A DNA stretch of 64,000 bases, from positions 4,898,001 through 4,962,000 of the forward strand of contig NZ_CP094534.1 in assembly GCF_022811645.1 (NCBI RefSeq), given 5' to 3'. Shown here in pieces: positions 1 through 64,000 of the stretch; within the stretch, counting starts at the first letter, position 1, and the number at the start of each line of letters is the position of its first letter. The notes below the pieces were generated by a model. That model searched no databases. It was not told the DNA's origin and saw only the letters and a program-made list of their open reading frames with translations. The translations under genes were made by a program, and so were the position numbers. The DNA is from Hymenobacter monticola. GTDB taxonomy: Bacteria > Bacteroidota > Bacteroidia > Cytophagales > Hymenobacteraceae.

Positions 1-477
1 ACCACCTTCCGCCCCACCCTGGTCGATGTGCACGTTTACAAGCAGATTCACCGCGAAAGAGGCTGGCGCAGCTTCGACGTGCGCCTCGGTCTGCACCTGG
101 GCCAACTCGGCTACTTCAGTTACTTCGGCGACGGCGAATCGCGCGAAAGCACCCTACTCATGCCCGAGGTGATGGTGCGCCTGGGCCATCCGGACCTCCT
201 GTTTGGCCAGGCCGACTTTTGCTACGGGGCCGAGAACGTGCTGGGGGCTTACACCTCGCGCCTGGGGGTGGGCTCGGGCCTGGGCATGCGCAACGGGCCG
301 CAGCTGCTGGTGGGCTACGCGCACTCGCCGCACTACCCCACCCCCAGCATGGGCTTTGCCAGCGCCCTGCTGCGCCTGCCCAGCCACCCCAGCCTCAGCC
401 TGGAGCCCTACGTAGCCACCGATTTCGGCCGGCACAACAGCGTCAGCCTGAAGCTGAACTACCGCATTGGGCGCTAG
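1..477 (+). CDS. C-terminal part of an unidentified envelope-type protein (5' truncated by window edge)
   Basis: The frame is open from base 1 and stops at TAG 475-477, so the start lies upstream of the window and about 158 residues remain. Short alternating polar/hydrophobic strands separated by Gly/Ser/Asn-rich turns, with many aromatic residues, would fit strands of an outer-membrane barrel, but the last residues (LNYRIGR) lack a classic terminal aromatic and I recognise no family. A lipoprotein gene follows 56 bases downstream on the same strand. Codon use looks like that of the other GC-rich genes here. The reading frame is safe; the function is not known. Confidence 0.7.
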   Translation, partial: TTFRPTLVDVHVYKQIHRERGWRSFDVRLGLHLGQLGYFSYFGDGESRESTLLMPEVMVRLGHPDLLFGQADFCYGAENVLGAYTSRLGVGSGLGMRNGPQLLVGYAHSPHYPTPSMGFASALLRLPSHPSLSLEPYVATDFGRHNSVSLKLNYRIGR

Positions 478-533
478 ATGCCTCCCGCGCAATCAACTTT
501 TCATACCAATGCCTCATAAGCCCTTCCCGCGTC

Positions 534-1226
534 ATGAAATTATTGGTGCTTTTTATTCTGTCAGTTGTGGCAATGGGTCTGACAGCCTGCCAACTCTTTC
601 AAGAGCCCACAACCACCACCGTGTCCGGCACTATTCGCAATAAATATACCCAACAGCCCCTGGCGGGAGTACCGATACGGGTTCGCCTTTGGCACTACGG
701 CCTGGGAATGTCCTGGACCGATTCCATAGCCAGAACGCGCTCTGATGCGGCCGGGCACTACAGTGTCACATTCGATGCCACGGCCCGGAGCGGGACGTAT
801 CGCGTGGATTTTAAAGAGGCCCGTTACTTATGGGATTTAACCGACTACCGGGGCTTTGACAGTCACTCGTTTTTAGACGGCGCTTCATTTCCAGCAAAAC
901 AAGCCACTCAGGTTGATTTTGACGCCACTCCCTTCGTGCCGGTGCGCATTATCGTGGAAGCCGATAAGCAGGGCTCCTCCACGCTGACGGCTGATGCTTT
1001 TGCAAACGAGCAAGCCGGACAAAGCTATTTTCACCCCTTCACCTTGGTAGATACTGCCCGCACGATTTCCCGCGTCAGTGCTAACCGGGTTGCTTATTTC
1101 GTCCCTAACTGGCAGTATGATTTGGTGGTGTGGCGGTCGCCGGTTCCGCCGGCAAGCTTTGGTACTTGGGTACGGTTCAATCGGTTCGTAGGATATAACG
1201 ACACCACTGTCATCCGCCTCCACTAG
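534..1226 (+). CDS. Lipoprotein with carboxypeptidase-regulatory-like domain
   Basis: A 230-residue protein starting at ATG 534. The N-terminus is a lipoprotein signal with lipobox LTAC (Cys19), so it should be lipidated and envelope-anchored. Directly after it comes a segment starting VSGTIRNKYTQQPLAGVPIRV, cut here to its first half VSGTIRNKYTQQPLAG, typical of the beta-sandwich CarboxypepD_reg-like domains that Bacteroidota place at the N-terminus of surface proteins. The remaining 150 residues look all-beta and have no catalytic motif I can see. The frame is open further upstream, but the ATG at 534 is the only start that yields a signal peptide. It is convergent with topB, whose stop codon lies 4 bases away. 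GC content is lower than that of its neighbours. Confidence 0.75.
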   Translation: MKLLVLFILSVVAMGLTACQLFQEPTTTTVSGTIRNKYTQQPLAGVPIRVRLWHYGLGMSWTDSIARTRSDAAGHYSVTFDATARSGTYRVDFKEARYLWDLTDYRGFDSHSFLDGASFPAKQATQVDFDATPFVPVRIIVEADKQGSSTLTADAFANEQAGQSYFHPFTLVDTARTISRVSANRVAYFVPNWQYDLVVWRSPVPPASFGTWVRFNRFVGYNDTTVIRLH

Positions 1227-1229
1227 CCG

Positions 1230-3815
1230 CTACCCAAACACCGGCACCACGCGCCCGTCTTCCACCTTCAGCGCGGCGTCGTACTTCTTGCCGGTTTTGG
1301 CCGAGATGAAGCCCTTGATGACGCTGGTTTCGCCCTTGCGCAACAACTGTTTGAGCTGGGTTTCGGTGAGCTGCTTGCCGCCCCACTCGAAGGCCACCCG
1401 AAACTGGCAGTCTTCGCGGAAGCGCGAGCAGCCGTAGGCCGCCTTGCCCTTGAGCATGGTGCCCAGCTTGCACACCGGGCACGGAATCAGGCCCGAGTCG
1501 GGCGCGGCGCCCGGCTTGGGCTCGGCCACTTGCAGCAGCATGGGCTGGAAACTGGTATCGAGGCCAATGGCGGCGTCGAACTTCTGGCCGTCGGCCCCAA
1601 CGAAGCCTTTCATCACGGGCGTGCGGCCTTTGGCCAGCAGGGCCTTCACCTGCGGGTCGCTCAGCTTTTTGCCGTGCACCTCGGCCGGCAGGCGAAAGGT
1701 GCAGCCCTCGCGGAAGCGCACGCAGCCAAAGGCCGTTTTGCCGCGCACCACATGGCCGGTTTTGCAGGCCGGGCAGTAGCCCAGGCCGTTGGCGCCGGGC
1801 AGCGTGGCCGGGCCGTGGGGCGTGGCGGGGCGGCCACCGGTCATGCCGGCTGGCACCTTGCTGCCGCCCGCCGCGGCCGAATTTTTCGCCTGCTGCACGG
1901 CCAGCTCGGCGCTGCCCGAGGTCACCATGCGGCCACGGCCATCGTTCTTCACCTCGGCCACCATCTCCTGCACCAGGCCCGACAACTCGCCCAAAAAGCC
2001 CTCCGACGACAGCTCGCCGCGCTCAATCTGGCGCAGCTTATGCTCCCACTGGCCCGTGAGTTCCGCCGATTTCAGGGTGGGGTTGCGGATAAGGCCAATG
2101 AGCTCCACGCCGGTGGGCGTGGGCACGATGCGCTTTTTCTCGCGCCGGATGTAGTTGCGCTTGAACAGTGTTTCGATGATGGCGGCGCGGGTGCTGGGGC
2201 GGCCGATACCGTTTTCCTTCATGGCCTGGCGCAGCTCCTCGTCGTCGATGTTGCGGCCGGCGGTTTCCATGCCGCGCAGCAGCGTGGCCTCGGTGTAGTC
2301 CTTGGGCGGCTGGGTCATCTTGCTTTCCAGGCGCGGCTCGTGCGGGCCGCTTTCGCCCTTCACGAAGTTGGGCAGCACCGTCGATACCGCGTCGTCATCA
2401 GCCTCGGCCGCCGCACCGGCGGCACCCGGGGCGGGTGCCGGTTTGGGGGCCGCCTGCTGGGTGGGGTCGCCGTACACCACGCGCCAGCCGGGGTTCAGAA
2501 TCTGGCGACCGCGCACGCGGAACGGGCGCTCGGCGGCTTCGGCCAGCACGGTGGTGTTGCTCACCTCACAGTCGGGGTAGAAGGCGGCGATGAAGCGGCG
2601 CGCGATGATGTCGTACACGCTGGTTTCCATGCCGCCCCCGGGGCCGGCCGCGCCGGTCGGGATGATGGCGTGGTGGTCGGTGACTTTGTTGTTGTTGAAG
2701 ACCTTGGGCGTCTTCGGAATCTTGGTGGCCAGCAGCGGCTTGGTCAGCGCGTCGTAGCCGATGCCGCGCAGAATGCCGGGGATTTTAGCATACTGGTCAT
2801 CGGGCAGAAAGGTGGTGTCGACGCGCGGGTAGCTTACGGCCTTTTTCTCGTACAGCGCCTGAACGATTTTGAGCGTGTCCTCGGCTGACAAGCCCAACTG
2901 GTTGTTGCACTGCACTTGCAGCGAGGTCAAATCGAACAAGCGCGGCGGGGATTCGCGGCCTTTCTTAATCTCCACGTCCGTGACGCGCAGCGGGGCCGGG
3001 CGCACCGCTTCCAGCGCTTCTTTTGCTTCCTCCTCGGTCACGAAGTAGCCCAGGGCGCGCAGGCGGCTCTTGGTATCGGGCGCGGCGTCGGCATCTTTGG
3101 CCTTGTCGGGCGCGGCCATGTGGCTGAACAGGGTGCCGCGGTACTCGGTCTTCAGCACCCAATATGGCTCGGGCCGGAAGTTCTGAATTTCGTGCCAGCG
3201 CTCCACCAGCAGGGCCAGCGTGGGCGTTTGCACGCGGCCGATGCTCAGCAGCTGCTTGTCCTGGTAGGTGGTGTACTTGAGGGTGAAGAGGCGCGTGGCG
3301 TTGAGGCCCAGCAGCCAGTCGCCCACGGCGCGGCTTTTGCCGGCCTGATAGAGTGAGTCGAACTCCTTGGCGTCGCGCAGGTTGGCAAAGCCTTGGCGGA
3401 TAGCCTCTTCCGTTAGCGAGGAAATCCAGAGACGCTTCACCGGCTTGCGGCACTTGGCCTCCTGCAGCACCCAGCGCTGAATCACCTCCCCTTCCTGCCC
3501 GGCGTCGCCGCAGTTGATGACTTCGGTGGCTTCGTCGACCAGCTTTTTAATGGTATTGAACTGGTTGACGACGCCCGCGTCGCGGCGCATGAGCTTGATG
3601 CCGAATTTGTCCGGAATCATGGGCAGGTTGTGCAGGCTCCAGCGCTTCCACTCGGGCTGGTAGTCGTCGGGCTCCTTAAGCTGGCAGAAGTGGCCGAAAG
3701 TCCAGGTCACCTGGTAGCCGTTGCCTTCCATGTAGCCGTCCATGCGGCGGGTGGCGCCCAGCACGTTGGCAATTTCACGGGCGACGCTGGGCTTCTCGGC
3801 AATGCAAACTATCAC
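1230..3815 (-). CDS. topB: DNA topoisomerase III
   Basis: An 861-residue type IA topoisomerase that relaxes and decatenates DNA through a 5'-phosphotyrosine intermediate. The N-terminal Toprim domain shows IAEKPSVA (Glu7) and the acidic motif GDAGQEGE at about 103-110. The strand-passage core carries SIGRVQTPTL (191-200) and the catalytic tyrosine in SYPRVD (Tyr329). The C-terminus holds two copies of a zinc-ribbon-like Toprim-associated repeat, starting CPACKTG (about 681) and CPVCKLG (about 779), each with a further Cys pair in the pattern GCxRFRExCxF. The start is GTG at 3815; no better ATG precedes the conserved VCIAEKPS. Length and domain order fit Bacteroidota TopB. It is not in an obvious operon. 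Confidence 0.96.
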   Translation of the reverse strand: MIVCIAEKPSVAREIANVLGATRRMDGYMEGNGYQVTWTFGHFCQLKEPDDYQPEWKRWSLHNLPMIPDKFGIKLMRRDAGVVNQFNTIKKLVDEATEVINCGDAGQEGEVIQRWVLQEAKCRKPVKRLWISSLTEEAIRQGFANLRDAKEFDSLYQAGKSRAVGDWLLGLNATRLFTLKYTTYQDKQLLSIGRVQTPTLALLVERWHEIQNFRPEPYWVLKTEYRGTLFSHMAAPDKAKDADAAPDTKSRLRALGYFVTEEEAKEALEAVRPAPLRVTDVEIKKGRESPPRLFDLTSLQVQCNNQLGLSAEDTLKIVQALYEKKAVSYPRVDTTFLPDDQYAKIPGILRGIGYDALTKPLLATKIPKTPKVFNNNKVTDHHAIIPTGAAGPGGGMETSVYDIIARRFIAAFYPDCEVSNTTVLAEAAERPFRVRGRQILNPGWRVVYGDPTQQAAPKPAPAPGAAGAAAEADDDAVSTVLPNFVKGESGPHEPRLESKMTQPPKDYTEATLLRGMETAGRNIDDEELRQAMKENGIGRPSTRAAIIETLFKRNYIRREKKRIVPTPTGVELIGLIRNPTLKSAELTGQWEHKLRQIERGELSSEGFLGELSGLVQEMVAEVKNDGRGRMVTSGSAELAVQQAKNSAAAGGSKVPAGMTGGRPATPHGPATLPGANGLGYCPACKTGHVVRGKTAFGCVRFREGCTFRLPAEVHGKKLSDPQVKALLAKGRTPVMKGFVGADGQKFDAAIGLDTSFQPMLLQVAEPKPGAAPDSGLIPCPVCKLGTMLKGKAAYGCSRFREDCQFRVAFEWGGKQLTETQLKQLLRKGETSVIKGFISAKTGKKYDAALKVEDGRVVPVFG

Positions 3816-3917
3816 GGAATTCTCGGTTGATTTAGGGGCTGCGCCGACGGGTTTTCGGCGTGGAGAATCAACAAAAGTAACCGGAGAAAAGGTCGCTGTA
3901 ACGCAGGGCGACTCTAT

Positions 3918-4547
3918 TTACTTAGGCAGCTGGTATCGGTTTCGATAATAGAGCCCAATCATTATCCAAATCACGGCCAATCCTTTATAAATCCCAACTA
4001 CATAATGCCCGGCGAGGGTAGCCATATCCTCGGAAACCAGCTTGCGATAACCGCCCTGAATAGCAATGCCTAGCGCAAACAACAAGGCCGCCAGTGTGAC
4101 AATGGCCACCATATTGGGATTTTCAGTAAACGTTCGAAAGCCTTGGTACTCCACCAGCCAGACTATCGCTAAAATCAGGACGTCGGCAATGGTATAGCTC
4201 ATCTGACTGGTCAGGCCATCAGCCAAGTTACCATTGAGCATCAGCGTGAGCACGAACATGAGTAGCAGTGGGCCTCGCGACACGGTGAACTCGCTCCGCT
4301 GGTCCAGAATAGTGTCCTTGCTTGTGCTGCCCAACAACTGTTCGCCAATGCTTTGAAAACGCCAGCGGCTGCGGGTAAGCTGATACCCCAACACCACCAA
4401 AAAAGCGCCCAATACTGCTACTACCGGAATCTCGATGGCAATAGGGCCGGCGGCTGCCACCACCGCTATTAGCACCACCGCAAGTAAAGAGGTTAAGAAG
4501 TAGTAATTGACGAGCAAGACAAAAACGTGGCTTAGGAACTTACGCAT
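3918..4547 (-). CDS. Six-helix membrane protein of unknown function
   Basis: A 209-residue integral membrane protein starting at ATG 4547. Hydrophobic helices are visible at roughly 14-33, 37-55, 93-106, 118-134, 146-164 and 181-201, with a basic loop LTRSRWRF after the second. I recognise no family signature. Its GC content is visibly lower than topB, which lies 102 bases downstream on the same strand. It is divergent from yjbQ. The reading frame is well supported by the hydrophobic periodicity and length; no function can be given. Confidence 0.7.
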   Translation of the reverse strand: MRKFLSHVFVLLVNYYFLTSLLAVVLIAVVAAAGPIAIEIPVVAVLGAFLVVLGYQLTRSRWRFQSIGEQLLGSTSKDTILDQRSEFTVSRGPLLLMFVLTLMLNGNLADGLTSQMSYTIADVLILAIVWLVEYQGFRTFTENPNMVAIVTLAALLFALGIAIQGGYRKLVSEDMATLAGHYVVGIYKGLAVIWIMIGLYYRNRYQLPK

Positions 4548-4722
4548 GCGGCAAAGTACCGAACAGGACCCGCAAACTTGGTTACGTGTGCCGTCCGGCT
4601 CTGCAATCGATATTCACCGCGATGCATCAGCCCCAAAGGCTGCGGCTTATAATGTTCGGCGGTGCACCAATTGTCGAGCAAGCCACGTGTATGCCATTCA
4701 AGCACTTTCTTCCGATTGCATT

Positions 4723-5142
4723 ATGATATACCAAAAGCACTTCCAACTGCCGGCCCTGCGGCGCGGCTTCCACCTCATCACCGAACAGGTGCTGCGCGAG
4801 CTGCCGGAGCTGGCGCGCGTGCGGGCCGGCCTGCTGCACGTGTTTATTCAGCACACCTCGGCCAGCCTGTGCCTCAACGAGAACGCCGACCCCACGGTGC
4901 GGCACGACTTCGAGCAGTTCTTCCACCGCCTGGCGCCGGAGAATGCGCCCTATTTCCGCCACAACTCCGAAGGCTCCGATGACATGCCGGCCCACCTCAA
5001 AGCGGCGCTGTTGGGCAGCAGCGTCAGCATCCCGGTCGCGAACGGCCGGCTGGCGCTGGGCACCTGGCAGGGCATTTACCTAGGCGAGCACCGGGAGCAC
5101 GGCGGCCGTCGCTCAATCATGCTCACGCTGATGGGTGACTAA
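4723..5142 (+). CDS. yjbQ: YjbQ/UPF0047 family protein (secondary thiamine-phosphate synthase type)
   Basis: A 139-residue protein of the YjbQ family, small soluble enzymes for which a weak thiamine-phosphate synthase activity is known. The family core is clear: LLHVFIQHTSASLCLNE (about 37-53) followed by ADPTV, and near the C-terminus TWQGIYLGEHR, which carry the conserved His/Glu metal-site residues. The frame is open upstream of 4723, but the ATG there gives the standard family length and begins with the usual IYQKHFQL strand. It stands alone between a divergent membrane protein and the large secreted protein. The physiological role is not settled for the family. Confidence 0.9.
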   Translation: MIYQKHFQLPALRRGFHLITEQVLRELPELARVRAGLLHVFIQHTSASLCLNENADPTVRHDFEQFFHRLAPENAPYFRHNSEGSDDMPAHLKAALLGSSVSIPVANGRLALGTWQGIYLGEHREHGGRRSIMLTLMGD

Positions 5143-5383
5143 AACGGGGGATGTGTGCTGCTACCGGGCCTGGATAGATGTTTCCAACGCTCATGGAAGC
5201 CGCTGCGATGCAAGGGCTTAAAGCCTTGGCAGGGACATTCATTCGCAGAAAATTTATCTTTTCAAATGCTATGTATACATCAAGCCCATTTTGTGCATAG
5301 CTTTCCGACGTTTCTTTCCATCCACCACCCCTAAAGCTTATTCTTTCACCCATTTACCCCTTTTTCCCCTTCATCCATTCTTT

Positions 5384-8300
5384 ATGCTAAAACCTTTTAC
5401 CGCTTTATCCAGGCTGGCGCTGCTGGCGCTGGCTGGGGCGTTTGCCCAGCCGTCGTGGGGGCAAACGTACACCCCGGTGGCCCTGACCGGGTTCACCCAC
5501 GACATCATCGCCAACGGCCCCGGGGCCGTGAGCGCCAGCACCACCGCCGACATCGACGGGGCGGCGGCCACCGGCGGTACCGGCTACACCCTGATGGCCC
5601 AGGACTACGTGGGCCCGGGCGGCCAGGTGCCCAACACCGCCACCTACCCCGCGTCGACACACCCGGCCCTGGAAAACAGTGGCCTGATTACCAGCGCGCT
5701 CAACAGCGCCATTACCTACCAGTTGGCTTCGTATTCGGCCAATAACGCGCTGCGGCTATACGGAGCCAATGCCTCGGGCACGCTGTCGTTTGCCACGCCC
5801 CGGGCAGCTTCGGAACTGTACGTTATTGGAACTTCGGGCAACGCCAACAGCACGCTTGATGTCACCGTCAACTTTGCCGATGGCAGCAGCCAGCTCTTTT
5901 CGGGCCAGGTGATTGCCGACTGGTTTGCCTCCGGCCAGCCCAACGTGGTGCGCGAAAAGCTGGGTCGCGTGAGCCGCGGCGACAACACGGTGCAGTACAC
6001 CGGCACGCCCGTGGGCCCGCGCTTTTATCAGCTGAAGCTGGTGCTGAACGCGGCTAATGTGACGAAAAACATCACCGGCGTCTCCTTTACGAAGGCGGCC
6101 GCGGCCGGCAACACCGTGCTGCTGGCCGTGACGGCCGGCGTGCTTCCGGTGTGCGCGGCAGCACCCACGGGCCTGACAGCGGCTGCTACCACCACCAGCG
6201 GCGGCACCACGGCCCTGACGACGGCCTGCTCTTCTACCAGCATTTACCTGTCGGTGGGCGGGGTGCCGGCCAATGCGGGCTACACCTACCAGTGGCAGTC
6301 TTCTGCCAACGGCACCACGTACACCGACATCAGCGGTGCCACCAGCCCCACCTACACGGCCACGGGCCAAACGGCGGCCACTTACTACCGGGCGCGTGTA
6401 ACCTGCCTGTACGACGGCACCGGTGGCACGGCGGTGTCTTCGGCACCCGTGCAGGTGGCCCAAACGGCTTTCGATAACTGCTACTGCACGCCCAGCAGCA
6501 GCAGCGGCTGCGGCACCTATGCCCAACTGCTGAAGGTAGAAATACCCGGCACCACGCTGTCGAACACCTCCACCTGCGCCGCTTCGCCCTACTACACCAA
6601 CTACACTACGGGCGCTGCCACCACAGCCACGCTCAGCCCCGGCGCCAGCTACCCCATGTCCATTACGCTGGGGCGCTACACCAAGGCCGGCCTCTGGATT
6701 GATTACGACCACAGCGGCACCTTCGACGCCTCGGAATACCTGGTGGTCGGCACCAATTCGACGAACACCTCGGGCAGCACCGCCACCGTGACTCCTACGC
6801 TGGTCATTCCGGCCACGGCCCTGACGGGCACGACCCGCATGCGGGTGCGCACCCAATACTTCCTGGCTTCGACCACCTACCCGCTGGACGGCACCAGCGC
6901 CTGCATCAGCACCACGTACGGCGAAACCGAGGACTACACCATCACCATCGCGCCTTCCACGGCTTGCACAGGCACGCCGCCGGCCATCACCGCCACGGCT
7001 TCGGCCGGCACGGTGTGCAGCGGCACGGCTTTCACGCTCACGGCCACCGGGCCGGCCGCCGGCACCACCGGCCTCTCCTACCAGTTCCAGAGCAGCCCGG
7101 CCGGCGCTAATACCTTTACTAACCTGGGCGCGGCGCAAACGGCCGGCATCTACTCGGTAGCCAGCCAGACGGCCGCCACCGACTACCGCGTGATTGTAAC
7201 CTGCACGGCCAGCGGCCAGTCGGTTACGTCGGGCGTGGCCGCCGTGGCGCAGAGCCCCTTCTTAAACTGCTACTGCACGCCGGTAACCTCGGGCACCGGC
7301 ACCGACGGCGTCACCAACGTGACGCTGGCCCCCCTGGTTAGCGCTTCTTCGGCTACCAACACCTCGCCCTACTACACGGACTACTCCGCTTCGCAAACGG
7401 CCGGCACGCTCCAGATTCCGACCCTCTTCCAGGGCGGTACCGCGTCGGTTTCGGTCACGATGGGCTCCGATGGCACGCAGTACAGCGGCGTGTGGATTGA
7501 TTTCGACCGCAGCGGCACCTTCGATGCCAGCGAGTTCTTCACGCTGGGCACCAGTGCCGGTGCCAACGGCACCTCGGTGATTCCGGTCACCATCCCGGCC
7601 GGGGCCCTGACGGGCCAAACCAAAATGCGCGTGCGCGGCGGCAACGACCTGGTGCTGCTGGCCTCGCAGTCGTGCACGGCCGCTTCCAGCGCTACCAACT
7701 ACGGCGAAGTGGAAGACTACCTGGTGAACATTGCCGCCCCGGTGGCCTGCACGGGCACCCCGCCCACAGCCACGGCCACGGCTTCGGCCACTACGGTATG
7801 CAGCGGCACCGGCTTCACCCTAAATGCCACGGGCATTGCCGCTGGCACCACGGGCCTGAGCTACCAGTGGCAGAGCAGCCCGGCCGGCGCCAACACCTTC
7901 ACTAACCTGGGCACGGCCCAGGCCACGGCGGGCTATTCCATCGCCAGCCAGACGGCGGCCTCCGACTACCGCCTGGTGGTAACCTGCACGGCCAGCGGCC
8001 AGTCGGCTACTTCGAGCGTGGTAGCCGTGGCCCAGAATTCGTTCCTGACCTGCTACTGCACGGTGGTGAGCACCGGCACCAACGAGTACATCAAAAGCGT
8101 GACGCTGCCCGGCACGCCCGGCTTCACCAACGCCACCAACGCCAACTCGACCAGCGGCTACGGCGACTTCACGGCCAGCACCGCCAACACCACCACGCTG
8201 GTGCAGGGCGTGACCTACACCAACGGCGCCAGCTTCATCGTGCGCTCGAACAACGCCAACTCGCAGGGCGGCCTCTGGATTGACTACGACCACAGCGGCA

Positions 8301-10810
8301 CCTTCGACGCCTCGGAGTACACGCTCATCGGCTCGTCCAGCCTCACGGCCACGGATGTGACGTTCCCCGTCACGCTGACGGTGCCCGCCACGGCCCTGCT
8401 GGGCCCCACCCGCATGCGGGTGCGCTGGCGCAACGGCGTTTTCGCCGCCACCGATGCCTGCGTTTCGGGCAGCACCACGTGGTACGGCGAATCGGAAGAC
8501 TACACGGTGACCATTGCCGCTTGCACGGCCAGCCCGTCGGCCTTCAACTACGGCACGGCCACGACCTTCTGCGTATCGGGCACCACCAATCCGGCCGTGG
8601 TACTCGGCACAGGCTCAACGGCCGGCACGTTCTCTTCGTCGGCGGGCCTGACCATTGATGCCACCACCGGGGCCATTACGCTCAGCAGCAGCACGCCTGG
8701 CACCTACACCGTGACCAACACCGTGCCCGCCAGCAGCACGCAGTGCGGCTCGACGGCTACCACCACCGTCACCATCACGGCAGCGCCTACGGCCGACTTC
8801 AGCTACGGCACGGCCGCTACCTATTGCGTATCGGGCACCGCCAACCCGACCGTTACGCTCAGCACGGGCGCTACGGCCGGCACGTTCTCCTCGACGGCGG
8901 GCCTGACGCTAAATGCTACAACCGGCGCCATCACGCTCAGCAGCAGCACGCCCGGCACCTATACGGTGACCAATACCGTAGCGGCCGCCAACGGCTGCGC
9001 GGCCGTAACCAGCACGTCCGTCGTGACCATCACGAACGCTCCCACGGCGGCCTTCACTTTCCCAGCGGCTGCTACCTGCGCCGGCAGCACCGCCACGCTC
9101 ACGCCCACGCTGGGCACGGGCGCCATCGCGGGCACCTACTCGCTCCCCACTGCCACCGGCCTTTCGGTGAATGCCGCCACGGGCGTTGTAACCGTAGGCC
9201 CGACTGCTGCGGCGGGCACTTACACCGTGACGAACACCGTGGCCGCGGCCAACGGCTGCGCCGCGGCCACCAGCACGGCTACGTTCACGCTCACAGCGCC
9301 CAGCACGGCCACGTTCAGCTACCCAGCTGCTACCTACTGCCTGAGCGGCACCACGCCGCCTACGCCCACCATCACCGGCACTACGGGCGGCACGTTTAGC
9401 TCCACTTCGGGCTTGAGTATTAACGCTACGACCGGCATTATCAGCTTGAGTGGCAGCACGGCCGGCACCTACACCGTGACCTACGCGGTGAGCGGTGCCT
9501 GCGGCAGCAGCAGCACCCAGAGTGTGACCATCACGGCTCCGGCTGCGGCCACGTTCAGCTACGGCACGACGTCGACCTACTGCGTGAGCGGCACCACGGC
9601 TCCGGCCGTCGTGCTCGGCACCGGTGCCACGGCCGGCACGTTCACTTCGACCACGGGCTTGACCCTGAATGCCACGACGGGTGCCATCACGCTGGCTTCC
9701 TCGACGCCGGGCACCTACACCGTGACCAACACCGTGGCCGCCGCCAACGGCTGCGCCGCCACTACGGCTACTACGACCGTGACCATTACGGCCGCTCCGG
9801 TCGCTGCGTTCAGCTACGGTACCGGTACGGGCACGCCTACCTTCTGCGTGAGCGGCACTACCGACCCGACGGTCATTTATGCCCCGGGCGCTACGAGGGG
9901 CGTGTTCACTTCAACCCCCGGCCTTTCGATTCTCAACTCTGGTTTGATTGTACTGGCAACTTCGACGCCGGGCACCTACACCGTGACCAGCACGGTAGCA
10001 GCAGCTGGTGGCTGCGCCGCTACCACGGCCACGACGACGGTGACCATCACGGCCGCGCCGGTGGCCACGTTCAGCTACGCCACGGCGGCCGGCTGCGTGG
10101 GCAGCACCAGCGCCGCTACGCCCACGCTGGGCACGGGGGCTTCGGCCGGCACGTTCAGCTCAACCACGGGCCTGACGATTAACGCCACGACCGGCGCCAT
10201 CGACCTGGCTACTTCGGCGGCGGGCACCTACACCGTGACTAACACCATTGCTGCAACCGGGGGCTGCGCGGCAGCCACGGCCACGACGACCTTCACAGTG
10301 AACCCGCGCCCGGCCACGCCCACCATCTCGGTGGCCTATAACGGCTCGACCACTACGCTCACCTCGAGCGCGGCCACCGGCAACCAGTGGTACCTGGGCA
10401 CGAACCAGGTGTCCGGCGCCACCGGCCAGACGCTGGTGCTCACCGGCCTGCCCGCGCAGCTCGGCTCCTACACCGTGACCACCACCAATGCCAACGGCTG
10501 CGTGTCGCTGCCCTCCAGCCCGCTGGTGGTAACTTCCAACGCGAAAGCTGCGGCCGGCACCTCGCTCACCGTGTACCCCAACCCCACCACGGATGGCCAC
10601 CTGCTGCTGGCGCTCACCGGCTACCGCGAGGCGGTGACGGTGCGCGTGCTGAATGCAGTGGGCCAACGGGTGTACGAAGGCACCGTGGCCACCAACGCCT
10701 TGGGCCAGAAGCAGGCCCTCGACCTGAGCGCGCTGCCCAGCGGGGTCTACATCCTGCAAGCCAGCACGGCTGGCGGCAGCATGGATGTGCGCCGTATCGT
10801 GCGCGAATAG
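5384..10810 (+). CDS. Giant type IX-secreted GEVED/Ig-like repeat protein
   Basis: A 1808-residue secreted protein. The start ATG 5384 gives a signal peptide ending near FAQPSWGQ. After a roughly 250-residue N-terminal beta domain come three modules, each an Ig-like segment (WQSS/FQSS motifs at about 299, 565 and 826) plus a GEVED domain: WIDYDHSGTFDASEY near 436 with GETEDYT near 513, WIDFDRSGTFDASEF near 702 with GEVEDY near 774, and WIDYDHSGTFDASEY near 964 with GESEDYT near 1035. About 590 residues follow with seven 75-85-residue Ser/Thr/Gly-rich repeats (core pattern FSYGT..YCVSG, TAGTFSS, TPGTYTVTNTV). The last 82 residues are a type A type IX sorting domain beginning LTVYPNPTTDG and ending SGVYILQA..RRIVRE. 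Likely exported by T9SS and attached to the surface or released; probably an adhesin or matrix protein (inference). Confidence 0.95.
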   Translation: MLKPFTALSRLALLALAGAFAQPSWGQTYTPVALTGFTHDIIANGPGAVSASTTADIDGAAATGGTGYTLMAQDYVGPGGQVPNTATYPASTHPALENSGLITSALNSAITYQLASYSANNALRLYGANASGTLSFATPRAASELYVIGTSGNANSTLDVTVNFADGSSQLFSGQVIADWFASGQPNVVREKLGRVSRGDNTVQYTGTPVGPRFYQLKLVLNAANVTKNITGVSFTKAAAAGNTVLLAVTAGVLPVCAAAPTGLTAAATTTSGGTTALTTACSSTSIYLSVGGVPANAGYTYQWQSSANGTTYTDISGATSPTYTATGQTAATYYRARVTCLYDGTGGTAVSSAPVQVAQTAFDNCYCTPSSSSGCGTYAQLLKVEIPGTTLSNTSTCAASPYYTNYTTGAATTATLSPGASYPMSITLGRYTKAGLWIDYDHSGTFDASEYLVVGTNSTNTSGSTATVTPTLVIPATALTGTTRMRVRTQYFLASTTYPLDGTSACISTTYGETEDYTITIAPSTACTGTPPAITATASAGTVCSGTAFTLTATGPAAGTTGLSYQFQSSPAGANTFTNLGAAQTAGIYSVASQTAATDYRVIVTCTASGQSVTSGVAAVAQSPFLNCYCTPVTSGTGTDGVTNVTLAPLVSASSATNTSPYYTDYSASQTAGTLQIPTLFQGGTASVSVTMGSDGTQYSGVWIDFDRSGTFDASEFFTLGTSAGANGTSVIPVTIPAGALTGQTKMRVRGGNDLVLLASQSCTAASSATNYGEVEDYLVNIAAPVACTGTPPTATATASATTVCSGTGFTLNATGIAAGTTGLSYQWQSSPAGANTFTNLGTAQATAGYSIASQTAASDYRLVVTCTASGQSATSSVVAVAQNSFLTCYCTVVSTGTNEYIKSVTLPGTPGFTNATNANSTSGYGDFTASTANTTTLVQGVTYTNGASFIVRSNNANSQGGLWIDYDHSGTFDASEYTLIGSSSLTATDVTFPVTLTVPATALLGPTRMRVRWRNGVFAATDACVSGSTTWYGESEDYTVTIAACTASPSAFNYGTATTFCVSGTTNPAVVLGTGSTAGTFSSSAGLTIDATTGAITLSSSTPGTYTVTNTVPASSTQCGSTATTTVTITAAPTADFSYGTAATYCVSGTANPTVTLSTGATAGTFSSTAGLTLNATTGAITLSSSTPGTYTVTNTVAAANGCAAVTSTSVVTITNAPTAAFTFPAAATCAGSTATLTPTLGTGAIAGTYSLPTATGLSVNAATGVVTVGPTAAAGTYTVTNTVAAANGCAAATSTATFTLTAPSTATFSYPAATYCLSGTTPPTPTITGTTGGTFSSTSGLSINATTGIISLSGSTAGTYTVTYAVSGACGSSSTQSVTITAPAAATFSYGTTSTYCVSGTTAPAVVLGTGATAGTFTSTTGLTLNATTGAITLASSTPGTYTVTNTVAAANGCAATTATTTVTITAAPVAAFSYGTGTGTPTFCVSGTTDPTVIYAPGATRGVFTSTPGLSILNSGLIVLATSTPGTYTVTSTVAAAGGCAATTATTTVTITAAPVATFSYATAAGCVGSTSAATPTLGTGASAGTFSSTTGLTINATTGAIDLATSAAGTYTVTNTIAATGGCAAATATTTFTVNPRPATPTISVAYNGSTTTLTSSAATGNQWYLGTNQVSGATGQTLVLTGLPAQLGSYTVTTTNANGCVSLPSSPLVVTSNAKAAAGTSLTVYPNPTTDGHLLLALTGYREAVTVRVLNAVGQRVYEGTVATNALGQKQALDLSALPSGVYILQASTAGGSMDVRRIVRE

Positions 10811-10835
10811 CGTCCGTAATACAGTCGGTTAAATG

Positions 10836-10870
10836 GAAAGCCTGTCGCACTGCGACAGGCTTTCTTGTTT
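10836..10870. terminator. Intrinsic terminator after the T9SS protein gene
   Basis: A perfect 14-bp inverted repeat GAAAGCCTGTCGCA/TGCGACAGGCTTTC separated by a single base, followed by TTGTTTT. It begins 25 bases after the stop of the secreted-protein gene and 20 bases before the stop of the convergent HD-hydrolase gene, so it may serve both directions. Confidence 0.85.
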
Positions 10871-10890
10871 TAGTGCTGGGATGAATATGG

Positions 10891-11529
10891 CTACAGCCCG
10901 CCCCGGTCCCAGGCGTCAATCTCGGCCTGCAGGTTGCGGCGGGCGGCGGCGTCCAGCTCGGCGCGCAGGGCGGGGGTGCGGAAGAGGACCGGCGCGGCCA
11001 GCATGTTGGCCAGCACCTTGCGGCGGCCGGGGCGGTAGAGCAGGTCGGGCACGAGGCGGTATTCCTGCCGCACCTGGCGGGCGTAGGCCCAATAGTCCGC
11101 CTCCGGGGCGCCGAGGATGCTCAGGTCGGCATCGAGAAAAAACAGCAGGTCGGCGTCGTTGGGGGGTTGGGGCTGGGTGTGGTCGGCGGTGCGCTCGATG
11201 AGCAAGGCCACGCGCTGTTGCCGCGTGGGCTCCAGGTCCGAATGCTGGAGAAACGCGAGTGCCTCGGCGGCGCTGCGGGCTTCGTTGTCGGATTTCAGGG
11301 CGTTGTACACGGCATCGTGGTACCACACGGCCAGCTGCACCACCACGGGGTCTTGCAGGTCGGCCGTCTCCACCCGGTCCAGTAGGTTCTCGATGTGCTG
11401 CAGGGTGTGGTAGTGGCGCGTGGGGGCCTGGTAAGCAGCGCTCAGCCGCTGGATTTCGGCTTCGCGCCGGGCGGCGTCGGGCACAAGCGAGGCGGTGAGG
11501 CGGTGCCAGCGGGCGGCGAGGTCGGTCAT
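10891..11529 (-). CDS. HD-superfamily metal-dependent phosphohydrolase
   Basis: A 212-residue predicted HD-domain hydrolase. Family signatures are HYHTLQHI (about 39-46), WYHDAVYN (about 69-76), which holds the HD pair, and ERTADHTQ followed by FLDADLSILG with a conserved Asp, all expected metal ligands. The substrate is unknown; relatives are annotated as predicted metal-dependent HD phosphohydrolases. The start is set at ATG 11529 (MTDLAARWHRL). The frame stays open far upstream, but that stretch is antisense-type sequence over the GAF gene and is not credible protein. It lies 53 bases downstream of the GAF-domain gene on the same strand, so the two are probably cotranscribed. Confidence 0.88.
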   Translation of the reverse strand: MTDLAARWHRLTASLVPDAARREAEIQRLSAAYQAPTRHYHTLQHIENLLDRVETADLQDPVVVQLAVWYHDAVYNALKSDNEARSAAEALAFLQHSDLEPTRQQRVALLIERTADHTQPQPPNDADLLFFLDADLSILGAPEADYWAYARQVRQEYRLVPDLLYRPGRRKVLANMLAAPVLFRTPALRAELDAAARRNLQAEIDAWDRGGL

Positions 11530-11582
11530 CGATGCATCGGAATGGTTTTCCAAATGACGCACTTTTGCATGTATCGCCTCTG

Positions 11583-12302
11583 CTACGATTGCACCGCCCG
11601 CAGCTCGCGGTACAGCGTTTGGGCCAGGAAGCGGGCCTCGTCCAGCCGCGAGGCGTCGTAGCGCTGGGTGTCTTCGGCAGCGGGGGCGGCGTCCCACTGG
11701 TGCAGCTCGGCCAGGGTGGTGAGGCGGCTCAGCGACTGTTGCACCACGCCGTCGAGGCGGGCGCGCAGGGCTTCGGGCAGTTGGAAGCCCGTGGCCAAGG
11801 CGGCCTGCAGGCGCAGCAACTCCTGGGCCACCAGCGCTAGGTCTTTCAGCAGGGCGCCCTCGGCCGGGGTGAGCTGGCGGGGGCGGCGGTCGATGATGCA
11901 GAGGCTGCCCACGCCCAAGCCTTCGGGGGAGCGCAGGGCCTGCGCGGCGTAGAAACCAAGGTTGAGGTGCTGGGCCACGAAGGGGTTGACCAGCTCGCAG
12001 GGCTGGGCCACGAGGTCGCGGAATTCGGTGAGGCCTTCGTGGAGAATGGCCACCGAGCACATGCTGTCTTCGCGGCTCACCACCTGCGCATCGGGCAGGC
12101 CCTCGTTGCCGATGAACACCACGTCGTCGGCCCGCACGAGGCTCACCAGGGCAATGGGGATGTCGAAGAGCCGGGCCACGATGCTCACGAAGTCGTTGAA
12201 CACCTCCTGGCCAGGCGTGCCCAGTACCTGGTAAGGCTGCAGGGCTTCCAGGCGTTCGTGTTCGTGCGAGGGGAGCAGGCCGGGGTACTTTAATGAATCC
12301 AT
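11583..12302 (-). CDS. GAF-domain protein
   Basis: A 239-residue cytoplasmic protein. Residues about 10-170 match the stand-alone GAF sensor type: N-terminal ERLEALQPYQVLGTP, then IVARLFDIPIALVSLV, FIGNEGL, the pattern SMCSVAIL, and GVGSLCIIDRRPRQLTP. The C-terminal 70 residues are helical with no output domain, so it may bind a small ligand and pass the signal on by protein contact. Proteins of this type often act next to histidine kinases in Bacteroidota; no kinase is adjacent here. It starts at ATG 12302 and is followed by the HD hydrolase on the same strand. Confidence 0.88.
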   Translation of the reverse strand: MDSLKYPGLLPSHEHERLEALQPYQVLGTPGQEVFNDFVSIVARLFDIPIALVSLVRADDVVFIGNEGLPDAQVVSREDSMCSVAILHEGLTEFRDLVAQPCELVNPFVAQHLNLGFYAAQALRSPEGLGVGSLCIIDRRPRQLTPAEGALLKDLALVAQELLRLQAALATGFQLPEALRARLDGVVQQSLSRLTTLAELHQWDAAPAAEDTQRYDASRLDEARFLAQTLYRELRAVQS

Positions 12303-12474
12303 ACAGCAAAAAACAGCTACAATCGGTCAACTAACTGCTGAGGTTGGCGAATGGAGCGGACTGGCCTGCAAAATGCTGCCGTTACTCGGTGGACGCGCCC
12401 AGGTAACGAGCAGTAAACCGTCAGGACTGAAAAAGGATTGGGCAGTGCCGGTAGAATCGCGGCCAGTCGGTGCC

Positions 12475-13332
12475 CTACCGGCAGCCCCCGCGCCGTTCGG
12501 CCGCTGCCAGCGCCGCCGAATCGGCCGGGGCCAGGGCACCGCTTTCGGCCAGCGCGGTGCGCAGATTCTCGCCGTGCTGGTTGGGCAAGCAGGGGTTGAG
12601 GCCGGCTTGCAGCAGCAGGCGCAGCACGGCCCCCGGGTGGCGGGGCCGCTGGTAATGAGCCAGGGCAAAGCCCACGGGCTCGATGAGGCTGCCGTCGGCG
12701 CGCACCCAACGGGCGTTGGGGTGGGCGCCGTGGCGCAGCAGCAGGCCCACCAGCGCGGGGCTGGGCTTTTCCTGGAAAAGGGCGTGGTAGAGGACGGGCT
12801 GCCCGTCCATGAACTGGCTTTTTTCGGTTTCTACCTGGTTGGGGTCGGCCCCGCTCCAGAGCAAGGCCTGCGCCCAGCGCACGTCGTTTTTCCGCACGGC
12901 CTCGTACAGGCTGCCGCGCACCAGCCCCAGCCCAGCCACGGTCGCCCAACCGGCCAGTACCACCGTGGCCGTGGCGGCCACCCGCCAGCGCCCGCGGCCC
13001 CGGCTTGCCTGCCAGCCCAGGGCCAGCAGTAGCTCGGCGCCGCACACCAGCGCCGACACCAGGTAGCCGGTGCCACTCATCCAAAACAGCACCCCGTGCG
13101 CCGCCACCGCCGCCAGTCCCACCCGCAGCCAGCGCGTGGCCGGCGCTGACGCTGGCTGGCCCTGGGCCACGTAGCCCACCCAGCTCAGCCAGAAGCAGCA
13201 GGGCGCCAGAAAAAAGGTGAGCAGGCTCAGATAAGGGACGGCGGCGGTGAGCAGCGCCAGCGCCAGCCCCGCGTAGAGCAGGCGGTCGGCCCATTGCAGC
13301 AAGCGGCTTTCGGTGGGTGGCGTGGGCGTCAT
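12475..13332 (-). CDS. Membrane protein with C-terminal ankyrin repeats
   Basis: A 285-residue protein starting at ATG 13332 (MTPTPPTESRLL). The first half contains about four hydrophobic helices (ALALLTAAVPYLSLLTFFL, then two short segments and AATATVVLAGWATVAGL). The second half carries two to three degenerate ankyrin repeats: LYEAVRKNDVRWAQALLWSG followed by ADPNQ, then PALVGLLLRHGAHPNAR, then AVLRLLLQAGLNP..NQHGENLRTAL. Ankyrin repeats mediate protein contacts; no partner can be named. The frame is open another 82 codons upstream but that region lacks protein character. Confidence 0.75.
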   Translation of the reverse strand: MTPTPPTESRLLQWADRLLYAGLALALLTAAVPYLSLLTFFLAPCCFWLSWVGYVAQGQPASAPATRWLRVGLAAVAAHGVLFWMSGTGYLVSALVCGAELLLALGWQASRGRGRWRVAATATVVLAGWATVAGLGLVRGSLYEAVRKNDVRWAQALLWSGADPNQVETEKSQFMDGQPVLYHALFQEKPSPALVGLLLRHGAHPNARWVRADGSLIEPVGFALAHYQRPRHPGAVLRLLLQAGLNPCLPNQHGENLRTALAESGALAPADSAALAAAERRGGCR

Positions 13333-13597
13333 GCGGGGGCGGTGGGCGAAGGGTAGCCTATGGCGCAAGCAAGGTTTCGATGAACAAAGATGGAACGGCA
13401 CGAGGCTTCGACCAGTGTGTTTCAGCGTGAGCCAGGGGCAAATGCTAATGTCCTTAAAAAGAGCCTGCCATTGTTCGCAATGGTCAATAATGGCGTTTTT
13501 AGGTCTTAGCACAAAGTCTAACAGCGCGGTATTTTGGTTTGTGTCGTCCTCAAGCGGATTCTTACATTCGGCTTTCACTCACTAATCCGCCCCGCCC

Positions 13598-14296
13598 ATG
13601 CTCCGCTTCGTGTCGCTCCTGCTACTGGGTGTGCTGCTTCTGGGCAGCGCCGCGTGTAAAAAAACGGAGCCAGTTGAGATTGACGGCGTGTCATTCGTTG
13701 ATGGGCTTCCGTATTATCATTTCATTGACGCAGACCGCCAGTGGTTTAGTGAGGTGCCTGGTACCGTGTGGACGTTTGAAAATGGACGAGGCGTCCAGCG
13801 TCGCTACACCGTATCAATTACCCAGCACCTACAAATCAAGAATAAGATTCGCATCAGCGGCATACTCAGCGACTCCTATAAATTGGTCAGCTACTACGAT
13901 GAAGCCATTTTTGCGCTCACAAATGTGGACGCTACCAGTTCTGACTCAGGTGGACGGTTTGAGTTTTATACCGACCCCACCGTTACCCCAAACCACCAAC
14001 CCGTTTCGGGGCAGAGCCGGCTCCGGGCACAGGCCAACTGGTTCGCTTTTTTGGGCACAGAAAAATGCATAACCGACTATTATCATCCGAAAAACGACCA
14101 ATTGAGCGGGCCTTTCGAGCAGCTTGCCAGCCGTGGGACATCTTATTCAGAAGTTGCCAGATTTTCTGTCTTTCCTCGCGGACAGAGCGCCCCTCCTTCT
14201 GCGCCTACTAGCCTGTTTGCGCTGTATTACGACCATCAGCATGGGCTGATTCGGCTGGTGGATTGGGCTGGCGACGTATGGAACCGCGTCCCCTAA
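13598..14296 (+). CDS. Lipoprotein of unknown function
   Basis: A 232-residue protein starting at ATG 13598. The N-terminus is a clear SPII signal with lipobox GSAAC (Cys20) followed by KKTEP, so it should be anchored in the envelope. The remainder is a beta-rich domain (WTFENGRGVQRRYTVSI, ARFSVFPRG, LFALYYDHQHGLIRLVDW) without motifs I recognise. GC content is somewhat lower than that of its neighbours. It is convergent with the gene at 14589-15311, and the intervening 292 bases contain the 42-bp palindrome array. Confidence 0.75.
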   Translation: MLRFVSLLLLGVLLLGSAACKKTEPVEIDGVSFVDGLPYYHFIDADRQWFSEVPGTVWTFENGRGVQRRYTVSITQHLQIKNKIRISGILSDSYKLVSYYDEAIFALTNVDATSSDSGGRFEFYTDPTVTPNHQPVSGQSRLRAQANWFAFLGTEKCITDYYHPKNDQLSGPFEQLASRGTSYSEVARFSVFPRGQSAPPSAPTSLFALYYDHQHGLIRLVDWAGDVWNRVP

Positions 14297-14339
14297 GGGC
14301 GGTGATGCAGCCCTGCTTTGTGCGTTTGCGAAGGGATGG

Positions 14340-14563
14340 GTGGCGCGCGTACCGTGTCCATTTTCACGCTGCCAAACCTTCAGTACGCGCGCATTGTCCC
14401 CATTTCCACCCGTCCCGGCACACGGTACGCGCGTACTGCCGCCACTTCCACACGGCAATGCCCTTGGTACGCGCGTACCGCCACCTGCGCAACTCGACGA
14501 AGCCCTTGGTACGCACGTACCACCCCCCTTTCTGCACATAAAAGCCCTTGGTACGCGCGTACC
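14340..14563. repeat. Six-unit tandem array, 42-bp period, palindromic core GGTACGCGCGTACC
   Basis: A 14-bp self-complementary core recurs at exact 42-base spacing: 14340 (11/14), 14382 (10/14), 14424 (13/14), 14466 (14/14), 14508 (13/14) and 14550 (14/14). The 28-base linkers have diverged much more than the cores, though the last three end in the same CCCTT. Similarity to the consensus falls from right to left. A period of 42 bases is four helical turns, so all cores face the same side of the DNA. The array lies between two convergent genes. It could be a phased protein-binding array or a decaying tandem duplication of the terminator palindrome at its right end. The core was not seen elsewhere in the window. 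Confidence 0.9.
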
Positions 14564-14572
14564 AAGGGCTTT
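14541..14572 (-). terminator. 32-nt perfect palindrome, probable terminator of the gene at 14589-15311
   Basis: The rightmost core of the 42-bp array is extended on both sides to a perfect 32-nt palindrome, from AAAGCCCTTGG to CCAAGGGCTTT. Read on the minus strand it follows the stop of the 14589-15311 gene by 16 bases and ends in TTTTAT, as expected of an intrinsic terminator. The other array units keep only the core or one flank. Confidence 0.65.
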
Positions 14573-14588
14573 CCTGCTTTTGAGAAAC

Positions 14589-15311
14589 TTAGGCTTCGGG
14601 GGTGCCTTTGGCAGCCTTGGGGACCCTGGAGCCACCCGTTTTACCAGGTTTTGACACCAGCGCCTTACTCAAATCGAAGAATGCGGCCACGCGCTCGGGC
14701 TTTTCGGCATGCTCGGCCAGCAGGGTGGCGTAGGCCCGAAACAGGGCCACGCAGGTGGCCTGGCGGCCGTCGTGCAGGTCGATGCGCTGGGTGCCGGCGG
14801 TTTTGGCCAGGCCGTCGGCGCGTTGCAGCGCGGCCGTGAGGGCTGCTTGCACCGTGCGGCCTTCGGTGCGCACGGGCGAGGTGAAGGCCGTGGGGCGGGC
14901 GTCGAGGGCGTCGAGGAAGGCGGCGAAGGCGTCTTCTACCTGGGCCTGGCTGCTCTTGGTGAGGGCGCCGCGGCCCTGCGGGAAAAGGGCTTTCAGGTCG
15001 GGGCTACCCGCGTCGTAGGTGGGGATGATGACCTTGCGCTCCACCTTCTTCACGTAGGCTTTGAAGTCGGCCAGGGCCTGGGCCACCGTGACGGTGGCGG
15101 CCTGCCCCTCGCCCGAAAGCTGGCCGGCATGGGCGGCGCGGTAGTCGGTGAGGGCCACTTCGAGTGCGTCGGCCAGGGCGCTGTACTTGCCTTTGGTCTC
15201 CTGCCGCAGGGCTTGCAGGGTGAAGGCGGCCATGTCGGCGAACTGGTCGCGGTTGAGGCGCAGGTTGGCGAAGAAATTGTCGAACCGGGCGGCGTACTTG
15301 GGCTGGGCCAT
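14589..15311 (-). CDS. Conserved-looking alpha-helical protein of unknown function
   Basis: A 240-residue soluble protein, mostly predicted helical and Ala-rich. Visible segments are MAQPKYAARFDNFFANLRLN at the start, a middle region FKAYVKKVERKVIIPTYDAG, and TQRIDLHDGRQATCVALFRAY near 190. I do not recognise a family. ATG 15311 was chosen because the codons upstream (15312-15449) are not protein-like; a start at 15449 would add 46 residues. It is divergent from the YsnF-domain gene at 15675. Confidence 0.65.
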   Translation of the reverse strand: MAQPKYAARFDNFFANLRLNRDQFADMAAFTLQALRQETKGKYSALADALEVALTDYRAAHAGQLSGEGQAATVTVAQALADFKAYVKKVERKVIIPTYDAGSPDLKALFPQGRGALTKSSQAQVEDAFAAFLDALDARPTAFTSPVRTEGRTVQAALTAALQRADGLAKTAGTQRIDLHDGRQATCVALFRAYATLLAEHAEKPERVAAFFDLSKALVSKPGKTGGSRVPKAAKGTPEA

Positions 15312-15674
15312 GCGGTAGAAGGGGGGTTGGTGAAAGCGGCTGGGCACTTTGCCAAGCTGGGCGGTAAGGTAGCAGGAATCCGGACATGCCGTGCACCGGC
15401 CCGCCAGCTTGTTAGGAGAATGCCAAAATTCTTTATAAAAAAATACCAACGGCTAGCGGCTGCCGGGCGCGCCGTGAAACAAGCCCACACCCGAGCCCAA
15501 CGGTGGGGCCGGTAGTAAGGTAGCGGTCAACCCACCCGGACGCAGCTCCTTCCCGGGTAAGCCCGGCCGTGGCCCGTAGTCGGCCGGAAGGCACCGCCGG
15601 ACTACGGTCCCGCTTGTCGTAAAAACCTCAACCATTGGCCTGAACCCCGCTTTTTGAGCGCCGTACCACCGGCC
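15312..15674. other. 363-base divergent intergenic region, nothing definite
   Basis: This gap separates two divergent genes and should contain both promoters. A short AT-rich stretch near 15421-15446 (CCAAAATTCTTTATAAAAA) is the likeliest promoter zone for the minus-strand gene, but it has no full TAnnTTTG box. The rest is GC-rich. No hairpin, riboswitch or coding remnant was recognised. Confidence 0.4.
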
Positions 15675-16109
15675 ATGCAGCCCACCGACCCCACCCTGCC
15701 GCCCGTTCCCACGCCCCTCGCCGCCGCCGTCATCCCGGTGATTGAGGAGTCGGCGCGCATCGAGAAAGAGGTGGTGGAAACCGGCCGCGTGGTCATCCGC
15801 AAAACCGTGCACCACGAAACCCAGACCGTGGACGTGCCCACCCAGGAGGAGCAGGTGCAGGTGGAGCGGGTGCCCATCAACCGCGTGGTGGACACCCCGC
15901 CTGAGGTGCGCCACGAAGGCGACACGATGATAATTCCGGTGCTGCGCGAGGAGGTGGTCGTTACCACCCGCATTGTATTGGTGGAGGAGCTGCACGTGCG
16001 CAAGCGCACCCTCACCCTCAGCCATCCCCAGGAGGTGGAGCTGCGCCGCGAGCACGTGAGCTACGAGCGCATCGAGACGCCCCCGCCGGCGTCCGAAACG
16101 GCTTCCTGA
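15675..16109 (+). CDS. DUF2382 (YsnF/AvaK-type) domain protein
   Basis: A 144-residue protein made almost only of a DUF2382 domain: VIEESARIEKEVVETGRVVIR, shown here as ESARIEKEVVETGRV, then PTQEEQVQVERVPINRVVD, RHEGDTMIIPVLREEVVV, and LREEHVSYERIE at the end. The domain is rich in charged, Val-rich repeats and is found in stress-associated proteins such as Bacillus YsnF and cyanobacterial AvaK; the molecular function is unknown. ATG 15675 is preferred; a TTG at 15654 would add seven residues. It is the first of three codirectional related genes (15675, 16169, 17215), 59 bases before the next. Confidence 0.87.
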   Translation: MQPTDPTLPPVPTPLAAAVIPVIEESARIEKEVVETGRVVIRKTVHHETQTVDVPTQEEQVQVERVPINRVVDTPPEVRHEGDTMIIPVLREEVVVTTRIVLVEELHVRKRTLTLSHPQEVELRREHVSYERIETPPPASETAS

Positions 16110-16168
16110 TTCCAACGTCTTTCGACATTTCCTTTCCTTCCTTTCCACATTTTCCTTTCCCCAGTACC

Positions 16169-17116
16169 ATGGCCCAAACCGTAGTAGGCTTGTTCAATAG
16201 CGCTTCAGAAGCGCAGCAAGCCGTTCAACAACTCATGTCCGCCGGCTTCGTGCAAAGCAACGTCGACGTAGCCGCCCAGGATGCCCGCAACGCCCAAACC
16301 GTGATTGGCGGCGGCAGCAGCACCAGCGGCCGCAACAACGACCCCTCGGACTACACCAACAGCAGCGGCACCTCCGTGGAAGGCGCGGCCGACGCCACGG
16401 CCCGCACCGCCGGCCGCGCCGAAGACGGCATCAGCAACTTCTTCAGCAACCTGTTTGGCGGCGACGACAACGACGACGCCCGCGCCTATACCTCGGCCAC
16501 CCGCAGCGGCCGCTCGGTCGTGACGGTGCACGCCGCCTCGGCCGATGAAGCCGAGCGCGCCCGCGACCTCCTCGACAACGCCGGGGCCATCGACGTGCAC
16601 GAAGGCTACACCCGGGGCGCCTACGGCATGACGGGCAGCGCGCAGGGCTATGCTGCGTCCGGCACGCAGGCCACCGGCACCGCCGAGGGCGCCCAGAAGC
16701 TGAACATCATCGAAGAAAACCTGCAAGTGGGCAAGCGCGTGGAGCAAACCGGCGGCGCCCGCATCCGCAGCCGCATCATTGAGAAGCCGGTGGAAGAGCA
16801 CGTGCGCCTGCGCGAAGAGCACGTGAACATCCAGCGCCGCGACGTGAACCGCCCCGCCACCGCCGCTGATTTCGAAGCCTTCAAGGAAGGTGAAATCAGC
16901 GTGACGGAATCGGCCGAGCGCGCCGTGGTGGCCAAAGAAGCCCGCGTGGTGGGCGAGGTCAGCATCGGCAAAGAAGTGACCGAGCGCGAGGAAACCGTGC
17001 GCGACACCGTGCGCAGCACCGACGTGCAGGTGGAGCAACTGGGCACCAACCAAACCGGTACCCGCTCGGCCGAGGACGATGCCTACAACAGCGGCACCGG
17101 CACCACCAACCGCTAG
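16169..17116 (+). CDS. Two-domain stress protein: GSP17M-like N-terminus plus DUF2382
   Basis: A 315-residue protein. Residues 1 to about 150 form a general-stress-protein-like module: TVVGLFNSASEAQQAVQQL, an Asp/Ser/Gly-rich linker with a GISNFFSNLFGG segment, then SVVTVHAASADEAERARDLL and IDVHEG. Residues about 180-295 are a DUF2382 domain (LNIIEENLQVGKRVEQTG, VEEHVRLREEHVNIQRR, FKEGEISVTESAE, TEREETVRDTVRSTDVQV). Likely cytoplasmic and stress-related (family knowledge); its action is not known. It combines the domain of its upstream neighbour with that of its downstream neighbour. An intrinsic terminator follows 17 bases after the stop. Confidence 0.88.
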   Translation: MAQTVVGLFNSASEAQQAVQQLMSAGFVQSNVDVAAQDARNAQTVIGGGSSTSGRNNDPSDYTNSSGTSVEGAADATARTAGRAEDGISNFFSNLFGGDDNDDARAYTSATRSGRSVVTVHAASADEAERARDLLDNAGAIDVHEGYTRGAYGMTGSAQGYAASGTQATGTAEGAQKLNIIEENLQVGKRVEQTGGARIRSRIIEKPVEEHVRLREEHVNIQRRDVNRPATAADFEAFKEGEISVTESAERAVVAKEARVVGEVSIGKEVTEREETVRDTVRSTDVQVEQLGTNQTGTRSAEDDAYNSGTGTTNR

Positions 17117-17133
17117 GCTCCCCTATCGTAAGC

Positions 17134-17167
17134 AAAAAGGCGGCTGCATGTGCAGCCGCCTTTTTTT
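17134..17167 (+). terminator. Intrinsic terminator after the two-domain stress gene
   Basis: A 15-bp stem (AAAAAGGCGGCTGCA and its complement) with a two-base spacer, followed by a run of seven T. It separates the gene ending at 17116 from the related gene starting at 17215, so the third member of the trio probably has its own promoter. Confidence 0.92.
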
Positions 17168-17214
17168 GTTGCCCGCCGCTAGGCGGGCATTTCACGCCCA
17201 CAAACTACAGCGCC

Positions 17215-17697
17215 ATGTCCCGCACCGTCGTCGGCTTATTCAACCACGTTTCCGCCGCTCAGCAAGCCAGCGCACAGCTACTCGCCGCCGGCTTCCCGCA
17301 AGCCAGCATGCACCTCGCCACCTCCGATACCCTCCGCGCCGAGCACCTCTCCGCGCCAACCGAGGCCACCGAAGCACCCACCGAGCCACTGGGCACGGGC
17401 TTTATCCGCTTCTTCACCGACCTCTTCGCTGGCAACGAAAACGCCGATGCCGATGCCCACACACACGCTGCCGCCACCCACGCCGACAGCGCCGTCCTGA
17501 CTGTGGTCGCGACTACTGAGGCCGATGCCACTCGCGCCCGACAGATGCTGGAGGCCGCCGGCGCCGTGGACGTGTACAAGCAGGCCGCGCCGCGCGGCCC
17601 GGCTGGCGCCGGCGATGATGTGGTGGATTTGGAAGGCCGCCTGGGCCGCGTGCGGGACAGCGACGAGCTGGATGCCAACGGGCTGACCACGCATTAG
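17215..17697 (+). CDS. GSP17M-like stress-domain protein (lacks DUF2382)
   Basis: A 160-residue paralogue of the N-terminal half of the preceding gene: TVVGLFNHVSAAQQASAQLL, GFIRFFTDLFAG, SAVLTVVATTEADATRARQM, VDVYKQ. It stops where the DUF2382 domain would begin and ends instead with an acidic tail (DLEGRLGRVRDSDELDANGL). Its TAG stop overlaps the first bases of an inverted-repeat element starting at 17696, so the insertion may define the present C-terminus. It is convergent with the amino-acid permease gene. Confidence 0.8.
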   Translation: MSRTVVGLFNHVSAAQQASAQLLAAGFPQASMHLATSDTLRAEHLSAPTEATEAPTEPLGTGFIRFFTDLFAGNENADADAHTHAAATHADSAVLTVVATTEADATRARQMLEAAGAVDVYKQAAPRGPAGAGDDVVDLEGRLGRVRDSDELDANGLTTH

Positions 17698-17783
17698 AAC
17701 GAGTACCCCGAAGCTCCTGCTTCGGCACGTTGAACGAATGACGTTCTGACGCGCCGAAGCAGGAGCTTCGGGGTACTCGTTCT
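17696..17783. repeat. Inverted-repeat element, family A copy 1
   Basis: Perfect 31-bp arms at 17696-17726 and 17753-17783 (tip AGAACGAGTACCCCGAAGCT) around a 26-base centre. It lies between convergent genes and begins on the stop codon of the upstream gene. A second, slightly diverged copy lies at 27734-27817. It can form a strong hairpin in either strand and may double as a terminator. Confidence 0.9.
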
Positions 17784-17786
17784 GTT

Positions 17787-19235
17787 TTATTCCGCCTTCT
17801 GCGCCAGCCGCAGCTTGCTGTGCTTGCGGCCGTACCCATAGTAGATGGCCATGCCCAGCGCCAGCCACACAATGAGGCGCAGCCACGTTTCCCAGGGCAG
17901 CGAAGCCATCATCACGAGGCACACGAGGATGCCCAGAATGGGCACCACCGGCACCCAGGGCGTGCGGAAGCTACGCGGCGCGTCGGGGTTGGTGCGGCGC
18001 ATAATCATCACGCCCAGGCACACCATCACGAAGGCCAGCAGCGTGCCGATGCTCGTCATTTCGCCCACCACCGAAATGGGCACGAAGCCCGCAAACAGCG
18101 CAATGAACGTGCCCAGCAGCAGCGTCGACTGCGCAGGCGTGTTGAAAACCGGGTGCAGGCGCGAGAACACCGGCGGCAGCAGCCCATCCTTCGACATCGA
18201 GAAAAACACCCGCGACTGCCCCAGCAAATCGACCAGAATCACGGAAGTATAGCCCACCAGAATGGCCAGAATCACGGCCGACGACAGCCAGGCGTAGGGC
18301 GTTTTCTCAATGGCCACGGCCACCGGCGCCGCGTTGTCTTTGAACTCGGTGTAATTGGCCAAGCCCGTGAGCACGTGCCCAAACAACACGAATAGCACCG
18401 TGCACACTGCCAGCGAGCCAAGAATGCCCACCGGCATGTTGCGCTGCGGGTTCTTGGTTTCCTGGGCCATGGTGGCCACGATGTCGAAGCCGATGAAGAC
18501 AAAGAAGATGACGCCCGCCCCGCGCAGGATACCGCTCAGCCCGAACTCGCCGAAGGTGCCGGTATTGGCCGGGATGTAGGGCTGGTAGTTGGCCGGGTCG
18601 ATGTACTGCCAGCCCAGCGCGATGAACACCAGCACCACGGCCACCTTCAGGGCTACCACCAGCGCATTGAACCAGGCCGAGCCCTTGGTGCCGCGCGTCA
18701 CGATGGCCGTAATGGCCAGCACGATGAGCATGGCCGGCACGTTCACGAAGCCGCTCACGGTGCTGCCGTCGGCCAGCGTGGCCGACTCAAACGGCGACAT
18801 CACCAGCCGCGCCGGAATGTGCAGCCCGTACTTCCCCAGAAACTTGATGAGGTATTGCGACCAGCTGATGGCTACCGTTGCCGCGCCCACCGAGTACTCC
18901 AGCACCAAGTCCCAGCCAATAATCCAGGCAAACAACTCGCCCATGGTGGCATAGGAATAGGTATAAGCCGAGCCCGACACGGGCACCAGCGCGGCAAACT
19001 CGGCGTAGCACAGCGCCGAGAAGGCGCAGCCCACGGCCGCTACCACGAAAGAAAGGGTAACGGCTGGCCCCGCGTTGTTCGCCGCCGCAATTCCGGTAAG
19101 CGAAAACAAGCCTGCTCCTATAATAACGCCAATGCCAATGGCAATGAGGCTGATGCCGTTGAGGCTACGTTTGAGGGTGTTGCCGCCCGTTTCGGCCGCT
19201 TCGGCCCGAAGCAGCTCTAGTGATTTTTTAAGCAT
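17787..19235 (-). CDS. APC-superfamily amino-acid permease (cationic amino-acid transporter type)
   Basis: A 482-residue inner-membrane transporter. The N-terminus LKRSLNGISLIAIGIGVIIG followed by AGLFSLTGIAA is the first APC helix with the GxGIxxGIF-like substrate-site motif; about 12-13 hydrophobic helices follow, with a conserved EFAALVPVSGSAYTYSY segment in helix 3 and FFVFIGFDIVATMAQETKNP in helix 6. This is the CAT/YfnA type, which imports amino acids by proton symport or exchange; the substrate is not determinable here. The start is ATG 19235. A start at 19301 would add residues MLRCAQHDS, which are only a translation of the neighbouring inverted repeat. Confidence 0.93.
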   Translation of the reverse strand: MLKKSLELLRAEAAETGGNTLKRSLNGISLIAIGIGVIIGAGLFSLTGIAAANNAGPAVTLSFVVAAVGCAFSALCYAEFAALVPVSGSAYTYSYATMGELFAWIIGWDLVLEYSVGAATVAISWSQYLIKFLGKYGLHIPARLVMSPFESATLADGSTVSGFVNVPAMLIVLAITAIVTRGTKGSAWFNALVVALKVAVVLVFIALGWQYIDPANYQPYIPANTGTFGEFGLSGILRGAGVIFFVFIGFDIVATMAQETKNPQRNMPVGILGSLAVCTVLFVLFGHVLTGLANYTEFKDNAAPVAVAIEKTPYAWLSSAVILAILVGYTSVILVDLLGQSRVFFSMSKDGLLPPVFSRLHPVFNTPAQSTLLLGTFIALFAGFVPISVVGEMTSIGTLLAFVMVCLGVMIMRRTNPDAPRSFRTPWVPVVPILGILVCLVMMASLPWETWLRLIVWLALGMAIYYGYGRKHSKLRLAQKAE

Positions 19236-19275
19236 GTAGTTATTGAGCGCGCCGGTCGGCACGCGTATTAATGAA

Positions 19276-19364
19276 CTGTCATGCTGAGCGCAGCGAAGCA
19301 CCTTACCACGACGCGACGATTTGTGCGAACGTGATAAGCTGCTTCGCTGCGCTCAGCATGACAG
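19276..19364. repeat. Inverted-repeat element, family B copy 1
   Basis: Arms 19276-19305 and 19335-19364 match at 29 of 30 positions (tip CTGTCATGCTGAGCGCAGCG). It lies between the LLM monooxygenase gene and the permease gene, both on the minus strand. Related copies are at 49846, 56984 and, with the variant CATCCTGAGCG, 62763. Confidence 0.9.
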
Positions 19365-19378
19365 ACGAAAGGCGTTAC

Positions 19379-20398
19379 TCACGCCAGCACCTGAATAACC
19401 GACTCCGAAAACCGCTCCATCTCCTCCAGCTGCGGACTGGCCTGCAATAGGAAAAAGTCTACGCCCACTTTCTCGAACTCCCCAATCCGGTCCTGCAGCT
19501 GGGCGGGCGTACCCGTCAGGCCCGTGCGCAGGCCGCGGTTCGACACCGAGTAGTCCTGCAGCGACACTTGCTGCTCCAGCTGCGTGCCGGCCAGCCACTG
19601 CTGGTAGTTGCCGTAGCCCGAGGCCGAGGCCTGCACGTTGGTGATGCGGTCCAACTCTTTTTTTACCTCGAGCTCGGTGTTGCGCACAATGGAGTAGCCG
19701 GCCACCCCAAATTTCATCGGCGGCAGGCCTTTCTGCTCGCGGCGGCGGCGCATATCGGCAATGCGGGCGCCTATGAGTTCGGGCGAGTCGCCGTGCATTA
19801 CGTAGCCGTCGCACTGGGTTGAGATGAGGTCCTTGGCCGCTTCCGATTCGCCGCCGGCGTAGAGGAACGGCGCCTTGACAGGCTTGGGCTGCAGGATGTT
19901 GTCGGCCACTTGGTAGTACTTGCCCTCGTAGCTGAAATGGTCCTGCGTCCACACGTTCTTCACCACGTCGAGCCACTCGCGGGTGCGGGCGTACCGGTCG
20001 TCGTGCTGCTCGAAGTGCAGGCCGTACTTCGTGGCCTCGTCGCGCCACCAGCTCGACACCACGTTCAGCGACAAGCGGCCGGGCGCAATTAAATCAATGT
20101 TGGCGGCCTGCTTGGCCAGCAGCGCGGGGTTGTGGAAGGTGGGGCGCACGGCCACCATGATTTCCAGCTGCTCGGTCACAGCAGCCAGCGCGGCGGCCGT
20201 GCTCCAGGCTTCCAGCGACGGTGCCTCGGTGCCCTTGATGTCGTTCAAATACAGTTCGGCGATGAGCGTGAGGTCGTAGCCCCAACCCTCGCTGCGCTGC
20301 GCCAGCTGCTTCACGTAGCTCCAGTCGGTGGGCATCTGCTCGTCCTCGACGTTGCGCAGCCAGCCCCCAAAAATGGGCATCCAATATCCAAATTTCAT
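19379..20398 (-). CDS. LLM-class flavin-dependent monooxygenase
   Basis: A 339-residue bacterial luciferase-like FMN-dependent oxygenase with a TIM-barrel fold. It starts MKFGYWMPIFGGWLRNVEDE and shows the SsuD/SfnG/RutA-type motifs: GYDLTLIAELYLND, VAVRPTFHNPALLAKQAA, LSLNVVSSWWRDEATKYG, DDRYARTREWLDVVK, FLYAGGESEAAKDL. Relatives cleave C-S bonds of sulfonates or sulfones, or open the uracil ring. The ATG at 20398 aligns with the family; 20425 would add nine residues. It is the second gene of a unit with the ATP-grasp gene (140-base gap) downstream of a SAM riboswitch, which favours a sulfur-scavenging role over pyrimidine cleavage (inference). A family B repeat follows the stop. Confidence 0.9.
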   Translation of the reverse strand: MKFGYWMPIFGGWLRNVEDEQMPTDWSYVKQLAQRSEGWGYDLTLIAELYLNDIKGTEAPSLEAWSTAAALAAVTEQLEIMVAVRPTFHNPALLAKQAANIDLIAPGRLSLNVVSSWWRDEATKYGLHFEQHDDRYARTREWLDVVKNVWTQDHFSYEGKYYQVADNILQPKPVKAPFLYAGGESEAAKDLISTQCDGYVMHGDSPELIGARIADMRRRREQKGLPPMKFGVAGYSIVRNTELEVKKELDRITNVQASASGYGNYQQWLAGTQLEQQVSLQDYSVSNRGLRTGLTGTPAQLQDRIGEFEKVGVDFFLLQASPQLEEMERFSESVIQVLA

Positions 20399-20538
20399 GG
20401 CAGTTTTCTTATTGCCAACCGTCATTGCAGCGCACAGCGAAACACCCTCTCCCGGTGAGTATTCTTCGCTGCAACGAAGCGGCGAGGATGCCTCGCTGCA
20501 CGCCGTGTTGACGGTTAACCTATTTCTTGATAAGCGGC

Positions 20539-21534
20539 TTAAGCCGTTGCCAACTCGACTTGCACGGCCGCCGGCACCGCAGCCGGCAGCTGCGTTTCGA
20601 GGTAGTCTACGAAGCGGGCGTAGGGGTCAAAACCCACCACGTTCACGGCATCGGCCACGAAGTTGGAAAGAGCGTTGATGTCGTAGAACAGCACGTCGCC
20701 GGTGCGGTCGTCGATGAGGTATTCGATGCCGCCCACGTCGATTTTGGCGGCGGCCACGATGCGCTCCACGGCGGCAATTACCTCAGCCGGCGGCGTGAAG
20801 GCTTCCACCTGAATCCCTTTTTTCGGCGCCTCCGTGAGGCAAAACTCGGCCGACTGTTCCTCCGGAATCTGGCAGATTTCGGCCGGGCACAGGTTGAAGC
20901 TCTCGCCGGTGGTGTACACCTTCATGGCGTAGAGGAACTTGCCGTCCAGCGTTTCCACGCGGTGGATGTTGCCGCCGCGGGGCGTCACGTACTCCTGCAC
21001 CAGGGCAGTCTGGTCAATGCCGAGGTCTATCTGGTTGGCGTCCACGGCCGCTTGCAGGCCCTCAATGGTGTCGAAGCGGATGATGCCCGCGCCGCTGCCG
21101 CCGATGTTCACCTTCACCACGATGGGGAAGCGCAGCTCGCGGGCCGCGTCCACGGCGCGCGAGGCGTGGTTGATGACGCGCGAGGCCGGGTACTTCAGCC
21201 CCAGCGACTCAAACAGCGAGAGCTGCCGGGCCTTGTTGGTTTCGATGCTGGTGGCCACCGAGCCGTTGATGATGCGCGTGCCGATGCGCTCCAAATGCGT
21301 GGCGTAACCGGCCGTGTGGAAGATGCCCTGTCCGTGCCCGCGCAGGTAGGCCGAGGAGCTCATGCGGTTCACCACCAGGCTGTAGCGGCTTTCTTTTTCC
21401 GAAGGGTTGAAGAGGTGGTGGGCGGCGTCAATCTTCTCGTAGGGCAGTCCGCGGCGGTCCAGCTCGGCAAAGAGCGGCTTGAACCATTCGGGGTGCTCGA
21501 AGTAGATGCCAATGGGCTTTTGAACAGCAGACAT
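20539..21534 (-). CDS. RimK-like ATP-grasp ligase under SAM-riboswitch control
   Basis: A 331-residue ATP-grasp enzyme, a family that joins a carboxylate to an amine or thiol through an acyl phosphate. Features: PIVVKVNIGGSGAGIIRF (ATP-binding lysine and Gly loop), ALVQEYV, a basic strand FLYAMKVY, and the C-terminal metal-binding pattern VLFYDINALSNFV with DxN. The N-terminal half (IGIYFEHPEWFKPLF, VVNRMSSSAYLRG) is the pre-ATP-grasp domain. It starts at ATG 21534. It is cotranscribed with the LLM monooxygenase and preceded by an S-box riboswitch about 360 bases upstream. The substrate is unknown; the riboswitch suggests a sulfur-containing or methionine-related compound. Confidence 0.88.
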   Translation of the reverse strand: MSAVQKPIGIYFEHPEWFKPLFAELDRRGLPYEKIDAAHHLFNPSEKESRYSLVVNRMSSSAYLRGHGQGIFHTAGYATHLERIGTRIINGSVATSIETNKARQLSLFESLGLKYPASRVINHASRAVDAARELRFPIVVKVNIGGSGAGIIRFDTIEGLQAAVDANQIDLGIDQTALVQEYVTPRGGNIHRVETLDGKFLYAMKVYTTGESFNLCPAEICQIPEEQSAEFCLTEAPKKGIQVEAFTPPAEVIAAVERIVAAAKIDVGGIEYLIDDRTGDVLFYDINALSNFVADAVNVVGFDPYARFVDYLETQLPAAVPAAVQVELATA

Positions 21535-21760
21535 ACTTGGAAATAAAGTAGTTGAAATACAGGCAAGCGGGCACGCTGCTCAACGCAGGTGGTGAACTGG
21601 CAAAGCCCGAAATGAGAGGAGGATTTGGCCGCCCAGCGCCTTGCGCCAGGCCACGGCCGAACAAGGATGAGAAACCTCGACGGATATGCGCAACACCGCA
21701 GCCGCACATGGCGGCCCGGCGAAGCCAATATGCTCCGGTTTCGGTTTAGCTACCCGCGAT
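21535..21760 (-). other. Leader between riboswitch terminator and ATP-grasp gene, with a Cys-codon leader ORF candidate
   Basis: This 226-base stretch is the transcribed leader after the riboswitch terminator. Two overlapping minus-strand frames are open: ATG 21709 (MCGCGVAHIRRGF) and TTG 21728 (GRHVRLRCCAYPSRF). Both run into the ATP-grasp gene out of frame. Tandem Cys codons near the start of a short upstream frame resemble attenuation leaders of sulfur genes, but neither frame has independent support, and GC-rich DNA is open by chance. No other structure was recognised. Confidence 0.25.
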
Positions 21761-21823
21761 GAAAAAGAGGCACCGGGTTAAGCCAGGCAACAACAGCAAC
21801 AACACGCCATGCCAGCCCGGTGC
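21761..21823 (-). terminator. Terminator hairpin downstream of the SAM riboswitch
   Basis: On the minus strand the 8-bp stem GCACCGGG/CCCGGTGC (21816-21823 with 21770-21777) closes a long loop and is followed at once by CTCTTTTT (21769-21762). Its position after the aptamer and before the ATP-grasp gene fits a transcriptional off-switch formed when SAM is bound. A competing antiterminator would have to involve 21824-21891; I did not resolve it. Confidence 0.65.
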
Positions 21824-21891
21824 ATCAGCGCCAGACGGGCATTAAAAGCTGTAAAAATTGCGGGTTGGTTGTTGGAGGCTTCCACGGCAAC

Positions 21892-21992
21892 TTGTTTTTA
21901 TATGGTCAGGAATTGGCACCGTTTCAGGAATATCCCAGATGGTTGCCGACGCGTCGTAGAGCCTGTCTCTCAGCGTCTCTGTATAAAAACAA
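21892..21992 (-). promoter_or_regulatory. SAM-I (S-box) riboswitch aptamer
   Basis: The minus-strand sequence folds as an S-box. P1 is a perfect 11-bp helix, TTGTTTTTATA (21992-21982) with TATAAAAACAA (21902-21892). Inside are P2 GACGC/GCGTC with the kink-turn segment CTGAGAGACAGGCTC, and P3 GGCAACC paired with GGTGCC, followed by AATTCC and TGACC. The strings GGCAACC ... GGTGCCAATTCC are diagnostic for S-box RNAs. Length is 101 nt, as usual. It should sense S-adenosylmethionine and repress the downstream ATP-grasp and LLM monooxygenase genes when SAM is abundant. Confidence 0.93.
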
Positions 21993-22029
21993 TCCTTTGG
22001 GGAGAAAGAATTGATACGGCAAAGATACA

Positions 22030-22067
22030 GCAAGGCCCTTCGATTTGTTCAAACCGAGGGGCCTTGC
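22030..22067 (-). terminator. Hairpin after the TonB-dependent receptor gene
   Basis: A 9-bp stem GCAAGGCCC/GGGCCTTGC with an almost fully paired interior (CGATTTG against CAAACCG). It lies 14 bases after the minus-strand stop of the receptor gene. The T-run is poor (TGTATCTTT), so termination efficiency is uncertain. Confidence 0.6.
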
Positions 22068-22080
22068 TATGAAAAACGGG

Positions 22081-24045
22081 TTATTTCCGCAGCGCCAGTC
22101 GCAGCCCGCCCATCAGCCAGCGGGTGGGCATCTGAGCGCCCAGCAGGTCGGAATACTTCTCGTTGAACAGGTTCTGCACCTGGCCCGTGAGCCACAGCCG
22201 CTGAGGCAGCAAGGCCACTTCGAGCCGGGCGTTGAACACCGTGTACTCGGCGTTATTTGTGCGGTTGATGGCTGCGGCAGTGCTGGCGTCGCGCTGCTTC
22301 CAGAGGCCGCTGAGGCTGCCGTTCACACGCTTTGAGGTTAGGCTGACTGTGCCTGACACTACCTGGCGGGCAATGTTGGCGAGGTACTGCGAGGCGATGT
22401 TGTCGGCATTGCTCACCTTCACCAGCATATAGCCCACGCTGCCGTCAAAGCGGGTGGTAGGTGAGAATTGGCGCTGGTACACCAGCTCCGTTTCCAGGCC
22501 GCGGGTAGTCACGTCGAACAGGTTTTGGGCGTAGCGGTAGGTGGCGGCGGGGTTGAGGTTGGTGAGGCCGCTGGCCTCGATGACGCGGGCGCCGGGCGTG
22601 GGCACGTAGTCAATCTGGTTGTTGCCCTTGCGCAAAAAGCCGGTGGCTTTCACCGTGAAACCGGGCAGCGAGCGGTAATCGGCGCCCGCCTCGTAGTTCA
22701 TCGTGCGCTCGGCCTGCAAGCCGGCGTTGCCCACGTTGAAGCCGCTGGGCACGGTGCCAGCCCGGCCGTTGGCGTTATAGCGCTCGGTGAAATCGGGCGC
22801 GCGAATGGCCCGGCCGATGGCGCCGCGCACGGTCAGCTCCTCCCCTATCTGCTGGCTCACGTTGAGCTGGGGCACCACTTCGGTGCCGTAGGCCTGGTCG
22901 TGGTCGAGGCGCAGGCCGCCGGTGAGGGCTAGGCCCGCCGTGGGCGTGAGGGCCACCACGCCGAAGGCCGCGTAGTGCCACTGGTCGTGGTTGCCGCGGT
23001 CGTTGCTGACCACCGAGCGGTGGTCGGCCTGGCCGCCCAGTGTGGCCCGCAGCTTGTCCGTGAATTGCTGCTGGTGGCTGAGCAGCACGTTGGTATAGCG
23101 CGTGAGGTGGTCGCTGGCCACCGAGGTGGGCGTATAGAGGTAGTAATCGGTGCTGCGGCTGGTCGACACCTGAGCCTCGGTGCGAGCCCGCTCGTTGTGC
23201 TGGTAGCGCAGCTGGCCCTGGTACCAGTCCTTATTGGTGGTTTCGCGCGAGAGGTCGCCGATGGCCGTGGTGTAGAAATACTGGGCGCTGTAGTCGCGCC
23301 GGTCAAGGCTGGCGCGGGCAGCGGCGCTGAGCTTGGGCGTCAGCTCATAAGCGGCCGAAAGCGAGTAGGTTTTCAGGTCGACGTCGCTGCGCTGGGTGCC
23401 GGGGTAATCGCGCAGCTGGCCGTCGGTCTTGTTCAGCAGGATGCCGCCGCCCAGGCGCAGCTTGCCGGACGCCAGGAAGCCGCCGGTGTTGGTGTGCCAC
23501 AGGTTGTACTCGCCACGCATGGTGGTGCTGGTCAGCTCGGCCTCGTGGCGCCGCTCGGTGGCGGCGAAGGTTTTGGTGACGATGTTGATGACGCCGCCCA
23601 CGGCGTCGGGGCCATAGAGGGCCGCGCCAGCGCCGCGGATGATTTCAATTTGCTCAATCTCGGCCGGCGTGATGGGCATGTAGGCGCCGAAGTGGCCGGT
23701 CAGCGGGTCGTTGAGTCGCATACCGTCAAGCAGGAAAAGCACCTGGTTGAAGGTGCTGCCGCGCATGCTTACATCGGCCTGCGCGCCGAAGCTGCCGCGG
23801 CTCTGAATTTCCAGCGCCGGCAGGCAGCGCAGCAAGTCATCGATGGAATTGACGGGGTAGCGCGCCACGCTGGCACCGGAAATGACCGTGACGGCGTGCC
23901 CAGTCTGGTTGCTGGGCTGGGTGAGGCGCGAGGCAAAAACGGTGACTTCGCGCAGGCTGCGGGCGCTGTCGGCGGGCGTCTGGGCCAGCGAGTTATAGGC
24001 GATGAAAGAACAGAAAAGCGGTGTAGCGTAGCGCGTCAGTCGCAT
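22081..24045 (-). CDS. TonB-dependent outer-membrane receptor (BtuB-like)
   Basis: A 654-residue TonB-dependent receptor. After a signal peptide (to about IAYNSLAQ) comes a TonB-box-like stretch SLREVTVFASR, then a plug domain: VNSIDDLLRCLPALEIQSRG, ADVSMRGSTFNQVLFLLDG, MRLNDPLTGHF, IEIIRGAGAALYGPDAVGG and INIVTK. The rest is the 22-strand barrel, ending TRWLMGGLRLALRK. It is most like vitamin B12/siderophore receptors of the BtuB group; the ligand is not established and no cobalamin riboswitch precedes it. No SusD partner or CarboxypepD N-domain is present, so it is not a SusC. It is divergent from the M1 aminopeptidase, with a family D inverted repeat in the shared upstream region. Confidence 0.92.
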   Translation of the reverse strand: MRLTRYATPLFCSFIAYNSLAQTPADSARSLREVTVFASRLTQPSNQTGHAVTVISGASVARYPVNSIDDLLRCLPALEIQSRGSFGAQADVSMRGSTFNQVLFLLDGMRLNDPLTGHFGAYMPITPAEIEQIEIIRGAGAALYGPDAVGGVINIVTKTFAATERRHEAELTSTTMRGEYNLWHTNTGGFLASGKLRLGGGILLNKTDGQLRDYPGTQRSDVDLKTYSLSAAYELTPKLSAAARASLDRRDYSAQYFYTTAIGDLSRETTNKDWYQGQLRYQHNERARTEAQVSTSRSTDYYLYTPTSVASDHLTRYTNVLLSHQQQFTDKLRATLGGQADHRSVVSNDRGNHDQWHYAAFGVVALTPTAGLALTGGLRLDHDQAYGTEVVPQLNVSQQIGEELTVRGAIGRAIRAPDFTERYNANGRAGTVPSGFNVGNAGLQAERTMNYEAGADYRSLPGFTVKATGFLRKGNNQIDYVPTPGARVIEASGLTNLNPAATYRYAQNLFDVTTRGLETELVYQRQFSPTTRFDGSVGYMLVKVSNADNIASQYLANIARQVVSGTVSLTSKRVNGSLSGLWKQRDASTAAAINRTNNAEYTVFNARLEVALLPQRLWLTGQVQNLFNEKYSDLLGAQMPTRWLMGGLRLALRK

Positions 24046-24078
24046 GCATTGAGGCCTTGATGAGGGTGCAAACTTACT

Positions 24079-24166
24079 GTAGCGTGGACTCTGCGAGTCC
24101 GCGCACCGCGCCGCTCGTCTGCTGTTCGAGGTTCTGGCGGGCGCGGACTCGCAGAGTCCACGCTAC
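24079..24166. repeat. Inverted-repeat element, family D copy 1
   Basis: Perfect 26-bp arms at 24079-24104 and 24141-24166 (tip GTAGCGTGGACTCTGCGAG) with a 36-base centre. It sits in the shared promoter region of two divergent genes. The arms are identical to those of the copy at 42322-42394, but the centres differ. Confidence 0.93.
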
Positions 24167-24245
24167 TTTCGTAGCCCCGCAAGCAACCCCGGCGTTCCGG
24201 TTCGGTCCTTCGCGCGAACTCACCATTTCACTCACCGAAGTTTTA

Positions 24246-26723
24246 ATGAAGCATCTTCACCTGCTGGGCCTGCTCGGCCTCGTAGCCAGCAGCGCCGCCT
24301 ACGCCCAGGCGCCCGGCGCCAAGCCGGAATCGCCCTACCGCGCCTCCGCCACCAAGATTAACGACCTGGTACACACCAAGCTCGACGTACGCTTCGACTA
24401 CAAAAAGCGCTACCTCTACGGCAAGGAGTGGGTCACGCTCAAGCCCCACGCCTACCCCACCGACTCGCTGCGCCTCGATGCCAAAGGCATGGACATCAAA
24501 ACGGTGGCCCTGATGAACGGCGGCCAGCAAACCCCGCTCAAGTACGACTACGCCGACGGTATGAACCTGCGCATCAACCTGGGCCGCATGTTCAAGCCGG
24601 GCGAGGAGTACACCATTTACATCGACTACACCTCCAAGCCCGACGAACTGAAGGTGCAGGGCTCGGCCGCCATCACCGACGCTAAAGGTCTGTATTTCAT
24701 TAACCCCGATAGCACTACCGCGGGTAAGCCAGTGCAAATTTGGACGCAGGGCGAGACGGAAGGCTCCTCGGCCTGGTTCCCCACCATCGACCGGCCCAAC
24801 CAGAAAACCACCGAGGAAATCTCGATGACCGTGCCCGCCAAGTACGTGACGCTGAGCAACGGCAAGCTGGTGAGCAGCACGCCCGCCGGCCCCGGCCTGC
24901 GCACCGACGTGTGGAAAATGGACCTGCCCCACGCGCCCTACCTCTTTATGATGGCCGTGGGCGACTTCAAAAAAACCACCGACACTTGGCGCGGCAAGGA
25001 AGTGAGCTACTACCTAGAGCCCAAGTACGCGCCCTTCGCCAAGCAGATTTTCGGCAACACCACCGACATGCTGGAGTTCTACTCCAACCGCCTCGGGGTG
25101 GAGTACCCGTGGAATAAATACGCCCAGATTGTGGCCCGCGACTACGTGAGCGGCGCCATGGAAAACACCACCGCCACCCTGCACGGCGAGCAGGTGCAAA
25201 TGACCGACCGCGAGCTGCTGGACCGCCCGTACAGCAGCGAATCGGTGATTGCGCACGAACTGTTTCACCAGTGGTTTGGCGACTACGTAACGGCCGAAAG
25301 CTGGAGCAACATCACCGTGAACGAGTCGATGGCCGACTTCTCGGAAGGCCTTTACGCCGAGCACAAGTACGGCCGCGACGCCGCCGATGCCCACTACTAC
25401 ACCTACCTGCGCCGCTACCTGAGCTCGCCGCGCGACGCGGCCAAAACGCTGGTGCGCTTCCACTACGACCAACAGGAAGAAGTATTCGACTTGGTGAGCT
25501 ACCAGAAAGGCGGCGCCATCGTCGACATGCTGCGCACCTACCTGGGCGACGACGTGTTCTTCGCCGGCCTGCAGAAATACCTCCAGGACAATAAGTTCGG
25601 CAACGGTGAGGCGCACCAGATGCGCCTGGCGTTCGAGGCCGTTTCGGGCCAGGATTTGAACTGGTTCTACAACCAGTGGTACTACTCGCCCGGCCACCCC
25701 GTCGTGACCATCGACTACGCCTGGGACGCAGCCAAGAAGGTGCAGTCCGTGACCGTGAAGCAGACCCAGCCGGGCACGCCCTTCCGCCTGCCCTTCACCA
25801 TTGATTACTACGTGGGCGGCAAGGTGATGCACCAGCCCGTGACCATGACCCAAGCCACCCAGACCTTCAGCATGCCCCTGGCCGCCAAGCCCGAGCTGGT
25901 GAACGTGGACGCCAGCAAGAAGCTGCTCTGGAACAAAACCGACAACAAATCGGCCGCCGAGCTGGCCTACCAGTACAGCCACGCCCCGCTGTATGTGGAC
26001 CGCCGCGAGGCCGTGGCCGCCGCTGCCAAGGACCAGGCCACCAACGCCGCCTCGCGCGCCGTGCTGCTGGCCGCCCTGAACGACAAGTTCTACGCCATTC
26101 GCGGCGCGGCGGCGCAGTCGTTGAAAATGGACGACAAAGCGGTGGCCAAGGCCGCCGCGCCTGCCCTGCGTAAGTTGGCCGCCACCGAGAAAAACACGAT
26201 GGTGCTGGCCCAGACGCTCACCTCACTGGCTCAGTTGAAGGACAAGAAGGACGAGAAGCTGTTCAACCAGAACTTCAACAGCCAGTCTTACAGCGTGCAG
26301 GCCGCCGCGTTGCGGGGCCTGGCCGCCGTGCAGCCCGCCCAGGCCCTGGCCCGCGCCAAAACCCTGGAAAAAGACGACAACGCCGCCCTCGCCCAGGCCG
26401 TGACGCAGGCCTATGCTCAAGGTGGCGGCGCGGCCGAGTGGGCTTACGTGCGCGACAAGTTCGACGCGGCCCGCCCCAATAGCCAGTTCGGCATGATGGA
26501 ATCTATTGGCACGATGGCCGGACGCCTTAATGATGCCACGGCCATCACCGAAGGCGTGACCCGCCTTAAGACGATGGGCGTGAAGTACAAGATGTACGGG
26601 GCCGATAAACCCGTCATCGAGCAACTGAAAGCCATTGCCGACAAGCAGGCCAAAGGCCCCAACGCCGCCCTGGCCAAGGAGCAAACCGACAAAGCCATTG
26701 CCGAAATCCAAGCGGCTAAGTAG
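24246..26723 (+). CDS. M1-family zinc aminopeptidase with HEAT-like C-terminus
   Basis: An 825-residue secreted metallopeptidase. The start ATG 24246 gives a signal peptide ending at AAYAQ. The N-terminal beta domain is followed by the exopeptidase motif GAMEN (303-307) and the zinc site HELFHQW (His337, Glu338, His341) with third ligand Glu360 in VNESMADF, the exact HExxH-18-E spacing. Residues about 600-825 are an Ala-rich helical repeat region (AAAQSLKMDD, LTSLAQLKD, ALRGLAAVQP) of the HEAT type. It should remove N-terminal residues from peptides in the periplasm. The frame is open back to 24057 but that part crosses the inverted repeat. A strong terminator follows. Confidence 0.95.
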   Translation: MKHLHLLGLLGLVASSAAYAQAPGAKPESPYRASATKINDLVHTKLDVRFDYKKRYLYGKEWVTLKPHAYPTDSLRLDAKGMDIKTVALMNGGQQTPLKYDYADGMNLRINLGRMFKPGEEYTIYIDYTSKPDELKVQGSAAITDAKGLYFINPDSTTAGKPVQIWTQGETEGSSAWFPTIDRPNQKTTEEISMTVPAKYVTLSNGKLVSSTPAGPGLRTDVWKMDLPHAPYLFMMAVGDFKKTTDTWRGKEVSYYLEPKYAPFAKQIFGNTTDMLEFYSNRLGVEYPWNKYAQIVARDYVSGAMENTTATLHGEQVQMTDRELLDRPYSSESVIAHELFHQWFGDYVTAESWSNITVNESMADFSEGLYAEHKYGRDAADAHYYTYLRRYLSSPRDAAKTLVRFHYDQQEEVFDLVSYQKGGAIVDMLRTYLGDDVFFAGLQKYLQDNKFGNGEAHQMRLAFEAVSGQDLNWFYNQWYYSPGHPVVTIDYAWDAAKKVQSVTVKQTQPGTPFRLPFTIDYYVGGKVMHQPVTMTQATQTFSMPLAAKPELVNVDASKKLLWNKTDNKSAAELAYQYSHAPLYVDRREAVAAAAKDQATNAASRAVLLAALNDKFYAIRGAAAQSLKMDDKAVAKAAAPALRKLAATEKNTMVLAQTLTSLAQLKDKKDEKLFNQNFNSQSYSVQAAALRGLAAVQPAQALARAKTLEKDDNAALAQAVTQAYAQGGGAAEWAYVRDKFDAARPNSQFGMMESIGTMAGRLNDATAITEGVTRLKTMGVKYKMYGADKPVIEQLKAIADKQAKGPNAALAKEQTDKAIAEIQAAK

Positions 26724-26754
26724 CCGTTGCTGCTTTGGCCGTTTCGGGTCATAA

Positions 26755-26789
26755 AAAAAAGCCTGCCGCGCATTGCGGCAGGCTTTTTT
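26755..26789. terminator. Bidirectional intrinsic terminator between M1 peptidase and carbonic anhydrase genes
   Basis: AAAAAAGCCTGCCGC and its complement flank a five-base loop (GCATT). The stem has A-runs on the left and T-runs on the right, so it can terminate both the plus-strand peptidase gene (stop 26723) and the convergent carbonic anhydrase gene (stop 26845). Confidence 0.92.
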
Positions 26790-26844
26790 GTGAGCGGTGG
26801 GTTGGGAAACGCCTGACCGTTTTTAAATCAACTTAAATAGTTTC

Positions 26845-27588
26845 TTACTTCTTCGCCTTCGTTTCGAAGCCCGGTACTTCCTCGGCCGGGTCCTCGTTGG
26901 GGCCCTCGTAGGTATTGGCCTGTTTGTCGTCTTTCTGGGTCGGCTCGGGGGCGACGGCCTCGGTGGCGTAAATGGATTCGATTTCGTGCATCACCTTTTC
27001 GCTGCTGATTTCGAGGTCTTTCAGTACGCCGTCGGCGATGTCGTACACGAGGCCGTGCAGGCGGGGCGGGTTGTCGCCGCGCATGGCGTTCTGGATGATG
27101 TTGGTTTTGGCCAAGTTGCGCACCTGCTCAATCACGTTGAGCTCCACGAGGCGGCGGGCGCGCTGCTTGTCGTCCTTGATGCGCAGGTACTCGGTTTCGT
27201 GCGCCCGAATCACGTCACGGATGTTCACCAGCCAGTTGTCAATCAGGCCGTACTGCTTGTTGCTGGCCGCCGCGGCCACGCCACCGCAGCCGTAGTGGCC
27301 CACCACCATGATGTCCTGCACGCCCAGCACTTCCACGGCGTATTGCAGCACGCTCAGCAGGTTCATGTCGGTGTGCACCACCAGGTTGGCAATGTTGCGG
27401 TGCACGAACATCTCGCCCGGGCCTGTGCCCGTGATGCCCGACGCCGGCACCCGCGAGTCGGAGCAGCCGATGAACAAGTACTTCGGCTGCTGGCCGTTAG
27501 CCAGGTTCTTGAAAAAGTTGGGGTCTTTCGCGTTGCGGTCCGAAACCCACTTCTTGTTGTTCTCGAGGATTGTGCTGATTCCAGCCAT
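26845..27588 (-). CDS. Beta-class carbonic anhydrase
   Basis: A 247-residue zinc enzyme interconverting CO2 and bicarbonate. Zinc ligands and catalytic dyad are visible: CSDSRVP (Cys42, Asp44, Arg46) and VVGHYGCGGV (His98, Cys101). The body ends near 215, followed by a charged Glu/Pro-rich tail that is probably disordered. ATG 27588 (MAGISTILENNKKWV) is the best start; ATG 27594 would add two residues. It lies downstream of the SulP transporter gene on the same strand, separated by 239 bases that hold a family A inverted repeat. SulP plus carbonic anhydrase pairs are associated with bicarbonate uptake. Confidence 0.95.
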   Translation of the reverse strand: MAGISTILENNKKWVSDRNAKDPNFFKNLANGQQPKYLFIGCSDSRVPASGITGTGPGEMFVHRNIANLVVHTDMNLLSVLQYAVEVLGVQDIMVVGHYGCGGVAAAASNKQYGLIDNWLVNIRDVIRAHETEYLRIKDDKQRARRLVELNVIEQVRNLAKTNIIQNAMRGDNPPRLHGLVYDIADGVLKDLEISSEKVMHEIESIYATEAVAPEPTQKDDKQANTYEGPNEDPAEEVPGFETKAKK

Positions 27589-27733
27589 AAGCATGAAAAA
27601 GGGTAAGTTGACAGTCCGCGGCAAGCGGTGCCAAGGTTATACGCGCCGTTGCCAAAGCCGGCTGTCGGTCACGGGTTGAGGACGGCAAAGGTGACGCCTA
27701 AGCTGGGAGAGAGAATTTTTGATTGAGACTGCA

Positions 27734-27817
27734 AGAACGTGTACCCCGAAGCTCTGCTTCGGACCATTGAACGATTCCTGACGCGGGCCGAAGCAGGAGC
27801 TTCGGGGTACACGTTCT
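27734..27817. repeat. Inverted-repeat element, family A copy 2
   Basis: Arms 27734-27762 and 27788-27817 (tip AGAACGTGTACCCCGAAGCT) differ by one missing base in the left arm. It matches the copy at 17696-17783 except for one base near each tip, changed in a compensatory way so that pairing is kept. It lies between the SulP and carbonic anhydrase genes. Confidence 0.9.
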
Positions 27818-27827
27818 GCCAGCCTGC

Positions 27828-29477
27828 TTAGTGCGTGCCCAGCGCCACCTGCCGGATGCCGCGCAGCTCCAGCGCAATGCCGCGCGCCGGGGCCGCCTGC
27901 CGGAAAGCCTCGATGGCTTCGAGCACGTCGTGGTCGATAACATCGGAACGCGAGCCGTCGAGGATGACGCGGCTATTATGGGGCAGCTGTTCCAAGGTGG
28001 TCACAATGCTGGCTTTATTGAGAAAAGACACGTGCTCAGGCAGGCGCAGGTGCAGCGGCGCATCGGGCGTTTCGGACCGGTCGTCGGAGTCGTCCCGGCG
28101 CAGGTAGGAGCCGGCCTTGGCGTTGTCGCGCAGAATGAAGAAGAAGCCCAGCACCAGCCCAATGCTCACGCCCTTGAGCAAATCGGTGAACAGCACCGCC
28201 ACAATGGTGATGATAAACGGCACGAACTGCTCGCGGCCCAGCTTCCACTGCTTGCGGTAGAGGGCCGGCGGCGTCAGCTTGTAGCCCACCAGCAGCAGCA
28301 CGGCGGCCAGCGCCGAGAGCGGAATCAGGTTCAGCACCGCGCCCAGAAACAACAGGCTCGTGAGCAGCAGCAAACCGTGAATAAAGGCCGAGAGCTTGGT
28401 TTGGGCGCCGGCCGCAATGTTGGCCGACGAGCGCACGATAACGGCCGTGAGCGGCAGGCCGCCGAGCAGCCCACTCACCAGGTTGCCGGCGCCCTGGGCC
28501 AGCAGTTCGCGGTTGGTGGGCGTGTGGCGCTTCTGCGGGTCGAGGTTATCCACGGCTTCCACGCTGAGCAGGGTTTCGAGCGAGGCCACCACGGCAATGG
28601 TGAAGGCCACGCCGTAGGTGGCGGGATTGCGCAGGGCGCTGAAATCGGGGAAGGTCATCTCGCTGGCCAGCTGGCCCAGCGACGTCAGCACCGGCAGCTT
28701 CACTAGGTGTTCGGCGCGCACCTGCAGGTCGGGCGCAAAGCGTTTCAGCAACTCGTTGATGGCCACCGAGGCCAGCACGGCAATCAGTGCGCCCGGCACC
28801 AGCCGCGCCCACGACTGCCGCTTAATCGGGCCCGTGTTCCACAACAGCAAAATCACCAGCGACACCACGCCCACCAGCACCGAGCCGGGGCTCAGGCCCT
28901 TCATGGCCGCGCCAATGGCCGAGAAGGTGTTCAGGCCATTGAACTGCAGAAAGTTCATGTCCTCATAATAGTCGGAATCCGCCCCAAAAAAGTGAGGTAT
29001 TTGCTTCAAAATCAAAATAATACCGATGGCCGCCAGCATGCCGCGAATAACCGCTGCCGGGAAATACAGGGCGATGATGCCCGCCCGCGCCAGCCCCAAT
29101 CCAATCTGAATGACGCCCGCAACGGCCGTAGCGGCCAGCACCGCCGGCCACGAGCCCAAGGTGGAAATAGCCGACAGCACCACCACCGTGAGGCCCGCCG
29201 CCGGCCCGCTCACGCTCACCGCCGAGCCGCTAAGCAAGCTCACCAGCACCCCGCCCACGATGCCCGCAATCACGCCCGCCAGCAGCGGCGCCCCCGAGGC
29301 CAGCGAAATGCCCAGGCACAGCGGCAGCGCCACCAAAAACACCACCAGCCCCGACGGTGCATCCTGCCCAATGGTACTGAACAACGACGGCTTGGGGGGA
29401 GTGGGCGCGGCCGGGCTGGGCGATGGGGCCGCAATGGGGGTCCCGGTGCGGGATGGGGAAGAGACTACCTGGGTCAT
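27828..29477 (-). CDS. SulP-family anion transporter with STAS domain
   Basis: A 549-residue inner-membrane transporter. After a Pro-rich N-terminal tail come the SulP helices: DAPSGLVVFLVALPLCLGIS, SGSAVSVSGPAAGLTVVVL, AVIRGMLAAIGIILILKQIP, and a segment TLLSVEAVDNLDPQKRHTP followed by NRELLAQGAGN, a SulP hallmark. A C-terminal STAS domain spans about 455-549. Substrates in the family include sulfate, bicarbonate and dicarboxylates; the neighbouring beta-carbonic anhydrase favours bicarbonate (inference). ATG 29477 is the start. Likely the first gene of the pair. Confidence 0.93.
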   Translation of the reverse strand: MTQVVSSPSRTGTPIAAPSPSPAAPTPPKPSLFSTIGQDAPSGLVVFLVALPLCLGISLASGAPLLAGVIAGIVGGVLVSLLSGSAVSVSGPAAGLTVVVLSAISTLGSWPAVLAATAVAGVIQIGLGLARAGIIALYFPAAVIRGMLAAIGIILILKQIPHFFGADSDYYEDMNFLQFNGLNTFSAIGAAMKGLSPGSVLVGVVSLVILLLWNTGPIKRQSWARLVPGALIAVLASVAINELLKRFAPDLQVRAEHLVKLPVLTSLGQLASEMTFPDFSALRNPATYGVAFTIAVVASLETLLSVEAVDNLDPQKRHTPTNRELLAQGAGNLVSGLLGGLPLTAVIVRSSANIAAGAQTKLSAFIHGLLLLTSLLFLGAVLNLIPLSALAAVLLLVGYKLTPPALYRKQWKLGREQFVPFIITIVAVLFTDLLKGVSIGLVLGFFFILRDNAKAGSYLRRDDSDDRSETPDAPLHLRLPEHVSFLNKASIVTTLEQLPHNSRVILDGSRSDVIDHDVLEAIEAFRQAAPARGIALELRGIRQVALGTH

Positions 29478-29743
29478 GGCTAAAACACTCGTGGCCCTTG
29501 CAGTCCCACCAAGGAACCGACAGGAAACACAGGCACAAGGTTACCCAAGCCCTATTAAGACGGAATTAAAGGCGAATTAAAAGGGAATTAAAACCAGCCC
29601 CTATTCAATCGAAGAAGTCGAAAAACAAGTCGTCATGCAACGGCTACGTCCGGCATGGCGCGTGGGTAGTAATCAAAATCGTTGCAATGAAGTGAAGGGC
29701 ATGCCTCAGTTGCGCGCGGCATGTTGCTCCTGAACGCCAGTCT

Positions 29744-31138
29744 TTAACTTGGCACCGGCCACTCCAACCACACCTGTGTGCCCTGGCCCAGCTCGCTTTC
29801 CACCCGTACCATGCCGCCGTGCAGGGCCATGATGCGCGCCGTGAGCGGCAGCCCGATGCCGTGCCCCGGCACCGACCGCGCCGACGCCGCCCGAAAAAAC
29901 GGCACGAACACCTGTTCCAAATCGGCGGCCGAGAGGCCAGGGCCTTCGTCGCTTACCAGCAGCGTGAGGTGTTCGCGGGTACGGGCCAGGGTGGCCGTCA
30001 CGGTGCCGCCGGTTTCCTTCGAAAACTTGCAGGCGTTGTCCAGCACGTTGAGCACGGCCGAAAGCAGCAGCGCCTCGTTGCCGCGTACCGTGAAGTATTC
30101 GGTTTCGCCAAAATCCAAATCGACGCGGCAGGTGGCGTGGCGCCGCAGCAGCTGCTCGTGCGCGTGCAACAGCAGCTCGTCGAGCCGCACGTCGGTCATG
30201 GGCACCTGCGAGGGGTCGTCGGAGGCGCGGGCAATTTGCAGCAGGCCGTTGGTGAGGCTGTTGAGCTGGCGGGCCGAATCGAGGGTGCTCTGCAGCACGC
30301 GCCGGTATTCGGTGGGTGAGCGCTCGGCCTGCAGCAACGACACTTCCAGCTCGCCGATGAGGGCCGTGAGCGGCGTGCGCAGCTCGTGCGAGGCATCGCG
30401 CACGAAGGTGCGCTGGCCCACAAAGGCTGCTTCCAGACGGTCGAGCAGGCGGTTGAAGCGCTGGGTGAGCAGGCCAATTTCGTCGGTGGTTTCGCCGGTA
30501 CGGGTCAGGCGCTGGCTAAGGTCGGTGGCCGTGATGCCGTCGACCTCGCGCACCATGCGGCGCAGGGGCCACAGCGCCTGCCCGGCAAACACCCAGCTGC
30601 CAATGCCCATCACGGCCACCGCCGCCAGCAGGCCGCCCACCAGCAGGTGCCGCAGCTCGCGCAGCTGCTGGCGGCTGTCCTCGTCCACCGACGAGGCCAC
30701 CACCACCAGCGGCCCCAGCCGGGCGTCGCGGTAAAGCAGGCCCACGGTTTCGTGGTAGTTGGTTTCGGGTTCCAACACGGCTTGGCCGGTGCGGCGCACT
30801 TCGGCCAGCCAGGCAATGGGCACCGGCCGCGAGTCCCCCTGCCCTTCCCGGAATACCAGCCGGTTCTGAGCGTCGTACACCCGGCCCTGCTCGGCGGGCA
30901 GCGTGCGGTAGAGCTGGCGCAGGTAGTTGCGGTAGGAAGCCTCCTCGCCGGCATTGTCGGGGCCGTGTTGTCCGGCCACGTAGGCGTGCCCCACCACCAT
31001 GGTGCGCCGGAACAGGCTCTGAGTGAACAGCTCCCGCCGCGATTCCTGCGTGGCGAAGTAAATGGCCAGCGCAAACAGCAGCAGCGTCACGGCCAGAATG
31101 GTCCCGAATTGCAGGGCAAGGCGCAGGCGAATGGTCAT
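29744..31138 (-). CDS. Membrane sensor histidine kinase (HAMP-HisKA-HATPase)
   Basis: A 464-residue kinase. Transmembrane helices at about 9-27 and 166-188 flank a periplasmic sensor of about 138 residues; a HAMP domain follows (about 187-240), then HisKA with phospho-acceptor His251 in RDASHELRTPL, and HATPase_c with N box (LNVLDNACKFSK), G1 (SDEGPGLS) and G2 (GHGIGLPL). The architecture is that of CusS/heavy-metal-type or OmpR-partner kinases. The stimulus is unknown. The partner response regulator lies upstream on the same strand, but the 233-base gap holds a long inverted repeat that may uncouple their transcription. Confidence 0.94.
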   Translation of the reverse strand: MTIRLRLALQFGTILAVTLLLFALAIYFATQESRRELFTQSLFRRTMVVGHAYVAGQHGPDNAGEEASYRNYLRQLYRTLPAEQGRVYDAQNRLVFREGQGDSRPVPIAWLAEVRRTGQAVLEPETNYHETVGLLYRDARLGPLVVVASSVDEDSRQQLRELRHLLVGGLLAAVAVMGIGSWVFAGQALWPLRRMVREVDGITATDLSQRLTRTGETTDEIGLLTQRFNRLLDRLEAAFVGQRTFVRDASHELRTPLTALIGELEVSLLQAERSPTEYRRVLQSTLDSARQLNSLTNGLLQIARASDDPSQVPMTDVRLDELLLHAHEQLLRRHATCRVDLDFGETEYFTVRGNEALLLSAVLNVLDNACKFSKETGGTVTATLARTREHLTLLVSDEGPGLSAADLEQVFVPFFRAASARSVPGHGIGLPLTARIMALHGGMVRVESELGQGTQVWLEWPVPS

Positions 31139-31167
31139 AGACGATTGGCAGTAGAAAGGGAATCAAC

Positions 31168-31362
31168 TGTCATTGCGAGGGCGCAGCCCGTGGCAATCCG
31201 TCCTCCCAACGCGACTAGACCCAAAGACGTGAATAGCGTTTTCAAGCCTGATTCATTACAACTCACCCCTTTGCTGAAGAGCATCATGAAAAGCTTTGTC
31301 ACTTCCTAAGGCTGGTCGCGCTGAGAGGACGGATTGCCACGGGCTGCGCCCTCGCAATGACA
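31168..31362. repeat. Inverted-repeat element, family C copy 1, between response regulator and kinase
   Basis: Perfect 38-bp arms at 31168-31205 and 31325-31362 (tip TGTCATTGCGAGGGCGCAGC), with pairing continuing about 15 bases further with a few mismatches. The 119-base centre is AT-richer and has no recognised gene. It splits a two-component operon. Family C copy 2 is at 59412-59602. Confidence 0.92.
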
Positions 31363-31371
31363 AATAAGTGT

Positions 31372-32052
31372 TTACGCCTCCGTTTTCATCACGTAGCCCA
31401 TGCCCACCAGCGTGTGTATCAGCTTGGGCTCAAACCCCTTGTCCACTTTCTTGCGCAGGAAGTTGATATAGACGTCAATCACGTTAGAGCCCGTATCAAA
31501 GCTTAAATCCCAGACGTGCTCCAGCAAATCGGCCCGCGACACCACCCGGCCCTGGTTGCGCAACAGGTATTCGAGCAGCGCAAACTCGCGGGCGGTGAGT
31601 TGAATGGGCTGGCCGGCGCGCTCCACTCGCTTAGCGGCGGGGTCGAGGGTGAGGTCGGCGAGGCGCAGGGGGGCTTTGGGCGCGGGCGCTTCGGTGCGGC
31701 GGCGCACCAGCGCGCGGATGCGGGCCAGCAATTCATCGAAGGCGAAGGGTTTGACGAGGTAATCGTCGGCGCCGGCGTCGAGGCCGCGGATTTTGTCGTC
31801 CGTCTCGCCCAAGGCCGTGAGCATGAGGATGGGCACGCCGGGGTCGTGGGCGCGCACCTGCCGGCACACTTCCAGGCCGCTGAGGCCGGGCAGCATCTGG
31901 TCGAGAATCAGGCAGTCGTAGTGCGTGGTTTGGGCACGGCTGAGGCCCAGCAGGCCATCGGAGGCCAGGTCCACGGTGTAGTCCTGCTCCGTCAGGCCCT
32001 GGTGCAGGAAGGCCGCCACGGAGGGCTCGTCTTCAACTAAAAGGATTTTCAT
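31372..32052 (-). CDS. OmpR-family response regulator
   Basis: A 226-residue regulator. The receiver domain has the acidic pair in LVEDEPS, phospho-acceptor Asp51 in LILDQMLPGLSG, Thr79 and Lys101 in YLVKPF. The C-terminal winged helix is of OmpR/PhoB type (LTAREFALLEYLLRNQGRVV, VDVYINFLRKKVD shown from the standard recognition region, GMGYVM). ATG 32052 aligns with the family; 28 upstream codons to 32136 are not protein-like. It forms a pair with the kinase at 29744-31138 and probably binds tandem direct repeats. Targets are unknown. Confidence 0.95.
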   Translation of the reverse strand: MKILLVEDEPSVAAFLHQGLTEQDYTVDLASDGLLGLSRAQTTHYDCLILDQMLPGLSGLEVCRQVRAHDPGVPILMLTALGETDDKIRGLDAGADDYLVKPFAFDELLARIRALVRRRTEAPAPKAPLRLADLTLDPAAKRVERAGQPIQLTAREFALLEYLLRNQGRVVSRADLLEHVWDLSFDTGSNVIDVYINFLRKKVDKGFEPKLIHTLVGMGYVMKTEA

Positions 32053-32156
32053 GGGACCGGAAGGTAGCGCTTGCGCCGCAGAAAAGCCGCCGGCTTCCCT
32101 CCCCCACACGGGCCGGCCCCGGGGCTGCCGCCTCAACGCCGAGCCAGCCGCTCGTG

Positions 32157-32351
32157 CTAAGAATTAGCAGCGGCCAGTTCGCCAGAAGCCGCGTTCGTTG
32201 ATTTAGCGCTCTGACTATTAGCTGGCTTGCTTTGCTCCGTCTGCTGCATCTCGCCCAAGGGGGCGGCTTGCCAGCGAATGCCAACCAAAAGCACCGCGCA
32301 CAGGAAAGTGGCTAGGTAAAAGCGGAAGTAGCGTTGGAAATTTTTCAGCAT
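32157..32351 (-). CDS. Small single-helix membrane protein (putative)
   Basis: A 64-residue frame starting at ATG 32351. It has a basic-aromatic N-terminus (LKNFQRYFRF), one hydrophobic helix (YLATFLCAVLLVGI) and a polar Ser/Ala/Asn tail. The layout is that of a genuine small bitopic protein and the frame is confined to the gap upstream of the response-regulator gene. No family is recognised; transcription with the two-component pair is possible. Support is composition only. Confidence 0.45.
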   Translation of the reverse strand: MLKNFQRYFRFYLATFLCAVLLVGIRWQAAPLGEMQQTEQSKPANSQSAKSTNAASGELAAANS

Positions 32352-32439
32352 CGTTAGAGGCGAAAAGGAAATTCATAAAGCCTTGCGTATTCCTTTTCCC
32401 ATACAAAATTACCTTTTCACCACGCGGGCTGCTTGACTT

Positions 32440-32628
32440 ATGGCTAAATCCAAAGAGTTACCCCGCGAATCCTGCCATTTCCTCGTTGAATGGCCAGCGC
32501 TAGGCGATAACCCGGAGGTGAGTAAACACTTCCCACCACCAAAGGGCAAGGCGCTGTATTTCTGTCGATATTACGCTGTAGCATTTGTGCAAAGCATCTT
32601 ACCAGAAGTTTTTGATTTTCCTCTATGA
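32440..32628 (+). CDS. Short ORF in AT-richer gap (doubtful)
   Basis: A 62-codon frame from ATG 32440 (MAKSKELPRES...) to TGA. It lies in a 440-base stretch (32352-32790) of lower GC content between the small membrane protein and the paoA gene. It may be a small gene or the remnant of a larger one; I recognise nothing in it. The remaining bases up to 32790 should contain the paoABC promoter, but no consensus TAnnTTTG was found. Confidence 0.25.
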   Translation: MAKSKELPRESCHFLVEWPALGDNPEVSKHFPPPKGKALYFCRYYAVAFVQSILPEVFDFPL

Positions 32629-32790
32629 AACCATTATTCAGACTTTATCACTTGTATAACAATTACTTCACTATTTATAGCTGAGCTTATTCATTGTCAA
32701 TCATTTTGGAACAGGGTTACCTGACAAAACACTGACGTAGCATGACCGTAGGCAAATAGCAACGCCCGCAAATTCTAAGCTATTCGCCCT

Positions 32791-33384
32791 ATGAGCCAAG
32801 TTACCCAAGTACCGCTCGGCCGCGCCCCCGTGGCCCTGGCCCCCACCCAGCCCGTCAGCCTGAACATCAACGGCCAGGCCCACACCCTGCACATCGCGCC
32901 CTGGACCACCCTGCTCGACGCCCTGCGCGAGTACCTCGACCTGACCGGCACCAAAAAGGGCTGCGACCACGGCCAATGCGGCGCCTGCACCGTGCTGGTC
33001 GACGGCAAGCGCATCAACTCCTGCCTCTCGCTGGCCGTGACGCACGAAGACTCGCGCATCCAAACCATTGAAGGGCTAGGCACCGAGGGCCAGCTGAGCC
33101 CGCTGCAGCAGGCTTTTATCGACCACGACGCCTTCCAGTGCGGCTACTGCACGCCCGGCCAGATTTGCTCGGCCCAGGGCCTCATCAACGAAGGCAAGGC
33201 CCGAACCGAAGCCGAAGTGCGCGAGCTGATGAGTGGCAACGTTTGCCGCTGCGGCGCCTACAGCAACATTCTCAGCGCTGTGATGGAAGTGCTTAACAAC
33301 GAAGGATTAGTCCTAGAGGAAAAGGCGTGGTCGGCCGGCGCTACCACGCAGGACATGGCCCCGGTGGAGCCGCCGAAAAAATAA
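32791..33384 (+). CDS. paoA: Aldehyde oxidoreductase iron-sulfur subunit (PaoA/YagT-like)
   Basis: A 197-residue electron-transfer subunit with two [2Fe-2S] clusters. Plant-type ferredoxin ligands are Cys58, Cys63, Cys66 (KKGCDHGQCGACTV) and Cys78; the second cluster uses Cys117, Cys120 (QCGYCTPGQ) and Cys152, Cys154 (NVCRCGAY). E. coli PaoA carries a Tat signal; here residues 1-20 (MSQVTQVPLGRAPVALAPTQ) have no twin arginine or hydrophobic core, so the complex may be cytoplasmic. First gene of the three-subunit operon, 24 bases before paoB. Confidence 0.94.
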   Translation: MSQVTQVPLGRAPVALAPTQPVSLNINGQAHTLHIAPWTTLLDALREYLDLTGTKKGCDHGQCGACTVLVDGKRINSCLSLAVTHEDSRIQTIEGLGTEGQLSPLQQAFIDHDAFQCGYCTPGQICSAQGLINEGKARTEAEVRELMSGNVCRCGAYSNILSAVMEVLNNEGLVLEEKAWSAGATTQDMAPVEPPKK

Positions 33385-33408
33385 TCCTTCACTCCTCATT
33401 TCAGTAAG

Positions 33409-34434
33409 ATGAACCCTTTCACTTTCACCCAAGCCACGGCCGTGGCGGGCGCCGTGCAGGACAATGCCGCGCACGACAACGCGGCCTACCTCGGCGGCGG
33501 CACCAACCTGATTGACCTGATGAAGGAAAACGTGGCCCACCCCACGCACCTCATCGGCCTCAAAAAGCTGGGCCTCGACACCATCGAAAACCTGCCCGAC
33601 GGCGGCCTGCGACTCGGCGCTCTCGCCACCAACGCCGACACCGCCTACCACCCCGAAGTAGAAAAGCGCTACCCGCTGCTGAACCAGGCCATCTTGGCGG
33701 GGGCCAGCCCACAGCTGCGCAACATGGCCACCGACGGCGGCAACCTGATGCAGCGCACCCGCTGCTACTATTTCTACGACCTGGCCACGCCCTGCAACAA
33801 GCGCGAGCCCGGCTCCGGCTGCTCGGCCATCGGCGGCTATACCCGTGTGCATGCCATTCTGGGCGCCAGCGAGCATTGCATTGCCACCCACCCTTCCGAT
33901 ATGTGCGTGGCCTTGGCCGCCCTCGATACCACGGTGCGCGTGAGCGGGCCCAACGGCGAGCGCACCATCAAGTTTGAGGATTTCCACCGCCTGCCCGGTG
34001 ACCAGCCCGAGCGCGACAACACCCTGGAGCCCGGCGAGCTCATCACCGGCCTCGACCTGCCCGCCAAAGGCTTCGAGAAGAACTTTAGCTACCTGAAGCT
34101 GCGCGACCGCACCAGCTACGCCTTCGCGCTGGTGAGCGTGGCGGCGGCGTTGGAGCTGGACGGCAATACCATTAAAGACGCCCGCCTGGCGCTAGGCGGC
34201 GTGGCCCACAAGCCTTGGCGCGATAAGGAAGCTGAGGCCCTGCTCATTGGCCAGCCCGCCACGGCCGAAACGTTTGGGCGCGCGGCCGCCAAGGTGCTGG
34301 CCGGCGCCAAAGGCCAGGGCACCAACAACTTTAAGATTGAGCTGGCCAAGCGCGCCATTGTGCGCGCCCTCAAGCAAGCTACTGAAATGAATCAGGCGTT
34401 CGACGCCAACGCCTTCCAAAACTCCAACCCATGA
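33409..34434 (+). CDS. paoB: Aldehyde oxidoreductase FAD subunit with extra iron-sulfur cluster (PaoB/YagS-like)
   Basis: A 341-residue FAD-binding subunit of the xanthine oxidase family. FAD motifs are YLGGGTNLIDLMK (27-39) and RNMATDGGNLMQRTRC (about 104-119). As in PaoB, the insertion after this motif has a Cys cluster (Cys119, Cys129, Cys138, Cys157 available) that ligates an additional [4Fe-4S] in the family. The C-terminal domain is CO_deh_flav_C (SYLKLRDRTSYAFALVSVAA). It passes electrons from the iron-sulfur subunit. Its stop overlaps the paoC start (ATGA), indicating translational coupling. Confidence 0.94.
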   Translation: MNPFTFTQATAVAGAVQDNAAHDNAAYLGGGTNLIDLMKENVAHPTHLIGLKKLGLDTIENLPDGGLRLGALATNADTAYHPEVEKRYPLLNQAILAGASPQLRNMATDGGNLMQRTRCYYFYDLATPCNKREPGSGCSAIGGYTRVHAILGASEHCIATHPSDMCVALAALDTTVRVSGPNGERTIKFEDFHRLPGDQPERDNTLEPGELITGLDLPAKGFEKNFSYLKLRDRTSYAFALVSVAAALELDGNTIKDARLALGGVAHKPWRDKEAEALLIGQPATAETFGRAAAKVLAGAKGQGTNNFKIELAKRAIVRALKQATEMNQAFDANAFQNSNP

Positions 34435-36671
34435 GCCACACCACCGACTACATCGGCAAACCCACCAACCGCGTCGATGGCCCGGCAAAAGTGGCCGGCA
34501 CTGCCAAGTACGCCGCCGAATTCAACGTGCCCAACCTGCTCTACGGCTACGTGGTGAGCAGCCCAATTGCCAAGGGCAAAATCACGAAAATCGACGCCGC
34601 GCCGGTGCTGGCGCTGCCGGGCGTGCAGCAAGTATTCTCGCACGAAAACGTGCCCTCGCTGGCCTGGCTCGACCGCAGCTACAAGGACGATGTGGCGCCC
34701 GGCGGCTCGCCGTTCCGCCCGCTGCACTCGGCCGAAATCAAGTTCAGCATGCAGCCCGTGGCACTGGTAGTGGCCGATACGTTTGAGCTGGCCCGTTACG
34801 CAGCTTCCATTCTACATATTGAGTACGAGGAGGAAGCGTTTAAAACCGAGCTGGTGAAGCACATCGACGAGGCATTTGAGCCCGGCCGTGGCAAAACCGG
34901 CTACAAGCCGCCGAAGTCGCGCGGTAACTTTGGCAAGGGCTGGAAGGAGGGCGTGGCCCACATGGAAGCACAGTACTCGCACCACGCCCAGCACCACAAC
35001 CCCATGGAGATGTTTGCCAGCACCGTGGAGTGGCTGGGCGATAAAAAGCTGAACATCTACGACAAAACGCAGGGCGCCTTCAACAGCCAGCAGTACGTGA
35101 TGAAGATTTTCAGCCTGAGCAAGGACCAGGCGCGGGTGGTGTCGAAGTACACCGGCGGCGGTTTCGGCTCGGGGCTGCGGCCGCAGTACCAGTTGTTTCT
35201 GGCGGTGCTGGCCTCGTTGGAACTGAAACGTTCGGTACGGTTGTCGCTCACCCGCCAGCAGATGTTCAGCTTCGGCCACCGGCCCGAAACCCTGCAGCAC
35301 GTGGCCCTTGCCGCCGCCGAGGACGGCTCGCTCACCGGCATCAACCACTTCGCGGTGGCCGAAACCTCGCAGTTTGAGGATTTCACCGAAAACGTGGTGG
35401 GCTGGAGCGGCACGCTCTACGACTGCGAGAACGTGAGCCTGGGCTACCGCCTCAGCAAGCTCGACGTATACACGCCGCTGGACATGCGCGCACCGGGCGC
35501 GGCCTCGGGCTCCATCGCGCTGGAAATTGCGATGGACGAAATGGCTTACGCCGCCGGCCTCGACCCGCTCGAATTCCGCATCCGCAACTACTCCGATTTC
35601 GACAAGGCTCAGAAGCTGCCCTACTCCAGCAAGGCCCTGCGCAAATGTTACGCTGAAGGCGCGGCCAAATTCGGCTGGGAGAAGCGCACGGCCGAGCCCG
35701 GTTCCATGCGCGACGGCAACCTATTGGTGGGCTGGGGCATGGGCGGTGGCATCTGGGATGCTTCCAAGCAGCCCGCCGTGGCCAAAGCCAGCCTCGACGC
35801 CGATGGCCACCTCACCGTGAGCAGCGGCACCAACGAAATCGGTACCGGCACCTACACCATCATGACGCAGATTGCGGCCGAAAGCATGGGCCTGCCCATT
35901 GAAGCCGTAACTTTCGTGCTGGGCGACACCGAGCTGCCCGAAGCCCCCGTGCAGGGCGGCTCCTGGACGGCAGCGTCCATTGGTGTGGCCGTGCAGGAAG
36001 CCTGCGCTAAACTGGGCGAAGCTTTGCTAAAGCAGGCGCAGAAGATGGACCACCCGGCCTTTAAGGACGCCAAAATCGACGACGTGCAATTTGCCAATGG
36101 CCAGCTGCGCCTTCGCTCGGATGAAACTCAAGCAGTAGTGTTGCGCGACCTCGTGCAGGCCAGCGGCGAGCCCAAGATGGAAGCTGAAAATTCCACGGTG
36201 CTCGCCAAGCTGGAACTGCTGAAACCGCCGACGCACTCCATGCACGCCCATAACGCCGTATTTGTGGAAGTAAAAGTCGACCCCGAGTTGATGACTGTGC
36301 ACGTCACCCGTGTGGTGAATGCCGTGGCCGCCGGTCGCATCCTCAACCCCAAAACGGCCCGCAGCCAGGTACTCGGCTCGGTGGTTTGGGGCATCAGTTC
36401 GGCCCTGATGGAAGAATCGGTGATGGACCACCGCTTCGGCCGCTACATGAACCACAACTACGCCGAATACCACGTGCCGGTGAACGCCGACATCCACGAC
36501 ATCGACGTGATTTTCGTGAACGAGGAGGACGACAAAGTGAACCCGCTCGGCGTCAAAGGCCTCGGCGAAGTGGGCCTGCTGGGCGTGGCCGCCGCCGTGA
36601 CCAACGCCATCTACCACGCCACCGGCAAGCGCGTCCGCGACCTGCCCGTGACGATTGACAAGCTGCTGTAG
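34431..36671 (+). CDS. paoC: Aldehyde oxidoreductase molybdenum subunit (PaoC/YagR-like)
   Basis: A 746-residue catalytic subunit that binds the molybdopterin cofactor and oxidises aldehydes to carboxylic acids. Landmarks: RVDGPAKVAGTAKYAAEF at the N-terminus, KYTGGGFGSGLRP (cofactor contact), DMRAPGAASGS, QGGSWTAASIG, and GVKGLGEVGLLGVAAAV with the catalytic base Glu713. The length and three-subunit order match the periplasmic aldehyde oxidase PaoABC, which uses the cytosine dinucleotide cofactor; cofactor type here is inferred. No PaoD/XdhC gene is adjacent; one lies at 51992. A strong terminator follows. Confidence 0.94.
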   Translation: MSHTTDYIGKPTNRVDGPAKVAGTAKYAAEFNVPNLLYGYVVSSPIAKGKITKIDAAPVLALPGVQQVFSHENVPSLAWLDRSYKDDVAPGGSPFRPLHSAEIKFSMQPVALVVADTFELARYAASILHIEYEEEAFKTELVKHIDEAFEPGRGKTGYKPPKSRGNFGKGWKEGVAHMEAQYSHHAQHHNPMEMFASTVEWLGDKKLNIYDKTQGAFNSQQYVMKIFSLSKDQARVVSKYTGGGFGSGLRPQYQLFLAVLASLELKRSVRLSLTRQQMFSFGHRPETLQHVALAAAEDGSLTGINHFAVAETSQFEDFTENVVGWSGTLYDCENVSLGYRLSKLDVYTPLDMRAPGAASGSIALEIAMDEMAYAAGLDPLEFRIRNYSDFDKAQKLPYSSKALRKCYAEGAAKFGWEKRTAEPGSMRDGNLLVGWGMGGGIWDASKQPAVAKASLDADGHLTVSSGTNEIGTGTYTIMTQIAAESMGLPIEAVTFVLGDTELPEAPVQGGSWTAASIGVAVQEACAKLGEALLKQAQKMDHPAFKDAKIDDVQFANGQLRLRSDETQAVVLRDLVQASGEPKMEAENSTVLAKLELLKPPTHSMHAHNAVFVEVKVDPELMTVHVTRVVNAVAAGRILNPKTARSQVLGSVVWGISSALMEESVMDHRFGRYMNHNYAEYHVPVNADIHDIDVIFVNEEDDKVNPLGVKGLGEVGLLGVAAAVTNAIYHATGKRVRDLPVTIDKLL

Positions 36672-36706
36672 CAACTCCGGCGGCTGGTGCCGCTGCAGTG
36701 CCATAG

Positions 36707-36743
36707 AAACGCCCCGCAACTGGTTGGTTGCGGGGCGTTTTTG
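36707..36743 (+). terminator. Intrinsic terminator of the paoABC operon
   Basis: A 14-bp stem AAACGCCCCGCAAC/GTTGCGGGGCGTTT around a six-base loop, then TTGTG. Almost the same stem terminates the katG region (39295) and the RND operon (47124). Confidence 0.92.
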
Positions 36744-36796
36744 TGCTTAGCGTTTTGGCTGGTTCTGGTGAAAATTTATAAGCGGCAAACTCAGCC

Positions 36797-36832
36797 ATAG
36801 TCATTGACTATAAAGTTATAGATAAAATCGAT
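36797..36832 (+). promoter_or_regulatory. OxyR-like operator upstream of katG
   Basis: The sequence is ATAG-N7-CTAT-N6-ATAG-N7-CGAT. The published OxyR pattern is four ATAG/CTAT elements at N7 spacing; here the central gap is six and one element has a mismatch. It ends two bases before the -33 element of the katG promoter, an activator-type position. Confidence 0.6.
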
Positions 36833-36833
36833 G

Positions 36834-39237
<2,404 letters not shown>

Positions 39238-39294
39238 GGCCACCCGCCAGCGCTTCCGCCCCGTGAGGTGCGGAACTAGCTGAAGCCTCAAAAG

Positions 39295-39328
39295 AAACGC
39301 CCCGTAACGAATTCGTTACGGGGCGTTT
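39295..39328. terminator. Palindromic terminator between katG and the dGTPase gene
   Basis: A perfect 34-nt palindrome centred on GAATTC (outer stem AAACGCCCCGTAACG), flanked by A-rich and T-rich sides. Suited to both convergent genes (katG stop 39237, dGTPase stop 39358). The outer stem is shared with the hairpins at 36707 and 47124. Confidence 0.9.
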
Positions 39329-39357
39329 TCTTTTGATGTGAAATAGAATATTGGCGT

Positions 39358-40599
39358 TTATTTCAGGTATATACCTTTATCCTTTAGTTTTCCAAAATAT
39401 TTTTCGTACTGCTGGATGGCATATATATCCATCATGCCGCCTATATAGTCTTGCACTTTCCTTTCCCATTTAGGCTCATGACGATAATTCGCAGGAAGTA
39501 AGACCATTTTCTTATTGTATGATTTATCAGTGTACAATTCATACAATTTGGTCAAAACATGCTTACCTAACTGCTCATATTCAACAATATCTGGCTGCCG
39601 TTTGATTGCCTCAAATGTCAATGTCTTCAACCCGCTGATTAATAATCCAAACTGCTTGTACCCTAGTTTACCATCAACAAGGTCAACATCCCTAACAAAT
39701 GTGTTTGCAAGAATGGATGTAAGCTCTTTCCTGTATAACATAGCATACTCTTCCGAAGTCTTATAGACATGCGCCTGTTCTGCAAATTGCCTTGCTAGCA
39801 CGTTGAATTTCTTAAATTCGACAATAATGTCTTTGTATTCATCTCTTATTGAAAATTCATAAAGCAATTCATCAATTGTGAAGTATTTAAGCCTTAATGC
39901 ATCTTCTAAGTCATGTATCGCATAGGCAATTTCATCTGACAAATCCATGATTTCGCAATCAATGGTCTTATGAGAAATCCCATACGTATCAAGCCAATCA
40001 GCAACAACTTCATAGTCACCGTTGTATAAAAACTTTTTGTTTTTAATTTCTTTCGAATTTCCATTCTCGTCCGTCGTAACGCCCATTTCTTGCTTGAAAT
40101 ATTTTACGACACCTAATAATGTTCTAATAGTTAAATTGAGGCCATTAAAATCATAATGCCGCTCTTCAATATTATTTAATATCCGAAATGTTTGAGCATT
40201 CCCCTCATAAGGATTGGATGTACACACTCCGCTCAAAAACACTTCCCCTGCGTGACCAAACGGAGGATTACCGATATCATGAGCCAGTGAGCATGTTTGT
40301 ACAGTTATATTATCCTGTAACTTCAGCCTCTTGCTAATTGTCTTTGCTACCTGTGCAACTTCATTACTGTGTGTTAAACGGTTTCTATAGAATACTTGGC
40401 TCTTAGGAACAAACAACTGCATCTTACCTTGAAGCCGGCGATAAGAAGAAGAATAGAGGACTCTAGAGTAATCAACATCAGCGTTGGTTCTGAAGTAATC
40501 TGTGCTGCCTAGGTATTTATTGTCAGCACGAATATCTTTTACTACATCGAGCTGTGCTTCCTTAATTCGGGAATATTCTTCAAGTTCTGCGGAAATCAT
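39358..40599 (-). CDS. dGTPase-family HD nucleotide triphosphohydrolase (AT-rich, probably acquired)
   Basis: A 413-residue HD-domain protein of the dGTP triphosphohydrolase family, which hydrolyses dNTPs to nucleoside and triphosphate. Metal and substrate motifs: DYSRVLYSSSYRRLQGKMQLF truncated here to YSRVLYSSSYRRLQGKMQ (45-62), HSNEVAQVA with His77, AHDIGNPPFGHAGE with His107/Asp108 and His116/Glu119, and MDLSDEIAYAIHDLEDAL with Asp222. The coding sequence is only about 35-40 percent GC by eye, against over 60 in katG, with A/T-ending codons throughout. Such enzymes act in dNTP homeostasis, and some deplete dNTPs as antiphage defence. It is a lone gene, convergent with katG; no integrase or partner gene is visible. 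Confidence 0.9.
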   Translation of the reverse strand: MISAELEEYSRIKEAQLDVVKDIRADNKYLGSTDYFRTNADVDYSRVLYSSSYRRLQGKMQLFVPKSQVFYRNRLTHSNEVAQVAKTISKRLKLQDNITVQTCSLAHDIGNPPFGHAGEVFLSGVCTSNPYEGNAQTFRILNNIEERHYDFNGLNLTIRTLLGVVKYFKQEMGVTTDENGNSKEIKNKKFLYNGDYEVVADWLDTYGISHKTIDCEIMDLSDEIAYAIHDLEDALRLKYFTIDELLYEFSIRDEYKDIIVEFKKFNVLARQFAEQAHVYKTSEEYAMLYRKELTSILANTFVRDVDLVDGKLGYKQFGLLISGLKTLTFEAIKRQPDIVEYEQLGKHVLTKLYELYTDKSYNKKMVLLPANYRHEPKWERKVQDYIGGMMDIYAIQQYEKYFGKLKDKGIYLK

Positions 40600-41210
40600 A
40601 TTTTTCTCTATTTAGGTTAAAAAATTCATTCTCGGTTATTGATGACTGCAAATGGTTCATCATCAAGCATGCGCAATATACATATCTTCTATCTATAAAT
40701 TTTCAGGTTCCGGAATACGGTTCACGGTGAAGTCTTAATCTAGACAACTAGCATACTCTATCCTTCTTGACTGGCATTAGTGATATTAGTTTTTACCTCC
40801 GCTCCCCAGCCGCACCCGCCAAGCGGCACCGAACGGGGGCGGCGCGAATAAAAAATCCGTCTTCATAAACCTTCATTTCCGCTTCATGCCATCGGGGGGA
40901 AGTTTGTATTGTCACCCCATGACCCAGGCCGCGCGGCCTCGCCCCTCCCACCCTGCGATGCGCGCTTTTGGCTTGGTTTGGCCCCGGCAGGTTGCTGATG
41001 GCCAAGGGCGTTCTGCTAGTTGAGCGGCGCCTTTCGTGAAGTATGAATAACCCCCAAACCGGCTAGCCCGGCCCTACCCATCTGCCGGCCGCGCCCAGCG
41101 TCGCGGGCTTCCCCCACTGCATTCTGGGTTTGGCCGGCCGCCGGGTGTTTCCCGCCGCATTACCGCTTTCTATGCAACACCCCCCGCTTGTCACGTTACC
41201 CCAGGTACTT
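40600..41210. other. 611-base gap between dGTPase gene and RND operon
   Basis: The first 190 bases (to about 40795) continue the AT-rich composition of the dGTPase gene and should hold its promoter; no TAnnTTTG box was found. Composition then switches abruptly to GC-rich. Three direct repeats CTTCAT lie at 40861-40887. The rest, up to the adaptor gene ATG at 41211, shows no convincing gene or hairpin. Confidence 0.5.
40861..40887 (+). promoter_or_regulatory. Three CTTCAT direct repeats, candidate response-regulator site
   Basis: CTTCATAAAC, CTTCATTTCCG and CTTCAT begin at 40861, 40871 and 40882, spacing 10 and 11 bases, one helical turn each. OmpR/PhoB-type regulators bind tandem direct repeats of this layout. 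The site lies 320 bases upstream of the RND adaptor gene, in the region that should contain the operon promoter. Regulation is inferred. Confidence 0.4.
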
Positions 41211-42296
41211 ATGAAAAGAGTATTCATGCTGCTGAGTTGCGGCGTTTTGTGCTACACCACCGGCTGCAAGGAAGAGAAAAAACAAGTAGAAGAACAGCTT
41301 AGACTGGTGGCCACCAGCCCCTTGCAGAAGGACACCACCATCACGAAGGAGTACGTGGCCCAGATTCACTCCTACCAGCGCATCGAGCTGCGGGCGCTGG
41401 AGAAAGGCTATCTGGAGAAGATTTTCGTGGACGAGGGCCAGAAAGTAGCGCAGGGCCAGACCATGTTCCAGATTAAGCCCACCGTGTACCAGGCCGAGTT
41501 GAAGAAGTCGCAGGCCGAGGCGCACTACGTGCAGATGGAGTACCAGAACACCAAGAACCTGGCCGACAAGAACATCGTGTCGAAGAGCGAGTTAGCGCTG
41601 TCGCAGGCCAAGTACGACAAAGCCAACGCCGACGTGTCGCTGGCCCAGGCCCACCTGCAATTCACCACGGTGAAGGCGCCGTTCAGCGGCATCATGGACC
41701 ATTTCCAGGGCCGGCTGGGCAGCCTTGTGGACGAGGGCGACCTGCTGACGACGCTTTCGGACAACAGCAAAATGTGGGTGTACTACAACGTGCCCGAGGC
41801 CGAGTACCTGGCCTACAAGCAGCACGCCAAGACCAACGACAAGGCCGCGCACGTGAAGCTGCGCATGGCCAACAACGAGGTGTTCGACCAGACTGGCATC
41901 GTGCAAACCATTGAGGCTGATTTCAATAACGAAACCGGCAACATCGCCTTCCGCGCCACCTTCCCCAACCCCGACGGGCTGCTGCGCAACGGCGAAACCG
42001 GCAGCGTGCTGATGACCGTGCCGCTGAAACACGCCCTCATCATCCCGCAGAAAGCCACCTTCGAAATCCTCGAAAAGAAATACGTTTTCGTGGTTGATAA
42101 GAACAACGTGGTGCACCAGCGCGAAGTCGGTATCGCCTCCGAAATGCCTGACCTCTATATCATTGGCTCCGGCATCACGCCCAACGACCGCATCCTCCTG
42201 GAAGGCCTGCGCAAGGTGAAAGACGGCGACAAGGTGGCCTACGACTACAAGGCGCCGCAGGGGGTTCTCTCGAATTTGAAGGTGACGGCCGAGTAA
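41211..42296 (+). CDS. RND efflux periplasmic adaptor (membrane fusion) lipoprotein
   Basis: A 361-residue adaptor linking an RND pump to an outer-membrane channel. ATG 41211 gives a lipoprotein signal with lipobox TTGC (Cys20) and EEKKQ after it. The lipoyl half-motifs are RALEKGYLEKIFVDEGQKV and FTTVKAPFSGIMDHFQGRLG, flanking an alpha hairpin (ELKKSQAEAHYVQMEYQNTK); beta-barrel and membrane-proximal domains follow (GLLRNGETGSVLM, ILEKKYVFVVDKNNVV). This is the AcrA/MexA type. First gene of an adaptor-pump-channel operon; a family D repeat sits in the 144-base gap before the pump gene. Confidence 0.93.
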   Translation: MKRVFMLLSCGVLCYTTGCKEEKKQVEEQLRLVATSPLQKDTTITKEYVAQIHSYQRIELRALEKGYLEKIFVDEGQKVAQGQTMFQIKPTVYQAELKKSQAEAHYVQMEYQNTKNLADKNIVSKSELALSQAKYDKANADVSLAQAHLQFTTVKAPFSGIMDHFQGRLGSLVDEGDLLTTLSDNSKMWVYYNVPEAEYLAYKQHAKTNDKAAHVKLRMANNEVFDQTGIVQTIEADFNNETGNIAFRATFPNPDGLLRNGETGSVLMTVPLKHALIIPQKATFEILEKKYVFVVDKNNVVHQREVGIASEMPDLYIIGSGITPNDRILLEGLRKVKDGDKVAYDYKAPQGVLSNLKVTAE

Positions 42297-42321
42297 GCGT
42301 CAGGGCGCCGCCCGGCGGGGT

Positions 42322-42394
42322 GTAGCGTGGACTCTGCGAGTCCGCGCCTGGGCGAACAGCCCGCTCATGCGCGGACTCGCAGAGTCCACGCTAC
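42322..42394. repeat. Inverted-repeat element, family D copy 2, inside the RND operon
   Basis: Perfect 26-bp arms at 42322-42347 and 42369-42394, identical to the arms of the copy at 24079-24166, around a 21-base centre. It lies 25 bases after the adaptor stop and 46 bases before the pump start, so the transcript between them carries a long hairpin. Confidence 0.93.
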
Positions 42395-42440
42395 AGGTGC
42401 CCGGCATCTCTACCCATAATATCCACACAGCCAGAAGAAT

Positions 42441-45400
42441 ATGTTTAGTAAATTCATTCGCAGGCCAGTATTTGCCATTGTTATTTCGGTGTCCATTCTG
42501 CTCATGGGCGGGCTGGCCATCATGCAACTGCCCACGTCGCAGTTTCCGGAGATTTCGCCGCCGCTCGTGATGGTGAGCGCCTCCTACCCCGGTGCCAGCG
42601 CCAAGGTGCTGACTGAGTCGGTGCTGATTCCGCTGGAGCAGGCCGTGAACGGGGTGCCAGGCATGAAGTACATGACCTCCGACGCCGTATCGGCCGGTGA
42701 GGCCAACATTCAGATTGTGTTCAACCTGGGCACCAACCCCGACCAGGCCGTGGTGAACGTGAACACCCGCATTGCGCAGGTGCTCAACCGCCTGCCGCTG
42801 ATTGTGCAGCGCGAGGGTGTGATTGTGAACCGCGTGGTGCCCAACATGCTGATGTACGTGAACTTGTACTCAAAAGACAAGAACACGGACATGAAGTACC
42901 TGTTCAACTTCGCCGGGGTGAACATGATACCCGAGCTGCAGCGCTTGGGCGGCATTGGCCGGGCCAGCATCCTGGGCAGCCGGCAGTACGCCATGCGCGT
43001 GTGGCTGAAGCCCGACCGCATGCGGGCCTACAACATCTCGGTGGACGACGTGATGAAGTCGCTCGATGAGCAGAGCGTGATTGGCTCGCCGGGCCGGATT
43101 GGCCGCGCCGATGGCAAGAATGCGCAGTCGCTGGAATACGTGCTGAGCTACCAGGGCCGCTTCAACGATGTGGAGCAGTATAAGAACGTCATTCTGAGGG
43201 CCAACCCGAACGGGGAAAGCCTGCACCTGAAGGACGTGGCCAACGTGGAGCTGGGCTCGGAATACTACGACATCTACTCCAACCTGAACCAGTACCCTTC
43301 GGCCGCTATCGTGCTGAAGCAGACCTACGGCTCGAACGCTTCGGATGTAATTAAAGAGGTGAAAGCCAAGCTGGAAGAGCTGAAGAAAAGCAGCTTCCCA
43401 CCCGGCATGGACTACAAAATCACCTACGACGTGTCGAACTTCCTCGACGCCTCGATTGAGAACGTGATTCACACCCTGCGCGATGCCTTCATTCTGGTGG
43501 CGCTGGTGGTGTTCATCTTCCTCGGCGACTGGCGCTCGACGCTGATTCCGGCGCTGGCCGTGCCGGTATCGCTGGTGGGCTCGTTCATTGCGATGCAGGC
43601 TTTCGGCCTCACCATCAACATGATTACGTTGTTTGCGCTGGTGCTTTCGATTGGTATTGTGGTCGATAACGCCATCGTGGTGATTGAGGCGGTGCACGCC
43701 AAGATGGACGAGCAGCATCTATCGCCTTATAATGCAGTCCGACAAGTGGTTGGGGAAATCAGCGGTGCTATTATCGGTATCACCATCATGATGACGGCCG
43801 TGTTCATTCCGGTGTCGTTCATGAGCGGCCCGGTGGGCATTTTCTACCGCCAGTTCTCCATTACCATGGCCACGGCCATCGTGATTTCGGGCCTCGTGGC
43901 CTTGACGTTGACGCCGGTGCTTTGCGCCATGATTCTGAAAAACCACCACGGCCAACCCAAGAAGCAAACGCCGCTGCAGCGCTTCTTCGACTGGTTCAAC
44001 CGTGGATTTGAGAAGCTGACCAATGCCTATGTGGGTTTGCTGCAGCGCATTGTGGCCAACCGCATTGTGACGTTTGTGATGCTGGTGGCCTTCGGGCTGG
44101 GCATCTGGGCCATCTCGGCGGGGCTGCCGGCCGGCTTTATTCCGAGCGAAGACCAAGGCCTGATTTACGCCATCGTGCAGACGCCTCCCGGCACCACGCT
44201 GGAACAAACCAACGCCGTATCGAAGCGCCTGCGCGACCTAGCCAAGGACGTGCCCGGCATCGCCAACATTTCGACGCTGGCCGGCTACGAAGTACTGACC
44301 GAAGGCCGCGGCTCGAACGCCGGCACCTGTTTGATTGACTTGAAACCATGGTCGGAGCGCAAGGAATCCATTGCCGAGATTGTGGAGAACCTGGAAAAGA
44401 AAGCGCACGAGATTCCCGGCGCGACCATCGAATTCTTCGAGCCACCGGCAGTGCCGGGCTACGGCGCGGCGGGTGGTTTCCAGCTGCAGATGCTAGACAA
44501 AACCAGCACCGGCGACTACAAGGCCCTGGAACGGGTGAACAACGAGTTCATTGCCAAACTGAAAAAGCGCAAGGAGCTGGCGGGCGTGTTCACCTTCTTC
44601 TCGGCCAACTACCCGCAGTACGAGCTCAAGATTGACAACGAGCTGGCCATGCAGAAGGGCGTGAGCATCGGCAACGCCATGAACACGCTGAGCATCCTGG
44701 TGGGCTCGACTTACGAGTTGGGCTTCATTAAGTACCAGCGCTTTTTCAAGGTATTCGTGCAGGCCTCGCCGGAATACCGCAAGCTGCCCGAGGACATCCT
44801 GAACATGTGGGCCAAGAACGACAAGGGCGAGATGGTGCCGTTTTCGGCCTTCATGAAAATCGTGAAATCGCAGGGCGCCAACGAAATCAACCGCTACAAC
44901 ATGTACCCCACCGGCTCCATCCGGGGCGGTGCCGCGCCGGGCTACAGCTCGGGCGAGGCCATCAAGGCAGTGCAGGAAGTGGCCGAAACCCTGCCCCACG
45001 GCTACGGCATCGACTGGGGAGGCTTGTCGAAAGACGAAGTGAGCCGCGGCAACGAGTCGACCGTGATTTTCCTCATCGTATTGGTGTTCGTGTACCTAGT
45101 GCTGGCCGCCCAGTACGAAAGCTTCCTACTGCCGCTGGCCGTTATTTTCTCGCTGGTAGCGGGCGTGTTCGGCTCCTTCCTGTTCATCAAAATATTCGGT
45201 CTGGCCAATGACATCTACGCCCAGGTTGGTCTGGTCATGCTCGTCGGGCTGCTGGGTAAAAACGCGGTACTTATCGTCGAATTCGCGGCCCTGAAACACG
45301 AGGAAGGAATGAGCGTGCGCGACGCGGCCATCGAAGGTGCCAAGACTCGTTTCCGTCCGATTCTGATGACTTCGTTCGCCTTCATCGCCGGCCTGATTCC

Positions 45401-45632
45401 GCTGGTGGTGGCCACCGGCGCCGGTGCCATCGGCAACCGCACCATTGGTAGCTCGGCGCTGGGCGGCATGTTGTTCGGTACCGTGTTCGGGGTCATCATC
45501 ATCCCCGGCCTGTACTACTTCTTCGGCACCCTGGCCGGCAACAGCAAACTAATTAAGGATGAGAACGAAGCGCCCATCCTCGAAGGCGTAGAGCCCCGCG
45601 TGACACTAGAAGAAATGGAGCCTTATGCTTAA
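42441..45632 (+). CDS. RND multidrug efflux pump, HAE1/AcrB type
   Basis: A 1063-residue proton-driven inner-membrane pump. It starts MFSKFIRRPVFAIVISVSIL and has the two-fold repeat of six helices plus large periplasmic loops: MQLPTSQFPEISPPLVMVSA, YPGASAKVLTESVLIPLEQA, GDWRSTLIPALAVPVSLVGS, PAGFIPSEDQGLIYA, VLAAQYESFLLPLAVI. In the proton relay, Asp409 is present but the next residue is Asn410 (VVDNAIVV) where AcrB has Asp408; Lys940 (LLGKNAVLIVEFA) is conserved. A drug or solvent substrate is likely but unspecified. The 3' end overlaps the channel gene by 8 bases. Confidence 0.95.
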   Translation: MFSKFIRRPVFAIVISVSILLMGGLAIMQLPTSQFPEISPPLVMVSASYPGASAKVLTESVLIPLEQAVNGVPGMKYMTSDAVSAGEANIQIVFNLGTNPDQAVVNVNTRIAQVLNRLPLIVQREGVIVNRVVPNMLMYVNLYSKDKNTDMKYLFNFAGVNMIPELQRLGGIGRASILGSRQYAMRVWLKPDRMRAYNISVDDVMKSLDEQSVIGSPGRIGRADGKNAQSLEYVLSYQGRFNDVEQYKNVILRANPNGESLHLKDVANVELGSEYYDIYSNLNQYPSAAIVLKQTYGSNASDVIKEVKAKLEELKKSSFPPGMDYKITYDVSNFLDASIENVIHTLRDAFILVALVVFIFLGDWRSTLIPALAVPVSLVGSFIAMQAFGLTINMITLFALVLSIGIVVDNAIVVIEAVHAKMDEQHLSPYNAVRQVVGEISGAIIGITIMMTAVFIPVSFMSGPVGIFYRQFSITMATAIVISGLVALTLTPVLCAMILKNHHGQPKKQTPLQRFFDWFNRGFEKLTNAYVGLLQRIVANRIVTFVMLVAFGLGIWAISAGLPAGFIPSEDQGLIYAIVQTPPGTTLEQTNAVSKRLRDLAKDVPGIANISTLAGYEVLTEGRGSNAGTCLIDLKPWSERKESIAEIVENLEKKAHEIPGATIEFFEPPAVPGYGAAGGFQLQMLDKTSTGDYKALERVNNEFIAKLKKRKELAGVFTFFSANYPQYELKIDNELAMQKGVSIGNAMNTLSILVGSTYELGFIKYQRFFKVFVQASPEYRKLPEDILNMWAKNDKGEMVPFSAFMKIVKSQGANEINRYNMYPTGSIRGGAAPGYSSGEAIKAVQEVAETLPHGYGIDWGGLSKDEVSRGNESTVIFLIVLVFVYLVLAAQYESFLLPLAVIFSLVAGVFGSFLFIKIFGLANDIYAQVGLVMLVGLLGKNAVLIVEFAALKHEEGMSVRDAAIEGAKTRFRPILMTSFAFIAGLIPLVVATGAGAIGNRTIGSSALGGMLFGTVFGVIIIPGLYYFFGTLAGNSKLIKDENEAPILEGVEPRVTLEEMEPYA

Positions 45633-47082
45633 GAAACGAATTTATCAATGCCTCGGCGCGGCCAGCCTGGCCCTCGCCGTGGGAGCCTGCAAAACGCCCG
45701 AACTGGTCGTAAAAAATGAAAACCGCAACGTGCCGGGCAGCTACTCTACCGCTGCCCCGGCCACGTCGGCCGGCACGCTCGACAGCACTAACACGGGCCG
45801 CGTGCAGTGGAAGCAGTTTTTCACCGACCCCAAGCTGCAGGAGCTGATTCAAACCGCCCTGCAAAACAACCAGGAGCTGAACATCACGCTCCAGGAAATT
45901 GAGATTGCCAAAAACGAAATCCGCGCCCGCCAGGGCGAGTACCTGCCCTTCGTGAGCCTGGGCGCCCGCGCCGACGTGGAGAAAGTGGGCCGTTACACCC
46001 TGCAAGGCGCTACCGAGGAGCAAGTTCAGATTCAGGAAGACCGCCGCACGCCCGACCCGCTCACCAACTTCCAGGTCGGCGCGTTTGCTAACTGGGAGGT
46101 CGACATCTGGCACAAGCTGCGCAACGCCAAGAAGGCCGCGGCCGTCCGCTACCTGGCCACCGTGGAAGGCAAGAACTTCATGGTGACCAACCTGATAGCC
46201 GAAATCGCCAACTCCTACTACGAGCTGCTGGCGCTGGACAACCAGTTGGCCATCGTGAAGCAGAACATCGGCATCCAGAGCAACGCGCTGGAGCTGGTGC
46301 GGCTGCAGAAGGAGTCGGCCCGTGCCACCGAGCTGGCCGTGAAACGCTTCGAGGCGCAGGTGGAGCACACCCGCGCCCTGCAGTTCAAGCTGCAGCAGAG
46401 CATCATCGAGACCGAGAACAAGTTGAACTACCTGGCCGGCCGCTACCCGCAGCCTGTAGTACGCAATACCCAGTCGTTCAACGACCTGCTGCCGTCCACC
46501 ATTCAGGCCGGCTCGCCTGCGCAGCTGCTGGCCAACCGCCCCGATATCCGGCAGGCCGAGCAGCAGCTGGCCGCCGCGAAAATCGACGTGCAGGTCGCCC
46601 GCGCCAACTTCTACCCCTCGCTGGGCCTCTCGGGCGGCGTGGGCCTGGCCGCCTTCACGCCCGGCCTGCTCGTGAGCACGCCGCAGTCGATGCTTTACGC
46701 CCTAGGCGCCGACTTTGCCGGCCCGCTGTTCAACCGCAACGGCATCAAGGCCGCCTACTACACCGCCAACGCCGCGCAAACCCAGGCCGCCTACCAGTAC
46801 GAAAAAACGGTACTGAATGCCTATGTGGAGGTGTCGAACCAAGTGGCCAACATCGGCAACTTGGCCAAGAGCTACGACGCGAAAGCCAAGGAAGTAGCCG
46901 CCCTCAACCAGTCGGTGGACATTTCCAACAGCCTCTTCCGCTACGCCCGCGCCGACTACACGGAAGTCCTCTTCACCCAGCGCGACGCCCTGGAGTCGAA
47001 GTTCGACCTCATCGAAACCCGCATGCAGCAACTCAATGCCACGGTGAACGTGTACCGCGCCCTGGGCGGCGGCTGGCAGTAA
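45625..47082 (+). CDS. RND outer-membrane channel lipoprotein (TolC/NodT-like)
   Basis: A 485-residue outer-membrane factor completing the tripartite pump. The signal ends in lipobox VGAC (Cys22). Duplicated OEP domains show the usual motifs: WKQFFTDPKLQELIQTALQN, NQELNITLQEIEIAKNEIRA, FQVGAFANWEVDIWHKLRNA, LLANRPDIRQAEQQLAAAKI, VARANFYPSLGLSGGVGL, and FRYARADYTEVLFTQRDALE near the end. Its start overlaps the pump gene by 8 bases, which indicates coupled translation. A terminator follows 41 bases after the stop. Confidence 0.94.
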   Translation: MLKKRIYQCLGAASLALAVGACKTPELVVKNENRNVPGSYSTAAPATSAGTLDSTNTGRVQWKQFFTDPKLQELIQTALQNNQELNITLQEIEIAKNEIRARQGEYLPFVSLGARADVEKVGRYTLQGATEEQVQIQEDRRTPDPLTNFQVGAFANWEVDIWHKLRNAKKAAAVRYLATVEGKNFMVTNLIAEIANSYYELLALDNQLAIVKQNIGIQSNALELVRLQKESARATELAVKRFEAQVEHTRALQFKLQQSIIETENKLNYLAGRYPQPVVRNTQSFNDLLPSTIQAGSPAQLLANRPDIRQAEQQLAAAKIDVQVARANFYPSLGLSGGVGLAAFTPGLLVSTPQSMLYALGADFAGPLFNRNGIKAAYYTANAAQTQAAYQYEKTVLNAYVEVSNQVANIGNLAKSYDAKAKEVAALNQSVDISNSLFRYARADYTEVLFTQRDALESKFDLIETRMQQLNATVNVYRALGGGWQ

Positions 47083-47123
47083 CCGGAAATTGAGAGTAGC
47101 TGAAGCAGCTTAGTCCGCAAAGG

Positions 47124-47159
47124 AAACGCCCCGTAACCTGTTGGTTGCGGGGCGTTTTT
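47124..47159 (+). terminator. Intrinsic terminator of the RND operon
   Basis: Stem AAACGCCCCGTAACC/GGTTGCGGGGCGTTT (one G-T pair) with a four-base loop and a run of T. Nearly identical to the paoABC terminator at 36707. Confidence 0.92.
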
Positions 47160-47204
47160 GGGTTTGAGTAAATTGTAACAACTCCGATAGTAGTCTACAA
47201 CCGA

Positions 47205-47666
47205 TTAATCAGATGCCAAGCCGTTAATAAAAAGAGAGGTGCCGTTAGAATTGAATAGGATGAATGAGTAACCCCAAAGTATAGAGACATACGGAATGCC
47301 TGACTCGGCTGGATAATTAAAAATCACAGTTGAGTCTGTGAGATACTGCTGAATAAACAACTTATATTTTTCCTGCTCTATCAATAGTTCTTTCTCTTTC
47401 TCGTTGGAAAGTTTAAGTCCTGCTACATCATCGCCGCGATATTCAAGGCCGTATCTAATAGAATTCCATAAGTCTAATTCACTGGCCAATTCAGGTATTA
47501 TGTCACAAAATCTAGCATCACTGTATTTCAAACTTAGTTCTTTTCTTATTTCATCTATTGATTTATATCCATCAAGAACATTTAATCCGAAATGCGCTTC
47601 ATAATTATAGCCGTACATATTTCGTTCTAAATTTTTCAAGTTCTTTTTTGCTTCACCGACTGTCAT
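47205..47666 (-). CDS. AT-rich orphan protein, possible immunity-type protein
   Basis: A 153-residue acidic soluble protein starting at ATG 47666. Segments: MTVGEAKKNLKNLERNMYG, YKSIDEIRKELSLKYSDARF, DLWNSIRYGLEYRGDDVAGL, EKEKELLIEQEKYKLFIQQY, and a hydrophobic C-terminal strand pair VSILWGYSFILFNSNGTSLF. GC content is near 30 percent, far below the flanking genes. I recognise no family. Size, acidity, low GC and its place directly after a truncated gene (47700-47843) are what an orphaned immunity gene of a lost polymorphic toxin would look like (inference). On the minus strand a TACATTTG box ends about 40 bases before the ATG, inside the remnant. Confidence 0.7.
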   Translation of the reverse strand: MTVGEAKKNLKNLERNMYGYNYEAHFGLNVLDGYKSIDEIRKELSLKYSDARFCDIIPELASELDLWNSIRYGLEYRGDDVAGLKLSNEKEKELLIEQEKYKLFIQQYLTDSTVIFNYPAESGIPYVSILWGYSFILFNSNGTSLFINGLASD

Positions 47667-47699
47667 CGTTTCTTGTTTTATAAGTGGGACTTAGGTAAT

Positions 47700-47843
47700 T
47701 TAACCAAATGTATCAACACCAAGTAGCTTCAGGTGCTCCTCGATGGCGTTAAACTGTTCAGGCCGCGGCCACACTAATCGGTTGACTCTTCTGTGCACAT
47801 CATCAGATGGTTTGAAAGGTAATTGACAACCTATATAAAGCAA
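47700..47843 (-). pseudogene. Remnant: C-terminal 47 codons of a lost gene
   Basis: The minus-strand frame from about 47843 to TAA 47702-47700 reads LLYIGCQLPFKPSDDVHRR, then VNRLVWPRPEQFNAIEEHLK and LLGVDTFG. It has real protein character (an amphipathic helix EQFNAIEEHLKLLG) but no ATG, and its upstream end runs straight into the terminator hairpin of the next gene. This looks like the tail of a larger gene whose body has been deleted. It ends 34 bases before the AT-rich gene starting at 47666, on the same strand. A very short real gene starting at TTG 47843 is a weaker alternative. Confidence 0.45.
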
Positions 47844-47878
47844 CGGCCCGCTACGAATTCGTGGCGGGCCGTTGCTTT
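47837..47878 (-). terminator. Near-perfect 42-nt palindrome, terminator of the epimerase-like gene
   Basis: AAAGCAACGGCCCGC and its complement pair around TACGAATTCGTG with only one G-T pair, giving an almost loop-free hairpin ending in TTTAT on the minus strand. It lies 9 bases after the stop of the gene at 47888-48769. The GAATTC centre is shared with the hairpin at 39295. Confidence 0.85.
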
Positions 47879-47887
47879 TGGTTAACC

Positions 47888-48769
47888 TTACTCATCGAAA
47901 TAGTCCCCCTCCTCCAAATCCGCCAGCAGGCCCGGGTGGGTGGGGTGCCACCCCAGCCACTGCTGGGTGAGGGCGCTGGAAGCCGTCAGGTCCAATGCGG
48001 CGAAGCGGGCCATCCAGCCGAAATGGTCGGCGGCTTCTTCGGGGGTTTTGGAGACGACGGGCAGGTTCAGGTGCCGGCCGATGATGGCGGCGAGGTCGCG
48101 CTGGGCAATGCCTTCGTCGGCGACGCCGTGGTAGTTGGTGCCGGCGATGCCTTGTTCCAGCACCAGGCGGTAGAGGCGGGCGGCGTCGAGGCGGTGCACG
48201 GCGGGCCATCGGTTGAGGCCGTCGCCGATGTAAGCTGCTTCCCCTTTTTGGCGGGCCGTTTCGATGAGCACCGGCACGAAGCCGTGGTCGCCTCGGTCGT
48301 GCACGGAGGCGGCCAGGCGCACCACCATGGCGCGCACGCCCTGCCCCGCCAGTTGCATAGCTGCGGCTTCCGACTGGCGCGGCGAGGCGGCGGGGTTGTC
48401 TTTCTCAGTGGCCGGGCGGCCCAGGTTGAAACCCGCCAGCCCGGACGTGACGATGAGCGGCCGGTCTGTGCCCGCCAAGCTTTCGCCGAGGGCCTCAATG
48501 GCCTGCCGGTCGGTCTGGCCCGCGGCGGTATACTGCGAAAAATCGTGGTTGTAGGCCGTGTGGATGACGCCATCGGCCCCGGTCGCGCCGCGCCGCAGGC
48601 TGTCGAGGTCGTCGAGCGAGCCGCGATGCACCTCCGCGCCGGCCGCCTGTAGCGCCTGGGCCGACGCCTCGGAGCGGGCAAGGCCGAGCACCTGGTGGCC
48701 CACGCCGAGTAATTCCTGAACAATGGCAGAGCCGACAAAACCCGACGCGCCGGTAACGAAAACACGCAT
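47888..48769 (-). CDS. NAD(P)-dependent epimerase/reductase (extended SDR)
   Basis: A 293-residue Rossmann-fold oxidoreductase. The nucleotide-binding motif is MRVFVTGASGFVGSAIVQEL (TGxxGxxG); further features are VIHTAYNHDF, VTSGLAGFNLG, VRLAASVHDRGDHGFVPVL and NYHGVADEGIAQRDLA. It belongs to the group annotated as SDR-family oxidoreductases acting as 3-beta-HSD/epimerase-like enzymes; the substrate is unknown. ATG 48769 gives the canonical N-terminus. The AraC-type regulator gene directly upstream (109-base gap, same strand) probably controls it. Confidence 0.9.
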   Translation of the reverse strand: MRVFVTGASGFVGSAIVQELLGVGHQVLGLARSEASAQALQAAGAEVHRGSLDDLDSLRRGATGADGVIHTAYNHDFSQYTAAGQTDRQAIEALGESLAGTDRPLIVTSGLAGFNLGRPATEKDNPAASPRQSEAAAMQLAGQGVRAMVVRLAASVHDRGDHGFVPVLIETARQKGEAAYIGDGLNRWPAVHRLDAARLYRLVLEQGIAGTNYHGVADEGIAQRDLAAIIGRHLNLPVVSKTPEEAADHFGWMARFAALDLTASSALTQQWLGWHPTHPGLLADLEEGDYFDE

Positions 48770-48878
48770 GTGATGGTCCTTTAAAAGTGGGGAATGATTA
48801 CGCCACAAAGGACCGGTGCGTGGGTGCCGGCAGCATTGCGCGGTACAAACGGTTTGCTGAATAAATCAAACAATTGGC

Positions 48879-49796
48879 CTAGCCGCGAAAGTCGCCGGGT
48901 GTCAGGCTGGTTTGGCGCTTGAAGAAGTTGCAGAAGTGCGCCGTATCGGCAAAGCCCAGACTGTCGGCAATTTCGGAAATGTTCCAGTTTGTTTGCTTGA
49001 GCAGGATTTTGGCTTCCTGCGCCATGCGGCTGCCAATCAGCGCGGTGGTGGTGTGGCCGGTGGTTTCCTTTAGCACGCGGTTGAGGTGGTTGACGTGCAC
49101 GGCCAACTGCTGGGCGTAGTCAGTGGCCGTGCGCAGGCGTAGGCGCTGCTGCGGCGATTCCAAGGGAAACTGTCGTTCCAGCAAGTCGGCAAACTGGGTG
49201 GCCAGACGGGCCGCCGCTGAGTGAGCCGAGGCCTGCTCCGCGGCCGGCTGAAACTTCTGCACGTAATGAATCAGCTCCAGCAGGTAGGCCCGCAGCAGTT
49301 CGTACTTATAAGCATAGTCGGAGGATATTTCCCGCATCATCTTTTGAAAAACAGCTTCCATGGCGGCATACTCTTCGTCGGTGACCTGAAACACAGATGC
49401 CGCGCCGGGTTGAAAAGCCGGCAGCTCTTCCACCATCGTTCGCCCCTTCACTGGCAGTAAAAAGGCATCGGTGAAAATGCAGAAATGGCCAGTCTGCGCC
49501 TGGTCGTGCGGCAGCCAGCGGTAAGGCACGCGCGAGGAGGCAAACCACAGGGCCTTGTCCTCCACTTCCACCACCTGGTCGGCATACTCAATGCGACTGC
49601 GGCCCTGTATGAGGCTGATTTTGTAGAAGGCCCGGCGGTCAAACGTCATGGGCGGCCGCTCGCGGTTGGCCAGCATCAGGTCGGCCACGTTGAAAACGTT
49701 GAAATCGCCGACTTCGCGGGGCCGCTCTAGTAGCAGCGTTTCCGCAGCCTCGGGAACGAGTTTGGTGTATAGTTCGGAGAGCGGGCGAGATGGCAT
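48879..49796 (-). CDS. AraC-family transcriptional regulator (first module)
   Basis: A 305-residue regulator with an N-terminal cupin-like sensor (RAFYKISLIQGRSRIEYADQ) and a C-terminal pair of helix-turn-helix motifs (YAQQLAVHVNHLNRVLKETT, then WNISEIADSLGFADTAHFCN, FFKRQTSLTPGDFRG). It starts at ATG 49796. A TACATTTG box lies 20-27 bases upstream (49816-49823), so the leader would be very short. It probably activates the reductase gene just downstream. A family B repeat lies behind its promoter. Confidence 0.92.
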   Translation of the reverse strand: MPSRPLSELYTKLVPEAAETLLLERPREVGDFNVFNVADLMLANRERPPMTFDRRAFYKISLIQGRSRIEYADQVVEVEDKALWFASSRVPYRWLPHDQAQTGHFCIFTDAFLLPVKGRTMVEELPAFQPGAASVFQVTDEEYAAMEAVFQKMMREISSDYAYKYELLRAYLLELIHYVQKFQPAAEQASAHSAAARLATQFADLLERQFPLESPQQRLRLRTATDYAQQLAVHVNHLNRVLKETTGHTTTALIGSRMAQEAKILLKQTNWNISEIADSLGFADTAHFCNFFKRQTSLTPGDFRG

Positions 49797-49845
49797 GGCT
49801 TGTAATTGAATAAATCAAATGTAAGCTGCCAGACAAAAACAGCCC

Positions 49846-49944
49846 GTCATGCTGAGCGCAGCCGAAACATCTCGTGTGTAGCAGTAAACCCTATCGAAAG
49901 GATTACTACCACCAGCGGGCTGCTTCGGCTACGCTCAGCATGAC
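49846..49944. repeat. Inverted-repeat element, family B copy 2
   Basis: Arms at about 49846-49871 and 49919-49944 (tip GTCATGCTGAGCG) match at 22 of the outer 24 positions. It lies between the NmrA-like gene (stop 49965) and the AraC gene (start 49796), both minus strand. Confidence 0.87.
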
Positions 49945-49964
49945 ACCCTGTGAAAAGCTGACAC

Positions 49965-50846
49965 TTAAAACGCCGCCGCAAACTCCTGGGCAAAATCTTC
50001 CAGCTTCACCTGACCCAGCGTGGGGCGGTGCTGCCAGTAGTCTTCGCCCAGTTTGCCGCTGTTGATGCTGGCGTAGACGCCGACTACTTCATCGGCGCGG
50101 TTGGCAGGCACGCCGTGGCTGGTCATGTTTTCCCGCATCTGCTCATCAGAAAAGGCGACCCATTTCAAGTTGGGCTTGCCGATGGCGTTGCCCAGCGCCC
50201 GCGCCACTTCATTTGCGGTGCGCTCGTCGCTGGCCACGTAGCGTACGTTGTGGCCAGCGCCATCAGCGGGCTTCACCAGTTCCTCTGCGGCAGCGGCGGC
50301 AATGTCGCGGGGGTGCACGAAGGCCACTTTGAGGTCGCCCACGTAGTTGGCGCCCATCATTCCCGCGCTTTTTATCATCCCGACTGAGGTGTAGAAATTG
50401 GTGTAGAATGACGTAGCCCGCAGGTGCGTGAGCGCCACGCCGGGCACCTCGCGCAACAACATCTCCACGTCGTGTGTGCCAATAATGCCGCCGCTGCCTT
50501 CGCTCAGGTGCGCGCCCCAACTGCTGAGTTGCACCATGCGCCGCACGCCCGACTCCCGAACGGCTTGAGCATAATTATGACCAACTTCCTGATGGTATTT
50601 CCGCGAATCGGCCACGCCGAATTTGGGCGGCACCATCAAATAAACGGCATCGGCGCCGGCGAAGGCATTGGTCAGAAATTCCGCGTCATCCACGGTTCCA
50701 ATGGCAGCGGTAGCGCCGAGGGCCTCAATTTCCGCCTGCCTGTCCGCCTTGCTGCTGATGACCGTGACGGTGTGACCCTGCTGCACCAGCGCGGTGGCCA
50801 GGGGCTTGCTGATGTTCCCGAGGGAACCGGTGAGTGTGATTTTCAT
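49965..50846 (-). CDS. NmrA-like NAD(P)-binding oxidoreductase
   Basis: A 293-residue atypical short-chain dehydrogenase. It begins MKITLTGSLGNISKPLATAL, a dinucleotide-binding loop in which the last Gly of TGxxGxxG is Ser, then VYLMVPPKFG, RMVQLSSWGAHLSEGSGGII, VALTHLRATSFYTNFY, VAFVHPRDIAAAAAEEL. This is the NmrA/HSCARG-type group, where members are redox sensors or quinone reductases. It lies 141 bases downstream of the second AraC gene, same strand, mirroring the first AraC-reductase module. Confidence 0.9.
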   Translation of the reverse strand: MKITLTGSLGNISKPLATALVQQGHTVTVISSKADRQAEIEALGATAAIGTVDDAEFLTNAFAGADAVYLMVPPKFGVADSRKYHQEVGHNYAQAVRESGVRRMVQLSSWGAHLSEGSGGIIGTHDVEMLLREVPGVALTHLRATSFYTNFYTSVGMIKSAGMMGANYVGDLKVAFVHPRDIAAAAAEELVKPADGAGHNVRYVASDERTANEVARALGNAIGKPNLKWVAFSDEQMRENMTSHGVPANRADEVVGVYASINSGKLGEDYWQHRPTLGQVKLEDFAQEFAAAF

Positions 50847-50920
50847 AGCACAAAGCTCCGCCTGGGCATCGCCGGCCGAAAGGGCAAAACAGCGGGAGCA
50901 TTGGGCCGAAAGGCGGAAAA

Positions 50921-51008
50921 GCCGTAGCGCGAACGTTGTAGTTCGCGTGCCGGAACGTTAATCGGTCAAATAGCGCGGGCTCGCGAACTACAACGTTCGC
51001 GCTACGGC
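50921..51008. repeat. Inverted-repeat element, family E, overlapping the 3' end of an AraC gene
   Basis: Perfect 27-bp arms at 50921-50947 and 50982-51008 (tip GCCGTAGCGCGAACGTTG) with a 34-base centre. The right arm encodes the last six codons and the stop (AVARTL, TAG) of the AraC gene ending at 50988. Confidence 0.93.
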
Positions 51009-51869
51009 CTGCCGAAAGGCTACTGGCGAAACCCCGGCGCTTTTGCGGAAAAACCGGCCGAACGTGGATTGGTCGGCAAAATGCAGCGTATCGGCAATTT
51101 GGGCAATGGTCAGGGCGGGGTTTTGCAGCAGCACGTGGGCTTCGAGCAGCACGGCCTCGGCCAGCCACTCCACGGCGCGCTTGCCGGTGGCTTCCTTCAC
51201 GGTTTCGGCCAAGTGCTTGGGAGTGATGCAAAGCTTATCGGCGTAGAAACCCAAGCTGCGTTCGGTGGCATAGTGACTGCTGACCAACTGCTTGAAGCCG
51301 GTGGCAATCAGCTGGCTGCGCGTTTGTTTGGCCTTGGTCGATACGTGCTGCGCGCTGTAAATCGGTGCGGTTTCGTGCAGCAGAATCTGGATGAGGCTGC
51401 GCAAAATTTCTTCCCGGTATGCGTGCGGCGCTTCGTACTTCTGCTCAATGCTGTGCAGCAACGCGGCCATCTCGTTTGCCTGACCCGTGGTTAGCTGAAA
51501 TACGTGCCGGGCATCCCGCTCAAAAAAGCAAAAGGCATCCAGATTCAAGCCGCCGTTCGCAGAAAGAAACTCGCGGGTGAAAAAGATGCTCAATCCATCA
51601 AAATCGGCCGAGATATGCGGCCACTGCTTGATGACGTAGGGCGACAGCAGCATCAGCGAGTTGGGCCCGATGTCGTAGGTTTCCAGGTTTACCTTCAATT
51701 GGGCTTGGCCGCGCAGGCAAAGGCCTATTTTATAGTAATTGCTGCGGTAGGGCAGGTTAATGGGCAGCTGCGAAGGCGGAGAATTGGGGCCTAAAAAGAA
51801 AACGTCCGCCGGCTGCTGAGCCGTTTCGGTGAGCGTGCTGAGTTGAAAAAGAGGAATTGAGGCGGTCAT
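50988..51869 (-). CDS. AraC-family transcriptional regulator (second module)
   Basis: A 293-residue regulator. The N-terminal domain includes NLPYRSNYYKIGLCLRGQAQ and IGPNSLMLLSPYVIKQW; the C-terminal DNA-binding domain has YADKLCITPKHLAETVKEAT and LTIAQIADTLHFADQSTFGR followed by FFRKSAGVSPVAFR. It starts at ATG 51869 (MTASIPLFQ). The final residues AVARTL come from an inverted-repeat element inserted at the 3' end, after the conserved PVAFR that normally closes the domain. It probably controls the NmrA-like gene downstream. Confidence 0.92.
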   Translation of the reverse strand: MTASIPLFQLSTLTETAQQPADVFFLGPNSPPSQLPINLPYRSNYYKIGLCLRGQAQLKVNLETYDIGPNSLMLLSPYVIKQWPHISADFDGLSIFFTREFLSANGGLNLDAFCFFERDARHVFQLTTGQANEMAALLHSIEQKYEAPHAYREEILRSLIQILLHETAPIYSAQHVSTKAKQTRSQLIATGFKQLVSSHYATERSLGFYADKLCITPKHLAETVKEATGKRAVEWLAEAVLLEAHVLLQNPALTIAQIADTLHFADQSTFGRFFRKSAGVSPVAFRQAVARTL

Positions 51870-51991
51870 AGCTTTCCATTTAGCCGCGACGGCTGGCACG
51901 TTTTGGCCTGATTCAAACCACACTTCCCGGCCGGTGGTTTACAGAACCCGGCCCCGCCGCCGGGCGTACTGCCTCCGCAAACTACTGCCTC

Positions 51992-53176
51992 ATGACCGAA
52001 CTCCAACGCCTGCTTCTCGCCTACGACCGCCACCGCGCCGCGGCCCGGCCCTGCGCCCTGGCCACGGTGGTGGAGGTATTGGGCTCAGCCTACCGGCGCC
52101 CCGGCGCCCGCATGCTCGTAACCGAAGACGGCGAGTTGACCGGGGCCATCAGCGGCGGCTGCCTGGAGGGCGATGCCCGCCAGCGGGCCCGGCAGGCCAT
52201 TTTTCGGGGCCAGCCCGCCCTGGTCACCTACGACACCCGTGACGAGGACGACCCGCGCCACGGCCTCGGCCCCGGCTGCCAGGGCGTGGTCCGCATCCTG
52301 CTGGAGCCACTCGATTTCGCCGCCCCCGACAACCCCGTGGAACTGCTGCGCGGTTTCGCCCAGCACCCCGAGCCGGCCGTGCTGGCCACCGTGTTTGAAA
52401 CGGATAATTCCGGCCTGAAAGCCGCCGTGGGGCAGCGCGTGCTGCTTTCGGCCGATGGCGCCCTGCGGGGCACTCCCCTGCTGGCCGCCCCACTGGCTGA
52501 GGCCGCCCGCCTCACACTGGCGCAAGGTCAGTCACAGATTCTGGACATCGAAACCGATGGCGGACCGGTGCGGGCGCTGCTGGAGGTGCTCAAGCCGCCG
52601 CTGCGCTTGGTGGTGTACGGCGCCGGCAACGATGCCCAGCCGCTGGTGCACCTGGCCGCCTCGCTCGGCTGGCACATCACGGTGGTGGACGGCCGCCCCA
52701 ATCTAGCCACTGCCGCGCGGTTTCCAGAAGCGACTGAAGTGCGCATCGTGCCCGTGCGCGAGTTAGAAACCCAGAAGCCCGACGCAGGGGCTTACCACGT
52801 GCTGCTCAGCCACAACTACGCCTACGACCTAGCCGCGCTGCAAATCCTGCTGCCCACGGCCGCGCCCTACATCGGCCTGCTCGGTCCACGCGCTAAAGCC
52901 GGGCGCCTGCTCAGCGAAGACGAATTAAGCCTTTCCGACGCCGACATTCCAGCTATTTTGCAAACCCGCTTGCACAGCCCCATCGGTCTGGGGTTGGGCG
53001 GCGAAACGCCGGAGGAAATTGCGTTGGCCATTGTGGCCGAAATCCAGGCGGTGAAGAACAAACGGCAGCCGCAACACCTGCGCGATACCACGTCCGCTAT
53101 TCACAACGGCTCGCCCAAAGCCAGCCAAGAGCCAGGCACTGTTTCACTAGTTTCGTCAGCTACCGAGGTGGCTTGA
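51992..53176 (+). CDS. XdhC/CoxI-family molybdoenzyme maturation protein
   Basis: A 394-residue chaperone of the XdhC/CoxI family, which bind and sulfurate the molybdenum cofactor and insert it into xanthine-dehydrogenase-type enzymes. The N-terminal XdhC_CoxI domain has CALATVVEVLGSAYRRPGAR and GAISGGCLEGDARQRA with the conserved Cys; the C-terminal Rossmann domain starts LRLVVYGAGNDAQPLVHLA and contains YIGLLGPRAKAGRLL and LHSPIGLGLGGETPEEIALA. It is separated by 15 kb from paoABC, the only client-type enzyme in the window. It starts at ATG 51992, divergent from the AraC gene; the OM-protein gene ends 5 bases beyond its stop. Confidence 0.93.
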   Translation: MTELQRLLLAYDRHRAAARPCALATVVEVLGSAYRRPGARMLVTEDGELTGAISGGCLEGDARQRARQAIFRGQPALVTYDTRDEDDPRHGLGPGCQGVVRILLEPLDFAAPDNPVELLRGFAQHPEPAVLATVFETDNSGLKAAVGQRVLLSADGALRGTPLLAAPLAEAARLTLAQGQSQILDIETDGGPVRALLEVLKPPLRLVVYGAGNDAQPLVHLAASLGWHITVVDGRPNLATAARFPEATEVRIVPVRELETQKPDAGAYHVLLSHNYAYDLAALQILLPTAAPYIGLLGPRAKAGRLLSEDELSLSDADIPAILQTRLHSPIGLGLGGETPEEIALAIVAEIQAVKNKRQPQHLRDTTSAIHNGSPKASQEPGTVSLVSSATEVA

Positions 53177-53180
53177 AGCA

Positions 53181-54101
53181 TCACGGCGCGGGCACCCGGT
53201 AGCTTAGCGCCAGCCGGAACGCCAGGCCTTTTTCCAGACGAGGATTCAGGGGCGTGGGCGCCTTGCCCAGTCCGATGTAGTCGATGGTGGCGGGCCACTG
53301 GTCGTCCTTATCAAACACGTCGAGCCGGCGGATGCCGGCGTAAGCGGCCGTGGCCCGCAAGGCCCAGTGGGCGCTCAGGTAGGTTTCGGCAAAAAGGCCG
53401 TAATGGGCCTGCTGGTATTGGAAATACTGGTCGTTGTTCAACAACCGGTAGGCCGTATTAATGCCGTTCAGGTTAAAGCCGACATTCACCTTCGGCATGG
53501 CGGCATAGCTGATATTAAACGTGGTGGGCAGGTCGCCAAACGCCCGCCAACGCTCTCCCAGCCGCCAGTCGAGGCCCAGCAGCAGCACGTACTGCGGGCC
53601 GTAGAACTGCTGCCGGTAGCCCACCGTGAGACGATAAGCGCGACGCGCATTGGCGCGGTAGGCAGCGCGTAGCACACCGCCCCAGGTCACGTCGGTGCCG
53701 CGCACTTCGCGCAGGTCCGAGTTGAGGCTGGGCAGGGCGAGGGCCGTGAGCTCGGTGCGGGCCGACAGACGCTGCCGGTAGCCCAGCACCGGCGTGATGC
53801 CGTACACGTTCTGCACCGCAAACCCGGGCCGGCTGCCGCTGAAATGCAGCGCTTCCAAGTTCATGCCCGCCAAAACCGCATGCGAAGAATCGGCTGCCAT
53901 AGCCACCGGCGTAATGATATTGGCCCGAAAAACATCGCCCCGAAATGCGGCTTCGCTTCCGTTTTTCTGTTTCAGCGGCAGCACTTCGTAGCTTAGCCCA
54001 ATTCCCTCCATGTAGCCTTGCGCATAGCCGATGGCGGGTAATAGCAAACAAGCTTTGAGTAACAGGGCCGGCAGCAACCGGGCTGGTAGAGGGAGTAGCA
54101 C
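53181..54101 (-). CDS. Outer-membrane beta-barrel protein, DUF6268-like
   Basis: A 306-residue protein with a signal peptide (LLPLPARLLPALLLKACLLL, cleavage near IGYAQG) and a beta-strand-rich body: VYGITPVLGYRQRLSARTEL, AYRLTVGYRQQFYGPQYVLL, LGLDWRLGERWRAFGDLPTT, ALRATAAYAGIRRLDVFD, ending LAFRLALSYRVPAP. Hydrophobic/aromatic alternation fits an outer-membrane barrel of the DUF6268 kind; the family assignment is tentative. The start is GTG 54101, the only codon giving the full signal. Convergent with the XdhC gene (4-base gap). Confidence 0.75.
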   Translation of the reverse strand: MLLPLPARLLPALLLKACLLLPAIGYAQGYMEGIGLSYEVLPLKQKNGSEAAFRGDVFRANIITPVAMAADSSHAVLAGMNLEALHFSGSRPGFAVQNVYGITPVLGYRQRLSARTELTALALPSLNSDLREVRGTDVTWGGVLRAAYRANARRAYRLTVGYRQQFYGPQYVLLLGLDWRLGERWRAFGDLPTTFNISYAAMPKVNVGFNLNGINTAYRLLNNDQYFQYQQAHYGLFAETYLSAHWALRATAAYAGIRRLDVFDKDDQWPATIDYIGLGKAPTPLNPRLEKGLAFRLALSYRVPAP

Positions 54102-54161
54102 TAATTATCGAACTGAACTATTCAACAAATAAAGGCGCAATTATCCAATAAGTCAGCATCC

Positions 54162-54169
54162 TACTTTTG
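54162..54169 (+). promoter_or_regulatory. Possible -7 element of the purU promoter
   Basis: TACTTTTG matches the TAnnTTTG -7 box of Bacteroidota and lies 46 bases before the purU ATG. The expected TTG about 19-21 bases further upstream is absent (ATT there), so only half of the consensus is present. Confidence 0.35.
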
Positions 54170-54215
54170 CAAATAGGCTTTTTGCCGGGTTCACTGACTA
54201 CCTCTTTTCACTTGC

Positions 54216-55049
54216 ATGGCAAACCTGCTACTCATCCATTGCCCCGCCGAACCGGGCCTGATTTATAAAATCACGGGCGTGCTGTTCAAACACAGCCTCA
54301 ACATTGTGCGCAACGGCGAATTTGTGGACCGCGAAAGCAACCACTTTTTCATGCGCACCGAAATTACCGGCGCTTTCGACGCCGAAACGCTGCAAGCTGA
54401 ATTGCGCGCGGCCTTGCCTTTAGCGGCCAGCATCCGCCTCACCACCAACCAGCCCAAAAATATTGTGCTGATGGCCACCAAGGAGCACCACTGCCTAAGC
54501 GAGCTACTGGTGCGCCACGAGTTTGGCGAGTTGAATGCCCGCGTGCTGGCCGTCATCAGCAACTACGAGGTGCTCGGCGACCTCACCCGCAAGTTCAGCC
54601 TCCCCTTCCACTACCTGCCCCACGCCGACCGTACCCGCGAAGCGCACGAGGCCGAGGTGCTGGCCGTGCTGGCCCAATACCAGCCCGATTTTGTGGTGCT
54701 GGCCAAGTACATGCGCATCCTGACTCCAGAATTTGTGGCGCACTACGCCAACCGCCTCATCAACATTCACCATTCCTTCCTGCCCGCCTTCGTGGGGGCC
54801 AGTCCCTACGCGCAGGCCTACGCCCGGGGCGTGAAAATCATCGGGGCCACCGCCCACTTCGTGAACGAGCAGCTCGACCAGGGTCCCATCATTGCCCAAA
54901 ACGTCATTCCCATCGACCACACCCAGAGCGCCCACGAAATGGCCCAGGCCGGCCGCGACGTGGAGAAAATAGTGCTGGCCCGCTCCCTCAAAATGGTATT
55001 CGATGAGCAGGTGTTTGTGCACGGCAACAAAACCGTAATCTTCGATTGA
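54216..55049 (+). CDS. purU: Formyltetrahydrofolate deformylase
   Basis: A 277-residue enzyme hydrolysing 10-formyl-THF to formate and THF, balancing one-carbon pools and feeding formate to purine synthesis. It has an N-terminal ACT domain (LIHCPAEPGLIYKITGVLFK, HSLNIVRNGEFVDRESNHFF) and a formyltransferase domain with LVRHEFGELNARVLAVISNY, VLAKYMRILTPEF, the catalytic region INIHHSFLPAFVGASPYAQA and GATAHFVNEQLDQGPII with the essential His and Asp. The start ATG 54216 gives the standard length. Monocistronic, with a hairpin terminator after it. Confidence 0.95.
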   Translation: MANLLLIHCPAEPGLIYKITGVLFKHSLNIVRNGEFVDRESNHFFMRTEITGAFDAETLQAELRAALPLAASIRLTTNQPKNIVLMATKEHHCLSELLVRHEFGELNARVLAVISNYEVLGDLTRKFSLPFHYLPHADRTREAHEAEVLAVLAQYQPDFVVLAKYMRILTPEFVAHYANRLINIHHSFLPAFVGASPYAQAYARGVKIIGATAHFVNEQLDQGPIIAQNVIPIDHTQSAHEMAQAGRDVEKIVLARSLKMVFDEQVFVHGNKTVIFD

Positions 55050-55077
55050 GCTGCGCGCCATTACCCATGCATAAAAG

Positions 55078-55113
55078 AAGAAGCGGCCCGCATTGTCATG
55101 CGGGCCGCTTCTT
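55078..55113. terminator. Terminator between purU and the small lipoprotein gene
   Basis: A perfect 16-bp stem AAGAAGCGGCCCGCAT/ATGCGGGCCGCTTCTT around TGTC. It lies between convergent genes (purU stop 55049, lipoprotein stop 55143). The T-run is short. Confidence 0.85.
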
Positions 55114-55142
55114 GTATTGACTAATTTGTCTTGTCAGCCGGG

Positions 55143-55463
55143 TTAGTGACTGCGGCCGTGACCACCGCCGCGGTAGCCGCCACCGTTGTTGCCATGGTAG
55201 CCGGCGCCGGGGTTGCCGTTCCAGTTGCCACGGCCGCCGTCGCGGCGGTAGCCGTTGTAGTTAGAACGGTAGGGCTGGCGGTAGGGCCGCACAATGACGG
55301 GGCGCGGAGCGTAGTACGGGCGGGCATAATAGCCACCGTAATAAGGTTGGGCCGGCGGGTAGTAACCGTAGCCAGCATCATAGCCAGTACCCACGGAGGC
55401 CACGCAACCGCTGAGCAGCATCGCGCAGATGCCCAGCGCAAAAAGCAGTGATTTCGTTTTCAT
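55143..55463 (-). CDS. Small Gly/Tyr/Arg-rich lipoprotein
   Basis: A 106-residue protein starting at ATG 55463. The signal MKTKSLLFALGICAMLLSGC ends in lipobox LSGC (Cys20). The mature part is low-complexity: Tyr/Pro-rich (YGYYPPAQPYYGGYYARPYY), then Arg/Asn/Gly-rich (RRDGGRGNWNGNPGAGYHG), ending HGRSH. Such proteins are common in Bacteroidota envelopes and have no known function. The opposite strand is also open over this stretch, but the lipoprotein signal decides for the minus strand. Confidence 0.8.
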   Translation of the reverse strand: MKTKSLLFALGICAMLLSGCVASVGTGYDAGYGYYPPAQPYYGGYYARPYYAPRPVIVRPYRQPYRSNYNGYRRDGGRGNWNGNPGAGYHGNNGGGYRGGGHGRSH

Positions 55464-55572
55464 GATATGGACAGGCGGCCGAAGCGCGTCGATTTATTGG
55501 TGAAGTATGTTATACGTCAATCAACAAATTGCGGACCAGAATAAGTGCCTGTATTCGAGCTTTTGCAGCGGC

Positions 55573-56961
55573 CTAAGCTTCCGCCGGCGCCACGGTTTCC
55601 CCACTGATAATCCGGGCTTTGCCGGGCAGCGTTTTGTAGCGCTCCTTGCCCAGAGCGGCGCTGGGTTCGGGCACCCAGTGGTGGCGGCCGCCGGCCTGTT
55701 CATCCTCAAACTTGGTGGGAATATCGCCGGCTTCGGTGCGCTCCTTCCAGGTGAGGTGCTGGGTGCCGGAATCGGTCTGCTCCATGGTAATGCACTGCTC
55801 GACGGGGCACACCAGCGAGCATAGGTTGCAGCCCACACAGTTTTCCTCGATGATTTCGGGCACGCGGGTGCCGGCGTTCAGCTTGATGGCCTGGTGGGCG
55901 CCGTCTTCGCAGGCCGTGTAGCACAGCTGGCAGCCGATGCACTTGTCCTCGTTGATGTTGGCCGTTACCTTGTACTTCATGTTCAGGTCTTCCCAGTGCA
56001 GCACGTTGGGCAGGGCCTTGCCCACCATGTCGTTGATGGTGTTGAAGCCCTTCTCGACCATGTACTGCTCCAGGCCCGATGTCATTTCGCGAATGATGCC
56101 GAAGCCAAAGTGCATCACCGCCGTGCACACCTGCACCGAGCTGGCGCCCAGCAGAATGTGCTCTACCGCATCGCGCCAGTTTTCAATGCCACCGATGCCC
56201 GAAATGGGCAGGCGCACGTCGGGGTGCTGGGCGCAGTTCTTCACCATGTTCAGGGCAATGGGCTTCACGGCCGGGCCGCAGTAGCCGCCGTTGGTGCCCT
56301 TGCCGTCCACAATGGGGTACGGGGCAAACCGGTCCAAATCAACCCCCACAATGCTCTGAATCGTGTTGATGAGCGAGATGGCATCGGCGCCGCCGCGGCG
56401 GGCGGCCAGGGCCGGCTCGGTGATATCGGAAATGTTGGGCGTAAGCTTCACGATGACGGGCTTCCGGGCCACCTCCATCACCCATTCCACTATCATTTGC
56501 AGCACCTTGGGCTCCTGCCCTACCGCCGAGCCCATGCCCCGCTCGCACATGCCGTGCGGGCAGCCAAAGTTCAGTTCCAGACCGTCGGCGCCCGCATCCT
56601 CCGACGCGCGCACGATGTCGTGCCACTCCTGCCGGCTCTGCACCATGAGCGAGGCGATGACGGCGTGGTTGGGGAAGCGCTTTTTCACTTCCTCAATCTC
56701 GCGCAGGTTGTGCGAGAGCGGTCGGTCCGAAATCAGCTCGATGTTGTTAAAGCCGACCAATCGTTTGTCGCGGTAGTTCACACCGCCGTAGCGGCTCGAC
56801 ACGTTCACGACGGGCACGCCCAGCGTCTTCCACACCGCGCCGCCCCAGCCGGCGTCGAACGCTTTCATGACCTGATAGCCGGAATTGGTGGGCGGGGCCG
56901 AAGCCAGCCAGAATGGGTTCGGCGATTTGATGCCGGCGAAATTTATTGAGAGGTCGGGCAT
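55573..56961 (-). CDS. preA: NAD-dependent dihydropyrimidine dehydrogenase, catalytic subunit
   Basis: A 462-residue FMN/iron-sulfur protein that, with PreT, interconverts uracil or thymine and the 5,6-dihydro form. The dihydroorotate-dehydrogenase-like barrel shows GIKSPNPFWLASAPPTNSGY, VVNVSSRYGGVNYRDKRLVG and the active-site loop LNFGCPHGMCERGMGSAVGQ with the catalytic Cys. Residues about 330-405 form a ferredoxin domain with two [4Fe-4S] motifs, CIGCQLCYTACEDG and CVGCNLCSLVCPVEQC. A C-terminal tail of about 50 residues follows. Last gene of the pyrimidine cluster; a family B repeat separates it from preT (137-base gap). Confidence 0.96.
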   Translation of the reverse strand: MPDLSINFAGIKSPNPFWLASAPPTNSGYQVMKAFDAGWGGAVWKTLGVPVVNVSSRYGGVNYRDKRLVGFNNIELISDRPLSHNLREIEEVKKRFPNHAVIASLMVQSRQEWHDIVRASEDAGADGLELNFGCPHGMCERGMGSAVGQEPKVLQMIVEWVMEVARKPVIVKLTPNISDITEPALAARRGGADAISLINTIQSIVGVDLDRFAPYPIVDGKGTNGGYCGPAVKPIALNMVKNCAQHPDVRLPISGIGGIENWRDAVEHILLGASSVQVCTAVMHFGFGIIREMTSGLEQYMVEKGFNTINDMVGKALPNVLHWEDLNMKYKVTANINEDKCIGCQLCYTACEDGAHQAIKLNAGTRVPEIIEENCVGCNLCSLVCPVEQCITMEQTDSGTQHLTWKERTEAGDIPTKFEDEQAGGRHHWVPEPSAALGKERYKTLPGKARIISGETVAPAEA

Positions 56962-56983
56962 GGGATTTTATTTCTAGCAGAAC

Positions 56984-57072
56984 GTCATGCTGAGCGTAGC
57001 CGAAGCATCTCTACTGCGCAACGCAATTATTTACCACTGCGGTAGAGATGCTTCGACTACGCTCAGCATGAC
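56984..57072. repeat. Inverted-repeat element, family B copy 3, between preT and preA
   Basis: 34-bp arms at 56984-57017 and 57039-57072 (tip GTCATGCTGAGCGTAG) with two mismatches. It fills most of the gap between the two subunit genes of one enzyme. Confidence 0.92.
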
Positions 57073-57098
57073 GGCCTTTTTTAATTCTATTCAAAAAT

Positions 57099-58424
57099 TT
57101 ACTTGCTCAAATAAGCGTGAATGCCGCGCGCTGTGAGTTTGGCTTCGGCTGCTGCGTTCACTACTTCGGCCCCGCCATTCCAGGCGTCGCCGGAAGCGAA
57201 GTATTTCGGGTTCGACGTCTGCCCGGTGTGCGCGTCGGCCATGATGCGGCCCTTGCCATCCAGCTTCAGGCCGGGAATCAGGCTTAGGAATTCCGTCTGC
57301 TTGGCCTGGCCCGTGGCTTTAATAACCATGTCGCAAGGCTCGATGAACTCAGAGCCGGCGATTTCCTGCACGCGGCCGTCCTTGGTTTCGGTGCGAATGA
57401 ATTTCACCCCAGAAACATAGCCGTTGCCGGTAATTTCCACCGGCGCCACGTTGAACAAGCCCTTCACCCCCACTCCTTTGGCCAAGTCATACTCGAACTC
57501 GTAAGCACCCATCTCTACCTTGGCGCGGCGGTAAGCGAGTATCACATTCTCCGCACCGAGGCGCGAAGATTCTGAAGCGGCATCCATTGCCGTGTTGCCG
57601 CCGCCAAGCACAATTACCTTCCGGCCCACCGCCACTTCGTGGTGATGCTGCCGCAATTCGGCAATGAATTCCACGGCGCCGGTGCAATTTATTTTATCCT
57701 CGCCCGGCAAGCCCAATTCGTTGGTTTTGCCCAAGCCAATTCCGAGGAAAATAGCGTCGTATTTATCTTCCAGCTTTTCTAACTCCTCACGGGAAGAAAT
57801 GGCGGAATTAAAATGCACGTTGTAGCCGAATTGCGCCTGCAAATAAGTCATTTCGGCCAGCGTTTCTTCGTTGGTGATTTTATAGGGCGCGACGCCGTAA
57901 ACCGTCAGACCGGAAGGCTGCGCTTTGGCTTCAAATACGTCCACGCCATAGCCCAACGAACGCAGTTCACAGGCGGCCGAAATACCCGCCGGGCCGGCGC
58001 CAATAACGGCTACTTTCTTGCCATTATCTGCGCCGGGGCCGAAGAGCTTTTCGCCGCTCTTAATCACCTTGGTAGTGGCAAAACTCTGCAGGCGACCAAT
58101 CTCAATTGGCTTCACTTCCTGCAGGTTATACACACATGCGCCTTCGCAGAGCACTTCCGTGGGGCACACCTTGCCGCAGGCGTTACCGAAGTAATTGGCC
58201 TCGTAAATGGTGCGCGCCGCGCCGGTGTCGTTGCCCGAATTTATCTGGCGAATAAACTGTGGAATGTCAATCCCCGACGGGCACGCTTTTATACACGGCG
58301 CATCGAAGCAAAACAGGCAGCGAGAGCTTTCGTACAGCGCCTCGGTGCGGTTCATCACCGGCTTCAATTGCGCGAAATTTTCCGCGAATTGCTGCTCGGT
58401 GGTGGGTGTAGAAAATTCAGCCAT
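57099..58424 (-). CDS. preT: NAD-dependent dihydropyrimidine dehydrogenase, electron-transfer subunit
   Basis: A 441-residue FAD/iron-sulfur protein of the GltD-like family that shuttles electrons between NAD(H) and PreA. The N-terminal cysteine region SSRCLFCFDAPCIKACPSGI and NACGKVCPTEVLCEGACV supplies the [4Fe-4S] ligands. The FAD site is KKVAVIGAGPAGISAACELR; the NAD site is RKVIVLGGGNTAMDAASES; the C-terminal FAD motif reads NPKYFASGDAWNGGAEVVNA. ATG 58424 is the start. It is preceded by the nitrilase-family terminator, so it probably has its own promoter. Confidence 0.96.
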   Translation of the reverse strand: MAEFSTPTTEQQFAENFAQLKPVMNRTEALYESSRCLFCFDAPCIKACPSGIDIPQFIRQINSGNDTGAARTIYEANYFGNACGKVCPTEVLCEGACVYNLQEVKPIEIGRLQSFATTKVIKSGEKLFGPGADNGKKVAVIGAGPAGISAACELRSLGYGVDVFEAKAQPSGLTVYGVAPYKITNEETLAEMTYLQAQFGYNVHFNSAISSREELEKLEDKYDAIFLGIGLGKTNELGLPGEDKINCTGAVEFIAELRQHHHEVAVGRKVIVLGGGNTAMDAASESSRLGAENVILAYRRAKVEMGAYEFEYDLAKGVGVKGLFNVAPVEITGNGYVSGVKFIRTETKDGRVQEIAGSEFIEPCDMVIKATGQAKQTEFLSLIPGLKLDGKGRIMADAHTGQTSNPKYFASGDAWNGGAEVVNAAAEAKLTARGIHAYLSK

Positions 58425-58457
58425 TGGGGAAGGTTAATTCGAAATTATTAGGAAATA

Positions 58458-58499
58458 AAAAACGGTCATGCGCCGACTATCCTTCGCATGACCGTTTTT
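58458..58499 (-). terminator. Intrinsic terminator after the N-carbamoyl amidohydrolase gene
   Basis: A perfect 15-bp stem AAAAACGGTCATGCG/CGCATGACCGTTTTT with a 12-base loop, 15 bases after the minus-strand stop at 58515, ending in a T-run. It divides the pyrimidine cluster into two transcription units. Confidence 0.9.
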
Positions 58500-58514
58500 A
58501 TGTCAGCCAAGCGC

Positions 58515-59381
58515 CTACAATTCTACCAGTTTCTCGTAGGTTTCAGGGCGACGGTCGCGGAAGAACTGCCAAGTGTTGCGCACCTCGTCAATCATGTCGA
58601 GGTCGAACTCCGCAATGAGCAACTCGTCTTTGTACTCGTCGGCCTGCGCGATGATTTGGCCGCGCGGGTCCACGAAATAGCTGGTGCCGTAGAAGCGGCC
58701 CAGGTCCCAGGGCTTCTCCTCGCCCACGCGGTTGATGCAGCCCATGAAATAGCCGTTGGCGGCGGCGTGCGCAGGCTGCTCCAGCTTCCAGAGGTACTGC
58801 GAAAGGCCGGCCACGGTGGCCGAGGGGTTGTACACGATTTCGGCACCGTTCAAACCCAGGATGCGGGCCCCGTCGGGGAAGTGGCGGTCGTAGCAGATGT
58901 ACACGCCCACTTTGGCATACTTAGTCTGAAACACGGGGTAGCCTAGGTTGCCGGGCTTGAAGAAGAACTTCTCCCAGAAGCCGGTGGTGTGCGGGATGTG
59001 GTTTTTGCGGTACTTGCCGAGGTAGGTGCCATCGGCGTCAATCACGGCGGCCGTGTTGTAGAGAAAACCGGCCGACTCGCGCTCGTACACGGGCACAATC
59101 ATCACCATGTTGTATTTCTTGGCGTATTCGGCCATGCGCTCAGTCGTCGGGCCGGGCACGGCTTCGGCCGAAGCGTACCAGGCTTTGTCTTGGCCGGGGC
59201 AGAAATACGGGGTGTTGAAGATTTCCTGCAAGCAGAGAATCTGCACGCCCTGGCGGCCGGCTTCTTCAATCAGCGGAATGTGCTTTTGCACCATGGCTTC
59301 CTTGATTTCCTCAATGGAGCCTTCGCCTTCGGTCATCGGCAAGCTCATTTGGATGAGGCCGGATTTGATAATTCTGGGCAT
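58515..59381 (-). CDS. N-carbamoyl-beta-alanine amidohydrolase (nitrilase family)
   Basis: A 288-residue CN-hydrolase that should release CO2, ammonia and beta-alanine (or 3-aminoisobutyrate) from the carbamoyl compound made by dihydropyrimidinase. The catalytic triad is visible: Glu53 (LQEIFNTPYF), Lys126 (GKYRKNHIPH) and Cys163 (VYICYDRHFPDGAR). The body is typical of beta-ureidopropionases (NTAAVIDADGTYLGKYR, NRVGEEKPWDLGRFYGTSYF). ATG 59381 is the start; an upstream ATG at 59435 would prefix residues that are translated from the adjoining repeat (MLRSARNDQ). The function is supported by the neighbouring dihydropyrimidinase and preTA. Confidence 0.93.
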   Translation of the reverse strand: MPRIIKSGLIQMSLPMTEGEGSIEEIKEAMVQKHIPLIEEAGRQGVQILCLQEIFNTPYFCPGQDKAWYASAEAVPGPTTERMAEYAKKYNMVMIVPVYERESAGFLYNTAAVIDADGTYLGKYRKNHIPHTTGFWEKFFFKPGNLGYPVFQTKYAKVGVYICYDRHFPDGARILGLNGAEIVYNPSATVAGLSQYLWKLEQPAHAAANGYFMGCINRVGEEKPWDLGRFYGTSYFVDPRGQIIAQADEYKDELLIAEFDLDMIDEVRNTWQFFRDRRPETYEKLVEL

Positions 59382-59411
59382 TGTGTAGGTTGGTGGGGGT
59401 GAGTACGTTTG

Positions 59412-59602
59412 GTCATTGCGAGCAGAGCGAAGCAATCCGTCCTGTTCTCAGCATTGAGCCTTTAAATGTGATGAAGTTGAATTCGAGCAGGTAGCCCAAA
59501 GGGGGCTAAAAGTTACGCAAAAAACAGGGCTTCTCACTTTAGAAAGTGAGTGGTGTTGACAGAACGGATTGCTGCGTTGCGCTACCATCCACTCGCAATG
59601 AC
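59412..59602. repeat. Inverted-repeat element, family C copy 2 (imperfect)
   Basis: The left arm from 59412 (GTCATTGCGAG...CAATCCG) pairs with the right arm ending at 59602; the right arm has a short insertion and several mismatches, so this copy is more decayed than the one at 31168. It lies between the dihydropyrimidinase and amidohydrolase genes and contains a small inner hairpin CTCACTTT/AAAGTGAG. Confidence 0.8.
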
Positions 59603-59612
59603 AGACGCGGGC

Positions 59613-60986
59613 CTAAATGTTCGTTTTTCCGCGCTTGATGAACTTCCCGTAGCCTTTCGAAACTTTGGTTTCACCAGCGTCAACGGCTACTTGGCCGCGC
59701 AGCAGCACCGTGTCGATTTTGCCGGTCAGTTCCCAGCCTTCATAGGCTGAATAGTCGACGTTCATGTGGTGCGTGACGGCCGAAATTCGGTGCTTTTTCT
59801 GCGGGTCAATTATCACCAAATCCGCATCGGCGCCAATGCTAATGGTGCCTTTGCGGGGGAACATGCCGAAGATTTTGGCAGCGTTGGTCGAGGTCACCTC
59901 CACAAATTTCTGCGGCGTGATGCGGCCCTTATTAACACCTTCCGAAAACAGCAGTTCCATGCGGTGCTCAATGGCCGGGTGGCCATTCGGAATCTTGGAG
60001 AAGTCGTCCTTGCCCATCAATTTTTGCTCCCACATGAATGGGCAGTGGTCCGTACCGACCACGTTCACCAGCCCTTGGTTCAGGCCCGCCCAGAGCGTGG
60101 CTTGGTCCTTTTTCTCGCGCAGTGGTGGCGACATCACCACTTTCGCGCCGTTGGCCTCGTCCTCGTACAGCGAGGCATCCAGCGTGAGGTACTGAATGCA
60201 GGTTTCGACCAGCACGCGCTGGTTGCGCTCGGTGGCGCGGCGCACTTGGTTGAGGGCGCCTTCGCAGGTGAGGTGCACGATGTAGGCGTTCACGCCGGTG
60301 TAGTTGGCAATGTCGGCGAAGCGACCGGAGGCTTCGGCCTCGGTCACTTCGGGCTGCGAGAGGTAGTGGTAGAGCGGCGTGAGCTTGCCCTGCGCCCGGT
60401 GCTGGGCGATGAGTGTATCAATCATGTCGCCGTTGGTGGCGTGGGCCGTTACGAGGCCACCGTGCTTTTTTACTTCCTGCATCAGGCCCACCATCTGCGC
60501 ATCGTCAATCATGAGCGCGCCCTTGTAGGCCATGAAGGTTTTGAAGGAGGTGATGCCTTCGGCAATCATATCCTTGATTTCCTCTTTGGTACTGGGATTA
60601 AAATCCGTTACGGCCATGTGAAAGCTGTAGTCGCCCACCGCGTTGCCGGTGGCGCGGCCGCTCCATTCCTCGAAGGCCGAACGCAGGGAGCTGCCTTGCT
60701 TTTGCAGGATGAAATCAATGACGGTGGTAGTACCGCCGTGCAGTGCGGCGCGGGTGCCGGTTTCGTAGGTATCGGAGCTAAAAGTACCCATGAAAGGCAT
60801 CTCCAAATGCACGTGCGGGTCGATGCCGCCGGGCATCACCATTTTGCCGGTGCAGTCAATTACCTCCGCTCCATCGGCTATAAGGTTGCGGCCAATAGAC
60901 ACGATGGTTTCGCCTTCAATCAAAATATCACAGACAGCGTCCGAGTCGGCGGTAATTACGCGGCCGTTTTTAAGCAGGATGGACAT
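59613..60986 (-). CDS. hydA: Dihydropyrimidinase
   Basis: A 457-residue cyclic amidohydrolase opening dihydrouracil or dihydrothymine to the N-carbamoyl-beta-amino acid. The binuclear metal site is visible: His58 and His60 (GGIDPHVHLEMPF), the Lys carbamylated in this family (Lys149 in TSFKTFMAYKG), His182 (TAHATNGD), the His in YIVHLTCEGA, and Asp in VVGTDHCPF. The end KKHRISAVTHHMNVDYSAYE plus WELTGKI is typical. Soluble, probably tetrameric (family knowledge). It starts at ATG 60986 and lies upstream of the amidohydrolase in the pathway cluster. Confidence 0.96.
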   Translation of the reverse strand: MSILLKNGRVITADSDAVCDILIEGETIVSIGRNLIADGAEVIDCTGKMVMPGGIDPHVHLEMPFMGTFSSDTYETGTRAALHGGTTTVIDFILQKQGSSLRSAFEEWSGRATGNAVGDYSFHMAVTDFNPSTKEEIKDMIAEGITSFKTFMAYKGALMIDDAQMVGLMQEVKKHGGLVTAHATNGDMIDTLIAQHRAQGKLTPLYHYLSQPEVTEAEASGRFADIANYTGVNAYIVHLTCEGALNQVRRATERNQRVLVETCIQYLTLDASLYEDEANGAKVVMSPPLREKKDQATLWAGLNQGLVNVVGTDHCPFMWEQKLMGKDDFSKIPNGHPAIEHRMELLFSEGVNKGRITPQKFVEVTSTNAAKIFGMFPRKGTISIGADADLVIIDPQKKHRISAVTHHMNVDYSAYEGWELTGKIDTVLLRGQVAVDAGETKVSKGYGKFIKRGKTNI

Positions 60987-61032
60987 TGAGAATTTATTAA
61001 AAGCGCTTTCAATCTCACTTGGTGAAGCGCAA

Positions 61033-61314
61033 TCAGTTTGCGTTAATCCGAGGACTGGACGTCAGTTTCTTGTAAATCGAGAAAATGATATAAGCCAGCG
61101 CTAACAGATTGATGATGTTCCAAGCAATTAGAAGAACAGAGACTGATTTATCGAAAGATGCCATGCTTCCCCAGCTTCCGTAGTCGCTTTGAGAATCATC
61201 ATGATTATCGTCATAACTCATCAAAGCAACTCCTAAAGCTGCATAAACCAAGATATTAAAAACAGCCAAAAGCACCCAGACGATTATATGCTTAATTCGA
61301 ATAGACAACACCAT
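61033..61314 (-). CDS. Small two-helix membrane protein inside the pyrimidine cluster
   Basis: A 93-residue protein with hydrophobic helices at about 8-30 (IIVWVLLAVFNILVYAALGV) and 55-78 (VSVLLIAWNIINLLALAYII), joined by an acidic Asp/Ser/Gly loop (SYDDNHDDSQSDYGSWGS). ATG 61314 is preferred; the longer frame to 61446 includes a repeat remnant. GC content is lower than in the enzymes around it. No family recognised; it may be unrelated to pyrimidine breakdown. Confidence 0.6.
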   Translation of the reverse strand: MVLSIRIKHIIVWVLLAVFNILVYAALGVALMSYDDNHDDSQSDYGSWGSMASFDKSVSVLLIAWNIINLLALAYIIFSIYKKLTSSPRINAN

Positions 61315-61349
61315 TTTGTGACATTGCTCTAACGGTACAGATAAAACAT

Positions 61350-61374
61350 GCGAGATGCCTCGGCTGCGCTTGAC
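61350..61374. repeat. Solo degenerate arm of a family B inverted repeat
   Basis: GCGAGATGCCTCGGCTGCGC followed by TTGAC resembles one family B arm (GAGATGCTTCGGCTGCGCTC) but has no partner arm nearby. It lies just after the aminotransferase stop, and is probably what remains of a deleted element. Confidence 0.45.
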
Positions 61375-61384
61375 ATTCAAAAGA

Positions 61385-62737
61385 TTAGTGTACGTATTTA
61401 TCCGCGATGCTAATGGCCTCGCTGATAATGGCCAAGCCTTCATCAATTTCCTCCTTATTAATGCTCAGCGGGGGGCAGATGAAAATGTAGTTCCAGCGCA
61501 CGAAGGTGTACATGCCCAGTTCGCGGATTTTGGCGGCCACCTGGTTCATAATGTCCATTTGGGCGGGCGTGGCGTTCCAAGGAGCCATAGGCTCTTTGGT
61601 GTCGCGGTTCTTCACCAGTTCCAGGCAGCCGAAGAGGCCGGTGTTGCGCCAGTCGCCGATGCTGGGGTGGTGGCGCATGAGCTGGGCCACCTGCTCGTCC
61701 ATGTACTTGCCCATTTCCACCGTGTTTTCGAGCAGGTTGTCGCTCTCGTAGATGTCGAGCACAGCCACGGCGGCGGCGCAGCTCACGGGGTGCGCCGAGT
61801 ACGTGAGGCCCAGCGGCAGCGGCTTGTCGTCGAAGGATTTGGCGATTTTCTCGTCTACCATCACGGCGCCCAGCGGCAGGTAGCCGGCGGTGATGCCCTT
61901 GGCCATGCACATGATGTCGATTTTGACGTTGTGGTGGTCGGAGCCGAACCACTTGCCGGTGCGACCGAAGCCCGACATCACTTCGTCGGCAATGAGCAGG
62001 ATGCCATGCTTGTCGCAGATTTCGCGAATGCGCGTCCAGTAGCCGGGCGGGTACTTGATGCAGCCCGACGTGCCCGATTCGCCTTCGAGCACAATGGCCG
62101 CCACGCTGCCCGGATTCTCGTAGCCGATGATGCGCTCCATGGCGTCGGCGGCGCGCTGGGCGCACTGCTCGGGCGTTTCGGAGTACCAGGGGCAGCGGTA
62201 GAAATAGGGGTTCTCGACGTGCACGGTGCCGGGCATGGCCTGGCTGTCGACGGCAAACTTGCGGGGGTCGCCGCCCACGCTCATGGCGCCGTAGCTGGCC
62301 CCGTGAAACGACTGGTATAGCGACACAATCTTGTGGCGACCGGTGTAGATGCGGGCCAGCTTGATGGCATTTTCAATCGACTCGGCCCCGCCCAGTGTGA
62401 AAAAAGCCTTGGTGAGGTTGGGCGCGGTGATTTCGGCAAGGCGCCGGCCGAGGTCGCCGCGGGCCTTGGTAATCATGCCGGGGTACACGTAGCTGAGCTC
62501 GCGCATCTGGGCGGCCACGGCTTCGGTCACACGCTGGTCGCCGTGGCCGATGTTCACGTTCATGAGCTGGGCCGAGAAGTCGAGGTAGCGCTTGCCGTCG
62601 CGGTCGTACACGTACACCCCTTCGGCGCGCTCGGCGTTGATGGGGTTCAGGCCCGTTTGCTTCGACCACGAGAAGAGCGTGTGGTCGAGGTTGTCGTGCA
62701 GGATTTGGTCTTTATCGGTGGCGAAGGTGGTTTCCAT
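61385..62737 (-). CDS. Class III omega-amino-acid aminotransferase (beta-alanine/3-aminoisobutyrate type)
   Basis: A 450-residue PLP enzyme. Motifs: YLDFSAQLMNVNIGHGDQRV, FFTLGGAESIENAIKLARIY, LYQSFHGASYGAMSVGGDPR, LIADEVMSGFGRTGKWF with Asp251, and MAKGITAGYLPLGAV with Schiff-base Lys280. In this cluster it should convert beta-alanine or 3-aminoisobutyrate to malonate or methylmalonate semialdehyde (inference from neighbours); the family alone does not fix the substrate. ATG 62737 is the start. It lies downstream of the semialdehyde dehydrogenase gene, with a family B repeat in the gap. Confidence 0.92.
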   Translation of the reverse strand: METTFATDKDQILHDNLDHTLFSWSKQTGLNPINAERAEGVYVYDRDGKRYLDFSAQLMNVNIGHGDQRVTEAVAAQMRELSYVYPGMITKARGDLGRRLAEITAPNLTKAFFTLGGAESIENAIKLARIYTGRHKIVSLYQSFHGASYGAMSVGGDPRKFAVDSQAMPGTVHVENPYFYRCPWYSETPEQCAQRAADAMERIIGYENPGSVAAIVLEGESGTSGCIKYPPGYWTRIREICDKHGILLIADEVMSGFGRTGKWFGSDHHNVKIDIMCMAKGITAGYLPLGAVMVDEKIAKSFDDKPLPLGLTYSAHPVSCAAAVAVLDIYESDNLLENTVEMGKYMDEQVAQLMRHHPSIGDWRNTGLFGCLELVKNRDTKEPMAPWNATPAQMDIMNQVAAKIRELGMYTFVRWNYIFICPPLSINKEEIDEGLAIISEAISIADKYVH

Positions 62738-62762
62738 GAATTGGGAATGACGTTGAACACGT

Positions 62763-62877
62763 CTGTCATCCTGAGCGCTGCGAAGGACCTTATTACGCCC
62801 AACTCGCCTGCCCAATTAATTATTTATTGCAAACTGTTCGACTGTCATTAGGTCCTTCGCTGCGCTCAGGATGACAG
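62763..62877. repeat. Inverted-repeat element, family B variant copy 4
   Basis: 28-bp arms at 62763-62790 and 62850-62877 (tip CTGTCATCCTGAGCGC) with one mismatch, 59-base AT-richer centre. It lies between the dehydrogenase stop (62888) and the aminotransferase start (62737). Confidence 0.9.
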
Positions 62878-62887
62878 TTCCAATCAT

Positions 62888-64000
62888 CTAGCTCATCCAG
62901 TTCACCCGCGACTCCGGGTTCCACTTCGTCGTCGTCTTTTTCAGCTGCGTCCAGAATTCGATGGAGCTTTTGCCGGTGATGTCGCAGGCGCCAAATTTCG
63001 ACTCGTTCCAGCCGCCGAAGGAGAAAGGTTCGCGGGGCACGGGCACGCCAATGTTTACGCCAATCATGCCGGCGTTGGCGTGGTCCATCACGTAGCGGGC
63101 GCTGCTGCCGCTGCCGGTGAAGACGGCGGCGGCGTTGCCGTAGGGGTTGGCGTTTTCGATGGCCAGGGCCTCGTCCAATGTGTTGGTGCGCATGATGGCG
63201 AGCACCGGGCCGAATACTTCTTCCTGGGCGATGCGCATGTCGGGCGTCACGTAGTCAATGACGGTGGCGCCCACGTAGTAGCCGTCTTCGTGGCCCGGCA
63301 CCACGGCGTTGCGGCCGTCGAGCAGGACTTTGGCGCCGGCCGCTTCGGCTTCGCTGATGTGCTTTTCAATGCGCTCCTTGGCTTCCTTGCTGATGACGGA
63401 GCCGAGGTTCTGCCCAGCCACAATCTTCCTGGCTTCTTGCACGATTTTGGCCACGATGTCATCGACCGGACCCACGCCTACCATGGTGGAGCCGGCCATG
63501 CAACGCTGGCCCGCGCAGCCCGACATGCTGGCGGCCACGTTTGAGGCCGTCATTTCGGGATGGGCGTCGGGCAGCACCATCAGGTGGTTTTTGGCCCCGC
63601 CGAGGGCCACGCAGCGCTTGAGGTTGCTGGTGGCGCGGATGTAGACGACTTTGGCAATTTTGGTGGAGCCCACGAAGCTCACGGCCTGAATGTCGGGGTG
63701 GTCGCAGATGGCTTCCACAATTTCACGGTCGCCGTTCACCACGTTGAGCACGCCGTCGGGCAGGCCGGCTTCTTTCAGTAGTTCGGCGATTTTGACGGCG
63801 CTCAGCGGCACCTGCTCCGATGGCTTCAGAATCATGGTGTTACCGAGTACAATGGCGTTCGGGATGGTCCAGTGGGGCACCATGTTGGGAAAGTTGAACG
63901 GGGCGATGCTGGCCACCACGCCCAGCGGCTTGCGTTCGGCGCGGGCTTCCACGCCCTTGCTCACTTCCAGGAATTCGCCCTGGATGAGCTGCGGCATGGA
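62888..64000 (-). CDS. mmsA: Methylmalonate-semialdehyde dehydrogenase (CoA-acylating), 5' truncated by window edge
   Basis: At least 370 residues of an aldehyde dehydrogenase; the frame is still open at the right edge, so the first quarter of the gene lies beyond 64000. Motifs: PLGVVASIAPFNFPNMVPHW, ILKPSEQVPLSAVKIAELLK, VSFVGSTKIAKVVY, and MSGCAGQRCMAGS with the catalytic Cys in QRC. The end NPYGNAAAVFTGSGSSARYV and INIGVPVPREPFSFGGWNES (here VNIGVPVPREPF) are hallmarks of MmsA, which converts methylmalonate or malonate semialdehyde plus CoA to propionyl- or acetyl-CoA. It would complete the pathway that starts with PreT/PreA. Confidence 0.93.
   Translation of the reverse strand, partial: SMPQLIQGEFLEVSKGVEARAERKPLGVVASIAPFNFPNMVPHWTIPNAIVLGNTMILKPSEQVPLSAVKIAELLKEAGLPDGVLNVVNGDREIVEAICDHPDIQAVSFVGSTKIAKVVYIRATSNLKRCVALGGAKNHLMVLPDAHPEMTASNVAASMSGCAGQRCMAGSTMVGVGPVDDIVAKIVQEARKIVAGQNLGSVISKEAKERIEKHISEAEAAGAKVLLDGRNAVVPGHEDGYYVGATVIDYVTPDMRIAQEEVFGPVLAIMRTNTLDEALAIENANPYGNAAAVFTGSGSSARYVMDHANAGMIGVNIGVPVPREPFSFGGWNESKFGACDITGKSSIEFWTQLKKTTTKWNPESRVNWMS

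Follow-up and report, generated by a model that had tools for sequence, protein, structure and literature searches.

The 5' leader of an ATP-grasp-LLM(-permease) transcription unit of Hymenobacter monticola, found in a window of 64,000 nucleotides, carries a SAM-I (S-box) aptamer followed immediately by a short ORF with a stretch of consecutive cysteine codons at its end. We consider it likely that this leader constitutes a two-input sulfur sensor, composed of the SAM aptamer and the cysteine leader and most likely acting through Rho, so that the bacterium would probably read its methionine and cysteine supply via one control region. Beyond this locus, we lean towards a Cytophagales-wide sulfur regulon governed by an RNA-based AND gate, where the SAM riboswitch gates translation of a poly-Cys leader and SAM and charged tRNA-Cys are read in series. 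A preliminary description of the same DNA had recognized the S-box and the order of the genes behind it, both of which stand, and had added a terminator, which is not supported; the leader ORF between the aptamer and the first gene had been overlooked. The features of the locus are collected in Table 1.

Table 1. Features of the ATP-grasp/LLM locus and its leader (positions within the window)
Feature	Position	Strand	Basis or remark
TATCTTTG, -7 box-like, putative promoter of the S-box transcript	22020..22027	-	sequence
P1 5' strand TTGTTTTTATA	21982..21992	-	sequence
SAM-I (S-box) aptamer	21895..21989	-	Rfam bounds, RF00162 69.7 bits
P1 3' strand TATAAAAACAA	21892..21902	-	sequence; 6 nt before leader start codon
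Leader ORF, GTG start, 35 codons, (V/M)EASNNQPAIFTAFNARLALMHRAGMACCCCCCLA, stop TAA	21778..21885	-	sequence and conservation
Six-Cys codon run TGT TGT TGC TGT TGT TGC	21787..21804	-	proposed cysteine-sensing site; codon conservation, shuffle excess
Post-leader region, 243 nt, proposed expression-decision site	21535..21777	-	carries 3' arm of inverted repeat
ATP-grasp ligase gene, 331 aa, ArgX/LysX/RimK-like fold, invariant CPxxxC	20539..21534	-	domain/family profiles, fold search
LLM-class flavin monooxygenase gene, SfnG/SsuD-like	19379..20425	-	likely true start 20398, 339 aa
Amino acid permease gene, probable third gene of the unit	17787..19301	-	likely true start 19235

The aptamer is the only Rfam match at or above the gathering score in the window, and it passes the curated RF00162 cut-off across the whole model (positions 1-108) with 69.7 bits against a gathering score of 44.4 (E 3.1e-14), hence the covariance search proposed in the preliminary description gave a significant result. 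Its P1 stem is a perfect helix of 11 bp, and since this helix spans 21992-21892, the outer coordinates originally assigned to a complete S-box on the minus strand are exact. Upstream, the putative promoter element matches TAnnTTTG, which we take to be the consensus of the Bacteroidota -7 box. P1 is formed in the folding model even without ligand, with an unpaired probability of 0.03 for its 3' strand, a point that weighs against the SAM-dependent switching proposed below. The leader ORF starts 6 nt past this strand, and therefore a SAM-stabilised P1 should, judging from this spacing, cover the ribosome landing site of the leader.

The leader ORF terminates in ...MACCCCCCLA* and presents what is expected of a leader-peptide attenuator, namely a short reading frame within the 5' leader in which codons of the presumed regulating amino acid, here cysteine, are clustered. 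Among 76 ATP-grasp loci from 75 Hymenobacteraceae genomes an S-box was found in 71, with two contig ends among the five loci lacking one; Rfam also detects the element in relatives from Pontibacter and Rufibacter. The proposal that the ATP-grasp/LLM pair stands under S-box control is thus borne out in relatives, but the S-box is just half of the control region: a Cys-containing leader ORF lies 3' of it in all 71 S-box-bearing loci. The distance from P1 to the leader start codon is near-constant, with the start 9-14 nt past an ATATAAA motif in 66 of 67 loci, and 91 of 101 leaders have their final Cys codon within 0-2 codons of the stop. The Cys run is written in many synonymous spellings, and its codon choice (UGU:UGC = 285:82) is opposite to that of the accompanying ATP-grasp and LLM genes (19:295). 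The N-terminal part of the leader peptide differs between genera.

The distribution of such leaders was followed in a sample of 93 S-boxes from the order, taken from the highest-scoring rows rather than at random, with three duplicates removed and the four of the own genome included; the order is here a kinship label, for which the name Cytophagales is taken from the taxonomy of Hymenobacter. A Cys leader follows 35 of these 93 high-scoring S-boxes, as compared to a mean of 0.6 and a maximum of 4 in shuffles, and CCC occurs within the last ten codons at 31 loci, while every other residue reaches at most one locus. A search for a strict poly-Cys pattern in 118 genomes of the order gave 49 matches versus 6, seven of the 49 belonging to a single tandem array in genome G460, and a loose poly-Cys ORF pattern in the own genome gave 17 matches versus 17 for the reversed pattern, hence no excess. 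Classic S-box targets elsewhere in the order include metY, metH and metX. Within the order sample, the leader is present at 22 of 31 metY S-boxes and at none of the 28 metH S-boxes; of the nine metY S-boxes without it, at least seven have another short ORF 11-14 nt behind P1. All five cysH S-boxes read (L235, L236 and L339-L341) carry the leader, including the three L339-L341 loci, which were fetched as a test of the prediction. None was found behind 67 S-boxes from outside the order, a mixture of same-class and other-class genomes in which one was not located by the script. The targets at which a cysteine-responsive attenuator is expected, those making or acquiring cysteine or its sulfur, are hence represented by cysH (5/5) and metY (22/31), and the ATP-grasp/LLM pair itself is plausible as a further target of this kind. 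Similar Cys ORFs also precede permease and TonB-receptor genes.

As to how the leader controls the genes, the preliminary description had invoked a terminator hairpin downstream of the aptamer. An inverted repeat, GCACCGGG (21823-21816) and CCCGGTGC (21777-21770) followed by CTCTTTTT, indeed exists, and its arms flank the poly-Cys stretch, but it is absent from the minimum-energy fold of 21740-21900, and among five close relatives in an alignment, L006 retains it except for one mismatch and the remaining four have lost it. That the SAM riboswitch acts alone through this terminator, with the Cys ORF being accidental or untranslated, is therefore highly improbable: the well-scoring aptamer and the repeat with its CTCTTTTT would agree with it, but the hairpin is not conserved, a Cys leader stands behind 71 of 71 S-boxes of the locus, and the excess of 35 over 0.6 in shuffles is matched by no other residue. 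In our own scan, terminator-like structures were observed after 2 of 35 Cys leaders, 3 of 36 metH S-boxes and 8 of 10 CGS S-boxes without a leader; the metH count shows that a scarcity of such structures is no peculiarity of Cys leaders. No conserved post-leader fold was found in the alignment of the five close relatives. On these two grounds we consider intrinsic termination unsupported as the general way of switching, and for the same reasons the leader is not assigned to the classic form of attenuator. The Cys run showed no clear tendency to pair with the leader start (mean z -0.54 versus shuffles, 9% of 101 loci below rank 0.05) or with the post-leader RNA (mean z -0.19, 4% of 100 loci below rank 0.05). 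Rho is present, and the RNA after metY Cys leaders is C-rich and G-poor, with a median C:G of 1.73 (n=22) versus 0.89 for metH leaders (n=26); a high C:G does not single out Cys leaders, because metY S-boxes without one also show 1.64 downstream (n=9).

In the mechanism we propose, bound SAM would lock P1 and bar ribosomes from the leader ORF, while at low SAM the leader ORF would be translated. If Cys-tRNA is also low, the ribosome would stall on the Cys codons at the end of the ORF, mostly UGU, thereby shielding the RNA behind it, and with this RNA occupied transcription would proceed into the genes. When either SAM or Cys-tRNA is plentiful, the post-leader RNA would be bare and the transcript would be terminated at that point, with Rho as the likeliest candidate. 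Expression would accordingly require a shortage of both SAM and cysteine, and the leader would probably serve as an AND gate for sulfur shortage. A different coupling, in which the downstream gene needs full translation of the leader by reinitiation or translational coupling, so that ribosomes halted on the Cys codons would reduce expression, appears unlikely. A riboswitch-controlled uORF essential for its downstream gene is known from the B12 riboswitch-uORF of ppe2 (PMC11260477), and the lack of either a terminator or a conserved attenuator fold here is in line with it. However, the gap from leader stop to gene is long (median 281 nt for ATP-grasp and 123.5 nt for metY), hence reinitiation is poorly favoured, and turning off sulfur assimilation genes under cysteine shortage would make little sense.

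Both ORFs of the pair were confirmed on the minus strand in the order originally described, the ATP-grasp gene and then the LLM gene downstream of the S-box. The LLM gene more likely starts at the ATG common to its relatives. A sulfur role of its product is plausible, the solved structures closest to it in sequence being 3rao (putative monooxygenase), 8vw6 (alkanesulfonate monooxygenase) and 8t0u (dimethylsulfone monooxygenase). The protein scores 243.5 bits with the SfnG dimethylsulfone monooxygenase model TIGR04021 and 172 bits with the SsuD alkanesulfonate monooxygenase model TIGR03565, below the equivalog cut-offs of 382.95 and 518.2, respectively. The ATP-grasp protein scores 60.6 bits with the RimK family ligase model TIGR00768, below the subfamily cut-off of 143.4, and just passes that of the Pfam RimK domain (24.5 versus 21), and its fold is closest to ArgX/LysX/RimK ligases. 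Functionally, the LLM protein may release sulfur from an organosulfur compound that the ATP-grasp ligase would conjugate or prepare; the C-S cleavage pathway put forward in the preliminary description is hypothetical. Of 52 fetched loci, 20 have the permease gene 3' of the pair, and two relatives (L238, L240) carry a separate S-box and Cys leader for it. The two genes also lie side by side in five Caulobacteraceae/Brevundimonas loci and in Spirosoma, but near the ATP-grasp gene of four other distant loci (L294, L303, L304, L306) no LLM gene turned up. An expected link between the pair and the absence of CysH was not significant, with 25 of 75 versus 32 of 129 genomes without a match over the cut-off (p=0.20), as tallied by hand from listings. 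The position of the Cys ORF directly upstream of the pair, together with the occurrence of the peptide-modifying ligase PsnB in the fold search list of the ATP-grasp protein, could suggest that the poly-Cys peptide is itself the product, for example a metal- or sulfur-binding peptide or an ATP-grasp/LLM substrate in a modified-peptide pathway. This can be given very little weight, as metY, cysH, permease and TonB-receptor genes are preceded by similar ORFs, different genera do not have the N-terminal part in common, six leaders gave zero family matches in NCBIfam, and the Spirosoma and Caulobacteraceae pairs have no such upstream ORF.

Several known systems come close to the proposed two-input leader. 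The aptamer is alike in sequence and fold to SAM-I riboswitches (RF00162), whose classic targets recur in the order, but the start of a leader ORF replaces the usual expression platform, and the targets extend to cysH, the ATP-grasp/LLM pair and permeases. Mycobacterial poly-Cys leader sORFs (Canestrari et al. 2020, via PMC13236596) likewise place a short ORF containing consecutive Cys codons upstream of sulfur genes and are cysteine-responsive, but they are leaderless and actinobacterial, and the portion of PMC13236596 consulted mentions no riboswitch. Conserved Cys codons and a proposed ribosome-mediated attenuation also characterize uORFC-8-2 before cysS in Rhodobacterales, which differs in having two Cys codons, an intrinsic terminator, another gene and another phylum, again with no riboswitch mentioned in the excerpt of PMC8632094. 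In M. tuberculosis, ppe2 depends on an upstream ORF whose translation is under the control of a B12 riboswitch, a similar relay, but with another ligand, short-range reinitiation and, in the consulted part of PMC11260477, no description of an amino-acid-sensing codon run. Two inputs per leader, SAM among them, are found in Bacillus clausii metE, where tandem SAM-I and AdoCbl riboswitches both act on transcription termination (PMC2258182); there both inputs are aptamers, whereas the second input proposed here is a translating ribosome.

Physiologically, the presence of the leader tracks the chemistry of the target, since it is frequent at sulfide-fixing metY, found at all five cysH loci read and at 0 of 28 metH. 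Riboswitches and leader-peptide attenuators are usually alternative routes of nutrient sensing, but at this locus a single transcript seems to combine the two in series. With this pattern of leaders and targets, sulfur genes whose function is unknown, the ATP-grasp/LLM pair among them, become easier to predict, and the way in which leader ORFs are coupled to transcription in Bacteroidota can be put to a direct test.

In Hymenobacter monticola, whose genus is a member of the Hymenobacteraceae and Cytophagales, the SAM-I riboswitch aptamer (S-box) proposed in the preliminary description scored above the Rfam cut-off and is closed by a perfect P1 stem, and as described it precedes an ATP-grasp gene and an LLM-class flavin monooxygenase gene on the same strand. 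Overlooked at that time was a short ORF between the aptamer and the genes, whose translation ends in ...MACCCCCCLA with six Cys codons, designated here the Cys leader. The window belongs to a genome of 6.1 Mb, and within the named collection the nearest relatives at this locus are Hymenobacter properus and Hymenobacter sp. CA1UV-4 (ATP-grasp protein 98% for both). The gaps at 20426-20538 and 19236-19378, in the ATP-grasp/LLM/permease row, contain inverted-repeat-like, mutually similar sequence (…GCGCAGCGAAG…/…CTTCGCTGC…); unlike this gapped arrangement, the ATP-grasp and LLM genes abut or overlap in several relatives.

Features of the gene row behind the S-box in the window
Feature	Position	Strand	Remarks
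SAM-I aptamer	21989-21895	minus	Rfam, 69.7 bits vs cut-off 44.4
P1, perfect 11-bp helix	21992-21982 / 21902-21892	minus	from sequence
Cys leader ORF	21885 (GTG) to 21778 (stop)	minus	35 codons; start 6 nt past P1 3' strand
ATP-grasp gene	20539-21534	minus	downstream of S-box
LLM monooxygenase gene	19379-20425	minus	downstream of ATP-grasp gene
Amino acid permease gene	17787-19301	minus	third gene of the row

The association of the S-box with the ATP-grasp gene extends to relatives. An ATP-grasp match occurred in 75 of 204 genomes of the family, giving 76 loci, and at 71 of these an S-box is present (13/16, 19/20, 20/20 and 19/20 by batch). Among the other five loci, L013 and L018 are broken by contig ends, and L046, L049 and L070 have no S-box within the fetched stretch. 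All 71 S-box-bearing loci have, past the aptamer, a leader ORF containing three or more Cys codons, 66 being recognized by an automatic rule applied to 67 loci (L018 among them), L064, L068 and L076 separately, and L041 and L045 by inspection. The leader starts 9-14 nt past the ATATAAA of the P1 3' strand in 66 of the 67 loci, with GTG (56) or ATG (11) as the start codon. Its N-terminal part is freely variable and the Cys cluster is kept, reading MACCCCCC or MGCCCCCC in the Hymenobacter group closest to the window, with MKISTSNRTGISINRNTSTSFGATSSIASVTCCCCCCC as one example from Pontibacter. In two genomes of Hymenobacter (L041 and L045), a 5S rRNA gene is found ~400 nt upstream of the S-box-ATP-grasp unit.

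Cys leaders are also found at other S-boxes. Of the four S-boxes in the H. monticola genome, the one at metY also carries a Cys leader; those at metH and a CGS-like gene are without it. Reading 93 S-boxes of the order, these four included, revealed Cys-rich leader ORFs at 22/31 metY, 0/28 metH, 1/10 metX, 1/6 CGS, 1/1 ATP-grasp and 10/17 other genes, and by reading of tags they occur in ten family tags (f1, f2, f44, f46, f47, f51, f55, f56, f59 and f62). Outside the order none was found at 67 S-boxes, including 34 at metY, one of these not locatable. The other targets are the APS/PAPS reductase CysH (L235, above the curated cut-off, and L236, overlapping a CysH match), a sulfite/nitrite reductase-like protein (L242, below cut-offs), an NhaC-type transporter (L200, below cut-off), a permease homologous to the third gene of the window's row (L240 and, by eye, L238), SusC/TonB receptors (L256, below cut-off, and L209, by eye), a ferredoxin (L253, above cut-off) and an HPP-like protein (L222, by eye, with no family match). 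Three genomes with an S-box just upstream of CysH (G015, G038 and G042), chosen as a prediction, had a Cys leader in 3/3 cases, and hence 5/5 cysH S-boxes read carry one.

At least seven metY S-boxes of the order that have no Cys leader (L179, L181, L192, L203, L212, L226 and L145) are nevertheless followed, 11-14 nt past P1, by a short ORF such as MNTQIVSLPLLAALSEASPGNHWNVIAIFPF; the leader ORF could thus predate its Cys run, or different codons could be in use. Three Hymenobacter genomes have an S-box without a Cys leader before a homoserine dehydrogenase-like gene (L204, scanned and above cut-off; L207 and L215, by eye). Outside the order, S-boxes at L098-L101, L118 and L125 are closely trailed by short or longer ORFs beginning MMYA... 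or MMVCMPY.... At about position 1500 of L309 (genome G451), where no S-box reached gathering score, a TonB-receptor-like gene is preceded by an ORF with a CCCCCC end, possibly a Cys leader acting without a riboswitch.

Chance cannot account for the Cys leaders. In 200 shuffles of the downstream sequence, a mean of 0.6 of the 93 loci (maximum 4) had a Cys-rich ORF, as compared to 35 in reality, and three consecutive identical residues in the last ten codons occurred at 31 loci for Cys and at most one for any other residue. Five Cys codons plus stop occurred 49 times in 118 order genomes versus six for the reversed pattern; one tandem array accounts for seven of these 49, and the list yielded five more S-box-Cys leader-metY cases (L313, L314, L315, L324 and L333). 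This array (G460, contig 5, 11211-14270) comprises seven identical TGCTGTTGCTGCTGTTAA matches at mostly ~234 bp spacing, which do not look like leader ORFs. Cys runs of at least four codons have many synonymous spellings, nearly fixed within the Hymenobacter group closest to the window, and this diversity speaks for selection on the codons. The UGU:UGC ratio is 285:82 in leaders and 19:295 in the accompanying ATP-grasp and LLM genes, counts from related and hence non-independent loci; if UGU, as a wobble codon, is read more slowly, its use may make the leader more sensitive to scarce Cys-tRNA.

The model of the ATP-grasp protein (mean pLDDT 83) matched best ArgX, LysX and RimK, ligases that couple an amine to a carboxylate. 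Its CPxxxC motif (residues 216-221; coding region 20542-21534), invariant in 22 aligned relatives, might bind a metal or contribute to the active site. The best solved relatives of the LLM protein are 3rao (412 bits), the alkanesulfonate monooxygenase 8vw6 (348 bits) and the dimethylsulfone monooxygenase 8t0u (186 bits), and it falls below both SfnG and SsuD cut-offs. A role of the pair in organosulfur scavenging, with the ligase conjugating the substrate, is our guess. CysH was not found in the H. monticola genome by the NCBIfam model, and the family-wide association of the pair with CysH absence was not significant. For 75 of the 76 family loci, the fetched stretch also includes a same-strand LLM gene; in the 76th, L012, this gene is located further downstream (L261). 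Beyond the family, Spirosoma and five Caulobacteraceae/Brevundimonas loci have the two genes side by side, and no LLM gene was found at the ATP-grasp loci L294, L303, L304 and L306. Since the eight extra-family loci searched contain neither an S-box at gathering score nor a Cys-run leader, save one unrelated-looking Cys-containing frame in L303, the pair seems to be older than its control region.

A literature search, with subscription papers mostly outside its reach, recognized no report that couples a SAM riboswitch with a Cys leader peptide, and none of Cys leaders in Bacteroidota; the combination is not described in the accessible parts of PMC2965389, PMC9373788, PMC2211319, PMC2258182 and PMC6429828. 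Among the closest systems in print, as far as their available text goes, are mycobacterial poly-Cys sORFs (mentioned in PMC13236596), the uORFC-8-2 motif with two Cys (PMC8632094) and a B12 riboswitch-uORF relay (PMC11260477). Riboswitch and Cys leader are each of a known kind; their connection in series and order-wide use appear new.

Mechanistically, a ribosome loading at the start codon of the leader would occupy the 3' strand of P1, and hence a SAM-stabilized P1 should prevent its landing. As the folding model forms P1 without ligand, SAM dependence of the window's S-box would follow from knowledge of the SAM-I family. Terminator-like structures were present at 2/35 Cys leaders and 8/10 CGS S-boxes, being also rare at metH (3/36), and neither a conserved post-leader fold nor pairing with the Cys run was found when looked for. 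Downstream of metY Cys leaders the RNA is rich in C and poor in G, with a median C:G of 1.73 (n=22) versus 0.89 in metH leaders (n=26), but the ratio is likewise high (1.64, n=9) after metY S-boxes without a Cys leader. Rho is present in the H. monticola genome, and as the factor through which bare RNA would silence the genes it is favoured here, not claimed. In 91 of 101 leaders, 0-2 codons separate the final Cys codon from the stop. A ribosome that never started (high SAM) and one that finished (high cysteine) would therefore leave the downstream RNA equally bare, and one stalled at the Cys codons would keep it covered. Such a pattern suits an AND gate, in which the genes would be on only if SAM and cysteine are both short.
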